This document shows positions 1 through 39,638 of a stretch of DNA of 39,638 nucleotides, piece by piece. Source of the DNA: Chloroflexota bacterium (GTDB lineage: Bacteria > Chloroflexota > Limnocylindria > P2-11E); contig VBFI01000057.1 of NCBI GenBank assembly GCA_005889275.1, positions 1 through 39,638 on the forward strand. Direction: 5' to 3'. Below the pieces are notes generated by a model. It was not told the origin of the DNA. It did no database searches and worked only from the letters and a program-made list of their open reading frames with translations. Position 1 is the first letter of the stretch; every line of letters starts with the position of its first letter. The translations under genes and the position numbers were made by a program.

Positions 1-129
1 CTCGAGGGCGATGTTCACGACACCGGCTCGCTCCGAGATGACGCCGCCGAGCGCGGCCAGCGCGATCGGCGTCGCGAGGCGAAGGGTCGCCGCGAGGACG
101 CCGGCGCCGATGAGCTGCTCGATGGTCAC
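1..129 (-). CDS. ABC transporter permease, second subunit (5' part only)
   Basis: The gene runs off the left edge, so only the first 43 codons are present. It starts with GTG at 127-129, and this codon overlaps the TGA stop of the preceding permease (GTGA overlap), which indicates translational coupling. The visible N-terminus (VTIEQLIGAG, then ALGGVISERAGVVNIALE) is typical of the second permease of BMP-dependent nucleoside ABC importers (NupQ/YufQ type, BPD_transp_2 family). It is an inner-membrane subunit expected to pair with the permease at 126-1262. The frame is open to base 1. The ATPase of the system is not in this window and may lie further left. Confidence 0.85.
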   Translation of the reverse strand, partial: MTIEQLIGAGVLAATLRLATPIALAALGGVISERAGVVNIALE

Positions 130-1262
130 GCGATCGCCTCGAGAGGCTTCGGACCGCGGCGCCGAGCGGCGAGGAGCCGCACGATCAGCTCCGCGGCGAT
201 CACGAAGAGGACCGTCGCCTCGATGACCGAGACGAGCTGGCTCGAGACGCCGGCGTTCGCCTGCATGATCGTGCCGCCGCGCGCGAAACCGCCGAACAGG
301 AGTGCCGCGAGCACGATGCCGATCGGCGAGTTCTTCCCGAGGAGCGCGACGGCGATGGCGTCGAAGCCGTACCCGGAGGAGAACCCGTCGAACACGCGAT
401 GGAACACTCCCGAGACCTGGATCATCCCCGCGAGGCCCGCGAACCCGCCCGCGATGGCCATGGCGATGACCGTGCGCGACCGCGGATCGATGCCCGCCTG
501 CGCCGCCGCCCGCGCTCCGAGGCCGACCGCGCGCAGCTCGTAGCCCAGCGGCGTCCGCCAGAGCAGGAACCAGAACACCACGACCGCCGCGACGGCGAGG
601 AAGAGGCCCGCGTGGAGCCGCGTGAGCGGGACGAGCTCGTTCGGGATGATCACCGGGAGGACCGCTCCGTCGCCGATCGGCGCGGAGGCCGGCGTGCCGA
701 GGGCGTTCGGCGCGGTCATCGGCCCGTTCTGCAGGAGCCAGTGCATCACGAAGACGACGATGTAGTTCTGCATGATCGTCGTGATCACCTCGTTCACGCC
801 GCGCGCCGCTTTCAGATAGCCGGCGATCCCACCCCAAACGGCGCCCGCGCCGATCCCGGCGAGGAGCACCATCGGGAAGAGGAGCGGCCCGGGCAGCGAG
901 CCGAAGCGTGCGCCGACCGCGCCCGCGGCGACGGCCCCGACGAGCAGCTGGCTCTCCGCGCCGATGTTGAAGAGTCCGCTCCGGAAGGCGACGGCGACGG
1001 CCAGTCCCGCAAGCACGAGCGGGATCGTCTGGATGAGCGTCTCGGTGATGTCGTACGGGCTGCCGAAGGCACCGCGAAACAGGTCGACGTACGCGGAGAT
1101 CGGATCGTGGCCCGAAGCGAGGACGAAGAGCGCGCCGATCGCGAGCGCCACGACCACGGAAACGACAGGCACGGCTGGGCCGGTCGCCCACTGCGCGGTC
1201 GGTTGACGCACCGACGGGGCCGTCGACGGCCCCGTCGGTGTTGCTTGCGGTTCGCTCGCCAA
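126..1262 (-). CDS. ABC transporter permease, nucleoside-type (NupP/YufP-like)
   Basis: A 378-residue multi-spanning membrane protein of the BPD_transp_2 family, the permease type that works with BMP-family lipoproteins to import purine nucleosides. After a Pro/Thr-rich cytoplasmic N-terminus of about 30 residues come many hydrophobic helices. The family-typical stretch AFRSGLFNIGAESQLLVGA lies near residues 92-110, and a cytoplasmic loop with the EAA-like sequence around ARAAAQAGID lies near 250. The start chosen is TTG at 1260-1262, with GAGGAG about ten bases upstream; no better in-frame start is close. The gene follows the binding-protein gene by 18 bases and overlaps the second permease by 4. 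Substrate specificity is inferred from the family and context, not seen. Confidence 0.88.
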   Translation of the reverse strand: MASEPQATPTGPSTAPSVRQPTAQWATGPAVPVVSVVVALAIGALFVLASGHDPISAYVDLFRGAFGSPYDITETLIQTIPLVLAGLAVAVAFRSGLFNIGAESQLLVGAVAAGAVGARFGSLPGPLLFPMVLLAGIGAGAVWGGIAGYLKAARGVNEVITTIMQNYIVVFVMHWLLQNGPMTAPNALGTPASAPIGDGAVLPVIIPNELVPLTRLHAGLFLAVAAVVVFWFLLWRTPLGYELRAVGLGARAAAQAGIDPRSRTVIAMAIAGGFAGLAGMIQVSGVFHRVFDGFSSGYGFDAIAVALLGKNSPIGIVLAALLFGGFARGGTIMQANAGVSSQLVSVIEATVLFVIAAELIVRLLAARRRGPKPLEAIA

Positions 1263-1280
1263 GGAGCTTCTGCTCCTCGG

Positions 1281-2327
1281 CTACTTGACGGTCAGATCCG
1301 TCTTGGGCTTGATCGCGCCGCTCTTGATGTCCGCGAGCGCCTTGTCCGCCGCGGCCTTCGCGTCGGCTGGCACGACGCTGTCGAGCTTGCCGTAGCCGAT
1401 GCCGTCGTTGGTCGCGTTGAACGAGTTGTCGCCGGCCTTGAAGGAACCATCCTTGACTGCTTTCGAGGTGTCGTACACGGCCTTGTCGACACGCTTGATC
1501 GCGCTCGTGATCACCGTGCCCGGCGCGACGTCGATCTGGTCCACGTCGACGCCGATGCCGTAGACGCCCTTCTCCTTCGCCGCGGCGATGTAGCCAAGGC
1601 CCGAGCCGCCGGCGACCTGGAAGAGGATGTCGCAGTTCTTGCTGATGTGGTTGAGCCCGACCTCTTTGCCCTTCTGCTGATCGACGAAGTCATTGCTGTA
1701 CCCGTTGAGGATGGTCGTCGTCGGGCTGATGGTCTTGATCGCGTCCTGATAGCCCGCGATGTAGCGGTCGACCGGCGGGATGGGGATGCCGCCCATCGAG
1801 CAGACGGTGTTGTGCGTCGCCTTGCCGACCTTGTTCTTCGCCATCGTCGCCGCGATGACCCCGACGAGATAGCCGGCTTCCTGTTCCTTGAAGAACAGGT
1901 TGGCGACGTTGGGCAGGTTTGCCGTGTCGCCCTTGTCGTTCGCCGGTGCGCCGTCGATGATCGCGAACTTCACGTTCGGGAACTGCGTCGCGACCTTCCA
2001 AGCGGCGTTCTGCATCAGGAACCCGACCGCGATGACGAGGTCGTAGTTCTGCTGCGCGAACGTCGTGAGATTCGGCACGTAGTCCTCTTGCTTCTTCGAT
2101 TCGATGACCGACGTCTGCAGGCTGAAGTCCTTCTCGGCGTTCAACCTGCCGGTGTTCGCCGCCTGATTGAAGCTCTTGTCGTTCAGACCGCCGACGTCCG
2201 TGACGAGCCCGATCTTGATCGCCTTCGCCGAGGCCGCGGGCGAACCGCCACCGGTGCCACTGCTCCCGCCACCGCACGCGGCGACGATCGTGGCCGCGAG
2301 CAGACCCAACGCGAGGACACGCTTCAT
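1281..2327 (-). CDS. BMP family ABC transporter substrate-binding lipoprotein
   Basis: A 348-residue surface lipoprotein of the BMP/PnrA family (Med/BmpA-like), which binds nucleosides for ABC import. It begins MKRVLALGLLAATIVAACGG, a signal peptide with a lipobox ending VAAC; the Cys is the expected lipidation site. The mature part opens with KIGLVTDVGGLNDKSFNQAA, a family hallmark, and later has the YIAGYQDA and GVDVDQID elements. I chose the ATG at 2325-2327 because AGGAGGAG lies just upstream; an upstream in-frame start at 2429 would put extra residues before the signal peptide. A GC hairpin (2351-2368) and a TAGAAT box (2384-2389, minus) lie in the 70-bp leader and may hold its promoter. 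It heads an operon with the two permeases downstream. Confidence 0.93.
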   Translation of the reverse strand: MKRVLALGLLAATIVAACGGGSSGTGGGSPAASAKAIKIGLVTDVGGLNDKSFNQAANTGRLNAEKDFSLQTSVIESKKQEDYVPNLTTFAQQNYDLVIAVGFLMQNAAWKVATQFPNVKFAIIDGAPANDKGDTANLPNVANLFFKEQEAGYLVGVIAATMAKNKVGKATHNTVCSMGGIPIPPVDRYIAGYQDAIKTISPTTTILNGYSNDFVDQQKGKEVGLNHISKNCDILFQVAGGSGLGYIAAAKEKGVYGIGVDVDQIDVAPGTVITSAIKRVDKAVYDTSKAVKDGSFKAGDNSFNATNDGIGYGKLDSVVPADAKAAADKALADIKSGAIKPKTDLTVK

Positions 2328-2397
2328 GAACAGCTCCTCCTCACCTGCGCCGCGGCGGGGACGCCGCGTTTCGAACGACGACGATTCTAGGCGCGTC

Positions 2398-3471
2398 TCA
2401 GACGAGCACGCGCCAGAGGACGTAGCCAAGAAACACGACGTACAGGCTGCCGCCGAGCATGAGCGCGGACAGCGGCAGCGCGTTCTCCCTCGCCCGGAGG
2501 CGAAGCTGGACGAAGATGAGCAGGGCGCTCAGCAGGGCGAACACCGCCGCCACGGTTCCGAACTCTCCCAGCTGCCAGGGTGTGAGCAGCACGCCGATCG
2601 TGACCGGGAACGTCGATTGGAAGACCATCGCGCCCGCCACGTTCCCGAGCGCGATGACGTCCTTGCTGTCGCGCGTCCAGATGAGGCTGTTCGCGGCTTC
2701 CGGCAGCTCGGTCGCGAGCGGGGCCAGGATGAGCGACACGAGCAGCGTGTTGAAGCCCATCGCATGGGAGAAATCCTCGACGAACGTCGCGAAGAACCGC
2801 GCTCCGACCAGGATCGCGGCGAACGCGACGATCGTCTGCGCCAGCACGAGCCAGAGCGGGGGAGCGGTCTCCTTGAAATCGAGGCCGGTCCGCTCGAGGA
2901 GGCCCGCGAACGTGAGCTCGTCGAAGGCCTCGCGCTCCTCGAGCTCCTCCTCGATGTCCTCGGGGCTCCTGCGCGGCGCTCGCAGCACCAGGAACAGATA
3001 GACGAAGTAGGACGGGAGGAAGACCCAGCCGAGATAGCCCTTCAGGAAGTGCACCTCGGGCGGAAGCAGGGCGAGCCCGAGCGCGATCGTGTAGAGGATC
3101 AGGAAGAAGATCAGGTCGCGCGACGCGTGTCCGGCGTCCACGTGAAGCGTCACGCGCTTCCGCCGGACGCGAAAGACGAACGCGGTGACCCCGATGAGCA
3201 GCATGACGAGGGTTCCGAGCATGAACGGGGCGCCGAGGATCGCGCCCACCCCGATCTCGTCGGCGTCGGCGCTGTTCGTGAAGAGGATCGCCACGACCGG
3301 GATGAGCGTTTCGGGTGTCGCCGTTCCGAGCGCGGCGAGGATGCTGCCCGTGGCGCCCTCGCTGATCCGCAGCTTGATCCCCAGCCACTCGACCCCGTTC
3401 GTGAAGACCTCGGCGCCGACGAGGATCAGAACGAAGGCGCCGACGATGAACGCCGCGTCGATCGGGTTCAC
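2398..3471 (-). CDS. CaCA-family cation antiporter (Na+/Ca2+ exchanger-like)
   Basis: A 357-residue integral membrane protein of the calcium/cation antiporter superfamily, which exchanges Na+ or H+ for Ca2+ or similar ions. Two inverted alpha-repeats are visible. The first, near residues 39-60, contains GATGSILAALGTATPETLIP; the second, near 225-250, contains SLILAPLATELPEAANS. The acidic residue in each (the E of ATPET and of TELPE) is the expected ion ligand. A charged cytoplasmic loop of about 50 residues (Glu-rich, around 165-200) separates the halves, as usual in the family. The start is GTG at 3469-3471. The gene lies 13 bases after tctA on the same strand and is probably co-transcribed with the Tct genes. 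The ion cannot be told from sequence alone. Confidence 0.88.
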   Translation of the reverse strand: MNPIDAAFIVGAFVLILVGAEVFTNGVEWLGIKLRISEGATGSILAALGTATPETLIPVVAILFTNSADADEIGVGAILGAPFMLGTLVMLLIGVTAFVFRVRRKRVTLHVDAGHASRDLIFFLILYTIALGLALLPPEVHFLKGYLGWVFLPSYFVYLFLVLRAPRRSPEDIEEELEEREAFDELTFAGLLERTGLDFKETAPPLWLVLAQTIVAFAAILVGARFFATFVEDFSHAMGFNTLLVSLILAPLATELPEAANSLIWTRDSKDVIALGNVAGAMVFQSTFPVTIGVLLTPWQLGEFGTVAAVFALLSALLIFVQLRLRARENALPLSALMLGGSLYVVFLGYVLWRVLV

Positions 3472-3484
3472 GGTGTGTTCGAGG

Positions 3485-5047
3485 CTAGGGGGCCGGCTTC
3501 GGCGCCGAGACGCCCGCGACGGTCGCGGCGCGGCGCGCCCGCAGCGTGCGGAAGAGCGGGATGAGCACGAGCACGAGGGCGGTCAGCATGAGGGCCGTCG
3601 AGAGTCCGCTGTTGAAGAAGTAGAGCGGACTCCCGTGCCCGGCGATGAGGGCCTTCCGCAGCTCGCGCTCCGTGGAGTCGCCGAGGACGAGGGCCACGAC
3701 GAGCGGCGCGAGGGGGTACTTCATCTTGCGGAGCCAGTAGCCGATGACGCCGAACACGACCGTGATGAAGACGTCGAGCATGCTGTTGTTCAGCGAGTAC
3801 GAGCCGATGATCGAGATGACCACGATGAACGGGGTGATGATCGCGTAGGGCACCCGCATGATCATCGCAAGGAGCGGCACCGCGAGCAGGCAGAGGATGA
3901 ACGTGAGCAGGTGGCCCAGGTAGATGCTCGCGATGAGACCCCAGACGAAGTCGGGATGTTGGATGAAGAGCACGGGTCCCGGCTGCAGACCCCACACGAA
4001 GAGCCCGGCCATGATCACGGCCGACGTCGGTGATCCGGGGATTCCGAGCGTGATCATCGGAACGAGGGATGCGACACCGGCGGAGTCGGCGGCGGCCTGC
4101 GGGCCCATGATCCCCGAGATCTCGCCCTTCCCGAAGTTCTCCTTGTTCTTCGAGTACTGGCGGGCGAGTCCGTAGCCGAGGAAGGAGGCCGCGGTGGCGC
4201 CGTGCCCGGGAAGCACGCCGAAGAAGAAGCCGATGACCGCGTTGGACAGCACCAGGCGCAGGCGCTTGCGGAGCTCGACGAGCGCCTGGACCACGTCGCG
4301 CAGCCCGAGCCGCGCCGACAGGTTCTCCACGTAACCGATGCCTTGCTCCTCGGCCGAGGCGAGGATCTCGCCGATGCCGAAGAGCCCGATGGTCACCGGC
4401 ACGAAGCTGATGCCCGAGAGCAGCGAGATGAATCCGAAGTTCAGGCGCTGCTCGCCGGTGATCGTGTCGAACCCGACCGCCGCGAGCAGCAGCCCGAGCG
4501 CGAGCATCGCGAGGCTCTTCATCGGCGCCTCGGCGCCCAGTCCGATGAGGGTCGCGAATGAGAGCACGAACACCGCGAAGAGCTCCGCGGGTCCGAATTG
4601 GAGCGCCTTCAGCGCGATCGGCAGCGCGAAGAACGTGAACAGGATCGTCGAGACGAGCGCGCCGAGGAAGGAGGACACGAACGAGCTCGCGAGCGCGAGA
4701 CCGGGCCGGCCGAGGCGTTTGGCGAGGGGGAACCCGTCGAACAGCAGCACGACCGCCCACGGCTCCCCCGGGATGTTGAAGAGGATCGACGTGATGACGC
4801 CGCCGAAGAGCGCGCCCCAGTAGATCCCCGCGAGGAAGATGATCGCCGTGGTCGCGTCCGATCCGGGCAGCGACCCGTGAGCGATGAAGACCGTGACGGG
4901 CAGGAGGATCGCGACGCCGCTCGTGCCGCCGAGTCCGGGGAGCACGCCGATGACCAGACCGAGGACGACGGCGATGAAGAGCATCGCCATGTTGATCGGT
5001 TGGAGCGCGGTCGCGAAGCCGCCGGCGAGCTGCCCGAAGACCTCCAT
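3485..5047 (-). CDS. tctA: Tripartite tricarboxylate transporter permease TctA
   Basis: The large membrane subunit (520 residues, about 12 helices) of a TctABC secondary transporter, which uses an ion gradient and a separate binding protein to import citrate-like or other organic acids. The N-terminus contains the family signature GLVIGVLPGLGGTSGVAILLP (around residues 30-50), and a second related glycine-rich motif GFFFGVLPGHGATAASFLGY lies near 275-295. HGSLPGSDATTAI and FNIPGEPWAVVLLFDGFPLA are also typical. Its length matches the family. The ATG start lies 3 bases after the tctB stop. The operon order on the minus strand is tctC-tctB-tctA. The substrate is not predictable from this sequence. 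Confidence 0.95.
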   Translation of the reverse strand: MEVFGQLAGGFATALQPINMAMLFIAVVLGLVIGVLPGLGGTSGVAILLPVTVFIAHGSLPGSDATTAIIFLAGIYWGALFGGVITSILFNIPGEPWAVVLLFDGFPLAKRLGRPGLALASSFVSSFLGALVSTILFTFFALPIALKALQFGPAELFAVFVLSFATLIGLGAEAPMKSLAMLALGLLLAAVGFDTITGEQRLNFGFISLLSGISFVPVTIGLFGIGEILASAEEQGIGYVENLSARLGLRDVVQALVELRKRLRLVLSNAVIGFFFGVLPGHGATAASFLGYGLARQYSKNKENFGKGEISGIMGPQAAADSAGVASLVPMITLGIPGSPTSAVIMAGLFVWGLQPGPVLFIQHPDFVWGLIASIYLGHLLTFILCLLAVPLLAMIMRVPYAIITPFIVVISIIGSYSLNNSMLDVFITVVFGVIGYWLRKMKYPLAPLVVALVLGDSTERELRKALIAGHGSPLYFFNSGLSTALMLTALVLVLIPLFRTLRARRAATVAGVSAPKPAP

Positions 5048-5050
5048 CGC

Positions 5051-5578
5051 TCAGAAGGGCAGGACGCCGAGATCGTAGAGAAAGCTCTTCGGAAGGTTGA
5101 CGCGGAAGCCAAGCTCGAACGCGGCGTAGATGACGAGAGGGAACAGGACCAGGATCGCGGCCACCGACCAGATCTTGTAGCGCCCGATCCACCAGGCGAA
5201 TCCCCCCATGTAGACCGCCGTCCCGATATAGAAGCCGAGCGGCGGGATGACCGTGTAGGTGAACTCCTCGGTCCGCCAGCCGACGCCGCCGATGAGCGTC
5301 GCGTAGAGCAGCATCGGGATGGCGAGCTTCAGCACGGCGAAGACGCTGTCCCGGCCGCTGAAGACACCCTCGGCGGCCTGCGGCGTCACGAGCGACCGAT
5401 AGACGACGACGACCGCGGCGACGCCCATGATCGCCGCCGCCCAGAAGGGGTACCAGCGGGCGCCGACGTCGCCGGGCGCGGTTCCCGCCGACGGATTGAA
5501 CGCGGCTCGCGAGTCGAACATGGCGACGGCGGCGATCAGGATGATCGCCGCCGCCGTTCCTACCTGGTAGGGCCGCAC
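5051..5578 (-). CDS. tctB: Tripartite tricarboxylate transporter TctB family protein
   Basis: The small membrane subunit of the Tct system, 175 residues with four predicted membrane helices (near 5-25, 45-65, 85-105 and 125-155). The helices and the sequence GDVGARWYPFWAA match TctB proteins, which are poorly conserved but always sit next to TctA. The start is GTG at 5576-5578, 10 bases after the stop of the truncated tctC copy. Its first 43 codons lie inside the 1,008-bp tandem repeat and so occur again at 6459-6586. This copy is intact. Confidence 0.88.
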   Translation of the reverse strand: MRPYQVGTAAAIILIAAVAMFDSRAAFNPSAGTAPGDVGARWYPFWAAAIMGVAAVVVVYRSLVTPQAAEGVFSGRDSVFAVLKLAIPMLLYATLIGGVGWRTEEFTYTVIPPLGFYIGTAVYMGGFAWWIGRYKIWSVAAILVLFPLVIYAAFELGFRVNLPKSFLYDLGVLPF

Positions 5579-6455
5579 GCGCTGGTCGCTAGATCCACTT
5601 GAACTTGGTGGCGATGTCCTGGTGGATCTGCTGGTACTTCAGGATGAATTGACGGAACTCGAGCCCCGACTTGAAGTCAGGCTGCAACGCGTTCTTGTCC
5701 ATGAAGTCCTTCCACTCCTGCGAGTCGTAGACCTTCTTGAACACGTCGATCCAGAACTGCTGCTGGCTCTGCGAGAGACCGGGGGGAGCCATGATCGCGC
5801 GCATGATGAAGTAATCGTCGATCGCGATGCCCTGCGACGTGCATGTCGCCAGGCCCGAGTACACGCCCGTCTTCGGGCTCTCGGGTGTGAATGCACAGAG
5901 CGGCTTGAGCTGTTTCGTGCTGCCCTGGTAGAGCGGGAGACCCTCGCTCGGGTTGTTCACCGTCGCGACGACGCCTCCCTGGTGACCCGCGAGCGCCGCC
6001 GCGACGGTCGCGCCCGAGGTCTGGCTCAGGTAGGTGAAGGGCTTCGTCTTCATCGTGTCCTCGATCCGACGGAAGAGCGCCTCGTCCTCCTGCTTCGCGC
6101 CGGTTCCGGCGACCGTCAGCGAATCCTTCTTCGCGGCGTCGACGAAGTCCTGCGCTGTCTTCCACGGGCTGTCGTTGTTGACCCAGAGGAAGAACGGGTC
6201 GAGGGCGAGGTTCGCGACCGGCGTGAAGTCGGTCGCTTTGTACGGAAGCTTCTGCGTGATGATGGTCGTGAAGAAGCTGTTGAGGGTGATCATGATGTAG
6301 TGCATGTCACCCTTGTGGTCGTTGACGTAGGTGAACGCGACCGCGCCGGAGCCGCCCTCTTTGTTCAGCGGGGTGACCGGCTGCGGCGAGAGCTTGTTGT
6401 TCTCGATGATCGTCGCCATCGCGCGTGCGTACAGATCGGAGCCGCCGCCCGGTGC
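5448..6455. repeat. Direct tandem repeat, unit 1 (1,008 bp)
   Basis: This block is repeated directly and immediately at 6456-7463, with an offset of exactly 1,008 bases. It holds the first part of tctB, the tctB-tctC gap and most of tctC. I saw no difference between the copies in any stretch compared, and derived peptides on both strands are identical. The homology ends left at 5448 (ggg here, c at 5447 against c at 6455 in a different context) and right at 7465, with only two G residues shared at the junctions. Such tiny microhomology fits a very recent duplication or an assembly fault. Confidence 0.93.
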
Positions 6456-6457
6456 GG
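5589..6457 (-). pseudogene. tctC, 5'-truncated duplicate copy
   Basis: This is a second copy of the tctC coding region, identical to the full gene at 6597-7607 from the APGGGSDLY motif to the C-terminus (FKWI). It lacks roughly the first 50 codons, including the signal peptide, lipobox and first strand of the mature domain. At the junction (about 6457) the upstream sequence becomes a fragment of tctB in another frame, so no fused long protein is made. The first in-frame ATG is at 6417-6419 and would give 276 residues with no export signal, so a working binding protein is unlikely. It lies between full-length tctC and tctB on the minus strand. Confidence 0.85.
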
Positions 6458-7463
6458 GTACCAGCGGGCGCCGACGTCGCCGGGCGCGGTTCCCGCCGAC
6501 GGATTGAACGCGGCTCGCGAGTCGAACATGGCGACGGCGGCGATCAGGATGATCGCCGCCGCCGTTCCTACCTGGTAGGGCCGCACGCGCTGGTCGCTAG
6601 ATCCACTTGAACTTGGTGGCGATGTCCTGGTGGATCTGCTGGTACTTCAGGATGAATTGACGGAACTCGAGCCCCGACTTGAAGTCAGGCTGCAACGCGT
6701 TCTTGTCCATGAAGTCCTTCCACTCCTGCGAGTCGTAGACCTTCTTGAACACGTCGATCCAGAACTGCTGCTGGCTCTGCGAGAGACCGGGGGGAGCCAT
6801 GATCGCGCGCATGATGAAGTAATCGTCGATCGCGATGCCCTGCGACGTGCATGTCGCCAGGCCCGAGTACACGCCCGTCTTCGGGCTCTCGGGTGTGAAT
6901 GCACAGAGCGGCTTGAGCTGTTTCGTGCTGCCCTGGTAGAGCGGGAGACCCTCGCTCGGGTTGTTCACCGTCGCGACGACGCCTCCCTGGTGACCCGCGA
7001 GCGCCGCCGCGACGGTCGCGCCCGAGGTCTGGCTCAGGTAGGTGAAGGGCTTCGTCTTCATCGTGTCCTCGATCCGACGGAAGAGCGCCTCGTCCTCCTG
7101 CTTCGCGCCGGTTCCGGCGACCGTCAGCGAATCCTTCTTCGCGGCGTCGACGAAGTCCTGCGCTGTCTTCCACGGGCTGTCGTTGTTGACCCAGAGGAAG
7201 AACGGGTCGAGGGCGAGGTTCGCGACCGGCGTGAAGTCGGTCGCTTTGTACGGAAGCTTCTGCGTGATGATGGTCGTGAAGAAGCTGTTGAGGGTGATCA
7301 TGATGTAGTGCATGTCACCCTTGTGGTCGTTGACGTAGGTGAACGCGACCGCGCCGGAGCCGCCCTCTTTGTTCAGCGGGGTGACCGGCTGCGGCGAGAG
7401 CTTGTTGTTCTCGATGATCGTCGCCATCGCGCGTGCGTACAGATCGGAGCCGCCGCCCGGTGC
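6456..7463. repeat. Direct tandem repeat, unit 2 (1,008 bp)
   Basis: The second copy of the block at 5448-6455, directly abutting it. In this copy the tctC part continues upstream into the complete gene, while the tctB part ends after about 43 codons at the junction near 6457. The unit length is divisible by three, but the junction joins tctB and tctC in different frames. Confidence 0.93.
6459..6586 (-). pseudogene. tctB, 5' fragment in the duplicated block
   Basis: This fragment repeats the first 43 or so codons of tctB (beginning MRPYQVGTAA and ending GARWYP) from the same GTG start. It then crosses the duplication junction and reads out of frame through the tctC copy, with a stop after about 30 more codons (ORF end 6365). 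It would encode one membrane helix plus a nonsense tail, so it is almost certainly not functional. Confidence 0.85.
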
Positions 7464-7607
7464 GGTGCTGATCACGAACTCGACCGGGTGAGTGGGTAGT
7501 GCGGCCACCGGCGAGCCAGTCGGACTGGCTGGCGGGGCGTTGCTGGTCGCGCAGGCGGTGAGAGTGACGAGCGCTGCTGCAAGGATCGCTAACGTCGAAC
7601 GCCGCAT
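6597..7607 (-). CDS. tctC: Tct-type substrate-binding lipoprotein (TctC/Bug family)
   Basis: The extracytoplasmic binding protein of the Tct transporter (336 residues). It begins MRRSTLAILAAALVTLTACA, a signal peptide with lipobox LTAC, so the mature protein should be a membrane-anchored lipoprotein as expected in an organism without a typical periplasm. The mature domain has the Bug-family pattern PVEFVISTAPGGGSDLYAR, and later WVNNDSPWKTAQDFVDAAKK and the GATVAAALAGHQ segment. I prefer the ATG at 7605-7607 over GTG at 7617-7619, because GGAGG sits 11 bases before the ATG and directly abuts the GTG. It is the first gene of the tctCBA operon and is divergent from ilvE. The ligand is unknown. 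Confidence 0.93.
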   Translation of the reverse strand: MRRSTLAILAAALVTLTACATSNAPPASPTGSPVAALPTHPVEFVISTAPGGGSDLYARAMATIIENNKLSPQPVTPLNKEGGSGAVAFTYVNDHKGDMHYIMITLNSFFTTIITQKLPYKATDFTPVANLALDPFFLWVNNDSPWKTAQDFVDAAKKDSLTVAGTGAKQEDEALFRRIEDTMKTKPFTYLSQTSGATVAAALAGHQGGVVATVNNPSEGLPLYQGSTKQLKPLCAFTPESPKTGVYSGLATCTSQGIAIDDYFIMRAIMAPPGLSQSQQQFWIDVFKKVYDSQEWKDFMDKNALQPDFKSGLEFRQFILKYQQIHQDIATKFKWI

Positions 7608-7795
7608 TTCGCCTTGCACCTCCAGAGACCCTCAGTACGCACCGGCGCCTGTTCAAGCGGGTGTCGAAGGGGTCACACCGGCGGTCTGACCGTCCCCAAT
7701 CCTGTCACAATCCTCGTAGCAGGTCGGCACGGGGCGTGCGTGAGGCCGGGCCAAGCTTCGTTCGGCCCAAAAGCGGCCGAGCAAGGAGTGTGGGC
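7608..7795. other. Divergent intergenic region tctC / ilvE
   Basis: About 188 bp between the diverging tctC (minus) and ilvE (plus) genes must carry both promoters. I see no T-box, leader peptide or strong terminator. The shine-dalgarno of ilvE (AAGGAG, 7783-7788) is at the right end and that of tctC (GGAGG on the minus strand) at the left end. A CACAAT box at 7706-7711 is a possible -10 for ilvE, but no good -35 goes with it. Confidence 0.5.
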
Positions 7796-8764
7796 ATGGT
7801 GCAGGAGCTGACCAGACCGACCTCGCTGCGACGCGGTGCGGCCCCGGATACGGCGTTCGCGTTCCTGGACGGCGAGTTCATCCCCATCCGCGACGCGAAG
7901 GTGAGCGTGCTGACCCACGCCTTCAACTACGGGACCGGCGTGTTCGAGGGCATCCGGGCGTATTGGAACGCCGAGGATGAGCAGCTCTACGGTCTGCATC
8001 TGAAGGAGCACTACCAGCGGCTCCACCGCTCCTGCCGGATCATGCGCATCGGGCTTCCGTACACCGCCGAGGATCTCGTCGGGATCACCCTCGAGCTCCT
8101 GCGCAAATGCAACTACCGCGAAGACGCGTACATCCGTCCGATCGCGTACAAATCCAGCCCGCTCATCGGCGTCCGCCTGCACGACCTCGACGATGCCTTC
8201 ACCGTCTTCGCGGTGCCCTTCGGGACGTATATCGACATCGACCGCGGGATCTCGTGCGGCGTCTCCAGCTGGCGGCGGACCGACGACAACGCGATCCCCG
8301 CGCGGAGCAAGATCACCGGCGCGTACGTGAACGCCGCGCTCGCCAAGACCGAGGCACAGGAGGCCGGCTTCGACGAGGCGATCGTGCTCACCCAGGAGGG
8401 CCACGTGTCCGAGGGCAGCGCCGAGAACCTGTTCCTCGTCCGCGAGGGCATCCTCACGACCCCGCCGGCCAGCGACAACATCCTCGAGGGCATCACCCGA
8501 TCGTCGATCCTGCAGCTCGCCGCGGATGCCGGTGTCCCGACCGCGGTCCGGTCGATCGACCGGACCGAGCTCTACATCGCCGACGAGGTCTTCCTCTGCG
8601 GCACCGGCGCCCAGATCTCGCCGGTGACGAGCATCGATCACCGGACCGTCGGCAAGGGCGAGCCCGGGCCGATCACCCAGAAGCTCAGCCACACCTACTT
8701 CGACGCGGTGCGCGGCAGAGCTCCGCGGTACCGGAGCTGGGTCACGCCCGTCTACAAGCGGTGA
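7796..8764 (+). CDS. ilvE: Branched-chain amino acid aminotransferase
   Basis: A cytoplasmic PLP enzyme of fold type IV (322 residues) that interconverts Leu, Ile and Val with their 2-oxo acids, using glutamate/2-oxoglutarate. The N-terminal signature LTHAFNYGTGVFEGIRAYW lies at residues 39-57. The likely Schiff-base lysine is K172 in ARSKITGAYVN. The class-IV aminotransferase signature around EAIVLTQEGHVSEGSAENLF follows. I chose ATG 7796 because AGGAG lies seven bases upstream; the longer ORF from 7661 has no support. The stop overlaps the start of the next small gene by four bases. Length and motifs are normal for the short, bacterial IlvE group. D-amino-acid aminotransferase is a less likely alternative. 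Confidence 0.95.
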   Translation: MVQELTRPTSLRRGAAPDTAFAFLDGEFIPIRDAKVSVLTHAFNYGTGVFEGIRAYWNAEDEQLYGLHLKEHYQRLHRSCRIMRIGLPYTAEDLVGITLELLRKCNYREDAYIRPIAYKSSPLIGVRLHDLDDAFTVFAVPFGTYIDIDRGISCGVSSWRRTDDNAIPARSKITGAYVNAALAKTEAQEAGFDEAIVLTQEGHVSEGSAENLFLVREGILTTPPASDNILEGITRSSILQLAADAGVPTAVRSIDRTELYIADEVFLCGTGAQISPVTSIDHRTVGKGEPGPITQKLSHTYFDAVRGRAPRYRSWVTPVYKR

Positions 8765-8988
8765 CCGCGAAGAAGAGACCGAGCGCCGACAACCCCATCC
8801 GTCGGATCGCGCGCGCGATCGACGCCGCCGGCCGGGATGCCGACCTCGCTCGAAGGAGTGCCAGCGACCCGGAGTTCCGTCGCCGTATCCAAGCCGATCG
8901 TCGCGGGACCCTTTCGTCGTTCCGGACGGTCCGTCACGCGCTGGCTGACCGCGAGAAGATCGAGAAGGCGAAAAAGAAGAAGAGCTAG
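8761..8988 (+). CDS. Small basic hypothetical protein
   Basis: A 75-residue protein starting with GTG at 8761-8763, which overlaps the ilvE stop (GTGA). The overlap points to translational coupling with ilvE. It is rich in Arg, Ala and Asp, with a lysine-rich C-terminus (EKIEKAKKKKS), and is probably helical and soluble. I recognise no domain; the central stretch SDPEFRRRIQADRRGTLSSF has an amphipathic look. Its stop lies 4 bp from the stop of the convergent LCP gene. Support for its being real is the coupling, the open frame and the codon pattern; function is unknown. Confidence 0.6.
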   Translation: MTAKKRPSADNPIRRIARAIDAAGRDADLARRSASDPEFRRRIQADRRGTLSSFRTVRHALADREKIEKAKKKKS

Positions 8989-8992
8989 CGCG

Positions 8993-10618
8993 TCAGCGCG
9001 CGAGGTCGGTCGCGAGGCCGCGGAAATCCGATCCGACGCGGACGACGATGTCGGCCGACGTTTGCTCGCCCGAAGGCAGCGCGTCGACCGGGAGACCGCC
9101 GAGCTGTGAGGCGAGCGCGTTGGCCGTGTAGCGCTTCGCTCCGTTGCGGACAAGCACCGCGGAGCGCGCGGATGATCCGTTCGTGACGATCGAGACGCTG
9201 AACGCCCGCTCCGCGAGCCGGTCCGCGACGCTTTGGGCCATCCCGGCGCGCCCTCCGCTGTTGCGGATCTCGATCGATGCTCCCTCCGCCTTGACCTGCG
9301 GGTCGTAGAAGATCGTCGCCGCGAACTCGCGCACCTTGGCCGCGTCGGGCAGCAGGAAGAAGCCGTTCTCGCCGCCCGAGTAGGTCAGCTCGCAATGCGG
9401 GTAGTCCCCGCCGCAGGGGTAGAGGACATCGCTGCGTATCGAGTCGCCCGGGATGCCCGACCCGAACCGCGCGAGGGGGATCACGTTGGCCGGGTCGAAG
9501 TTCGTCTGGACCGCGCTGCCGACGTGATCGAGGATCCCGGGAAGCCCGCGGAGCATGTCGTTCTCGGTGAGCTTGATACGCAGCGCCCCGATGACCTGCT
9601 GCTGCCGCGCGGCGCGGCTGTAGTCGTTGCTATCGTGCCGGGAGCGCGCGTACCGGAGCGCGACGTCGCCGTCCATCACCTGCGGTCCGGCGGCGATGTC
9701 GATCCGCTCGACACCGTAGTCCGCGGTGGGGTAGTACTCGTCGCGAAGCGGACGCTTCACGTCCACGACCACCCCGCCCACGGTGTTGACGATCTTCGTG
9801 AACGCATCGAAGTCGACGAGCGCATACGAATTGATCCGGATCCCGAGCAGGTCCTCGACCACCTTTCGCGCGAGGTCCGGCCCGCCGAGTGCGTATGCCG
9901 CGTTGATCTTGTCGACGAGGACACCGGGCCGGTTGATATAGATGTCGCGCGGCAACGAGAGCATCGCCGCCGTCCTGTTCATCGGATCGAGGCTGAGGAC
10001 GATCATCGTGTCGGTGTTCTGAGTGGTCGGGTCGCCCGCCCGCGAGTCGATGCCCAGGAGCAGGACGTTGAGGCGTTCCTGCCCCGTCCACGCCGCCGGC
10101 GCGGACTCCTGACCCGAGCCGGGTCCGGTGAGGGGCTGCTGCGCGAGCGGCGCGAAGACCTTGGCGAAGAATCCGGCCCACGGCGCCGATCCGCGGTACG
10201 CGGTGGCATAGAAGCCGACGAGCGACAGGCACACCACTCCGAGCAACGCGTAGTCGACGAGGCGGCGGCCGCCGAGCGATCCCACGTCGCGCAGCTTCCC
10301 CGCGAAGGCGTCGGCGACGGTGAAGAGGTGATACGTGAAGAACGCGCCGGCCACTAGGAAGGTGAAGGCCGGCGCGTTTCGGAGCACGAGCGAGGTGAGG
10401 GGATCGGCGATCGCGATGAACGCCCCGCTGAGCAGGACGACAAAGATCGGGACGAGGATCATGAGGATCCCCCTGACCCATCGGCCGTGATACATCTGTC
10501 CAAGACCAGGGAGAAGGCCCGAGAGCACGGCGGCGAAGCCCGGAGAGCCGCTCACCCGAGACCTGCGGAGCATGCGGGCGCGAGGCGTGCTGCCCTGCGG
10601 TGCTCCCCGATTCGACAT
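8993..10618 (-). CDS. LytR-CpsA-Psr (LCP) family protein with N-terminal membrane domain
   Basis: A 541-residue membrane protein. Residues about 26-140 form three to four helices beginning with the motif LSGLLPGLGQMYHGRWVRG. The LCP domain follows (about 184-345), with NVLLLGIDSR, the catalytic-site stretch AMLSLPRDIYI, KINAAYALGG and LRYARSRHDSNDYSRAARQQ. These Arg and Asp residues bind pyrophosphate and Mg in known LCP enzymes. The C-terminal part (about 430-535) resembles the LytR_C domain. LCP enzymes transfer glycopolymers from lipid carriers to the cell wall or make related phosphodiester links. The PGLGQ-type N-terminal membrane domain is a form I associate with Chloroflexota. The ATG start is at 10616-10618; the gene is convergent with ilvE and the small gene after it. 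Confidence 0.92.
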   Translation of the reverse strand: MSNRGAPQGSTPRARMLRRSRVSGSPGFAAVLSGLLPGLGQMYHGRWVRGILMILVPIFVVLLSGAFIAIADPLTSLVLRNAPAFTFLVAGAFFTYHLFTVADAFAGKLRDVGSLGGRRLVDYALLGVVCLSLVGFYATAYRGSAPWAGFFAKVFAPLAQQPLTGPGSGQESAPAAWTGQERLNVLLLGIDSRAGDPTTQNTDTMIVLSLDPMNRTAAMLSLPRDIYINRPGVLVDKINAAYALGGPDLARKVVEDLLGIRINSYALVDFDAFTKIVNTVGGVVVDVKRPLRDEYYPTADYGVERIDIAAGPQVMDGDVALRYARSRHDSNDYSRAARQQQVIGALRIKLTENDMLRGLPGILDHVGSAVQTNFDPANVIPLARFGSGIPGDSIRSDVLYPCGGDYPHCELTYSGGENGFFLLPDAAKVREFAATIFYDPQVKAEGASIEIRNSGGRAGMAQSVADRLAERAFSVSIVTNGSSARSAVLVRNGAKRYTANALASQLGGLPVDALPSGEQTSADIVVRVGSDFRGLATDLAR

Positions 10619-10653
10619 GGGACCCGTAGCGTACGAGACTCGGAGGCCCGTAG

Positions 10654-11145
10654 ATGGAGCGCCCGCTTCCGGCTGACTCCGCGACCCTGCGCGGCGCGCG
10701 TGCCGTCGGCGTCGTCTGCGCGACCCTCTTCTTCCTGCCGGTGATCCTCGCGATCGCCTTCCCGTCGGCGTTCCTCTTCGCGCCCTATCACCGCATCTAC
10801 GAGCGGATGATCGCCTCCGTCCTTCTCGCGCTCGGCCTCGGTCTGCTCCTCGCGATCCGCGACCCCGTCCGCAACGCGGGCGTGTTTGCGGTCGTCGGTC
10901 TCGTCACCGGCGTCCTCGGCGCGTCGATCGTCTACGCGCTGCTCGTCGACGGAGCGGATCCGCTGCACTGGGTCGCCCAGATACCGATCCTCGCGGCGAT
11001 CAGCGTGACGCTCGTGGTCACCTACACGCGGCTGCGCCGGCCACACCCGGTCGTGGTGCGCATCGTCGTCGCGGCGGTCGTGCTCTTGCCGTTCGCGTTC
11101 TTCCTGCAGGACCTCGCGTACGCGGCGTTCGTCGCGGGACGCTGA
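10654..11145 (+). CDS. Hypothetical integral membrane protein
   Basis: A 163-residue protein with about four to five hydrophobic helices (near 17-40, 50-68, 75-98, 108-122 and 130-155). No family is recognised and there are no conserved catalytic residues. The ATG start has GGAG about ten bases upstream. It precedes the ABC ATPase gene by 7 bases, so it is probably co-transcribed with the ABC export pair and could be an accessory membrane part of it, but that is only context. It is divergent from the LCP gene, with a gap of 35 bp that must hold both promoters. Confidence 0.75.
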   Translation: MERPLPADSATLRGARAVGVVCATLFFLPVILAIAFPSAFLFAPYHRIYERMIASVLLALGLGLLLAIRDPVRNAGVFAVVGLVTGVLGASIVYALLVDGADPLHWVAQIPILAAISVTLVVTYTRLRRPHPVVVRIVVAAVVLLPFAFFLQDLAYAAFVAGR

Positions 11146-11152
11146 GGTCGGC

Positions 11153-11911
11153 ATGCCGGCCATCGTGCAAGTCCAGGACCTGCGGAAGCGCTACGGCGAG
11201 ATCGAAGCGGTGCGCGGGATCACCTTCTCCGTCGAGCGGGGTGAGGTCTTCGGGATGCTCGGGCCGAACGGCGCGGGGAAGACGACGACCGTCGAGATCC
11301 TCGAGGGTCTCCGCCGCGCCGACGGCGGTTCGGCGACCGTCGCGGGGATCGATGTGTTTCGCGATCCGTCCGGCGTCAAGCGGCGGATCGGTGTCCAGCT
11401 GCAGGCGAGCGCGTTTCCCGAGCACCTCACGGCGAAGGAGACCGTCGAGTTCTTCGCGGCGTGCTACGACCTGACCGTCGACGCGATGGCGCTCCTGCGG
11501 TCGGTCGAACTCGAGGAGCGCGCCGGCCAGCTGCAGGAAAAGCTCTCCGGCGGCCAGCGTCAGCGCCTGTCGATCGCGACGGCCCTCGTGAACACCCCGG
11601 AGGTCCTGTTCCTCGACGAGCCGACCACGGGCCTCGATCCGCAGGCCCGGCGCAACCTCTGGGACCTCATCCAGGCGATCCGCGATCGGGGCACGACGGT
11701 CTTCCTGACGACGCACTACCTCGACGAGGCCGAGGTCCTCTGTGACCGCGTCGCGATCATGGACGAGGGGCGCATCGTCGCCCTCGACCCGCCGCAAAAG
11801 CTCATCGGCGACCTGCTGTCCCGCGGGTTCAGCAAGCCGACGGTCCAGCAGCAGGCGAGCCTCGAGGACGTCTTCCTCGATCTCACCGGTCACGAGCTGC
11901 GCGACGCATGA
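11153..11911 (+). CDS. ABC transporter ATP-binding protein (ABC-2 type exporter)
   Basis: A 252-residue cytoplasmic ATPase. Walker A is GPNGAGKTTT (residues 38-47), the signature is LSGGQRQR (about 129-136), Walker B is VLFLDEPTTGLD (about 148-159) and the switch His is in TTHYLDEAE. This pattern (CcmA/NatA/DrrA type) belongs to exporters that pair with an ABC-2 membrane protein. The C-terminal tail ending SLEDVFLDLTGHELRDA is typical for the group. The stop overlaps the permease start (ATGA at 11908). Likely cargo (drug, lipid or Na+) cannot be read from sequence. Confidence 0.93.
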   Translation: MPAIVQVQDLRKRYGEIEAVRGITFSVERGEVFGMLGPNGAGKTTTVEILEGLRRADGGSATVAGIDVFRDPSGVKRRIGVQLQASAFPEHLTAKETVEFFAACYDLTVDAMALLRSVELEERAGQLQEKLSGGQRQRLSIATALVNTPEVLFLDEPTTGLDPQARRNLWDLIQAIRDRGTTVFLTTHYLDEAEVLCDRVAIMDEGRIVALDPPQKLIGDLLSRGFSKPTVQQQASLEDVFLDLTGHELRDA

Positions 11912-13002
11912 GGCAGACCTACCGCCTCACCTCGATGCTGTTGCGCGCGTACGTCCGTGACCGGATCGCCCTCTTCTTCAGTCTCATCGTCCCGCTCATG
12001 CTCATGGTGATCTTCGGGTACTTGAACCTCGGCGATTTCGGCCGCGTCTCCATTGCCGTCGACGACCAGGCGAAGAACGCCGCCAGCCAGCAGCTCACCG
12101 GGGTGCTCCGCGGCATCGGCACGCTGCAGGTCGCCGAGCTCTCGACGGACGAGGCGCTGGGCAAATTGCGACGGACTGAGCTCGACATGCTCGTCGTGAT
12201 CCCAGGCGACTTCACGATCGCGCCGGCGCGCCCGGGTCAGGCGGTGCCGCAGCTCATCGTCTACGGGGACGACGCGCGGCCGCAGCAGGTCGCGGTGGGC
12301 CGTTCGATCATCACCGCGGTCATCGACCGCCTGTCGTTCGCGGTGACCCAGACGGCGCCGGTCGTGGGAGTGAAGGACGAGTCGGTACAGGGCGTCCGGC
12401 TGCGCTATGTGGACTTTCTCGTCCCCGGGATCCTCGGCGTGAACATCATGCAGCTGGCGGTCTTCTCGGTCGCGTTCGCGCTCGTGGCCGACAAGCAGCG
12501 CGGCGTGCTCCGCCGGATCATGGCCACCCCCGTCCGCATCACCAACCTCCTGACCGCTCACGTCCTGACGCGGCTCGTCATCGCCACCGGCCAGGTCGCG
12601 GTGCTGCTCCTCGTCGCCCTTCTGCTCTTCAACGTCACGATCGTCGGTGGGCTCGTTCCGCTCGTGGCCGTCGCGCTCCTCGGGACGATCCTCTTCCTCA
12701 CGATCGGCTTCGCCCTCGCCGGCTGGGCGCAGACCGAGAACCAGGTGCCGGCGATCGCGCAGCTCATCACGCTCCCGCAGTTCTTCTTCTCCGGTGTGTT
12801 CTTCTCGAAGAACGCCGCGCCGGAGGCGATCCGGCCGATCACGAACCTGCTCCCGTTGACGTTCCTGAACGACGCGCTTCGCGAGATCAGCGTGCAAGGC
12901 GCGACGCTCTGGGACGTGCGCACGCAGATCCTCGGGCTCGTCGTCTGGATCGTCCTGGGATTCCTGCTGGCGGTCCGCCTGTTCCGGTTCGAGCGCTTCT
13001 AG
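11908..13002 (+). CDS. ABC-2 type transporter permease
   Basis: A 364-residue membrane partner of the preceding ATPase. One helix lies near the N-terminus (about 22-42), followed by an extracellular domain of about 130 residues, then five helices from about residue 170 to the end. This is the ABC2_membrane_3 layout. The conserved stretch PQFFFSGVFFSKNAAPEAIRPI is the usual ABC-2 motif before the last helices. The start ATG overlaps the ATPase stop. It ends with TAG at 13000-13002, overlapping the stop of the convergent Nudix gene by two bases (CTAG). Confidence 0.92.
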   Translation: MRQTYRLTSMLLRAYVRDRIALFFSLIVPLMLMVIFGYLNLGDFGRVSIAVDDQAKNAASQQLTGVLRGIGTLQVAELSTDEALGKLRRTELDMLVVIPGDFTIAPARPGQAVPQLIVYGDDARPQQVAVGRSIITAVIDRLSFAVTQTAPVVGVKDESVQGVRLRYVDFLVPGILGVNIMQLAVFSVAFALVADKQRGVLRRIMATPVRITNLLTAHVLTRLVIATGQVAVLLLVALLLFNVTIVGGLVPLVAVALLGTILFLTIGFALAGWAQTENQVPAIAQLITLPQFFFSGVFFSKNAAPEAIRPITNLLPLTFLNDALREISVQGATLWDVRTQILGLVVWIVLGFLLAVRLFRFERF

Positions 13003-13598
13003 GGCCGGCTCTCCAGCGCGTCCGCGACCGCCCGATGGACGACGGCGCGGAAGCGACCCCAGTCGGCCCAGTCGCCACCGATCACGTCCGCGGGCGCGCT
13101 CGCGATCCGCTCCAGGCGGTCGGCGACCGAGCGCAGCTCGGACGGAGCGATCTCGATGTACTCCTCTATCTGCTCATGCTCGTCGCGGGCGCCGAGGGTG
13201 CCGCCGGTCTCGTCGAGGAGGAACGCGAACGTATGGAAGATCGGCTCACCGTCGGGCGCAGACACCGGCCGGTACGCGATCTGGGCCAGGAAGCGGGGGA
13301 CCTCGACGCGGAGCCCGGTCTCCTCGGCGGTCTCTCTACGAAGCGCATCGAGGATCGGCTCGCCGTGATCGATGCCCCCCGTCGGCAGCCGGTAGGCCCC
13401 GCGCGGGTAGAAGGTCTTTATAGATAGGAGGAGCTTGCCGCTCGGACGGCGCAGGACCATGCACACCTCGCCCGCGCGGTCCGGCCGGCGGATGGGGTCG
13501 AAGAAGGCGTCGTGGATCGTCGCGTCGATCCGCAGCGGCTCGCCGAAACGCCGCGAGAGCGCGGCGATCTCGGCGCGCTGTGAAGGCAGGAGCTCCAC
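12999..13598 (-). CDS. NUDIX hydrolase
   Basis: A 199-residue cytoplasmic hydrolase of nucleoside-diphosphate-linked compounds. The Nudix box is complete: GGIDHGEPILDALRRETAEE followed by TGL (about residues 92-114), with the catalytic Glu residues in RETAEE. A strand before it (AGEVCMVLRRPSGKLLLSIKT) is the normal Nudix beta entry. The start is GTG at 13596-13598, nine bases after the stop of the lipoprotein gene on the same strand. The exact substrate is not known; no specific subfamily motif is seen. Confidence 0.9.
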   Translation of the reverse strand: MELLPSQRAEIAALSRRFGEPLRIDATIHDAFFDPIRRPDRAGEVCMVLRRPSGKLLLSIKTFYPRGAYRLPTGGIDHGEPILDALRRETAEETGLRVEVPRFLAQIAYRPVSAPDGEPIFHTFAFLLDETGGTLGARDEHEQIEEYIEIAPSELRSVADRLERIASAPADVIGGDWADWGRFRAVVHRAVADALESRP

Positions 13599-13607
13599 GC
13601 CGCAACG

Positions 13608-14459
13608 CTAGCGTTCGATGACCGAGCGAACCTTTCCGTCGTCGGCGCCGAGTCGAACTTCGATCTCGTGCGGCGCGGGTCCGGTCTTCTGCGCGGCGAT
13701 GATGACCCACGCGTCAGCATCGAGCCGCGCGCTGCCGACGATCGCGCCGACCGGCACGCCCGCGCGTGTGGTGGGTTCGGGCCGGCCCTGCAGCCACCGC
13801 GCGAGGCGCCCATCGTCGTAGGCGCGATCGATCGCGACGCCCGCGGATAGGTAAGGATCGCCGCGCCCTCCGACGCGCAGCGGCGATGTCGCTTGCACCA
13901 CGTTCGTCGCGGCTCCTTCCGCGAGCGTGAACGAGCCCACGACGTCGAGCGGCCCTGTCGGCGCGGGGCGTGTGCCCGCAAAGCCGCCGTTGACCATGCC
14001 ATCCCACACCCATCGCGTCCGAAGCGTGGTTTTGGCGGCCATCGTCTCGACGAATTCGGCGGCCGGGCACGCGACCCCTCCCCAGATCTTTGCGAGGTTC
14101 CAGTGCTCCTCGACGACGAAGTTCGCGTACGTCTCGCCATTCCTCAGCGCCCAGGACTTGAAGCCGCCCAGCGCCCCCGACCATTGTCTCCCGGCGTCGG
14201 GCTGCGCCGGGCGGGCCAGCACGTTCCCGGGAACCTTGCAGCCCGATCCCCGCCATTTCACGTCGTAGTCGTTCGTGTTCTCGATGACGAGTGTCGCCCA
14301 GAGAAGATCGCCAGGCATGATCTCGCCATGGTCGAGCTCCAAGGTGAGGCGCACGCCGTCTTTCGTTACAGAGGCCGGCGTCGGAGATCCGGCGACCGGG
14401 CCGGCGCAGCCGAGGGCGACAAGGACAGACGCAACAAGGATCGCTGCCCTCCGGATCAC
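13608..14459 (-). CDS. Hypothetical lipoprotein
   Basis: A 283-residue predicted secreted lipoprotein of unknown function. From GTG at 14457-14459 it begins VIRRAAILVASVLVALGCAG, a signal peptide with lipobox ALGC. The mature part has a beta-rich N-terminal region (TKDGVRLTLELDHGEIMPGDLLWATLVIENTN...) that looks like an immunoglobulin-like fold of the kind often seen in BsuPI or protease-inhibitor-like proteins, and then a variable tail. I reject the longer frame to 14567, because its first 36 codons are the complement of the T-box core at 14516-14557. It probably forms an operon with the Nudix gene. The start site is not certain; weak Shine-Dalgarno. Confidence 0.7.
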   Translation of the reverse strand: MIRRAAILVASVLVALGCAGPVAGSPTPASVTKDGVRLTLELDHGEIMPGDLLWATLVIENTNDYDVKWRGSGCKVPGNVLARPAQPDAGRQWSGALGGFKSWALRNGETYANFVVEEHWNLAKIWGGVACPAAEFVETMAAKTTLRTRWVWDGMVNGGFAGTRPAPTGPLDVVGSFTLAEGAATNVVQATSPLRVGGRGDPYLSAGVAIDRAYDDGRLARWLQGRPEPTTRAGVPVGAIVGSARLDADAWVIIAAQKTGPAPHEIEVRLGADDGKVRSVIER

Positions 14460-14515
14460 ACACTCAATAACCTCGAACACGGGGAAGGGTTCGACCACGC
14501 GGGAAAACCGCGCAA

Positions 14516-14557
14516 TGAGTGGGGCGCGAGGCTCGCGCCAACTCGGGTGGTACCGCG
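14516..14557 (+). promoter_or_regulatory. Orphan T-box core (stem III plus antiterminator motif)
   Basis: About 42 bases (GAGTGGGGCGCGAGGCTCGC, CAACTCGGG, then TGGTACCGCG at 14548-14557) match the ileS T-box core at 15977-16017 almost base for base, with one inserted G. It includes the GGCGCG/CGCGCC hairpin and the T-box bulge that binds an uncharged tRNA 3' end. Unlike the ileS copy, it is not followed by a terminator or by a plus-strand gene: the minus-strand GGDEF gene ends at 14564, 7 bp on. Small hairpins upstream (near 14474-14493 and 14499-14512) might be other stems. It is either a relic or an unexplained element. Confidence 0.7.
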
Positions 14558-14563
14558 CGCCGG

Positions 14564-15181
14564 TCATTCACGGTCGTACTTCCGGAGCACGTCTTCGAGA
14601 CCTTCGCGGAGCAGCACGGCTTCTTTGGTCTTCTTGCGCTCGGCAAGCGCCTTGAGGCGCGCCAGCTGCGCGACGCTGTAATAGGAGGACTTCAGCACCA
14701 TGTCCTCGGCCGGTGGCAGACCGACGGCGTTGCCGCCCTGTTCCTTCGCCGCGTAGAGGGCGAGGTCTGCCTTGCGCAGCAGCTGCTCAGCGGTCCTCGC
14801 GTCTCGCGGCGCGTTCGCCACCCCGATCGTCGCCGTCGCCCGGTATCGGGCTGGCACCGCCTTCCGGAGCGAGGCCACGAGCTCGGCGCGGATCCGCTCG
14901 GCGCGCAGGAACGCCGCCTCGAGCGACACGGCCGGCGCGAGAAGCGAGAACTCGTCGCCCCCGATCCGCGCGAACGCCCACCCCTCCTTCTTCGCCGTGG
15001 CGGTGAGCGTTCGCATGGCCGAGGCGATCGCCGCGTCGCCGAGCGCGCGCCCGCCCCGCTCGTTCAGCGTCACCAGATCGTCGAGGTCGACGAGCAGGAT
15101 CGACGCGCCGTTCGCCCCGGTGAGGGCCTTCTCGACCGCCGCGAGGAACTCCGGCTTCGCCACCGCTTTGTTTCCGGCCAT
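14564..15181 (-). CDS. GGDEF-domain protein with C-terminal ribbon-helix-helix tail
   Basis: A 205-residue soluble protein with no membrane segment or sensor domain. Residues 10-150 form a GGDEF domain: the metal-binding Asp lies in ILLVDLDDL (28-36), and the signature RIGGDEF is intact (72-78). There is no RxxD inhibitory site just before it. This suggests diguanylate cyclase activity, making c-di-GMP from GTP. Residues 161-203 (KSSYYSVAQLARLKALAERK, then EAVLLREGLEDVL) match the strand-helix-helix pattern of CopG-type DNA-binding proteins. The fusion is unusual. The start is ATG at 15179-15181, without a Shine-Dalgarno and just after an AT-rich box, so the mRNA may be almost leaderless; GTG a few codons on is an alternative. 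Confidence 0.85.
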   Translation of the reverse strand: MAGNKAVAKPEFLAAVEKALTGANGASILLVDLDDLVTLNERGGRALGDAAIASAMRTLTATAKKEGWAFARIGGDEFSLLAPAVSLEAAFLRAERIRAELVASLRKAVPARYRATATIGVANAPRDARTAEQLLRKADLALYAAKEQGGNAVGLPPAEDMVLKSSYYSVAQLARLKALAERKKTKEAVLLREGLEDVLRKYDRE

Positions 15182-15211
15182 ATATACGGGCAAGATATAT
15201 ATGTGTTGGCA
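15182..15211. promoter_or_regulatory. AT-rich divergent promoter gap (GGDEF / deaminase)
   Basis: The 30 bp between the two diverging starts contain an AT box (ATATATAT, 15195-15202) and another at the left edge (TATATA, 15181-15186), which stand out in this GC-rich sequence. The right-hand box can serve as a -10 in both directions and would give very short or absent leaders on both genes. The two boxes also form a loose inverted pattern, which could be a binding site for the ribbon-helix-helix tail of the GGDEF protein. That last point is inference. Confidence 0.55.
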
Positions 15212-15856
15212 ATGTACGTCAAGAGAGCGCCGGGAAGCCTCGCCGAACCCTGGCGCGTCGCCCTCGCTGAAGCGTGGGACGCGTACGCGGCAGGCACGGT
15301 CCCGGTGGGCGCGGTCGTCGTCGACGTCGCGGGCCGGGTGGTGTGCCGCGGACGGAATCGGGTCCTCGATTCGGCCGTGGCGGGGCAGATTGGCAAGTCC
15401 CGCCTCGCACATGCCGAGGTGAACGCGCTGCTGGGACTCGCCGGGACGACGCTCGACCCGCGGGGGCTCGCCCTGTACACCACGCTCGAGCCCTGCCCCC
15501 TCTGCGTTGGCGCGATCGTGATGGCGAACGTCCGGGCGATCCATTACGCGGCGCGCGAGTCGTTCACCGGGAGCATCGGGCTCCTCGACGCGACCCCGTA
15601 TCTGCGAAGCAAGGCGATCGTCGTGCATCCGCCCGCCGATCCGATGGTCGAGGCGGTGATCACGGCGATGGCGGTCGAGTTCCATCTCCGCGTCGGCGGA
15701 CCGAGGGTGCGGGAGCTCGTCTCCGGCTCGTTCGCGGTCCATCCCGGCGCCGTGCGGCTCGCCGAGCGCCTCGCCGCGGGTGGCGACTGGGAGCGCCTTC
15801 GCCAGATGCCCGCCCAAGAGGGGTTCGCGCATCTGGCCCGAGGACTAGACTCGTAG
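15212..15856 (+). CDS. Nucleoside/cytidine-type deaminase
   Basis: A 214-residue cytoplasmic zinc hydrolase of the CMP/dCMP deaminase fold. The zinc ligands are visible: H67-A-E69 in AHAEVNALL, with E69 the proton shuttle, and PCPLC (94-98) in TTLEPCPLCVGAIVMANV. This pattern is shared by guanine, cytosine and tRNA adenosine (TadA) deaminases. The C-terminal 70 residues are longer than in TadA and do not show a clear known domain, so I do not give a symbol. The start ATG (15212) has no Shine-Dalgarno and lies just after the AT-rich divergent gap. The stop at 15856 directly precedes the ileS leader. Confidence 0.88.
   Translation: MYVKRAPGSLAEPWRVALAEAWDAYAAGTVPVGAVVVDVAGRVVCRGRNRVLDSAVAGQIGKSRLAHAEVNALLGLAGTTLDPRGLALYTTLEPCPLCVGAIVMANVRAIHYAARESFTGSIGLLDATPYLRSKAIVVHPPADPMVEAVITAMAVEFHLRVGGPRVRELVSGSFAVHPGAVRLAERLAAGGDWERLRQMPAQEGFAHLARGLDS
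15846..15851 (+). promoter_or_regulatory. ileS: Possible -10 of the ileS leader
   Basis: TAGACT at 15846-15851 sits just before the T-box leader, and a weak TTCGCG box lies 16 bases upstream (15824-15829). Transcription would start near 15858, giving a leader of about 210 bases. It overlaps the end of the deaminase gene. The match is modest. Confidence 0.35.
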
Positions 15857-15859
15857 GCA

Positions 15860-16060
15860 GAGACGCGTGAGGGGCCATCGACCCCGAGTCGCCGGAAGAA
15901 AGCCGCGGCGCGGCGATTAGACCCGGCCGGAGCGGCACTCCGTTAGCAACCGCGGACGTTGAACACGACGTCGTAGTGAGTGGGCGCGAGGCTCGCGCCA
16001 ACTCGGGTGGTACCGCGGCTTCCGCCGTCCCGAGCGTTCGGGACGGCGTTTTGTTTTGTT
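15860..16060 (+). promoter_or_regulatory. ileS: ileS T-box riboswitch leader
   Basis: The leader has an apparent ultrashort stem I: GGGG (15871-15874) pairs with CCCC (15882-15885), and the loop CCATCGA carries ATC (15877-15879), an isoleucine codon, as specifier. Small hairpins follow, e.g. CGGAG/CTCCG near 15928 and GACGT/ACGTC near 15956. Stem III is GGCGCG/CGCGCC (15983-15999) and the T-box TGGTACCGCG lies at 16008-16017. A strong terminator comes next. Uncharged tRNA-Ile would bind and favour the antiterminator. Ultrashort stem I is known from actinobacterial ileS leaders, where control is usually on translation; here the terminator points to control of transcription. Confidence 0.85.
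16024..16060 (+). terminator. ileS: Rho-independent terminator of the ileS T-box
   Basis: The 10-bp stem GCCGTCCCGA (16024-16033) and TCGGGACGGC (16038-16047) with loop GCGT is followed by GTTTTGTTTTGTT. Its 5' arm follows the T-box directly, the usual arrangement for switching between terminator and antiterminator. The Shine-Dalgarno of ileS (GGAGG, 16061-16065) begins right after the T-tract. Confidence 0.93.
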
Positions 16061-16069
16061 GGAGGCGAC

Positions 16070-19067
16070 GTGGCGAAGGCGAGCGAAAAGGCAGCGGAGC
16101 GGACTCGATTCCGGCCGGTCGGGCCGAAGCTCGACCTGCCCGAGCTCGAGCATCGCGTACTCGACCTCTGGGAGCGCGAGCAGAGCTTCGCTGCGCTCCG
16201 AAAGAAGAATGCCGGCGGCCCGCGGTTCTCCTTCATCGACGGTCCGATCACCGCGAACGTCGAGGCCATGGGCGTCCACAGCATGTGGGCGCGGACCTAC
16301 AAGGACCTGTACCAGCGGTACAAGGCGATGCTCGGCTACGACCAGCGCTACCAGAACGGCTTCGACTGCCAGGGTCTCTGGGTCGAAGTGCAGGTCGAGC
16401 GCGAGCTGAACCTCAACAGCAAGCGGGATATCGAGACGTACGGGATCGCGAAATTCTCCGAGGCTTGTCGCCAGCGCGTGGACCGATCCGCCGTGGCCAT
16501 CACCAAGCACTCGATCCGGATGGGTCAGTGGATGGACTGGGCGAACTCGTACTACACGTACAGCGATCTGAACATCTCGCACATCTGGCACGTGCTGAAG
16601 CTCGTGCACGAGAAGGGCTGGCTCTACAAGGGTCATCGCTCGATGCCCTGGTGCGCGCGGTGTGGCACCGCTTTGTCGCAGCACGAGATGACGATGAGCG
16701 ACAGCTATCGCGAGATGACGCACTTGTCCGTGTATGTCCGATTCCCGATCGAAGGGAAGGAGCGCCAGTCGTTCTTGGTCTGGACGACGACCCCGTGGAC
16801 CCTTCCCGCGAATGTCTCCCTCGCCGTCAACCCCGAGCTCGACTACGTGCGCGCCAAGGTCGGGGACGAGGTGCTCATCGTTTCGCAGGAGACGTTCGAG
16901 CAGGCGAAGTGGCCTGACGCGAAGGTCCTGGAAACGCTCAACCGAGAAGCTTCCGGTCCTCGTGCCCATCGATGAGATGGCGCGCTTCGTCGCCGGGTAC
17001 GGCTGGCTCGAGGGGAAAGAAGCGCGCGACGTCGCACGCGAGATCGCGGACGACCTACAAAGGCGCGGGCTGCTGTTCCGCGCGGCCGACTACACACACC
17101 GCTACCCGGAGTGCTGGCGCTGCCATGAGGAGATCGTCTTCCGCGTGGCCGACGAGTGGTTCATCTCGATGGACGATCTGCGGCCGAAGCTCATCGACGC
17201 GGCGGCCAAGGTCACCTGGCTGCCTCCGGCCGCGGGCCGCCGGATGCAGAACTGGCTCCAGAACATGGGCGACTGGAACATCAGCCGGAAGCGGTACTGG
17301 GGCCTGCCTCTTCCTTTCTATACGTGCGCGAACGGGCATTTCTTCGTGCTCGGCTCGGAAGAGGAGCTTCGCGAGCGGGCGCGGGCCGGCTTGGAGAAGC
17401 TCCGGGAGCTGCACCGGCCGTGGATCGATGACGTGATCGTCCGGTGCCCGGAGTGCGCCGCGGACAGCAAGCGGGTGAAGGAAGTCGGCGACTGCTGGCT
17501 CGACGCCGGCGTCGTTCCCTTCTCCACGCTCGATTGGCTCCACGACCGCGCGTACTGGGAGCAGTGGTTTCCCGCCGACTACATCGTGGAGATGGTCGAG
17601 CAGGTCCGCCTCTGGTTCTACTCGCAGCTCTTCTTCTCGGTCGTTCTCACGGGCGAGGCGCCGTATCGCGTTTGTCAGTCGTTCCAGCCGATGCTCGCCG
17701 CGCCCGGGCAGGAATTCCACAAGTCGGGCGGCAACATGGTCGACAGCTACGAGGCCTGCGAGCTCGTGGGCGCGGACTCACTCCGCTGGTTGTTCGCGAG
17801 GCAGGACCTGCAGGAGATCATGTATTTCGGCTGGGCTCCACTCGAGGAGTTCAAGCGGAAGCTGCTCGTCCTTTGGAACACGTACTCGTTCTTCGTGACG
17901 TACGCGAACCTCGACGACTTCGATCCGACCGAGCGCCCGGTCCCACCGGCGGATCGGCCGCTGATGGATCGCTGGCTCCTCTCGGCGCTCGCGCGGCTGG
18001 TCGCGCAGTCGCGCGCGGCGCTCGACGCCTATGACGCGCGCAGCGCGCTCTTCAGCATCGAGGCCTTCTGGGACGACCTGTCGACGTGGTACCTGCGGCG
18101 GAACCGGGCGCGCTTCTGGAAGGAGCGTTCGCACCGCGATTCGCTCGCCGCATACCAGACGCTCTTCGAGGCGCTGACCACGCTCACCGGGCTGATCGCA
18201 CCGGTCATGCCGTTCCTCGCGGAGGACATGTACCAGGGCCTCGTCCGCGGAGCCGTGCCCCAGGCCGAGGCGTCCGTGCACCACACGGCGTATCCCCTGG
18301 AGCGCCCGGAGCGTCTCGACGAGGACCTCGAGCGGCGGATGCGCGCGGCACGACGCGTCGTGGAGCTCGGCCGCGCCGCGCGTTCGTCGGCGGGTGTGAA
18401 GACGCGGACGCCGCTCGGAAAGCTGATCGTCGTGTTCGACGCGCAGGACCGCGATCGCGGCCAGCTCGACGAGCGCTCGGAGCTCGCCGACATCGTGAAG
18501 GACGAGCTCAACGTGAAGAGCGTCGAGATCCGCGATCGGGCCGAGGGTTTGGTGAAGGAGACCGTGAAGCCGGACCTCAAGGTGCTCGGCCCGAAGCTGG
18601 GCAAGGATCTCCCGCGCGTGCGGCAGGCTCTCGCCGAGGGCCGGTACGAGCGGCGCGATGGCACGATCGCGGTCGAGGGTTTCGTCCTCGCCGACACGGA
18701 GGTCCTCGTCTCGCATGAGGGCGTGGCCGGCCACGCCGTCGCGCGCGACGCGGGCGCAACCGTCGCGCTCGAGACCAAGCTCACCGCCGAGCTCGAGCTC
18801 GAGGGATTGGCTCGCGAGCTCGCGCACCATTTGAACAACATGCGGAAGGAAGCCGGCCTCGAGATCTCCGATCGGATCGCGCTCCGGTACGCGGGTCCGA
18901 TCGCGACCGCGCTCGAGCGGCACCGCGATTTTGTCGCGGAGGAGTCGCTCGCGACGAGCGTGCGGCCCGGGCTCGCCGGGCGCGGCCACGCGTGGCGGGG
19001 GACGTTGAACGGTGTGGCCGGCGAGCTCGAGATCGAAAAGGATCCATCGGCGCGCCCTGCCCGATAG
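16070..19067 (+). pseudogene. ileS: Isoleucyl-tRNA synthetase, frame-broken in the editing domain
   Basis: The gene charges tRNA-Ile. It starts with GTG at 16070, four bases after GGAGG. The first part (about 290 codons) has DGPITANVEAMGVHSMW in place of HIGH, RTYKDLYQRY and NGFDCQGLWVE, and ends its frame with TGA at 16973-16975. The rest continues in the next frame from near 16944: LPVLVPIDE, YPECWRC, the WFISMDDL region, KRYWGLPLPFY, the KMSKS-type HKSGGNMV, a tRNA-binding C-terminus and the end at 19067. At the switch, the part of the editing domain with the GTGIVHxAP motif is missing, so some 80-100 residues seem deleted as well as one base out of phase. An essential gene should not be broken, so an assembly error or a second copy elsewhere is possible. 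Confidence 0.85.
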
Positions 19068-19082
19068 TCGGTCGATCCGCGC

Positions 19083-19099
19083 GACCGGCTTCGCCGGTC
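19083..19099. terminator. Hairpin between convergent ileS and SHOCT gene
   Basis: GACCGGC (19083-19089) and GCCGGTC (19093-19099) form a 7-bp hairpin with loop TTC in the 30-bp gap between the two convergent genes. It has no T-tract on either strand, so it may end or stabilise transcripts in both directions without being a textbook terminator. Confidence 0.45.
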
Positions 19100-20300
19100 A
19101 GATGCCCAGGATCCGCTTCTTCTTCGCCGCGAACTCCTCGTCGGTAAGGATCCCGCGGCCGTGGAGCTCCGCGAGGCTCACGAGATCGTCGATCGCCGAG
19201 CGGGCGCCTGGACCCCGCTTCGCCTTGACCCGGTGGTCGACGGATTCCTGCAGCCGGTTCTTGATCGGCGTGAACACCGTCGCGAGCACGAAGAGCGTCG
19301 CGACGATCGCGATGTCGGAGCCCTGGCCCGTCGTCGCGACGAACAGCCGCTGGAAGAACGCCACCGCCCCCGTGTAGACGCCCGCGAGGACCGCGGTGAG
19401 CAGCGCGTAGACGATCGTCTTGTTGATGATCAGGTCGATGTCGTAGAGGCGGTGTCGCAGGATCGCGGTACCCACCGCGACGGGCAGCGCGGTCAGCGCC
19501 AGGACCGCGAGCGGCTCGTTGACCGGGGCGAGCACCGGGAGGATCTTCGCGAGGGAGCTGACCAGGAACGAGAGCGTCATCAGCGCCGCCCCGTACGCGA
19601 ACCATTTGAGCTGCTGGCGTCGCACACCGTTCGCCGTGCGTAGGCGGAAAACGAGCGCCGCGGCGCCGAACCCCACGACCACGAGCAGCAGCGGCTCGAG
19701 CACCATGTCCGCGACGTTGAAGACGTCGGCGTACGCGTCCAGCCCGAACGGATTGCGGATGGACGGGTACCCCGCGTTGGCGTAGGTCGTCGGCGCGAAC
19801 ATCGTCGTGAGCACCGCAAGACAGACGACGGCCCCGGCGCCGAATGCGGCAGGGCGCCAGCGCGGCGAGGGGAGGTGGCCGTCGGGAAAGAGGAGCGGAA
19901 GGAAGAGCCCGACCACCGCGATCGCGGGGAGCTGTGCCCAAAGGCCGAACCAGGCCGCGGCGTACCCGAAGGGAAGCGTCCCCGGCGCCACGACCAGCGC
20001 CTGAACGGCGTACTCGCCGGCGAAGAAGGCCAATCCGAAGCTCAGCGCCGCGATGCAGAACATCCAACCGATCACGTGTCGTGGCTGGCTGCTCAGGACG
20101 AGCGCGCCGATCACGGCGTACGCGAGCACCGCCACGGAGAGCCAAAGCTCGAGAAACCCGGGGCGGCCGACGTGCGCCCTCTCGAGGGCGAGGCTCGCGA
20201 CGCCAAGGACGACGTACCCGGCGACGATCGACCAGCCGACGATCGCGGCGCGCGAAATGCCGGCCCGGCGCGGAAGGACCGCCGCGGTGGAGGTTGCCAT
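19098..20300 (-). CDS. Membrane protein: kinase-like sensor region with C-terminal SHOCT domain
   Basis: A 400-residue protein with about nine to ten helices. The sequence ANGVRRQQLKWFAYGAAL, then ILRHRLYDIDLIINKTIVYA and SVDHRVKAKR, is what I know as the N-terminal membrane region of a group of actinobacterial/Chloroflexota histidine kinases, just before their dimerization and kinase domains. Here no kinase follows. The last 30 residues (DDLVSLAELHGRGILTDEEF...) are instead a SHOCT domain (short C-terminal domain). The ATG start is at 20298-20300, 23 bases after the TetR stop on the same strand. Function is unknown; the TetR neighbour may control it. Confidence 0.82.
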   Translation of the reverse strand: MATSTAAVLPRRAGISRAAIVGWSIVAGYVVLGVASLALERAHVGRPGFLELWLSVAVLAYAVIGALVLSSQPRHVIGWMFCIAALSFGLAFFAGEYAVQALVVAPGTLPFGYAAAWFGLWAQLPAIAVVGLFLPLLFPDGHLPSPRWRPAAFGAGAVVCLAVLTTMFAPTTYANAGYPSIRNPFGLDAYADVFNVADMVLEPLLLVVVGFGAAALVFRLRTANGVRRQQLKWFAYGAALMTLSFLVSSLAKILPVLAPVNEPLAVLALTALPVAVGTAILRHRLYDIDLIINKTIVYALLTAVLAGVYTGAVAFFQRLFVATTGQGSDIAIVATLFVLATVFTPIKNRLQESVDHRVKAKRGPGARSAIDDLVSLAELHGRGILTDEEFAAKKKRILGI

Positions 20301-20323
20301 GCAGAGAGCCTACGCGCGGGTCG

Positions 20324-20917
20324 TTAGACCAGCGCCGCCCTGAGCGCCGACGAGACGAGGCGAGGCGCGCGCCGACGCCCCGGTCCGGTGAGCGCTGTTC
20401 GCCACGTCGGATAGGAGAGGAGCGCGTGCGCGAGCGCGATGGCGTCGGTCGCGCGCATGCGCAGCGCACCGCGGCGCGCGAGGTCGTTCAGCGTGCGCGC
20501 GATGATCCCGAGGCGGACCGCGTCGAGCTCGCGGAGAAGCGCGGCCACGCGGCGTGGCAATGCCCCGTCGACGAGCGTCTCGAGGAGGACCGATTCGGCG
20601 CGGTACTCCCGCTCGTGCATCGCGATGAGCTCTCCGAGCACGGCGTCGGCCGTCTCGCCGCGCGCACGCCATCGCTCGATGCGCCCGATGAGCGCCTCGG
20701 CTCGGCCGCGCAGCGCGTCCTCGACGAGACGCTCCTTCGTCGGGGCGTGCAGATAGACGGTGCGTGTGGCGACGCGGGCGCGCCGGGCGACCTCTGCGAT
20801 TCGGAGCGCGGCGTACCCACCGCGCGCGACCTCGCGCAGCGTCGCACCTTCGATCGCGGCGGCCGTGCGAGCGGTCCGCTTCGCACGTTCGCGTTGCACG
20901 TAGCGTCGGGTATTCAT
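20324..20917 (-). CDS. TetR/AcrR family transcriptional regulator
   Basis: A 197-residue DNA-binding regulator. The N-terminal helix-turn-helix is around residues 22-66: EGATLREVARGGYAALRIAE, then VARRARVATRTVYLHAPTKE. This is the usual TetR pattern. The C-terminal helices form a ligand pocket of unknown specificity. The start is ATG at 20915-20917; the longer frame to 21790 is antisense to fabD and rejected. It is divergent from fabD across 63 bp and is followed by the SHOCT membrane gene, so it probably controls itself and that gene, and perhaps the fab operon. Confidence 0.88.
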   Translation of the reverse strand: MNTRRYVQRERAKRTARTAAAIEGATLREVARGGYAALRIAEVARRARVATRTVYLHAPTKERLVEDALRGRAEALIGRIERWRARGETADAVLGELIAMHEREYRAESVLLETLVDGALPRRVAALLRELDAVRLGIIARTLNDLARRGALRMRATDAIALAHALLSYPTWRTALTGPGRRRAPRLVSSALRAALV

Positions 20918-20980
20918 TGCATCTGAAGTGTACGCAATATCGGTCGCCCCGGAGGCCTTTCCGTTATCGTTGCATGTCTC

Positions 20981-21997
20981 GTGGGCGACTTGGCGTTCGT
21001 CTTCCCCGGGCAAGGTTCGCAGATCGTCGGCATGGGCCGCGCGGTCTACGAATCCTCGGCGCGCGCCCGCGAGACCTTCGACGAGGCCAACCGGACGCTG
21101 GGCTACGACCTGGCGAAGCTCTGCTTCGAGGGTCCAGCGGAGCGGCTCGACGACACGACCTACGCCCAGCCGGCGGTCCTCGCGACCAGCATCGCGATCC
21201 TCGAGGCCCTCATCGAAACGGTGAACGAGAAGCTCGGTCACCGGGTGACCGGTGGCGGCGAGCCCCGGGGCGTCGCCTCGCTGCCGGTCGGGCTCCGTCC
21301 CCGGTTCGTGGCCGGCCACTCCCTCGGCGAGTTCACGGCGCTCGTCGCCGGTGGGGTCCTCACGTTCCAGGAGGCGTTGCGTCTGGTCGCCGAGCGCGGG
21401 CACCTGGCGGCGTCGCGTGGCGCGAAGGGGGCGATGGCGGCGATCATCGGCATGCCGGCCGACGAGGTCGACCGCGTGATCAACGAGACGCTCCCGCTCG
21501 GCAGCGCAGTCGTCGCGAACGACAACGGCCCGTCCCAGGTGACCATCGCCGGCGATCGGGAGAGCGTCGCTCGCGTGAGCGAGGTGCTCGCGCGCAGCGG
21601 CGCCCGCAAGGTCGTCCAGCTGCGCATCTCCGCGCCGTTCCACTTTCCGGACATGGGTCGGATCGGTCCCGATCTCGCCGCGTTCATGCGGACGCTGCAC
21701 TTCCGCGAGCCGGTCGTCCCGATCGTCGCGAACATCAGCGCGCTGCCGCACGCCTCGGCGAGCGTGATCCCCGACGCTCTGGTCCGCCATCTGTCGCAGC
21801 GTGTGGAATGGCTGCGCTCGGTGCGGTACATGGCCGAGCGGGGCGCGTCGACGTTCGTCGAGATCGGCGCCGGTCAGGTGGTCAACGGGCTGGTGAAGCG
21901 GATCGCCGACGTCAAGCTGCTGAACGTGTCCGACCCGCTTTCGATCTCCGGGGCGCTCGGCGCGCTCAGGGAGCGGGCCGCCGGAGCGCGCCCGTGA
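20981..21997 (+). CDS. fabD: Malonyl-CoA:ACP transacylase
   Basis: A cytoplasmic enzyme of fatty acid synthesis (338 residues) that moves malonyl from CoA to acyl carrier protein. FPGQGSQIVGMG (residues 8-19) is the N-terminal signature, GHSLGE (112-117) holds the catalytic Ser114, and H221 in APFHF is the second catalytic residue. An insertion of about 25 residues (80-107) before GHSLGE is longer than in most FabD. The GTG start at 20981 begins the first gene of a long plus-strand operon. The stop overlaps the fabF start (GTGA). Confidence 0.93.
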   Translation: MGDLAFVFPGQGSQIVGMGRAVYESSARARETFDEANRTLGYDLAKLCFEGPAERLDDTTYAQPAVLATSIAILEALIETVNEKLGHRVTGGGEPRGVASLPVGLRPRFVAGHSLGEFTALVAGGVLTFQEALRLVAERGHLAASRGAKGAMAAIIGMPADEVDRVINETLPLGSAVVANDNGPSQVTIAGDRESVARVSEVLARSGARKVVQLRISAPFHFPDMGRIGPDLAAFMRTLHFREPVVPIVANISALPHASASVIPDALVRHLSQRVEWLRSVRYMAERGASTFVEIGAGQVVNGLVKRIADVKLLNVSDPLSISGALGALRERAAGARP

Positions 21998-23229
21998 CGA
22001 GGCGCATCGTCGTCACCGGGCTCGGCGCGGTGACGCCCGTCGGGCTCGACGTCGCGAGCACGTGGGACTCGCTCATCCACGGCCGCAGCGGTATCGCCCG
22101 GATCAGCCGTTTCGATCCGGCGCCCTATGAGACGCAGATCGCGGGCGAGGTGAAGGGGTTCGAGCCAGGGAAATACCTCGACCGCAAGGACGTGCGGCGT
22201 ACCGACCGTTTCGCGCAGTACGCGGTCGCCGCCGCGGCGCAGGCGTTGGACGATGCCGGCCTGAAAGGTGGCGGAGCCGACCGCGACCGCATCGGGGTCG
22301 CGATCGCGACCGGCGTGGGCGGGATCGAGACCCTCATCGACCAGGTTCTGCTGATGAAAGAGCGCGGTCCGTCGCGGCTCTCGCCGTTCCTGGTGCCCAT
22401 GCTCATGGCGAACGCCGGTTCCGCGCAGATCTCGATGCAGTTCGACCTTCGCGGCCCGAGCCTGACGCACGTCTCCGCCTGCGCGTCGAGCGCACACTCG
22501 ATCGGCGAGTGCGCCGAGCTCATCCGTCGCGGCCAGGCCGACGTCATGGTGTCCGGCGGTGCGGAGGCGGCCGTCCTGCCGCTTCCGATCGGCGCGTTCG
22601 CGACGATGCACGCCATGAGCCGGCGGAACGACGCTCCGGAACGGGCGTCGCGGCCCTTCGACAAGGACCGCGACGGCTTCGTCCTGTCGGAGGGCGCGGC
22701 CGTCCTCGTGCTCGAGGAGCGCGAGCGCGCGGTGGCGCGCGGCGTGCGGATCTACGGCGAGGTGGTCGGCTACGGCGCGACCGCGGACGCGTATCACATC
22801 ACCTCTCCCTCGCCCGAAGGCGAAGGGAACGCGCGAGCGATGCAGATGGCCCTGGACGAGGCCGGCATGAAGGCGACTCAGATCGACTACATCAACGCGC
22901 ACGGCACCTCGACTCAGCCGAACGATCGTGAGGAGACCGCCGCGATCAAGCACGTGTTCGGCGAACACGCGCACAAGCTGATGGTCTCCTCGACGAAGTC
23001 GATGACCGGCCACTTGCTCGGTGCGGCCGGGGCGCTCGAGGCGATGGCGTGCCTCCTCGCGCTCCGTGACGGCTGCATCCCGCCGACGATCAATTACGAG
23101 ACACCGGATCCGGCGCTCGACCTCGACTACGTGCCGAATCAGGCGCGGACGCGCCCGATCAAGACCGCGCTTTCAAACTCGATGGGGTTCGGCGGCCACA
23201 ACGCCTCGCTGATCTTCACGCGTCCCTAG
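21994..23229 (+). CDS. fabF: Beta-ketoacyl-ACP synthase II
   Basis: The elongating condensing enzyme of type II fatty acid synthesis (411 residues, cytoplasmic). Catalytic triad: C163 in VSACASSAHS, H303 in INAHGTST and H340 in STKSMTGHLLGAAG, with K335. VVTGLGAVTPVG at the start and the C-terminal NSMGFGGHNASLIF are also typical. The start GTG at 21994 overlaps the fabD stop. No acyl carrier protein gene lies between fabD, fabF and fabG, where it commonly sits; it must be elsewhere. Confidence 0.95.
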   Translation: MTRRIVVTGLGAVTPVGLDVASTWDSLIHGRSGIARISRFDPAPYETQIAGEVKGFEPGKYLDRKDVRRTDRFAQYAVAAAAQALDDAGLKGGGADRDRIGVAIATGVGGIETLIDQVLLMKERGPSRLSPFLVPMLMANAGSAQISMQFDLRGPSLTHVSACASSAHSIGECAELIRRGQADVMVSGGAEAAVLPLPIGAFATMHAMSRRNDAPERASRPFDKDRDGFVLSEGAAVLVLEERERAVARGVRIYGEVVGYGATADAYHITSPSPEGEGNARAMQMALDEAGMKATQIDYINAHGTSTQPNDREETAAIKHVFGEHAHKLMVSSTKSMTGHLLGAAGALEAMACLLALRDGCIPPTINYETPDPALDLDYVPNQARTRPIKTALSNSMGFGGHNASLIFTRP

Positions 23230-23269
23230 AGGACTTCCCGCCTGGCACTCCGGCTGCACGGCGGTGGTC

Positions 23270-23692
23270 ATGCCCACCCGAAACGGTGGCTCGTCGCGCC
23301 CGCCCGAGGAGTGGAAGAGTGGCGGCGAGCCGATGACCGAGGCGCAGGCCTCGTTCCTCAAGCGGCTCTCCGAGGACGCCGGCGAACCATTTGACCCGAA
23401 CCTGAGCAAAGCCGACGCCTCGAAACGGATCGACGAGCTCCGGAAGCCGGGCGGCGGGTCCGCCCGGCCGGCCCGTCGGGCTCGCAAGTCGGGGCCGGCG
23501 ACGGAGCCGCGGCAGACCGAGGAAGGCACCGGGATGACGGCCGCCCAGGCCGCGTATCTGAAGGAGCTCGTGGACGAGGAAGGCGGCGAGTTCACCCCCG
23601 GCCTCACGAAGGAGGAGGCGGCGCGGCGTATCGGGGAGCTCTTGATCAAGCAGATGGCGAGGTCGTCTCCGACAGAACCCTCGCGTCGCTGA
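23270..23692 (+). CDS. Small protein with two DUF3072-like repeats
   Basis: A 140-residue protein made of two similar segments: PMTEAQASFLKRLSEDAGEP with ADASKRIDELRK at about 22-60, and MTAAQAAYLKELVDEEGGEF with EEAARRIGELLIKQ at about 88-130, joined by a basic, Pro/Gly/Ala-rich linker. Both match my recollection of DUF3072 (short helical domain of unknown function, common in Actinobacteria). The ATG at 23270 is likely; GTG at 23264 is an alternative with the same frame. No strong Shine-Dalgarno is seen. It lies between fabF and fabG, in the operon but with looser spacing (40 and 23 bp). Function is unknown. Confidence 0.75.
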   Translation: MPTRNGGSSRPPEEWKSGGEPMTEAQASFLKRLSEDAGEPFDPNLSKADASKRIDELRKPGGGSARPARRARKSGPATEPRQTEEGTGMTAAQAAYLKELVDEEGGEFTPGLTKEEAARRIGELLIKQMARSSPTEPSRR

Positions 23693-23715
23693 CCCCTGCT
23701 ACTTTTCGGCGCCGC

Positions 23716-24465
23716 ATGGATCTCGAGGGTCGGACCGCGCTCATCACCGGCGCAGGACGCGGCATCGGTCGCGCGACCGCCGTCCGGCTCGGACGCGAAG
23801 GCGCCCGGATCGCGATCAACTACAAGGGGAACGCGGCCGCCGCCGAGGAGGCGAAGCATCTCGTCGAGCAGGCCGGCGGCGCGGCGATCCTCGTCCGGGG
23901 CGACGTCGCCGCCGATGGAGCGGCCGAAGAAGTCGTGAAGGCGGCGCTCGCGTTCGGCGGCGGCAGGCTCGACATCCTTGTCAATAACGCGGGGATCACC
24001 CGCGACAACCTCCTGCTCCGGATGAGCGCGGAGGAGTGGGACGCGGTCCTCGACCTCAACCTTCGCGGGACGTTCCTCGTCACCAGGGCGGTGATGCGGC
24101 CGATGATGAAACAGCGCTCCGGGCGGATCGTGAACGTCGCATCGATCGCCGGCGTCGTCGGGAACGCCGGGCAGGCGAACTACGCGGCCGCGAAGGCGGG
24201 CATCATCGGTTTCACGAAGACGGTCGCTCGCGAGATGGCGAGCCGGAACATCACCGCCAACGCCGTCGCGCCAGGTTTCGTTCCGACCGATCTGACGAAC
24301 CCGCTTCCCCAGCAGGTGAAGGACGACCTGCTGCGGCAGATCCCGCTCGCCAGGTTCGGGACGGTCGAGGACGTCGCGAACGCGATCGCGTTCCTGGTGT
24401 CCGACGACGCGAGTTACATCACCGGACAGGTCCTCGTCGTCGACGGCGGCATGGTCACCGCCTAA
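23716..24465 (+). CDS. fabG: 3-oxoacyl-ACP reductase
   Basis: A cytoplasmic NADPH-dependent reductase (249 residues, short-chain dehydrogenase family) for the first reduction step of fatty acid synthesis. The cofactor motif TGAGRGIG lies at 11-18, NNAG at 90-93, and the catalytic residues are N115, S143, Y156 and K160 (YAAAK). The C-terminal ITGQVLVVDGGMVTA is typical. The ATG start follows the DUF3072 gene by 23 bp. The context with fabD and fabF favours FabG over other members of the family. Confidence 0.92.
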   Translation: MDLEGRTALITGAGRGIGRATAVRLGREGARIAINYKGNAAAAEEAKHLVEQAGGAAILVRGDVAADGAAEEVVKAALAFGGGRLDILVNNAGITRDNLLLRMSAEEWDAVLDLNLRGTFLVTRAVMRPMMKQRSGRIVNVASIAGVVGNAGQANYAAAKAGIIGFTKTVAREMASRNITANAVAPGFVPTDLTNPLPQQVKDDLLRQIPLARFGTVEDVANAIAFLVSDDASYITGQVLVVDGGMVTA

Positions 24466-24491
24466 GGGGCGGCGTTCCCTAGCATTGGCGC

Positions 24492-24980
24492 GTGCGCCCC
24501 GGGCGGTTGCTCCTTGTCGCGCTCGTCGCCGTCGCCGTTTTCGCCCTCGACCGCGTCACGAAGGCATGGGTTTCCGAGAACATCCCGCTCGGGACCGCTC
24601 GCCCGGTCGTGGGCGACTACGTGCGGATCGTGCATGCGCAGAACACCGGCGCGGCCTTCGGGCTCCTCCCCGAGCGCACGACCCTCCTTTCGGTGCTCTC
24701 GGTCCTCGCCGTGCTCGCGATCGTCTACTACTACCGGCAGATCGCGAGCGCCTCGTGGCTCGTGTCGGCAACGCTCGGGATGCAGCTCGGCGGTGCCTTC
24801 GGAAATCTCCTCGATCGCGTTACGCAGGGATACGTGGTCGACTTCGTCGACGTCGGCGTCGGCGAGGTCCGGTTCTGGGCGTTCAACGTCGCCGACTCCT
24901 CGATCGTCGTCGGCATCTTCGTCGTGACGTTCGCGCTCTGGTACGAGGAGCGCCGCGTGGCCAGACCAAAGCGGGCGTAG
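24492..24980 (+). CDS. lspA: Lipoprotein signal peptidase II
   Basis: An integral membrane aspartic protease (162 residues, four helices) that removes the signal peptide of lipidated prolipoproteins, such as the BMP and TctC proteins in this window. The motifs are DRVTKAWV (20-27), NTGAAFG (51-57), GNLLDRV..GYVVDFVD (104-120) and FNVADSSI (131-138). The catalytic Asp residues are expected to be D117 and D135. The start is GTG at 24492; the stop overlaps the rluD start by one base. Confidence 0.94.
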   Translation: MRPGRLLLVALVAVAVFALDRVTKAWVSENIPLGTARPVVGDYVRIVHAQNTGAAFGLLPERTTLLSVLSVLAVLAIVYYYRQIASASWLVSATLGMQLGGAFGNLLDRVTQGYVVDFVDVGVGEVRFWAFNVADSSIVVGIFVVTFALWYEERRVARPKRA

Positions 24981-25927
24981 TGGGGGAGCGGATCGCGCTG
25001 CGCGTCGACGAGGGCGGCGAGCGCGTCGATCGGTTCCTTGCCGCGCACAGCCTGCTCTCGCGGAGCGCCATCGCCCGCCTCGCGAAGGACGGACATGTGC
25101 GCGTCGACGGCGCGGCGGTCGAGCCCGCGTACAAGGTTCGCGCCGGTCAGGAACTGGTCGTCGACGTGCCCGACGCCGAACCCGCGCTCTCGCTCGCGGC
25201 CGAAGACATCCCGATCGATGTCCTGTACGAGGACGCGGACGTGCTCGTGGTGAACAAGCCGGCCGGCCTCGTGGTGCACCCCGCCTACGGTCACGCGACC
25301 GGGACGCTCGTGAACGCGGTCGTTGGCCGGATCACCGCGGAGACCGGACGCGCGGCGTCCCGTCCGGGGATCGTTCACCGGTTGGACAAGGACACGAGCG
25401 GCGTGCTCATCATCGCGAAGACCGACGTCGCACATCTCGCGCTCGCGCGGCAGCTGCAGGCGAAGGAGTTCGGCAAGGAGTATCTCGCGCTCGTGTGGGG
25501 AGACCCGGGCGCGGCGCCCGCCGTCGTGGAGGCTCCCCTCGAACGCGATCCCGACGACCGGCGCCGCATGGTCGTGCGCGCGACCGGCCGCGACGCGGTC
25601 ACGCGGTTCGCCCGCGTCGCGGTCTGGGGCGCCGGCGCGGGCCGGCGGTCGCTGCTTCACGTACGACCGGTGACCGGGCGGACCCATCAGATCCGCGCGC
25701 ATCTCGCCTACGCCGGAGTCCCTATCGTTGGCGACCCTGTGTACGGGAAGCGCGGTGACCGGAGTGGTCTCGGCCGGCAGTTCCTGCACGCGTGGCGGCT
25801 GACCGTCCGGCTTCCCCGGGCGGGGGAGCGCACGTTCACCGCCCCGCTCGCGGCGGACCTGCGCGCGTACCTCGAGTCGCTCGGCGAGCCGGTGAGCACG
25901 ACCGCTCTCTTCGACGGGATCCGTTGA
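24980..25927 (+). CDS. rluD: RluA-family pseudouridine synthase (RluD-like)
   Basis: A cytoplasmic rRNA-modifying enzyme of 315 residues. An N-terminal S4 RNA-binding domain (about 12-60: ERVDRFLAAHSLLSRSAIAR) is followed by the catalytic domain, with HRLDKDTSG (133-141) carrying the essential D136. VNKPAGLVVHP and GRTHQIRAHLA are the other family motifs. RluD modifies 23S rRNA in E. coli; that exact specificity is inferred. The start GTG at 24980-24982 shares one base with the lspA stop (TAGTG), and the stop overlaps the gmk start. The lspA-rluD pair is common in bacteria. Confidence 0.92.
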   Translation: MGERIALRVDEGGERVDRFLAAHSLLSRSAIARLAKDGHVRVDGAAVEPAYKVRAGQELVVDVPDAEPALSLAAEDIPIDVLYEDADVLVVNKPAGLVVHPAYGHATGTLVNAVVGRITAETGRAASRPGIVHRLDKDTSGVLIIAKTDVAHLALARQLQAKEFGKEYLALVWGDPGAAPAVVEAPLERDPDDRRRMVVRATGRDAVTRFARVAVWGAGAGRRSLLHVRPVTGRTHQIRAHLAYAGVPIVGDPVYGKRGDRSGLGRQFLHAWRLTVRLPRAGERTFTAPLAADLRAYLESLGEPVSTTALFDGIR

Positions 25928-26523
25928 GCCAGATCGACGGGAAGGGACTCCTGGTGATCATCTCGGCGCCGTCTGGCGCCGGAAAGGACGCGGTGCTCGA
26001 GCGCCTCGTGAAGGCGCTCGACGACGCCGTCGTTTACGTGACCGCGACGAGCCGCAAGCCGCGCGCGAACGAGAAGCACGGCGTCCATTACTACTTCTAC
26101 GAGCCGGACAAGTTCCGCGCCGAGATCGAGGCCGGGAACTTCCTCGAGTGGTCGATGGTCCACGGCGATTTCAAAGGCGTTCGGAGGGACGCGCTGGGCG
26201 ACACGCTGCGCGGCCACAAGATCGTGATCGTCAAGCCCGAGCCTCAGGGAATGCGGAAGATCAAGGCGCAGCTGCCGGAAGCGCTGACCATTTTCATCAT
26301 GCCGCCATCGCTCGAGGCGCTTCGCAAGCGCCTCATCGAACGCGGAACGGAGACCCCCGAGCAGCTCGACATCCGCCTGCGTAACGCGGAGATCGAGATG
26401 GCCGCCGCGCCCGAGTACGACTACGTCGTCGAGAACGACGACGGAAAGATCGACGCGACCGTCCGCGAGATCGCGGAGATCATCAAGAAGGAGATGAAGA
26501 AGCCTCGGCACTACGACCTATGA
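25924..26523 (+). CDS. gmk: Guanylate kinase
   Basis: A cytoplasmic enzyme (199 residues) that phosphorylates GMP to GDP. The P-loop is SAPSGAGKDAVLERL (14-28), with Asp where many have Ser or Thr after GK; this GKD form is one I recall from Chloroflexota. GMP-binding motifs follow: TSRKPRANEKHGVHYYF and FLEWSMVHGDFKGV. The C-terminal stretch LIERGTETPEQLDIRLRNA is the lid region. The start is TTG at 25924, overlapping the rluD stop (TTGA), and the stop overlaps the priA start (ATGA). Genes for RNA polymerase omega (rpoZ) and CoaBC, which often lie between gmk and priA, are absent here. Confidence 0.92.
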   Translation: MSQIDGKGLLVIISAPSGAGKDAVLERLVKALDDAVVYVTATSRKPRANEKHGVHYYFYEPDKFRAEIEAGNFLEWSMVHGDFKGVRRDALGDTLRGHKIVIVKPEPQGMRKIKAQLPEALTIFIMPPSLEALRKRLIERGTETPEQLDIRLRNAEIEMAAAPEYDYVVENDDGKIDATVREIAEIIKKEMKKPRHYDL

Positions 26524-28727
26524 GCTCACCGTCCCGCACCGCCGAGGTCGCCGTTTTCGCCGGGCTCCGCGGTCCGGCACGAACGTTCAGCTACGTCGTG
26601 CCAGAAGGTCTCCCGCTCTCGCCGGGTCATCTCGTTCGCGTCGCGCTGGGATCGCGGGCGGTCCCCGGAGTCGTCGTCGCGCTCGACGGTGCGGTCGACC
26701 GAGAGCTCAAGGCGATCGACGCGCTCCTCCATCCACTCCCGCTCCTGCGGCCGCATCAGCTCGCGCTCGCCGCGTGGATCGCCGAGCGCTACCGATGTGG
26801 ACTGGCGGACGCGGTCCGCGCGATGCTTCCGCCCGCGCTCGCGTCGCGAGCGCGCGCGTCGCGGCTCGGAGCCGCCCGAGGCGAGCGGAGCGAGCCGGTC
26901 TTCGCCGTCGCGCCCGCCGGCCGGGCCGCGCTCTACGCCGGGACGCGCGTCGGACCACGTCAGCTCGTCACGCTGCGCGCGCTCGTGGCCGGTGCGGTGA
27001 CGCCGCACGACCTCGTCGACGCGGGCGGGTCCGCGGAGGCCGCGCGGGCGCTCGTGCGGAAGGGCCTCGCGACCGAGGGGCGCCGGGCGGTGCGGCGCGT
27101 ACCGGCGGAGTTCGCGCTCGTCGAGGAGGACCGCGTGCGTGACGCCGAGGCGACGCCCGCGCAGGCGGCGGCCCTTCTCGAGATCGCGGCGGTCCGCGGG
27201 CAGGGGCGGGGTCTCTTGCTTCACGGCGTGACCGCGAGCGGAAAGACCGAGGTGTACCTCCGCGCGGCCGCCGATGCGCTCGCGCGCGGGTACGGCGTGA
27301 TCGTGCTCGTCCCGGAGATCATTCTCACCGCGCAGGTGGTGGCGCGCTTCATCGCGCGCTTCGGCGACCGGGTCGCGCTGCTCCATAGCGCCCTTTCCGC
27401 GGGCGAGCGCTTCGACGAGTGGCGCCGCGTCCTCGACGGCATCGCCGACGTCGTCATCGGCTCGCGTTCGGCGCTCTTCGCGCCCCTCGAGCGCGTCGGC
27501 CTCGTCGTGGTCGACGAGGAGCAGGAGCCGTCGTACAAGCAGGAGAGCGCCCCGCGCTACCACGCCGTGGACACGGCGCTCGCGCTCGGTCGGGCTTCGG
27601 GCGCGACGGTCCTGCTGGGAAGCGCGACGCCTCGGGTCGTCACGTACGAGGCCGCGCGCAACGGCGACCTCACGCTGCTCTCGCTGCCGGAGCGCGTGGG
27701 CGAGATGGCCCTGCCGCCGACGACGATCGTCGATCTCCGGCTTGAGCTGCGCAGTGGGAACCGCGGCACGCTCTCGCGTGAGCTCCGAAAGGCGCTGCAG
27801 CATGCCGTCGGCGGCGGCGAGCAGGCGATCCTCTACCTCAACCGCCGGGGATTCGCGACGATCGTGCTGTGCCGCGACTGCGGATATGTCGCGACGTGTC
27901 CGGCGTGCGAGATCCCGTACGCGTACCACATCGACGGGTCGCTGGTCTGTCATCGGTGCGGCCGGCGGGAGGCGCACGCCCCGGACCGTTGTCCCGCGTG
28001 CGGCGGCGCGCGCATCAAGCAGCTCGGTGTCGGCACGCAACGGGTCGAGGAAGAAGTACGCGCCACGGTCCCGGGGGCACGGATCATCCGGCTCGACCGT
28101 GACGCGGTCCGCGCGAAGGGGGCGCACGCGCGTGCCTACGAGCGGATGCGGTCGGGCGACGCGCAGGTCATCGTCGGGACGCAGATGCTCGCGAAGGGCT
28201 TCGACCTGCCCCGCGTCACCCTCGTCGGTGTCATCAATGCGGATACGGTTCTCAACCTCCCCGACTTCACCGCGGCGGAGCGCACCTTCGAGCTCCTCAC
28301 GCAGGTGCTCGGGCGATCGGGACGCGGCACCGCCGGTGGCCGCGGGATCGTCCAGACCTACCTGCCCGAGCATTACGCGATCCGCGCTTCGGCGGCCCAC
28401 GATTACGGTGCTTTCGTGGAGGCCGAGCTCGCGGGGCGGCGGCGGTTCGGCTACCCGCCGTTCGGCCGCCTTGTGGTGCTCTCGACCCACGCGAAGCGGC
28501 TCGCGACGGTCGACCGCCGCGCGGACGAGCTCGCCCGCTGGCTGCGCGAGGCCGCGAGCGGCGACGCCGAGGTATTCGGTCCGGCGCCCGCGTTCGCCGC
28601 GAAGCGCGCCGGGAGCTATCGCGCGCAGATCGTGCTTCGCGGCGTGCACCCCGAGCGCGTGCTCGGGCGCGTGAGCGTGAACGAGGAGTGGACGGTCGAC
28701 GTTGACCCGGTGACACTTCTCGGATGA
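26520..28727 (+). CDS. priA: Primosomal protein N' (replication restart helicase PriA)
   Basis: A 735-residue superfamily-2 helicase that reloads the replisome at stalled forks. The N-terminal DNA-binding part is followed by Walker A GVTASGKTEVY (near 237-247), Walker B VVVDEEQEPSYKQE, and LLGSATPRV. Two zinc sites are made of eight cysteines in the block starting CRDCGYVATCPACEIPY and ending CPACGG (about 457-500). The helicase C motif GTQMLAKGFDLPRV and the QVLGRSGRGTAGG element follow. ATG at 26520 overlaps the gmk stop, and the stop overlaps the def start. The family and length are normal. Confidence 0.95.
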   Translation: MSSPSRTAEVAVFAGLRGPARTFSYVVPEGLPLSPGHLVRVALGSRAVPGVVVALDGAVDRELKAIDALLHPLPLLRPHQLALAAWIAERYRCGLADAVRAMLPPALASRARASRLGAARGERSEPVFAVAPAGRAALYAGTRVGPRQLVTLRALVAGAVTPHDLVDAGGSAEAARALVRKGLATEGRRAVRRVPAEFALVEEDRVRDAEATPAQAAALLEIAAVRGQGRGLLLHGVTASGKTEVYLRAAADALARGYGVIVLVPEIILTAQVVARFIARFGDRVALLHSALSAGERFDEWRRVLDGIADVVIGSRSALFAPLERVGLVVVDEEQEPSYKQESAPRYHAVDTALALGRASGATVLLGSATPRVVTYEAARNGDLTLLSLPERVGEMALPPTTIVDLRLELRSGNRGTLSRELRKALQHAVGGGEQAILYLNRRGFATIVLCRDCGYVATCPACEIPYAYHIDGSLVCHRCGRREAHAPDRCPACGGARIKQLGVGTQRVEEEVRATVPGARIIRLDRDAVRAKGAHARAYERMRSGDAQVIVGTQMLAKGFDLPRVTLVGVINADTVLNLPDFTAAERTFELLTQVLGRSGRGTAGGRGIVQTYLPEHYAIRASAAHDYGAFVEAELAGRRRFGYPPFGRLVVLSTHAKRLATVDRRADELARWLREAASGDAEVFGPAPAFAAKRAGSYRAQIVLRGVHPERVLGRVSVNEEWTVDVDPVTLLG

Positions 28728-29347
28728 CCGAGGAGGCATCCGGGGCCGTCGAGAAGGCGCCACCCCCGCCGCGCCTGCGCCTCTCGAAGGGCACACCCTG
28801 GCGCATCGACGCGGGCCGGCGAGCGAAATGGACCACCCCCGAGTTCCTCGCCGCGAACGCGGTGGAGGTGCGCCAGATCGGCGATCCGGTGCTGCACGCG
28901 GTCGCGAAGAAGCCGCGCCTTCCTCGCGCCGAGCTCGAGGCGATCGTCGCGCGGATGTTCGCTTCGATGGTCGTCGCCCACGGCATCGGGATCGCCGCGC
29001 CGCAGATCGGCGTCCCGCTCCGGATCGCGATCATGGACGTCGACGACGCGGGAATCGTCGCGATCGAGCCGAGAATCGAGTGGACCAGCGAGGAGGTCGA
29101 GGAGACGAGCGAGGGATGCCTCTCCGTCCGCGGCCTCTACGGAATGCTCGAGCGGCCGGTCGCCGCGCGCCTCGTCGCCATGGACATCCTCGGGAAGCGC
29201 TTCACCCTCGTCGGCGACGAATTCGGGGCGCAGTGCATGCTCCACGAGACCGATCATCTCGACGGCAAGCTCTACGTCGACCGCCTGAAGTCGCGCGACG
29301 ACCTTCATCCGGTCGAGCCGGAAGAGGAGGAACCGGTTTCCGCCTAG
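28724..29347 (+). CDS. def: Peptide deformylase
   Basis: A cytoplasmic metalloenzyme (207 residues) that removes the formyl group from new protein N-termini. Three motifs are intact: GIGIAAPQ (87-94), EGCLSV (130-135) with metal ligand C132, and HETDH (174-178) with H174, H178 and the catalytic E175. About 45 extra N-terminal residues, basic and Pro-rich, precede the core. ATG at 28724 overlaps the priA stop. The next gene, fmt, adds the formyl group that this enzyme removes. Confidence 0.95.
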   Translation: MTEEASGAVEKAPPPPRLRLSKGTPWRIDAGRRAKWTTPEFLAANAVEVRQIGDPVLHAVAKKPRLPRAELEAIVARMFASMVVAHGIGIAAPQIGVPLRIAIMDVDDAGIVAIEPRIEWTSEEVEETSEGCLSVRGLYGMLERPVAARLVAMDILGKRFTLVGDEFGAQCMLHETDHLDGKLYVDRLKSRDDLHPVEPEEEEPVSA

Positions 29348-29355
29348 CCCCCCGC

Positions 29356-30282
29356 ATCGTCTTCCTGGGGACGCCGGCGTTCGCGGTGCCGGCGCTCGAG
29401 GCGCTCCACCGGCTGCGCGAGGACGGCGTCGTCACGATCGCGGGGGTCGTCACCCAGCCCGACCGTCCCGGATCGCGTGGCGTCACGAGCGAGCCCGCCG
29501 TGAAGCGGGCGGCGCGGGCGCTCGGCCTCGCGGTCGTCCAACCGGAGCGCCTCGCCGGGCCGGGCCTCGCCGCCGTACTGGCGATGCGCCCCGAGCTCCT
29601 CGTGTGGGCCGCCTACGGGAACAAGATCCCAAAGGCGCTCCTCGACGCGGTGAGCGGCCGGACGGCGAACGTCCACGCCTCGCTCCTGCCGCGCTGGCGT
29701 GGAGCCGCGCCGATCGCGCACGCGATCCTCGCGGGCGATGACGAGACCGGCGTGACCCTCATGGAGGGAACGCTTGAGCTCGACGCCGGTCCGATCCTCG
29801 CGCAAGCGAAGACGAAGATCGACGCGCGCGAGACCCGCGGCGAGCTCGAGGAGCGCCTGGCGACGATGGGTGGCGAGCTGCTCGAACGCGAGCTGCCACG
29901 CCATCTGCGAGGGCAGCTCGTCCGCCGGCCGCAGGACCCCAAGCGCGTGACGCTCGCGCCGAAGCTCGACCCTGCGCGGGGCGCGCTCGACTTCGCGCGC
30001 CCCGCGGAGGAGGTCGCGCGTCTCGTTCGCGCGTACACGCCTGATCCGGGCGCGTTCACCACGTACCGCGGTCAGCGCATCGGCGTGTTACGCACGACCG
30101 TGACCGGCGGCCGCGGCGTCGACCATGGCACGCTCGAGATCCGCGCCGACGCGCCGCACGTCGCCGCGGGTGCGGGCTGGCTCCGCCTCGACGAGGTGAA
30201 GCCCGCCGGCAAACGTGCCATGAGCGGCGCGGACTGGGCGCGCGGCCTCCGCCTGGGCGGAAGCGAGCGCCTCCCGAGCTAG
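29356..30282 (+). CDS. fmt: Methionyl-tRNA formyltransferase (start codon abnormal)
   Basis: A cytoplasmic enzyme that formylates Met-tRNAfMet using 10-formyl-THF. The conserved core is intact: RIVFLGTPAFAVPALEAL at the N-terminus, NVHASLLPRWRGAAPI (near 105-120 of the usual numbering) and ETGVTLMEGTLELDAGPIL, with the catalytic Asn, His and Asp. The odd point is the start. In the expected place the frame reads GCC CCC CGC ATC GTC TTC with no ATG, GTG or TTG. A good Shine-Dalgarno (AGGAGG, 29325-29330) lies upstream in def. The nearest in-frame GTG is 29386, which would remove the first beta strand. I give ATC at 29356 only as the homology limit. An alternative start or a sequence error is possible. 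Confidence 0.85.
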   Translation: MVFLGTPAFAVPALEALHRLREDGVVTIAGVVTQPDRPGSRGVTSEPAVKRAARALGLAVVQPERLAGPGLAAVLAMRPELLVWAAYGNKIPKALLDAVSGRTANVHASLLPRWRGAAPIAHAILAGDDETGVTLMEGTLELDAGPILAQAKTKIDARETRGELEERLATMGGELLERELPRHLRGQLVRRPQDPKRVTLAPKLDPARGALDFARPAEEVARLVRAYTPDPGAFTTYRGQRIGVLRTTVTGGRGVDHGTLEIRADAPHVAAGAGWLRLDEVKPAGKRAMSGADWARGLRLGGSERLPS

Positions 30283-30306
30283 GACCGCTCCTCCTACGCT
30301 TGACCG

Positions 30307-31377
30307 ATGATCGATGGGTCGAGAGCGATCAGCGAGGTGTCCGACGCCGAGCTCCTCGGGTGGCTGCGCGTGCGTGGGGAGCCCGCCTATCGCGCGAGGC
30401 AGATCCGGCGGCACACCACGCACGGCACCGCGCGCGATTTCGCGGAGCTGAGCGATCTGCCAAAGCCGCTTCGCGACGCCCTCGCAGGGGCGTTTCGCTG
30501 GTCATCGGTCGAACCGGTCCGTGAGGAGGCGAGCGCCGACGGAGAGACGCGGAAGGCGCTCCTCGCGCTGCGGGACGGCCACCACATCGAGACGGTCCTC
30601 ATGCCGCATCACGGCGCGCGAAACGCGGTCTGCGTCTCGACGCAGGCGGGGTGTCCGATGGCCTGCGCGTTCTGCGCCACAGGCGAGATGGGTCTGGTGC
30701 GCAACCTCACGGCGGGCGAGATCCTCGACCAGATCCGCTACTGGCAGCGCGAGCTCGCCGAGCGGGGCGAGCGCGTGTCGCACGTCGTCTACATGGGGAT
30801 GGGGGAGCCGTTCAACAACTACGACGCGACGATGGCGTCGGCGCGCGCGCTCGTCGATCCGGAGCGTTTCGGCGTGAGCGCGCGCCGCCTGACCGTTTCG
30901 ACCTGCGGCGTCGTGCCAGGCATCGACGCTCTGGCCGGTGAGGGATTGCCGATCAACCTCGCGGTCTCCCTGCACGCCCCTGACGATCCGACGCGCGCGC
31001 GGATCATGCCGATCAATCGCAAGTGGGGCGTGGACGAGGTCCTCGCCGCCGCGGCGCGTTACGTCAAGCGGACGAAGCGCCGCGTGACCTTCGAATATGT
31101 GCTCCTCGCCGGCGTCAACGACTCCGATGCGACGGCGCGTTCGCTCGCGGATGCGATCCAGCGACACGGGCCGACGAAGGACGCGCACGTGAATCTCATC
31201 CCCTACAACCCCGGCGCGGGCGGGTTTCACCGGCCGTCGGTCGCCCGCATGGAACGCTTCGCAGAGGTGCTACAGGAGCGTGGGCTCGCGGCGACACTGC
31301 GGATCAGCAAGGGGCAGGACATCGCCGCGGGATGCGGGCAGCTGAAGGTGGCCGAGGGAAAGGCGGCTGCGGTCTAG
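30307..31377 (+). CDS. rlmN: 23S rRNA (adenine-2503-C2) methyltransferase
   Basis: A cytoplasmic radical-SAM enzyme (356 residues) that methylates A2503 of 23S rRNA and often A37 of tRNA. The iron-sulphur motif is CPMACAFC (CxxxCxxC, about 117-124). GMGEPFNNYD, NLAVSLHAPDD and VLLAGVNDSD are family motifs, and the C-terminal cysteine in ISKGQDIAAGCGQLK is the methyl-accepting Cys of the mechanism. It is the last gene of the long plus-strand operon. Its stop abuts that of the convergent MFS gene. Confidence 0.95.
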   Translation: MIDGSRAISEVSDAELLGWLRVRGEPAYRARQIRRHTTHGTARDFAELSDLPKPLRDALAGAFRWSSVEPVREEASADGETRKALLALRDGHHIETVLMPHHGARNAVCVSTQAGCPMACAFCATGEMGLVRNLTAGEILDQIRYWQRELAERGERVSHVVYMGMGEPFNNYDATMASARALVDPERFGVSARRLTVSTCGVVPGIDALAGEGLPINLAVSLHAPDDPTRARIMPINRKWGVDEVLAAAARYVKRTKRRVTFEYVLLAGVNDSDATARSLADAIQRHGPTKDAHVNLIPYNPGAGGFHRPSVARMERFAEVLQERGLAATLRISKGQDIAAGCGQLKVAEGKAAAV

Positions 31378-32634
31378 CTAGACGGGCGCGTAGTCGGTCG
31401 CCGCGCGGAGGCGCGGAATCGGCGAGAACAGAAGGAAGGCGATCGAGAGGGCCATGCCTGCCCAGCCGATCGCGATGCCGCCGCGCGCGCCGATCTGCTC
31501 CGCGACGTACGCCGCGACGAGCGCGCCGAGCGGATAGGCGATGCCGTGCGATACCACGTCGAGCGTCGCGTTCACGCGACCGAGGATGCCGTCCGGTGTC
31601 ACGCCTTGGATGAGCGAGAGCTCTGCGACGCCCTCGATGGTCTGCAGGCCATCGCCGATGAGCTGCGGCAGCAAGAGCATGAGCGTGGCGACCGCCACCG
31701 GTCCCTGCGCGAGCGGCGTCAGCACGCCGAGGATCGACGACGCGATCGCCATGCCCACGAGGGTCGGTCCGATCCCGAGCGCGTTCACGACGCGCGACGC
31801 GAAGAGCGAACCGACGAGCGACCCGACGCCTCCCGCTGAGATGACGATCCCGAGCAGGAACGGGTCGAGGTGCAGCTCGCGTAGCAGGTAGATCGAGTAC
31901 AGGACTCCGTAGAACGCGCCGAAGACGTGTCCCGGCACCGAACGCGCGGCGAGGGGGAAGACGATCGGATGATGACGAACGCTGCGCAGTCCTTCGGCGA
32001 TCTCTTGGACGATCCGCGTCCGCATCACGCGCGGCGGGTGCGACGGCTCGGGCGCGCGGATGAGCACGAGCGAGACCGCGGAGACGATGAACGAGATCGC
32101 GTCGACGAGGATCGCGAACGGCGCGCTGACGAGCTGGACCAGGCCTCCCGCGAAGCTCGGACCCCCGATCTCGGCGATCGACGAGCTCGTGGCCAGCTTG
32201 CTGTTTCCCTCGACGAGCCGGTCCCGGCCGATGAGCGTGGGCACGTACGCGGGATACGCGGCGTCGAAGAGAGCGCCGAGGCAGGAGGCGAGGAACACGA
32301 CCAGGTAGAGCTGCTCGATCCGCAGCGTCCCGAACGCGTACGCCACCGGGATCGACAGCAGAACTGCCGCGCGGATCAGATCGTCCCAGATGAGGAGCGG
32401 CCGACGGCGCAGCCGGTCGACCCATGCGCCGGCGATGAGACCGACGATGAGGATTCCGAGGCTCTGCACGATGACGAGCACGGCGAGCTCCCAGGGGCCC
32501 GCGCCGAGCACGAGGATCGCGACCAGGGGAACCGCGGTCCGCGTGACGACCGAGCCGAGCTTCGAGATGGTCTGCCCGACCCAGAGCCTCAGGAAGTCCG
32601 GGTGCTGCCAGAGCGACGACGCTCGTGTGGACAC
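31378..32634 (-). CDS. MFS transporter (MFS_3 / macrolide-efflux type)
   Basis: A 418-residue membrane protein of the major facilitator superfamily with 12 predicted helices. The start SLWQHPDFLRLWVGQTISKL and the loop AGAWVDRLRRRPLLIW between helices 2 and 3 are typical of the drug- and siderophore-export group with EntS. The substrate is unknown. The start is GTG at 32632-32634. It lies 34 bases after rpmB on the same strand. The stop is placed back to back with the rlmN stop in the palindrome GTCTAGCTAGAC (31372-31383). Confidence 0.9.
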   Translation of the reverse strand: MSTRASSLWQHPDFLRLWVGQTISKLGSVVTRTAVPLVAILVLGAGPWELAVLVIVQSLGILIVGLIAGAWVDRLRRRPLLIWDDLIRAAVLLSIPVAYAFGTLRIEQLYLVVFLASCLGALFDAAYPAYVPTLIGRDRLVEGNSKLATSSSIAEIGGPSFAGGLVQLVSAPFAILVDAISFIVSAVSLVLIRAPEPSHPPRVMRTRIVQEIAEGLRSVRHHPIVFPLAARSVPGHVFGAFYGVLYSIYLLRELHLDPFLLGIVISAGGVGSLVGSLFASRVVNALGIGPTLVGMAIASSILGVLTPLAQGPVAVATLMLLLPQLIGDGLQTIEGVAELSLIQGVTPDGILGRVNATLDVVSHGIAYPLGALVAAYVAEQIGARGGIAIGWAGMALSIAFLLFSPIPRLRAATDYAPV

Positions 32635-32668
32635 GGCGGCAGGCTAACGGCAGACCGCTACGTGTTCG

Positions 32669-32875
32669 CTAGCGGCGGACCCGCTCCCGCTTCTTCGCCA
32701 TGCGCGCGTCCTTGGTCTGATTGCGCCGGCAGCGCGTGCACACGAGCAGCTTCACGCCATCGATGACCGCCGGATGAAGGTTCGCGTCGAACCGGCGGTG
32801 CGTGTGCACCTTCGAATGGCTCACGTTGTATCCGTAGGCGGCGGTTTTGCCGCAGATCGCGCAGGCGCGTGGCAT
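32669..32875 (-). CDS. rpmB: 50S ribosomal protein L28
   Basis: A ribosomal protein of 68 residues, beginning MPRACAICGKTAAYGYNVSH and ending KKRERVRR. The Cys pairs CAIC (5-8) and CTRC (about 51-54) make it the zinc-binding (C+) form. The ATG at 32873-32875 has GAGGAG 9 bases upstream. It is divergent from the FakA-like gene, and its promoter is given below. The length is normal. Confidence 0.95.
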   Translation of the reverse strand: MPRACAICGKTAAYGYNVSHSKVHTHRRFDANLHPAVIDGVKLLVCTRCRRNQTKDARMAKKRERVRR

Positions 32876-32907
32876 GACGGCGGTTCTCCTCAGGGGAAGT
32901 GATCCCA

Positions 32908-32936
32908 ATGTTACATTCGCCGACATCTCGACGCAA
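32908..32936 (-). promoter_or_regulatory. rpmB: Likely rpmB promoter
   Basis: On the minus strand, TTGCGT (32931-32936) and TAACAT (32908-32913) are spaced by 17 bases, a good fit to a housekeeping sigma promoter. Transcription would begin near 32901, giving a leader of about 25 bases. The overlap with the region just before the FakA-like gene argues that the coding sequence of that gene starts further right. Confidence 0.6.
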
Positions 32937-32951
32937 TTCGACGGAGCGGCG

Positions 32952-34529
32952 ATGCTGCGTGCACTCGAGGCCGCGACCGCTCGCCTCGAGGCGAACGTCG
33001 ACGAGGTCAACGCGCTGAATGTCTATCCCGTTCCCGACGGCGACACGGGCACGAACATGCTCCACACGATGCGCTCGGCTCTGAAGGAAGCGCGCGCCGG
33101 GGAGCGCACCCTCGCCGCGGTGAGCGCGGCCGCCGCGCATGGCGCGCTCATGGGCGCACGAGGCAACAGCGGCGTGATCCTGTCGCAGATCGTCCGCGGG
33201 ATGAAGGACGCGTTTGCCGGAAAGACGAACGCCGGGGTGCCCGAGATGCGCCGCGCCGCCGAGCTCGCGCGCCGGTACGCCTACGACGCGGTGAGCGCGC
33301 CCGCGCCCGGCACGATGCTCACGCTCACGGTGGCCATGGAAGACGCGGCGGCGTTCGAGGGCTCCGACGTCGTCGACATGCTGCGCGGGATGACCGCCGA
33401 GACCGATCGCGCGCTCGCGCGCACACGCGAGGAGAACCCCACGAACCGTGCCGCCGGCGTCGTCGACGCGGGCGCGCGCGGGCTGCAGCTGCTCCTCGAG
33501 GGCCTGCTCTCGAGCCTGAGCGGGAAGGAGGTCCCGCTCACGCGGGTCCCGCTCGCGACGCCGTCGCTGTACGCCGCGACGTCGCAGGCGCCCTCATGGG
33601 AGGGCGCGTACGACGTCCAGTTTCTCGTCCAGGATCCGAAACGGCCCGTCGCGCAGGTCCGCGACGAGATGCTGAAGTTCGGCGCCGACTGCGTCCTCGT
33701 CGTCGGCGACGAGTCCGTCATCAAGGTTCACGTGCACACGCTTCGGCCCGACGAGATCGTCCGGATCGGACTGACCGCGGGCCGCATCGGGGATGTTGTC
33801 GTCGAGGACCTCGACGCCATGACCGCCGAGCACGAACGCACGACCGGCATCGTCGTGGCGCCGCCCTCGCGCGCGCCTGCGGCGGCCGTCGGCGTCGTGG
33901 CGGTCGTCCCCGGCGAAGGATTCGCGGCGGTCGCCCGGTCGCTGGGCGCCTCGGTGGTGCGTGGCGGACCGACGATGAATCCCTCGACGGAGGAGCTCGT
34001 CGCGGCGATCAACGCCGCGAACGCGAGAACGGTCATCGTGTTGCCGAACGACAAGAACGTCATCCTCGCGGCCGAGCAGGCGGCCAAGGTCGCGAAGGCC
34101 GCGGTCCGGATCGTCCGGACCCGGAACGTCGCGCAGGGGATGGCCGCGCTCGTCGCGTTCGATCCGGCGAAAGACCCGGCGGAGATCGCCGACGAGATGG
34201 CTGAGGTGGCCGAGCGCGCGCACGGCATCGAGGTCACGCGGGCCATCCGCGACGCGACGATCGACGGCGAGCGTGTGCGCCGCGGCGAGGCCATGGCGCT
34301 CCTCGACGGTCGCGTGGTGGCGCATGGCGACGATGAGGTCACCGCGCTCTGCGAGGCCGCCCGCCGGCTGAGCGACGCCGAGATCCTCACGCTCTACAGC
34401 GGCGCCGACGTGGACGATGCGCGGGTGCAGCGCGCCGCGCAGCGCCTTCGCGCCACCTGCCCGGGTGCATCTGTCGAAGTCGCGCACGGCGGGCAACCCC
34501 ACTACGCGTTCATCGTCGCCGCCGAGTAG
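32952..34529 (+). CDS. DAK2-domain protein, FakA/YloV-like fatty acid kinase
   Basis: A 525-residue cytoplasmic protein. The N-terminal DAK2 domain carries EVNALNVYPVPDGDTGTNML, where the Asp residues bind Mg-ATP, and HGALMGARGNSGVILSQI. A middle domain and a C-terminal DegV-like domain follow. In Firmicutes such proteins (FakA) phosphorylate fatty acids held by a DegV (FakB) partner; no FakB gene lies here. I chose ATG 32952, which has GGAG six bases upstream. Homologs usually have a few more N-terminal residues like those in the preceding open codons, but there is no start codon there until one that lies inside rpmB. It leads a plus-strand cluster with recG and rsmD. Confidence 0.88.
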   Translation: MLRALEAATARLEANVDEVNALNVYPVPDGDTGTNMLHTMRSALKEARAGERTLAAVSAAAAHGALMGARGNSGVILSQIVRGMKDAFAGKTNAGVPEMRRAAELARRYAYDAVSAPAPGTMLTLTVAMEDAAAFEGSDVVDMLRGMTAETDRALARTREENPTNRAAGVVDAGARGLQLLLEGLLSSLSGKEVPLTRVPLATPSLYAATSQAPSWEGAYDVQFLVQDPKRPVAQVRDEMLKFGADCVLVVGDESVIKVHVHTLRPDEIVRIGLTAGRIGDVVVEDLDAMTAEHERTTGIVVAPPSRAPAAAVGVVAVVPGEGFAAVARSLGASVVRGGPTMNPSTEELVAAINAANARTVIVLPNDKNVILAAEQAAKVAKAAVRIVRTRNVAQGMAALVAFDPAKDPAEIADEMAEVAERAHGIEVTRAIRDATIDGERVRRGEAMALLDGRVVAHGDDEVTALCEAARRLSDAEILTLYSGADVDDARVQRAAQRLRATCPGASVEVAHGGQPHYAFIVAAE

Positions 34530-34568
34530 GAGCACCGTCTTCCGGCCCGGCGCGGCACCATTGACCTA

Positions 34569-36701
34569 ATGGCCCCTGCGACCGCTCGCGACACCCGGCC
34601 CTCCAGCTCGCTCGACCTCGACGTGACTCGCTTGCCGGGCATCGGGCTCGAGTCGAAGAAGCTCCTCGAGCGGCTCGAGATCCGGACGATTGGCGACCTG
34701 CTCTGGCACCTGCCGGCGAGGTACGACGATTTCTCGAAGTACCGGCCACTGCGCGCGCTCGTCGCCAACCAGAAGCAAACCGCGATCGCGGTGATCGGAC
34801 GCATGACCCAGCGGCGGACCGCGCGCGGGCAGCTCCTGACGGAGGCGGAGCTCTTCGAGGAGGACGGAACGCCGTCGGACGTGCGCGCCTCGTGGTTCGG
34901 CCGTTCCTTTGTGAAAGAGACGCATCGCGAGGGCGAGCGCGTCCGTCTTTCGGGCGACGTGAAATGGGTCGGACGCTCGCTGCAGTTCAGCCAGCCGGCC
35001 CTCGAGCGCGCCGACGCCGAGGCGGTCCACACCGGTCGGCTCGTCCCGATCTACCGCCTCACCGAAGGGCTGAAGGCGGGACAGGTGCGCCGGTGGTTGC
35101 ACACCGCGATCGAGGGCGGACCACGGCGGACCGCCATCGTGGGCGAGGTCCCGGACCTTCTGCCCGCGCAGGTCCGCGAGCGGCACCGACTTCCGGATAT
35201 CGCCTCGGCCCTCCGTCAGGTGCATTTCCCGGACGACACCGCGCGACTGCTCGCGGCGCGCCGCCGGCTCGCGTTCGACGAGCTCCTCGTGCTGCAGCTC
35301 GCGCTCGCCCAGCGGCGGGAGCGCTGGCGCGCCCAGGCGAAGGCCATGCCGCTCGTCGCGGCGGACGACGCGCTCGGGCGATGGACCGCCGCGCTGCCCT
35401 TCACGCTCACCGGCGCGCAAGGCCGTGTGATCGAGCAGATCCGAGCCGATCTGGCCCGCCGCGTCCCGATGTCGCGGCTGCTCGAGGGCGACGTGGGCTC
35501 GGGCAAGACCGTGGTCGCCGCGCTCGCCGCGCGCATCGCCGCGGCGTCGGGCGCGCAGACCGCGCTGATGGCCCCCACCGAGCTCCTCGCGGAGCAGCAC
35601 GCGCGCTCGCTCGCCGCTCTCTTCGGGAACGAGGGTCCCACTCACGCCCTCCTCACCTCGAGCGTGACGGGTGAGCCACGCCGGCGGATCCTCGCCGGGC
35701 TCGCCGACGGCTCGATCGACGTGGTGGTCGGAACCCACGCGCTCGTGGAGGAGGCCGTCGCGTTCGACCGCCTCGGTCTCGCGGTGGTCGACGAGCAGCA
35801 CCGCTTCGGCGTTCGGCAGCGCTCGACCTTCCGCGAGAAGGGCGATGGCCTTGACCCGCACCTTCTCCTTACGACCGCGACGCCGATACCGCAGACGCTG
35901 AACCAGACGATCTACCGCGATCTGGACATCTCGGTCATCGACGAGCTGCCCGCCGGGCGGCTTCCGATCATCACGCACCTCCGGACACCCGACCAGCTGG
36001 CGAAGGTCTGGGAAGGGGTCCGCCTTGCCGTGGAGCGCGGGCAGCAGGCCTTCGTGGTCACGCCGCGGATCGATCCCGACGACACGGGCGGCGAGGAGCT
36101 GCCGAGTGCGATCGCCACCGAGCGCGACCTCGGCCGGGGGGAGCTGCGGGGCCTTCGCCTCGCGCTCATGCACGGACGGATGGCCGCGAAAGAGCGGGAC
36201 GACGTGATGCGCAGATTCGCCGCGCGGGAGATCGACGTCCTCGTCGCGACCACGGTCATCGAGGTCGGGATCGACATTCCGAACGCGACCGTGATGGTCA
36301 TCCTCGGCGCGGATCGTTTCGGCCTCGCCCAGCTCCATCAGCTGCGCGGTCGGGTCGGCCGCGGCGCCGACCGCGCGTACTGCGTCCTCGTGAGCGACGC
36401 TTCGGAGTCGGCCCGGCTCGCCGCGATGGTGGAGCAGAAGGAGGGACGTCCGCTGAACGGCTTCGAGCTCGCGATGCGCGACCTCGAGATCCGCGGCGCG
36501 GGGGAGTTCCTCGGCACCCGCCAATCCGGCGCGCCCGAGCTGCGCATCGTCGACCTCGCCGATGTCGACCCGCAGCTGATCGACGAGACCGCGCGCGAGG
36601 CGGACCGCACGCTCGCCAGCGATCCGTCGCTCGAGCGCCCCGACCACGAGCTGCTCGCGGGGGCGGTCGACCAGCTCTGGCGCCGGTACGCCCTCGCCTG
36701 A
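34569..36701 (+). CDS. recG: ATP-dependent DNA helicase RecG
   Basis: A 710-residue helicase that remodels stalled forks and Holliday junctions. An N-terminal wedge/OB domain (residues about 20-150; the text PGIGLESKKLLERLEIRTIG is the usual start) leads to the helicase core, with LEGDVGSGKTVVAALAA (Walker A, near 305-320), VVDEQHRFGVRQR (Walker B), TATPIPQTL, and VATTVIEVGIDIPNATVMVI and HQLRGRVGRG (motifs V and VI). The C-terminal part is normal. The start ATG is 34569; the stop shares one base with the rsmD start (TGATG). Confidence 0.95.
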   Translation: MAPATARDTRPSSSLDLDVTRLPGIGLESKKLLERLEIRTIGDLLWHLPARYDDFSKYRPLRALVANQKQTAIAVIGRMTQRRTARGQLLTEAELFEEDGTPSDVRASWFGRSFVKETHREGERVRLSGDVKWVGRSLQFSQPALERADAEAVHTGRLVPIYRLTEGLKAGQVRRWLHTAIEGGPRRTAIVGEVPDLLPAQVRERHRLPDIASALRQVHFPDDTARLLAARRRLAFDELLVLQLALAQRRERWRAQAKAMPLVAADDALGRWTAALPFTLTGAQGRVIEQIRADLARRVPMSRLLEGDVGSGKTVVAALAARIAAASGAQTALMAPTELLAEQHARSLAALFGNEGPTHALLTSSVTGEPRRRILAGLADGSIDVVVGTHALVEEAVAFDRLGLAVVDEQHRFGVRQRSTFREKGDGLDPHLLLTTATPIPQTLNQTIYRDLDISVIDELPAGRLPIITHLRTPDQLAKVWEGVRLAVERGQQAFVVTPRIDPDDTGGEELPSAIATERDLGRGELRGLRLALMHGRMAAKERDDVMRRFAAREIDVLVATTVIEVGIDIPNATVMVILGADRFGLAQLHQLRGRVGRGADRAYCVLVSDASESARLAAMVEQKEGRPLNGFELAMRDLEIRGAGEFLGTRQSGAPELRIVDLADVDPQLIDETAREADRTLASDPSLERPDHELLAGAVDQLWRRYALA

Positions 36702-37264
36702 TGCGGGTGATCGCCGGTGAGGCGAAAGGCCGAACGCTCGTGGTCCCGCGTGGTGGTGGAACGCGCTCGGCGACCGATCGGATCCGCGAGACGCTCTTTG
36801 CGATCCTCGAGCCCGACCTCAGCGATGCGACCGTCCTCGACCTCTTTGCCGGCGCGGGCGCGCTGGGGATCGAGGCGCTTTCGCGCGGTGCCGCGCACGT
36901 CACGTTCGTCGAGCGGGCGCACGAGGCGCTGCGCGCCCTCAAGCGAAATCTCGGGACGACCGGTTTCCTGACGCGCGGGACGGTCGTCTCCGCCGACGTC
37001 TCGCGCTACCTCACCGCGTGGCCGGCGGGTCCGTTCACGCTCGCGTTCGCGGATCCGCCGTTCGCGGATGTGGTGGAGCTGGAGAAAACGCTGGCGCACC
37101 CCGGCCTGCGAGGCGCCCTCGCGCCCGGTGCGCTCGTCGTCGCGCGGTTCCTGCGCAAACATCCGCCGACCCTGCCACCGGGCGCGCAGACGGTGCGCGT
37201 GAAGGAGATCGGTGAAGAGACTCTGCTGTTCCTGCGGTACGCTGAGTCCGCTGCGGGAGGGTGA
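36701..37264 (+). CDS. rsmD: 16S rRNA (guanine-966-N2) methyltransferase
   Basis: A cytoplasmic SAM-dependent methyltransferase (187 residues). The starts MRVIAGEAKGRTLVVPRGGG and TDRIRETLFAIL are typical. The SAM motif is VLDLFAGAGALGIEALSRGA (45-64), and the catalytic DPPF (about 118-121) replaces the more usual DPPY. ATG at 36701 overlaps the recG stop by one base. In many genomes rsmD is followed by coaD; here it is followed by the coiled-coil gene. Confidence 0.93.
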   Translation: MRVIAGEAKGRTLVVPRGGGTRSATDRIRETLFAILEPDLSDATVLDLFAGAGALGIEALSRGAAHVTFVERAHEALRALKRNLGTTGFLTRGTVVSADVSRYLTAWPAGPFTLAFADPPFADVVELEKTLAHPGLRGALAPGALVVARFLRKHPPTLPPGAQTVRVKEIGEETLLFLRYAESAAGG

Positions 37265-37265
37265 C

Positions 37266-37730
37266 TTGGACATACAGTTCCTGGTAGAGCGGCTCGAAGC
37301 GCTCGTCGTCAACGCCCGGAAAGTGCCGATGACGAGCAACATCATCCTCGAGCAAGCCGCCGTCCTCGACCTCATCGACCAGCTGCGGGTGGCGATCCCG
37401 GAGGAAGTCAAACAGGCCCGGCGCATCAATCAGGAGACGGACCGGGTCCTCGCGAAGGCACGCGAGGAGGCGGAGCAGATCATCGGCGCGGGACAGGAAC
37501 AGGCAGCGCTCTTGCTTCAGGACCAGTCCATCCTGCGCGAGGCCGAATCGCGAGCGCAGGACATCCTCGACAAGACTCAGACCAAGGCTGAGGAGACGAT
37601 GCGCGGCGCGGATCAGTACGCCGCGGACGTCCTCGTCCGTCTCGAGAGCGACCTCGTGAAGACGCTGTCGATCATCAAGAAGAGCCTCGAAGTGCTCGAG
37701 GAGAGACGGGCCCAGCCGACGGAGGGCTAG
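37266..37730 (+). CDS. Coiled-coil hypothetical protein
   Basis: A 154-residue protein, mostly helical and heptad-like, with long Glu/Gln/Ala/Arg segments (AIPEEVKQARRINQETDRVL, then AKAREEAEQIIGAGQEQAAL). It resembles the helical stalk of ATP synthase subunit b or DivIVA-type proteins, but has no clear membrane segment. Proteins of this general look occur next to rsmD/YceD genes in Actinobacteria and Chloroflexota, as far as I recall. The start is TTG at 37266 with GGAGG just before it. It is one base after the rsmD stop, so the pair should be coupled. The function is unknown. Confidence 0.75.
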   Translation: MDIQFLVERLEALVVNARKVPMTSNIILEQAAVLDLIDQLRVAIPEEVKQARRINQETDRVLAKAREEAEQIIGAGQEQAALLLQDQSILREAESRAQDILDKTQTKAEETMRGADQYAADVLVRLESDLVKTLSIIKKSLEVLEERRAQPTEG

Positions 37731-37733
37731 CGC

Positions 37734-38279
37734 GTGAAGGTCAACATCGCACCTCTGCTCAAGGCGCCGATCGGCACGCAGACCGACTACGCGGTCACCG
37801 AGGCGCCCATCGATCCCCATGGAGAGAACGCCGAGCTGCTCGACGCGAGCGTCGAGAGCATCGACGCGGACATCGTCGCGACCCACACGAACCCGGGCGC
37901 GCTCATCGAAGGCGAGGCGTCGGCGAAGGTGGCCGTCCAGTGCAGCCGTTGCCTGAAGCCGATCCAGGCCCCGGTGCGGACCCACTTCGCGGAGCAGTAC
38001 TACGCGACGATCGACGTCTTGAGCGGCGACGCCAGGGACACGGCTCCCCGCGACGCGAAGACGATCGGGAGCGACTTTCGCATCGACCTCACGCCGCTCC
38101 TTCGTGAGGAGGTCATCCTCGCGACCCCGCTCGCGCCGCTCTGCCGCCCCGACTGCAAAGGCCTTTGCCTGGTGTGTGGCCGCGACCTCAATTTGGAGCC
38201 GCACGTCCACGACGCCGCCACGAACGAGAGCTGGGCAAAGCTCGAGGCGCTGAAGGACTTCCATCCCGAACGCGAATAG
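37734..38279 (+). CDS. YceD family protein (DUF177)
   Basis: A 181-residue protein of the YceD/DUF177 family, which sits upstream of rpmF in most bacteria and is linked with 23S rRNA or L32 assembly. The Cys motifs are CSRCLKP (near 64-70) and PLCRPDCKGLCLVCGRDLN (near 139-157). The stretch between them, RIDLTPLLREEVILATPL, is also typical. The start is GTG at 37734, with GGAGGG upstream. It probably binds zinc through the cysteines. The gene is in its usual place before rpmF, except that a 45-aa gene lies between. Confidence 0.92.
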   Translation: MKVNIAPLLKAPIGTQTDYAVTEAPIDPHGENAELLDASVESIDADIVATHTNPGALIEGEASAKVAVQCSRCLKPIQAPVRTHFAEQYYATIDVLSGDARDTAPRDAKTIGSDFRIDLTPLLREEVILATPLAPLCRPDCKGLCLVCGRDLNLEPHVHDAATNESWAKLEALKDFHPERE

Positions 38280-38297
38280 ATCCACGCGGAGGTCAAG

Positions 38298-38435
38298 ATG
38301 AGCACGCTCGATGAGATCACGGACCTCGAGGAGCGCCTCAGACAGGCCGAGCTCGGACCCGTCCTGCGCGTTTGGCTGAAGAAGGACGGACGCTGGCAGA
38401 TCGTCGCCGGGTCGACGGTGCTTCTGAGTCCCTAG
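38298..38435 (+). CDS. Small protein (45 aa) between YceD and rpmF
   Basis: A short open frame of 45 codons: it begins MSTLDEITDLEERLRQAELG and ends KKDGRWQIVAGSTVLLSP. A strong Shine-Dalgarno (GGAGG, 38289-38293) lies at normal spacing before the ATG. It is placed 18 bases after the YceD stop and 32 before the L32 start, so it fills a gap that otherwise holds no gene. A helical N-terminal half and a short strand-rich C-terminal half are likely. No family is recognised. I think it is a real gene because of the ribosome-binding site and the exact fit in the operon, but it might be lineage-specific. Confidence 0.65.
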   Translation: MSTLDEITDLEERLRQAELGPVLRVWLKKDGRWQIVAGSTVLLSP

Positions 38436-38467
38436 AATCAAGGCTCGAGAACCGAAGGAGCCACCAT

Positions 38468-38665
38468 TTGGCAGGTCAACCAAAAAAGCGCATCCCGCGA
38501 GCGGCCCAGGGCGAGCGGCGGAGCCATCTCGCTCTCAAGGCGATGACGCTCGTGCCGTGTCCGCAGTGCAAGAGTCCCAAGCCGCCGCACCAGGCGTGTC
38601 CCCACTGCGGCACGTTCCGCGGCCGTCAGGTCATCCGGATCAAGACGAAGCGGACGGCCGCTTAG
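38468..38665 (+). CDS. rpmF: 50S ribosomal protein L32
   Basis: A ribosomal protein of 65 residues. It starts LAGQPKKRIPRAAQGERRSH, and the zinc site is CPQCKSPKPPHQACPHCG (about 33-50) with four Cys. The start is TTG at 38468, with AAGGAG seven bases upstream; no ATG or GTG fits. It is followed by plsX after 16 bp, the common YceD-rpmF-plsX order. Confidence 0.95.
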   Translation: MAGQPKKRIPRAAQGERRSHLALKAMTLVPCPQCKSPKPPHQACPHCGTFRGRQVIRIKTKRTAA

Positions 38666-38681
38666 TACCGGCGACCCACGA

Positions 38682-39638
38682 ATGAAGATCGCCGTCGACG
38701 CAATGGGCGGCGACCACGCCCCGGACGAGATCGTCCGGGGCGCACTGTTGTATCGCGCCAAGGGCGGCGGTGCCGAGCTCATCCTCGTGGGGCGCGAGGA
38801 CGACCTTCGGCGAGCGGGGGCGCTCGGTGAGGGCATCACTATCCGCGATGCGCACGACGTCGTGGGGATGGACGAACACCCGGCGAAAGCGCTCCGCGGG
38901 CGCGCCGATACGTCGATCGGCGTCGCGACGACGCTCGTGAAGCGCGGCGAGGCCGACGCGGTCGTCTCCGCGGGCAACACCGGTGCGACGATGGCGGCGG
39001 CGCTCATGCTCCTTGGTCGCATCCGCGGGATTGACCGGCCCGCCCTCTGCGGGATGCTCCCGACGACGAAGGGCAAGGCGGCCTGTCTCCTCGACGCCGG
39101 CGCGACGATGGACGCCGACGAGCACAACATCCTGCAGTTCGCGCGCATGGCCTCGCGTTTCATGGAGAAGGTCCACTCGGTAGAGCGCCCGTCGGTCGGG
39201 CTCATCAACGTCGGCGAGGAGCCCGAGAAGGGCGGGCGCTTGCAGCAGGCCGCGCATGCGCTGCTTTCCGGCGCTGAGGACCTCAACTTCTACGGGAACA
39301 TCGAGGGGCGTGACGTCATGCGCGGGATCACGGACATCTGCGTCACCGACGGCTTCACCGGAAACGTTCTCGCGAAAGGGATGGAGGGAGTCGTCGACGT
39401 CTTCGTCGACGGCATCCGCCACGACATCTTCGGGGGCCCGCTCGGGAAGATCGCCGGCCTCTTCGCGTTGCCTGGCCTGGGGAAGTTCCGCAGCCGCATG
39501 GACTACGACCCGTACGTCTCCGCGCCGCTCCTCGGCGTGGCCGGGATCTCCGTCGTCACGCACGGCCGCGCGCGGGCGAACATGATGCGCCGCGCGATCG
39601 AGGTCGCCGAGCGGGCGGTCGCGACGCGGCTCCTCGAG
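38682..39638 (+). CDS. plsX: Phosphate acyltransferase PlsX (3' end cut by window)
   Basis: A cytoplasmic, membrane-associated enzyme that makes acyl-phosphate from acyl-ACP for phospholipid synthesis. It starts MKIAVDAMGGDHAPDEIVRG. VSAGNTGATMAAALMLLGRI, LLDAGATMDADEHNILQFA, GLINVGEEPEKGG and VTDGFTGNVLAKGMEG are typical of PlsX. The frame is open to the right edge (319 codons), so only a short C-terminal part should be missing. It closes the rpmF-plsX pair; the fab genes that commonly follow are placed at 20981-24465 instead. Confidence 0.95.
   Translation, partial: MKIAVDAMGGDHAPDEIVRGALLYRAKGGGAELILVGREDDLRRAGALGEGITIRDAHDVVGMDEHPAKALRGRADTSIGVATTLVKRGEADAVVSAGNTGATMAAALMLLGRIRGIDRPALCGMLPTTKGKAACLLDAGATMDADEHNILQFARMASRFMEKVHSVERPSVGLINVGEEPEKGGRLQQAAHALLSGAEDLNFYGNIEGRDVMRGITDICVTDGFTGNVLAKGMEGVVDVFVDGIRHDIFGGPLGKIAGLFALPGLGKFRSRMDYDPYVSAPLLGVAGISVVTHGRARANMMRRAIEVAERAVATRLLE

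Follow-up and report, generated by a model that had tools for sequence, protein, structure and literature searches.

The window, that is, the whole 39,638-nucleotide stretch of Chloroflexota DNA analysed here, encodes on its minus strand a 205-residue protein that combines a GGDEF domain with a predicted C-terminal ribbon-helix-helix (RHH) tail, which we refer to as GGDEF-RHH. The gene and its annotated neighbours are as follows.

14564-15181, minus strand: GGDEF-RHH gene, 205 amino acids, an open reading frame of 205 codons read from ATG to TGA and supported by orthologs
12999-13598, minus strand: NUDIX hydrolase gene, lying downstream and probably in the same operon in the home family (PF00293, E=1.2e-14)
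15212-15856, plus strand: tadA-like deaminase gene, divergent, its ATG 30 bp from the GGDEF-RHH ATG (PF00383, E=6.4e-17)

In the home family, GGDEF-RHH sits between the NUDIX hydrolase gene and ileS, with tadA intervening before ileS in some genomes. The NUDIX hydrolase is the next downstream gene in most of these loci and is a probable operon partner. Within the window, a 319-residue reading frame (13608-14567), lipoprotein-like and without a Pfam match, overlaps the GGDEF-RHH stop by 4 bases and is found at the same place in one relative only (L124, 47% identity). A 42-bp T-box antiterminator sequence is present in two copies (14517-14558 and 15978-16018, 97.6% identical): the first is an orphan just downstream of GGDEF-RHH, and the second belongs to the leader of ileS (Rfam T-box at 15896-16035, E=6.4e-7). 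GGDEF-RHH and tadA are thus flanked by direct repeats, a possible recombination scar. The ileS gene itself (16070-19067) is split over two overlapping frames (to 16975 and from 16734), and in relatives it forms one open frame of ~1090 codons or more; the split is a frameshift in the contig, possibly a sequencing error. Elsewhere, an 876-bp repeat (5582-6457 and 6590-7465, 100% identity, 1008 bp apart) carries part of a tctC-like substrate-binding protein gene, for which each relative has one match among the matches listed. This repeat is either an assembly artefact or a very recent tandem duplication. A plasmid origin was also considered, and no match was found.

GGDEF-RHH is a real, conserved family. 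The protein is encoded in all 10 same-genus genomes, often with the same gene order; among the genomes compared, which are mostly metagenome assemblies, it is present in several other genera of the home family and was not found in others. The preliminary description had proposed looking for the same two-domain architecture elsewhere, and a profile search across the phylum Chloroflexota recovers full relatives in other families and classes, namely in four families beyond the home family (G440, G200, G274 and G393). A search in the class of G393 adds five further genomes with two-domain relatives, and one in the class of G440 adds no further genome. The genes next to the distant orthologs are unrelated to the home-family neighbours. 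The same description had staked its reading on homologs keeping the tail, and every full-length ortholog recovered has it. A chance reading frame or a misread tail is ruled out by the orthologs and their conservation. In one relative (L133, about 8921-9136), the syntenic position holds a remnant with the tail alone (residues 134-205); it lacks the N-terminal GGDEF part and the AT boxes described below, and is either a decayed or a rearranged copy. Weak tail matches in the class (L153-L161) were set aside, since they proved to be unrelated proteins apart from a separate CopG-like protein (L156) and a decayed copy.

The protein itself is divided as follows, with all features on the minus strand.

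14723-15172, minus strand: GGDEF domain, residues 4-153, lacking an I-site and carrying Gly where PleD has Arg446 (PF00990, E=1.3e-21; residue table)
14948-14968, minus strand: RIGGDEF signature, residues 72-78, of which R72 and GGDEF are invariant in the home family
14567-14701, minus strand: predicted ribbon-helix-helix tail, residues 161-205 (PF12651 above cutoff; conserved across the phylum)
14678-14701, minus strand: predicted DNA-contacting beta strand, residues 161-168 (MVLKSSYY), outer face K164/S166/Y168, inferred from the register of an ungapped alignment
14636-14674, minus strand: tail helix A, residues 170-182 (AlphaFold2)
14570-14626, minus strand: tail helix B, residues 186-204 (AlphaFold2)

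No part of the protein is better conserved than the tail. Over 18 orthologs its columns have a mean entropy of 0.43 bits and those of the GGDEF body 0.95, and 14 of the 51 tail positions are invariant across the phylum; within the genus, the dN of the tail (0.152) is near that of the body (0.175). The profile matches predict an RHH of the PF12651 type, in line with the CopG-type assignment made earlier: residues 171-202 match RHH_3 (PF12651) at 23.3 bits in the whole protein, and the tail alone reaches 26.4 bits (E=6.6e-6), both above the gathering cutoff of 21.6. RHH_3 is likewise above cutoff in four distant orthologs (L168-L171); in the other four home-family members tested it scores below cutoff. 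A profile search of the PDB gives a weak CopG-family best match (7by2, E=0.48), while Foldseek with the isolated tail returns no significant match, a 51-residue monomer being an uninformative query at such a size. In the AlphaFold2 model, helices A and B have the length and turn of an RHH, with three residues between them, and in front of them the strand region (161-168) is unstructured, with low confidence over residues 159-167. Of the strand-helix-helix arrangement that had been expected, the two helices are therefore recovered, and the strand at 161-168 does not form in the monomer. The strand of an RHH forms only in the dimer, so a lone-chain model with an unstructured strand is compatible with this fold, though no proof of it. 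In the phylum-wide tail alignment, Y168 of the strand is invariant, S166 is nearly so, and position 164 is Lys or Arg.

Pfam assigns residues 4-151 of the 205 to PF00990 (E=1.3e-21), and an AlphaFold2 model made with 18 orthologs gives the body a GGDEF fold, whose best Foldseek matches are solved GGDEF structures (TpbB, PleD, GcbC and others). As first described, the RIGGDEF signature (residues 72-78) is intact and the 205-residue protein has no sensor; a REC domain is likewise absent, and the PF00990 match already begins at residue 4. We tabulated the functional residues of 26 orthologs from an alignment to TpbB, using PleD numbering. The equivalents of D327 (metal), N335 and D344 (guanine), E370 and K442 are invariant in 26/26. 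The RxxD I-site, the c-di-GMP inhibitory site that is common but not universal in diguanylate cyclases, is absent from all 26; the window protein reads K..W here, and the home family has an invariant Trp where the I-site Asp would sit.

This pattern bears on whether the domain is an enzyme. Diguanylate cyclases act as dimers, and elsewhere the dimerising of GGDEF domains is the job of REC domains or coiled coils. It is conceivable, if doubtful, that GGDEF-RHH is an active diguanylate cyclase in which the RHH tail both dimerises two GGDEF domains and represses the gene, so that the level of the enzyme would be set by negative feedback. Such an enzyme, lacking an I-site, would need another brake; its D327, N335 and D344, which are reported essential (PMC7288161), are invariant, and the GGDEF motif is intact in 23 of the 26 orthologs. 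However, the remaining three, all distant, read SGDEF, and Arg446, whose side chain touches phosphate (PMC7288161), is kept in distant orthologs and replaced by Gly or Ser throughout the home family (17/17 members), the window protein having Gly. The DxLT region, the N-terminal hook at the start of the domain, is also eroded in the home family, and is kept in the distant class. We dropped the loss of Lys332 as proof of inactivity, because only the main chain of this residue is listed as phosphate-binding (PMC7288161). Taken together, the invariant pocket residues and the losses at Arg446, DxLT and the GGDEF motif suggest that the GTP pocket is under selection everywhere, whereas the full catalytic equipment is not. 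We infer that diguanylate cyclase activity is weak or absent in the home family and, with a selected pocket beside an incomplete catalytic set, we favour nucleotide sensing over efficient c-di-GMP synthesis.

Upstream of the gene, the promoter region contains three elements.

15179-15203, no strand assigned: candidate operator, inverted repeat CATATATA-9-TATATATG, read on the minus strand as the double box TATATC-N9-TATATG, 15 bp apart (sequence search, shuffles and genome scan)
15217-15222, minus strand: -35 element TTGACG of the GGDEF-RHH gene (a TTGAC-type -35 is kept upstream of most orthologs)
15194-15199, minus strand: -10 element TATATC, overlapping box 1 (promoter comparison)

The AT-rich inverted pattern previously noticed beside the start of the gene is an exact repeat, CATATATA at 15179-15186 and TATATATG at 15196-15203, complementary at 8/8 positions with 9 nt between, and the pattern appears in 0/100 shuffles of the window. 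A slightly looser form, ATATATA-N3-14-TATATAT, has a single match in the 2.78 Mb genome, at the GGDEF-RHH promoter. In the home family, two TATATR boxes lie upstream of the gene, 15 bp apart; the distant class has a pair of ACATAT boxes there, at a spacing of 14 bp (18 bp in L169). When 17 home-family genomes were scanned for TATATV-N9-TATATR, the pattern was present in ten, each time only at the GGDEF-RHH promoter; ACATAY-N8-ACATAT was found in six of the nine distant genomes scanned, only at this promoter in five and with one match elsewhere in the sixth. Matches to these promoters are circular, since the box patterns were derived from them, and the informative parts of the search are only the exclusivity, the constant spacing and the shift of the boxes against the promoter. 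The exceptions are three members of genus g1 with a single box (L013, L014 and L016) and L019, whose upstream region is lost or no longer recognisable. The early suggestion that this pattern is a likely target of the protein stands as a candidate, the double box being kept at the same gene in most orthologs and absent at the other genes of those genomes. A wider regulon in the genome of the window was rejected, as CATATATATGTT (with at most one mismatch) and the double-box patterns match the GGDEF-RHH promoter only.

How the boxes lie relative to the promoter differs between lineages. In genus g1, the -10 hexamer is itself box 1, and box 2 is close to the start, extending into the start codon in several genomes. 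This placement would suit an account that we regard as unlikely, in which the tail is a dimerisation module only, the protein is never on DNA, and the AT boxes either belong to the promoter or are bound by a different regulator; some RHH proteins do work mainly in protein contacts. In genus g7, it is box 2 that forms the -10, with box 1 between this hexamer and the -35, and in L193-L196 of the distant class a separate -10 stands upstream of both boxes, which disfavours the boxes as mere ordinary -10 elements. The constant spacing of 14/15 bp, combined with a position that slides against the -35 and -10, resembles a repressor operator and is unlike a promoter element. The restriction of the boxes to one gene and the conservation of K/R164, S166 and Y168 on the predicted DNA face also count against a tail that only dimerises. 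The double AT-box is thus probably the operator of GGDEF-RHH's own gene, for which we propose it as a candidate. A role like that of an RHH antitoxin, inactivating a toxin and repressing the promoter of the pair, is highly improbable: weak matches to Antitox_RHH (PF20605) stay below cutoff, both in the window protein and in the other four home-family members tested, and no conserved small toxin gene adjoins GGDEF-RHH, which is accompanied by the NUDIX hydrolase gene and ileS/tadA in the home family and by unrelated genes outside it.

We consider it probable that GGDEF-RHH is a stand-alone, autoregulatory one-component transcription factor, with the GGDEF domain as its GTP or c-di-GMP ligand domain. 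A GGDEF domain joined to a predicted DNA-binding tail, with the same boxes before its own gene in distant relatives, points to a nucleotide-sensing, self-regulating switch. RHH proteins typically bind repeats as tetramers, and the C-terminal tail would dimerise, probably with two dimers (a tetramer) per operator, and bind the double AT-box in its own promoter. As the double box lies on or right beside the -10/+1 region, the protein, once bound, should keep RNA polymerase away and shut off the promoter, making repression rather than activation the expected outcome. Ligand sensing would fall to the GGDEF body, with GTP or c-di-GMP held by the guanine pocket and the metal site (PleD D327, N335, D344, E370 and K442), and occupancy would alter the packing of the GGDEF pair and hence the grip of the tail on DNA. 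DNA binding, repression and the identity of the ligand are all predictions drawn from sequence features. The same genome encodes GGDEF-EAL, GAF-GGDEF and GGDEF-MshEN proteins, and with other GGDEF, EAL and MshEN proteins in the organism, c-di-GMP is probably available as a signal. In one protein of this genome, with the order GAF-GGDEF-MshEN (L004:940-2247), the MshEN domain that comes after the GGDEF domain may bind c-di-GMP.

Each element of this arrangement has a known counterpart. The CopG, Arc and NikR repressors share a strand-helix-helix fold, autoregulation and repeated short boxes with what the sequence of GGDEF-RHH predicts, but the RHH of GGDEF-RHH is C-terminal, behind a GGDEF domain. 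NikR couples an N-terminal RHH to a metal-binding ACT-like domain. PucR-type regulators such as MabR also unite a GGDEF-fold domain and a DNA-binding domain in one transcription factor, although theirs is a GGDEF-like PF17853 without the signature (HGTWL in MabR) and with a C-terminal HTH (PMC11617747), whereas GGDEF-RHH has a true PF00990 with intact RIGGDEF, an RHH tail and no other domain. Accordingly, Pfam finds no match to GGDEF_2 (PF17853) or the HTH PF13556 in the window protein. As far as the account cited in PMC7288161 goes, the degenerate GGDEF domain of Caulobacter CC3396 is a GTP sensor, a likeness to a GGDEF domain that binds GTP instead of acting as an enzyme; its output is an EAL phosphodiesterase, while that of GGDEF-RHH would be DNA binding.

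The RHH protein CdbA of Myxococcus xanthus is a c-di-GMP receptor that binds its own cdbAB promoter, and on its K8/S10/Y12 strand face DNA and c-di-GMP binding are mutually exclusive (PMC7156744). CdbA thus likewise links c-di-GMP and DNA through an RHH fold, with helix lengths similar to those of the GGDEF-RHH tail, and K8, S10 and Y12 correspond to K164, S166 and Y168 in an ungapped register set by hand. No CdbA chain is among the PDB profile matches of GGDEF-RHH; with a hand-set register and no sequence search joining the two proteins, the correspondence is a lead only. CdbA differs in having no GGDEF domain, in binding a GC-rich consensus genome-wide, and in being an essential nucleoid protein, whereas GGDEF-RHH carries a nucleotide domain and its AT-box seems to be a single site. 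By analogy, one could picture a one-protein c-di-GMP feedback circuit, improbable as we judge it, in which the GGDEF domain would synthesise c-di-GMP only as an RHH-held dimer and the K-x-S-x-Y face would bind either operator DNA or c-di-GMP, so that the enzyme would read its own product and free its own promoter.

The combination in GGDEF-RHH is new, and its elements are of known kinds; no description of the fusion was found in the literature searched, which covers a minority of subscription journals. GGDEF domains are normally enzymes or receptors downstream of sensors, and promoters are reached via separate effectors. If our preferred reading is true, GGDEF-RHH and its operator would make up a minimal transcriptional switch that senses a nucleotide, and a GGDEF fold with its signature intact could serve as the ligand domain of a one-component regulator. 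The family would then offer a simple system in which to look for direct readout of GTP or c-di-GMP at a bacterial promoter.
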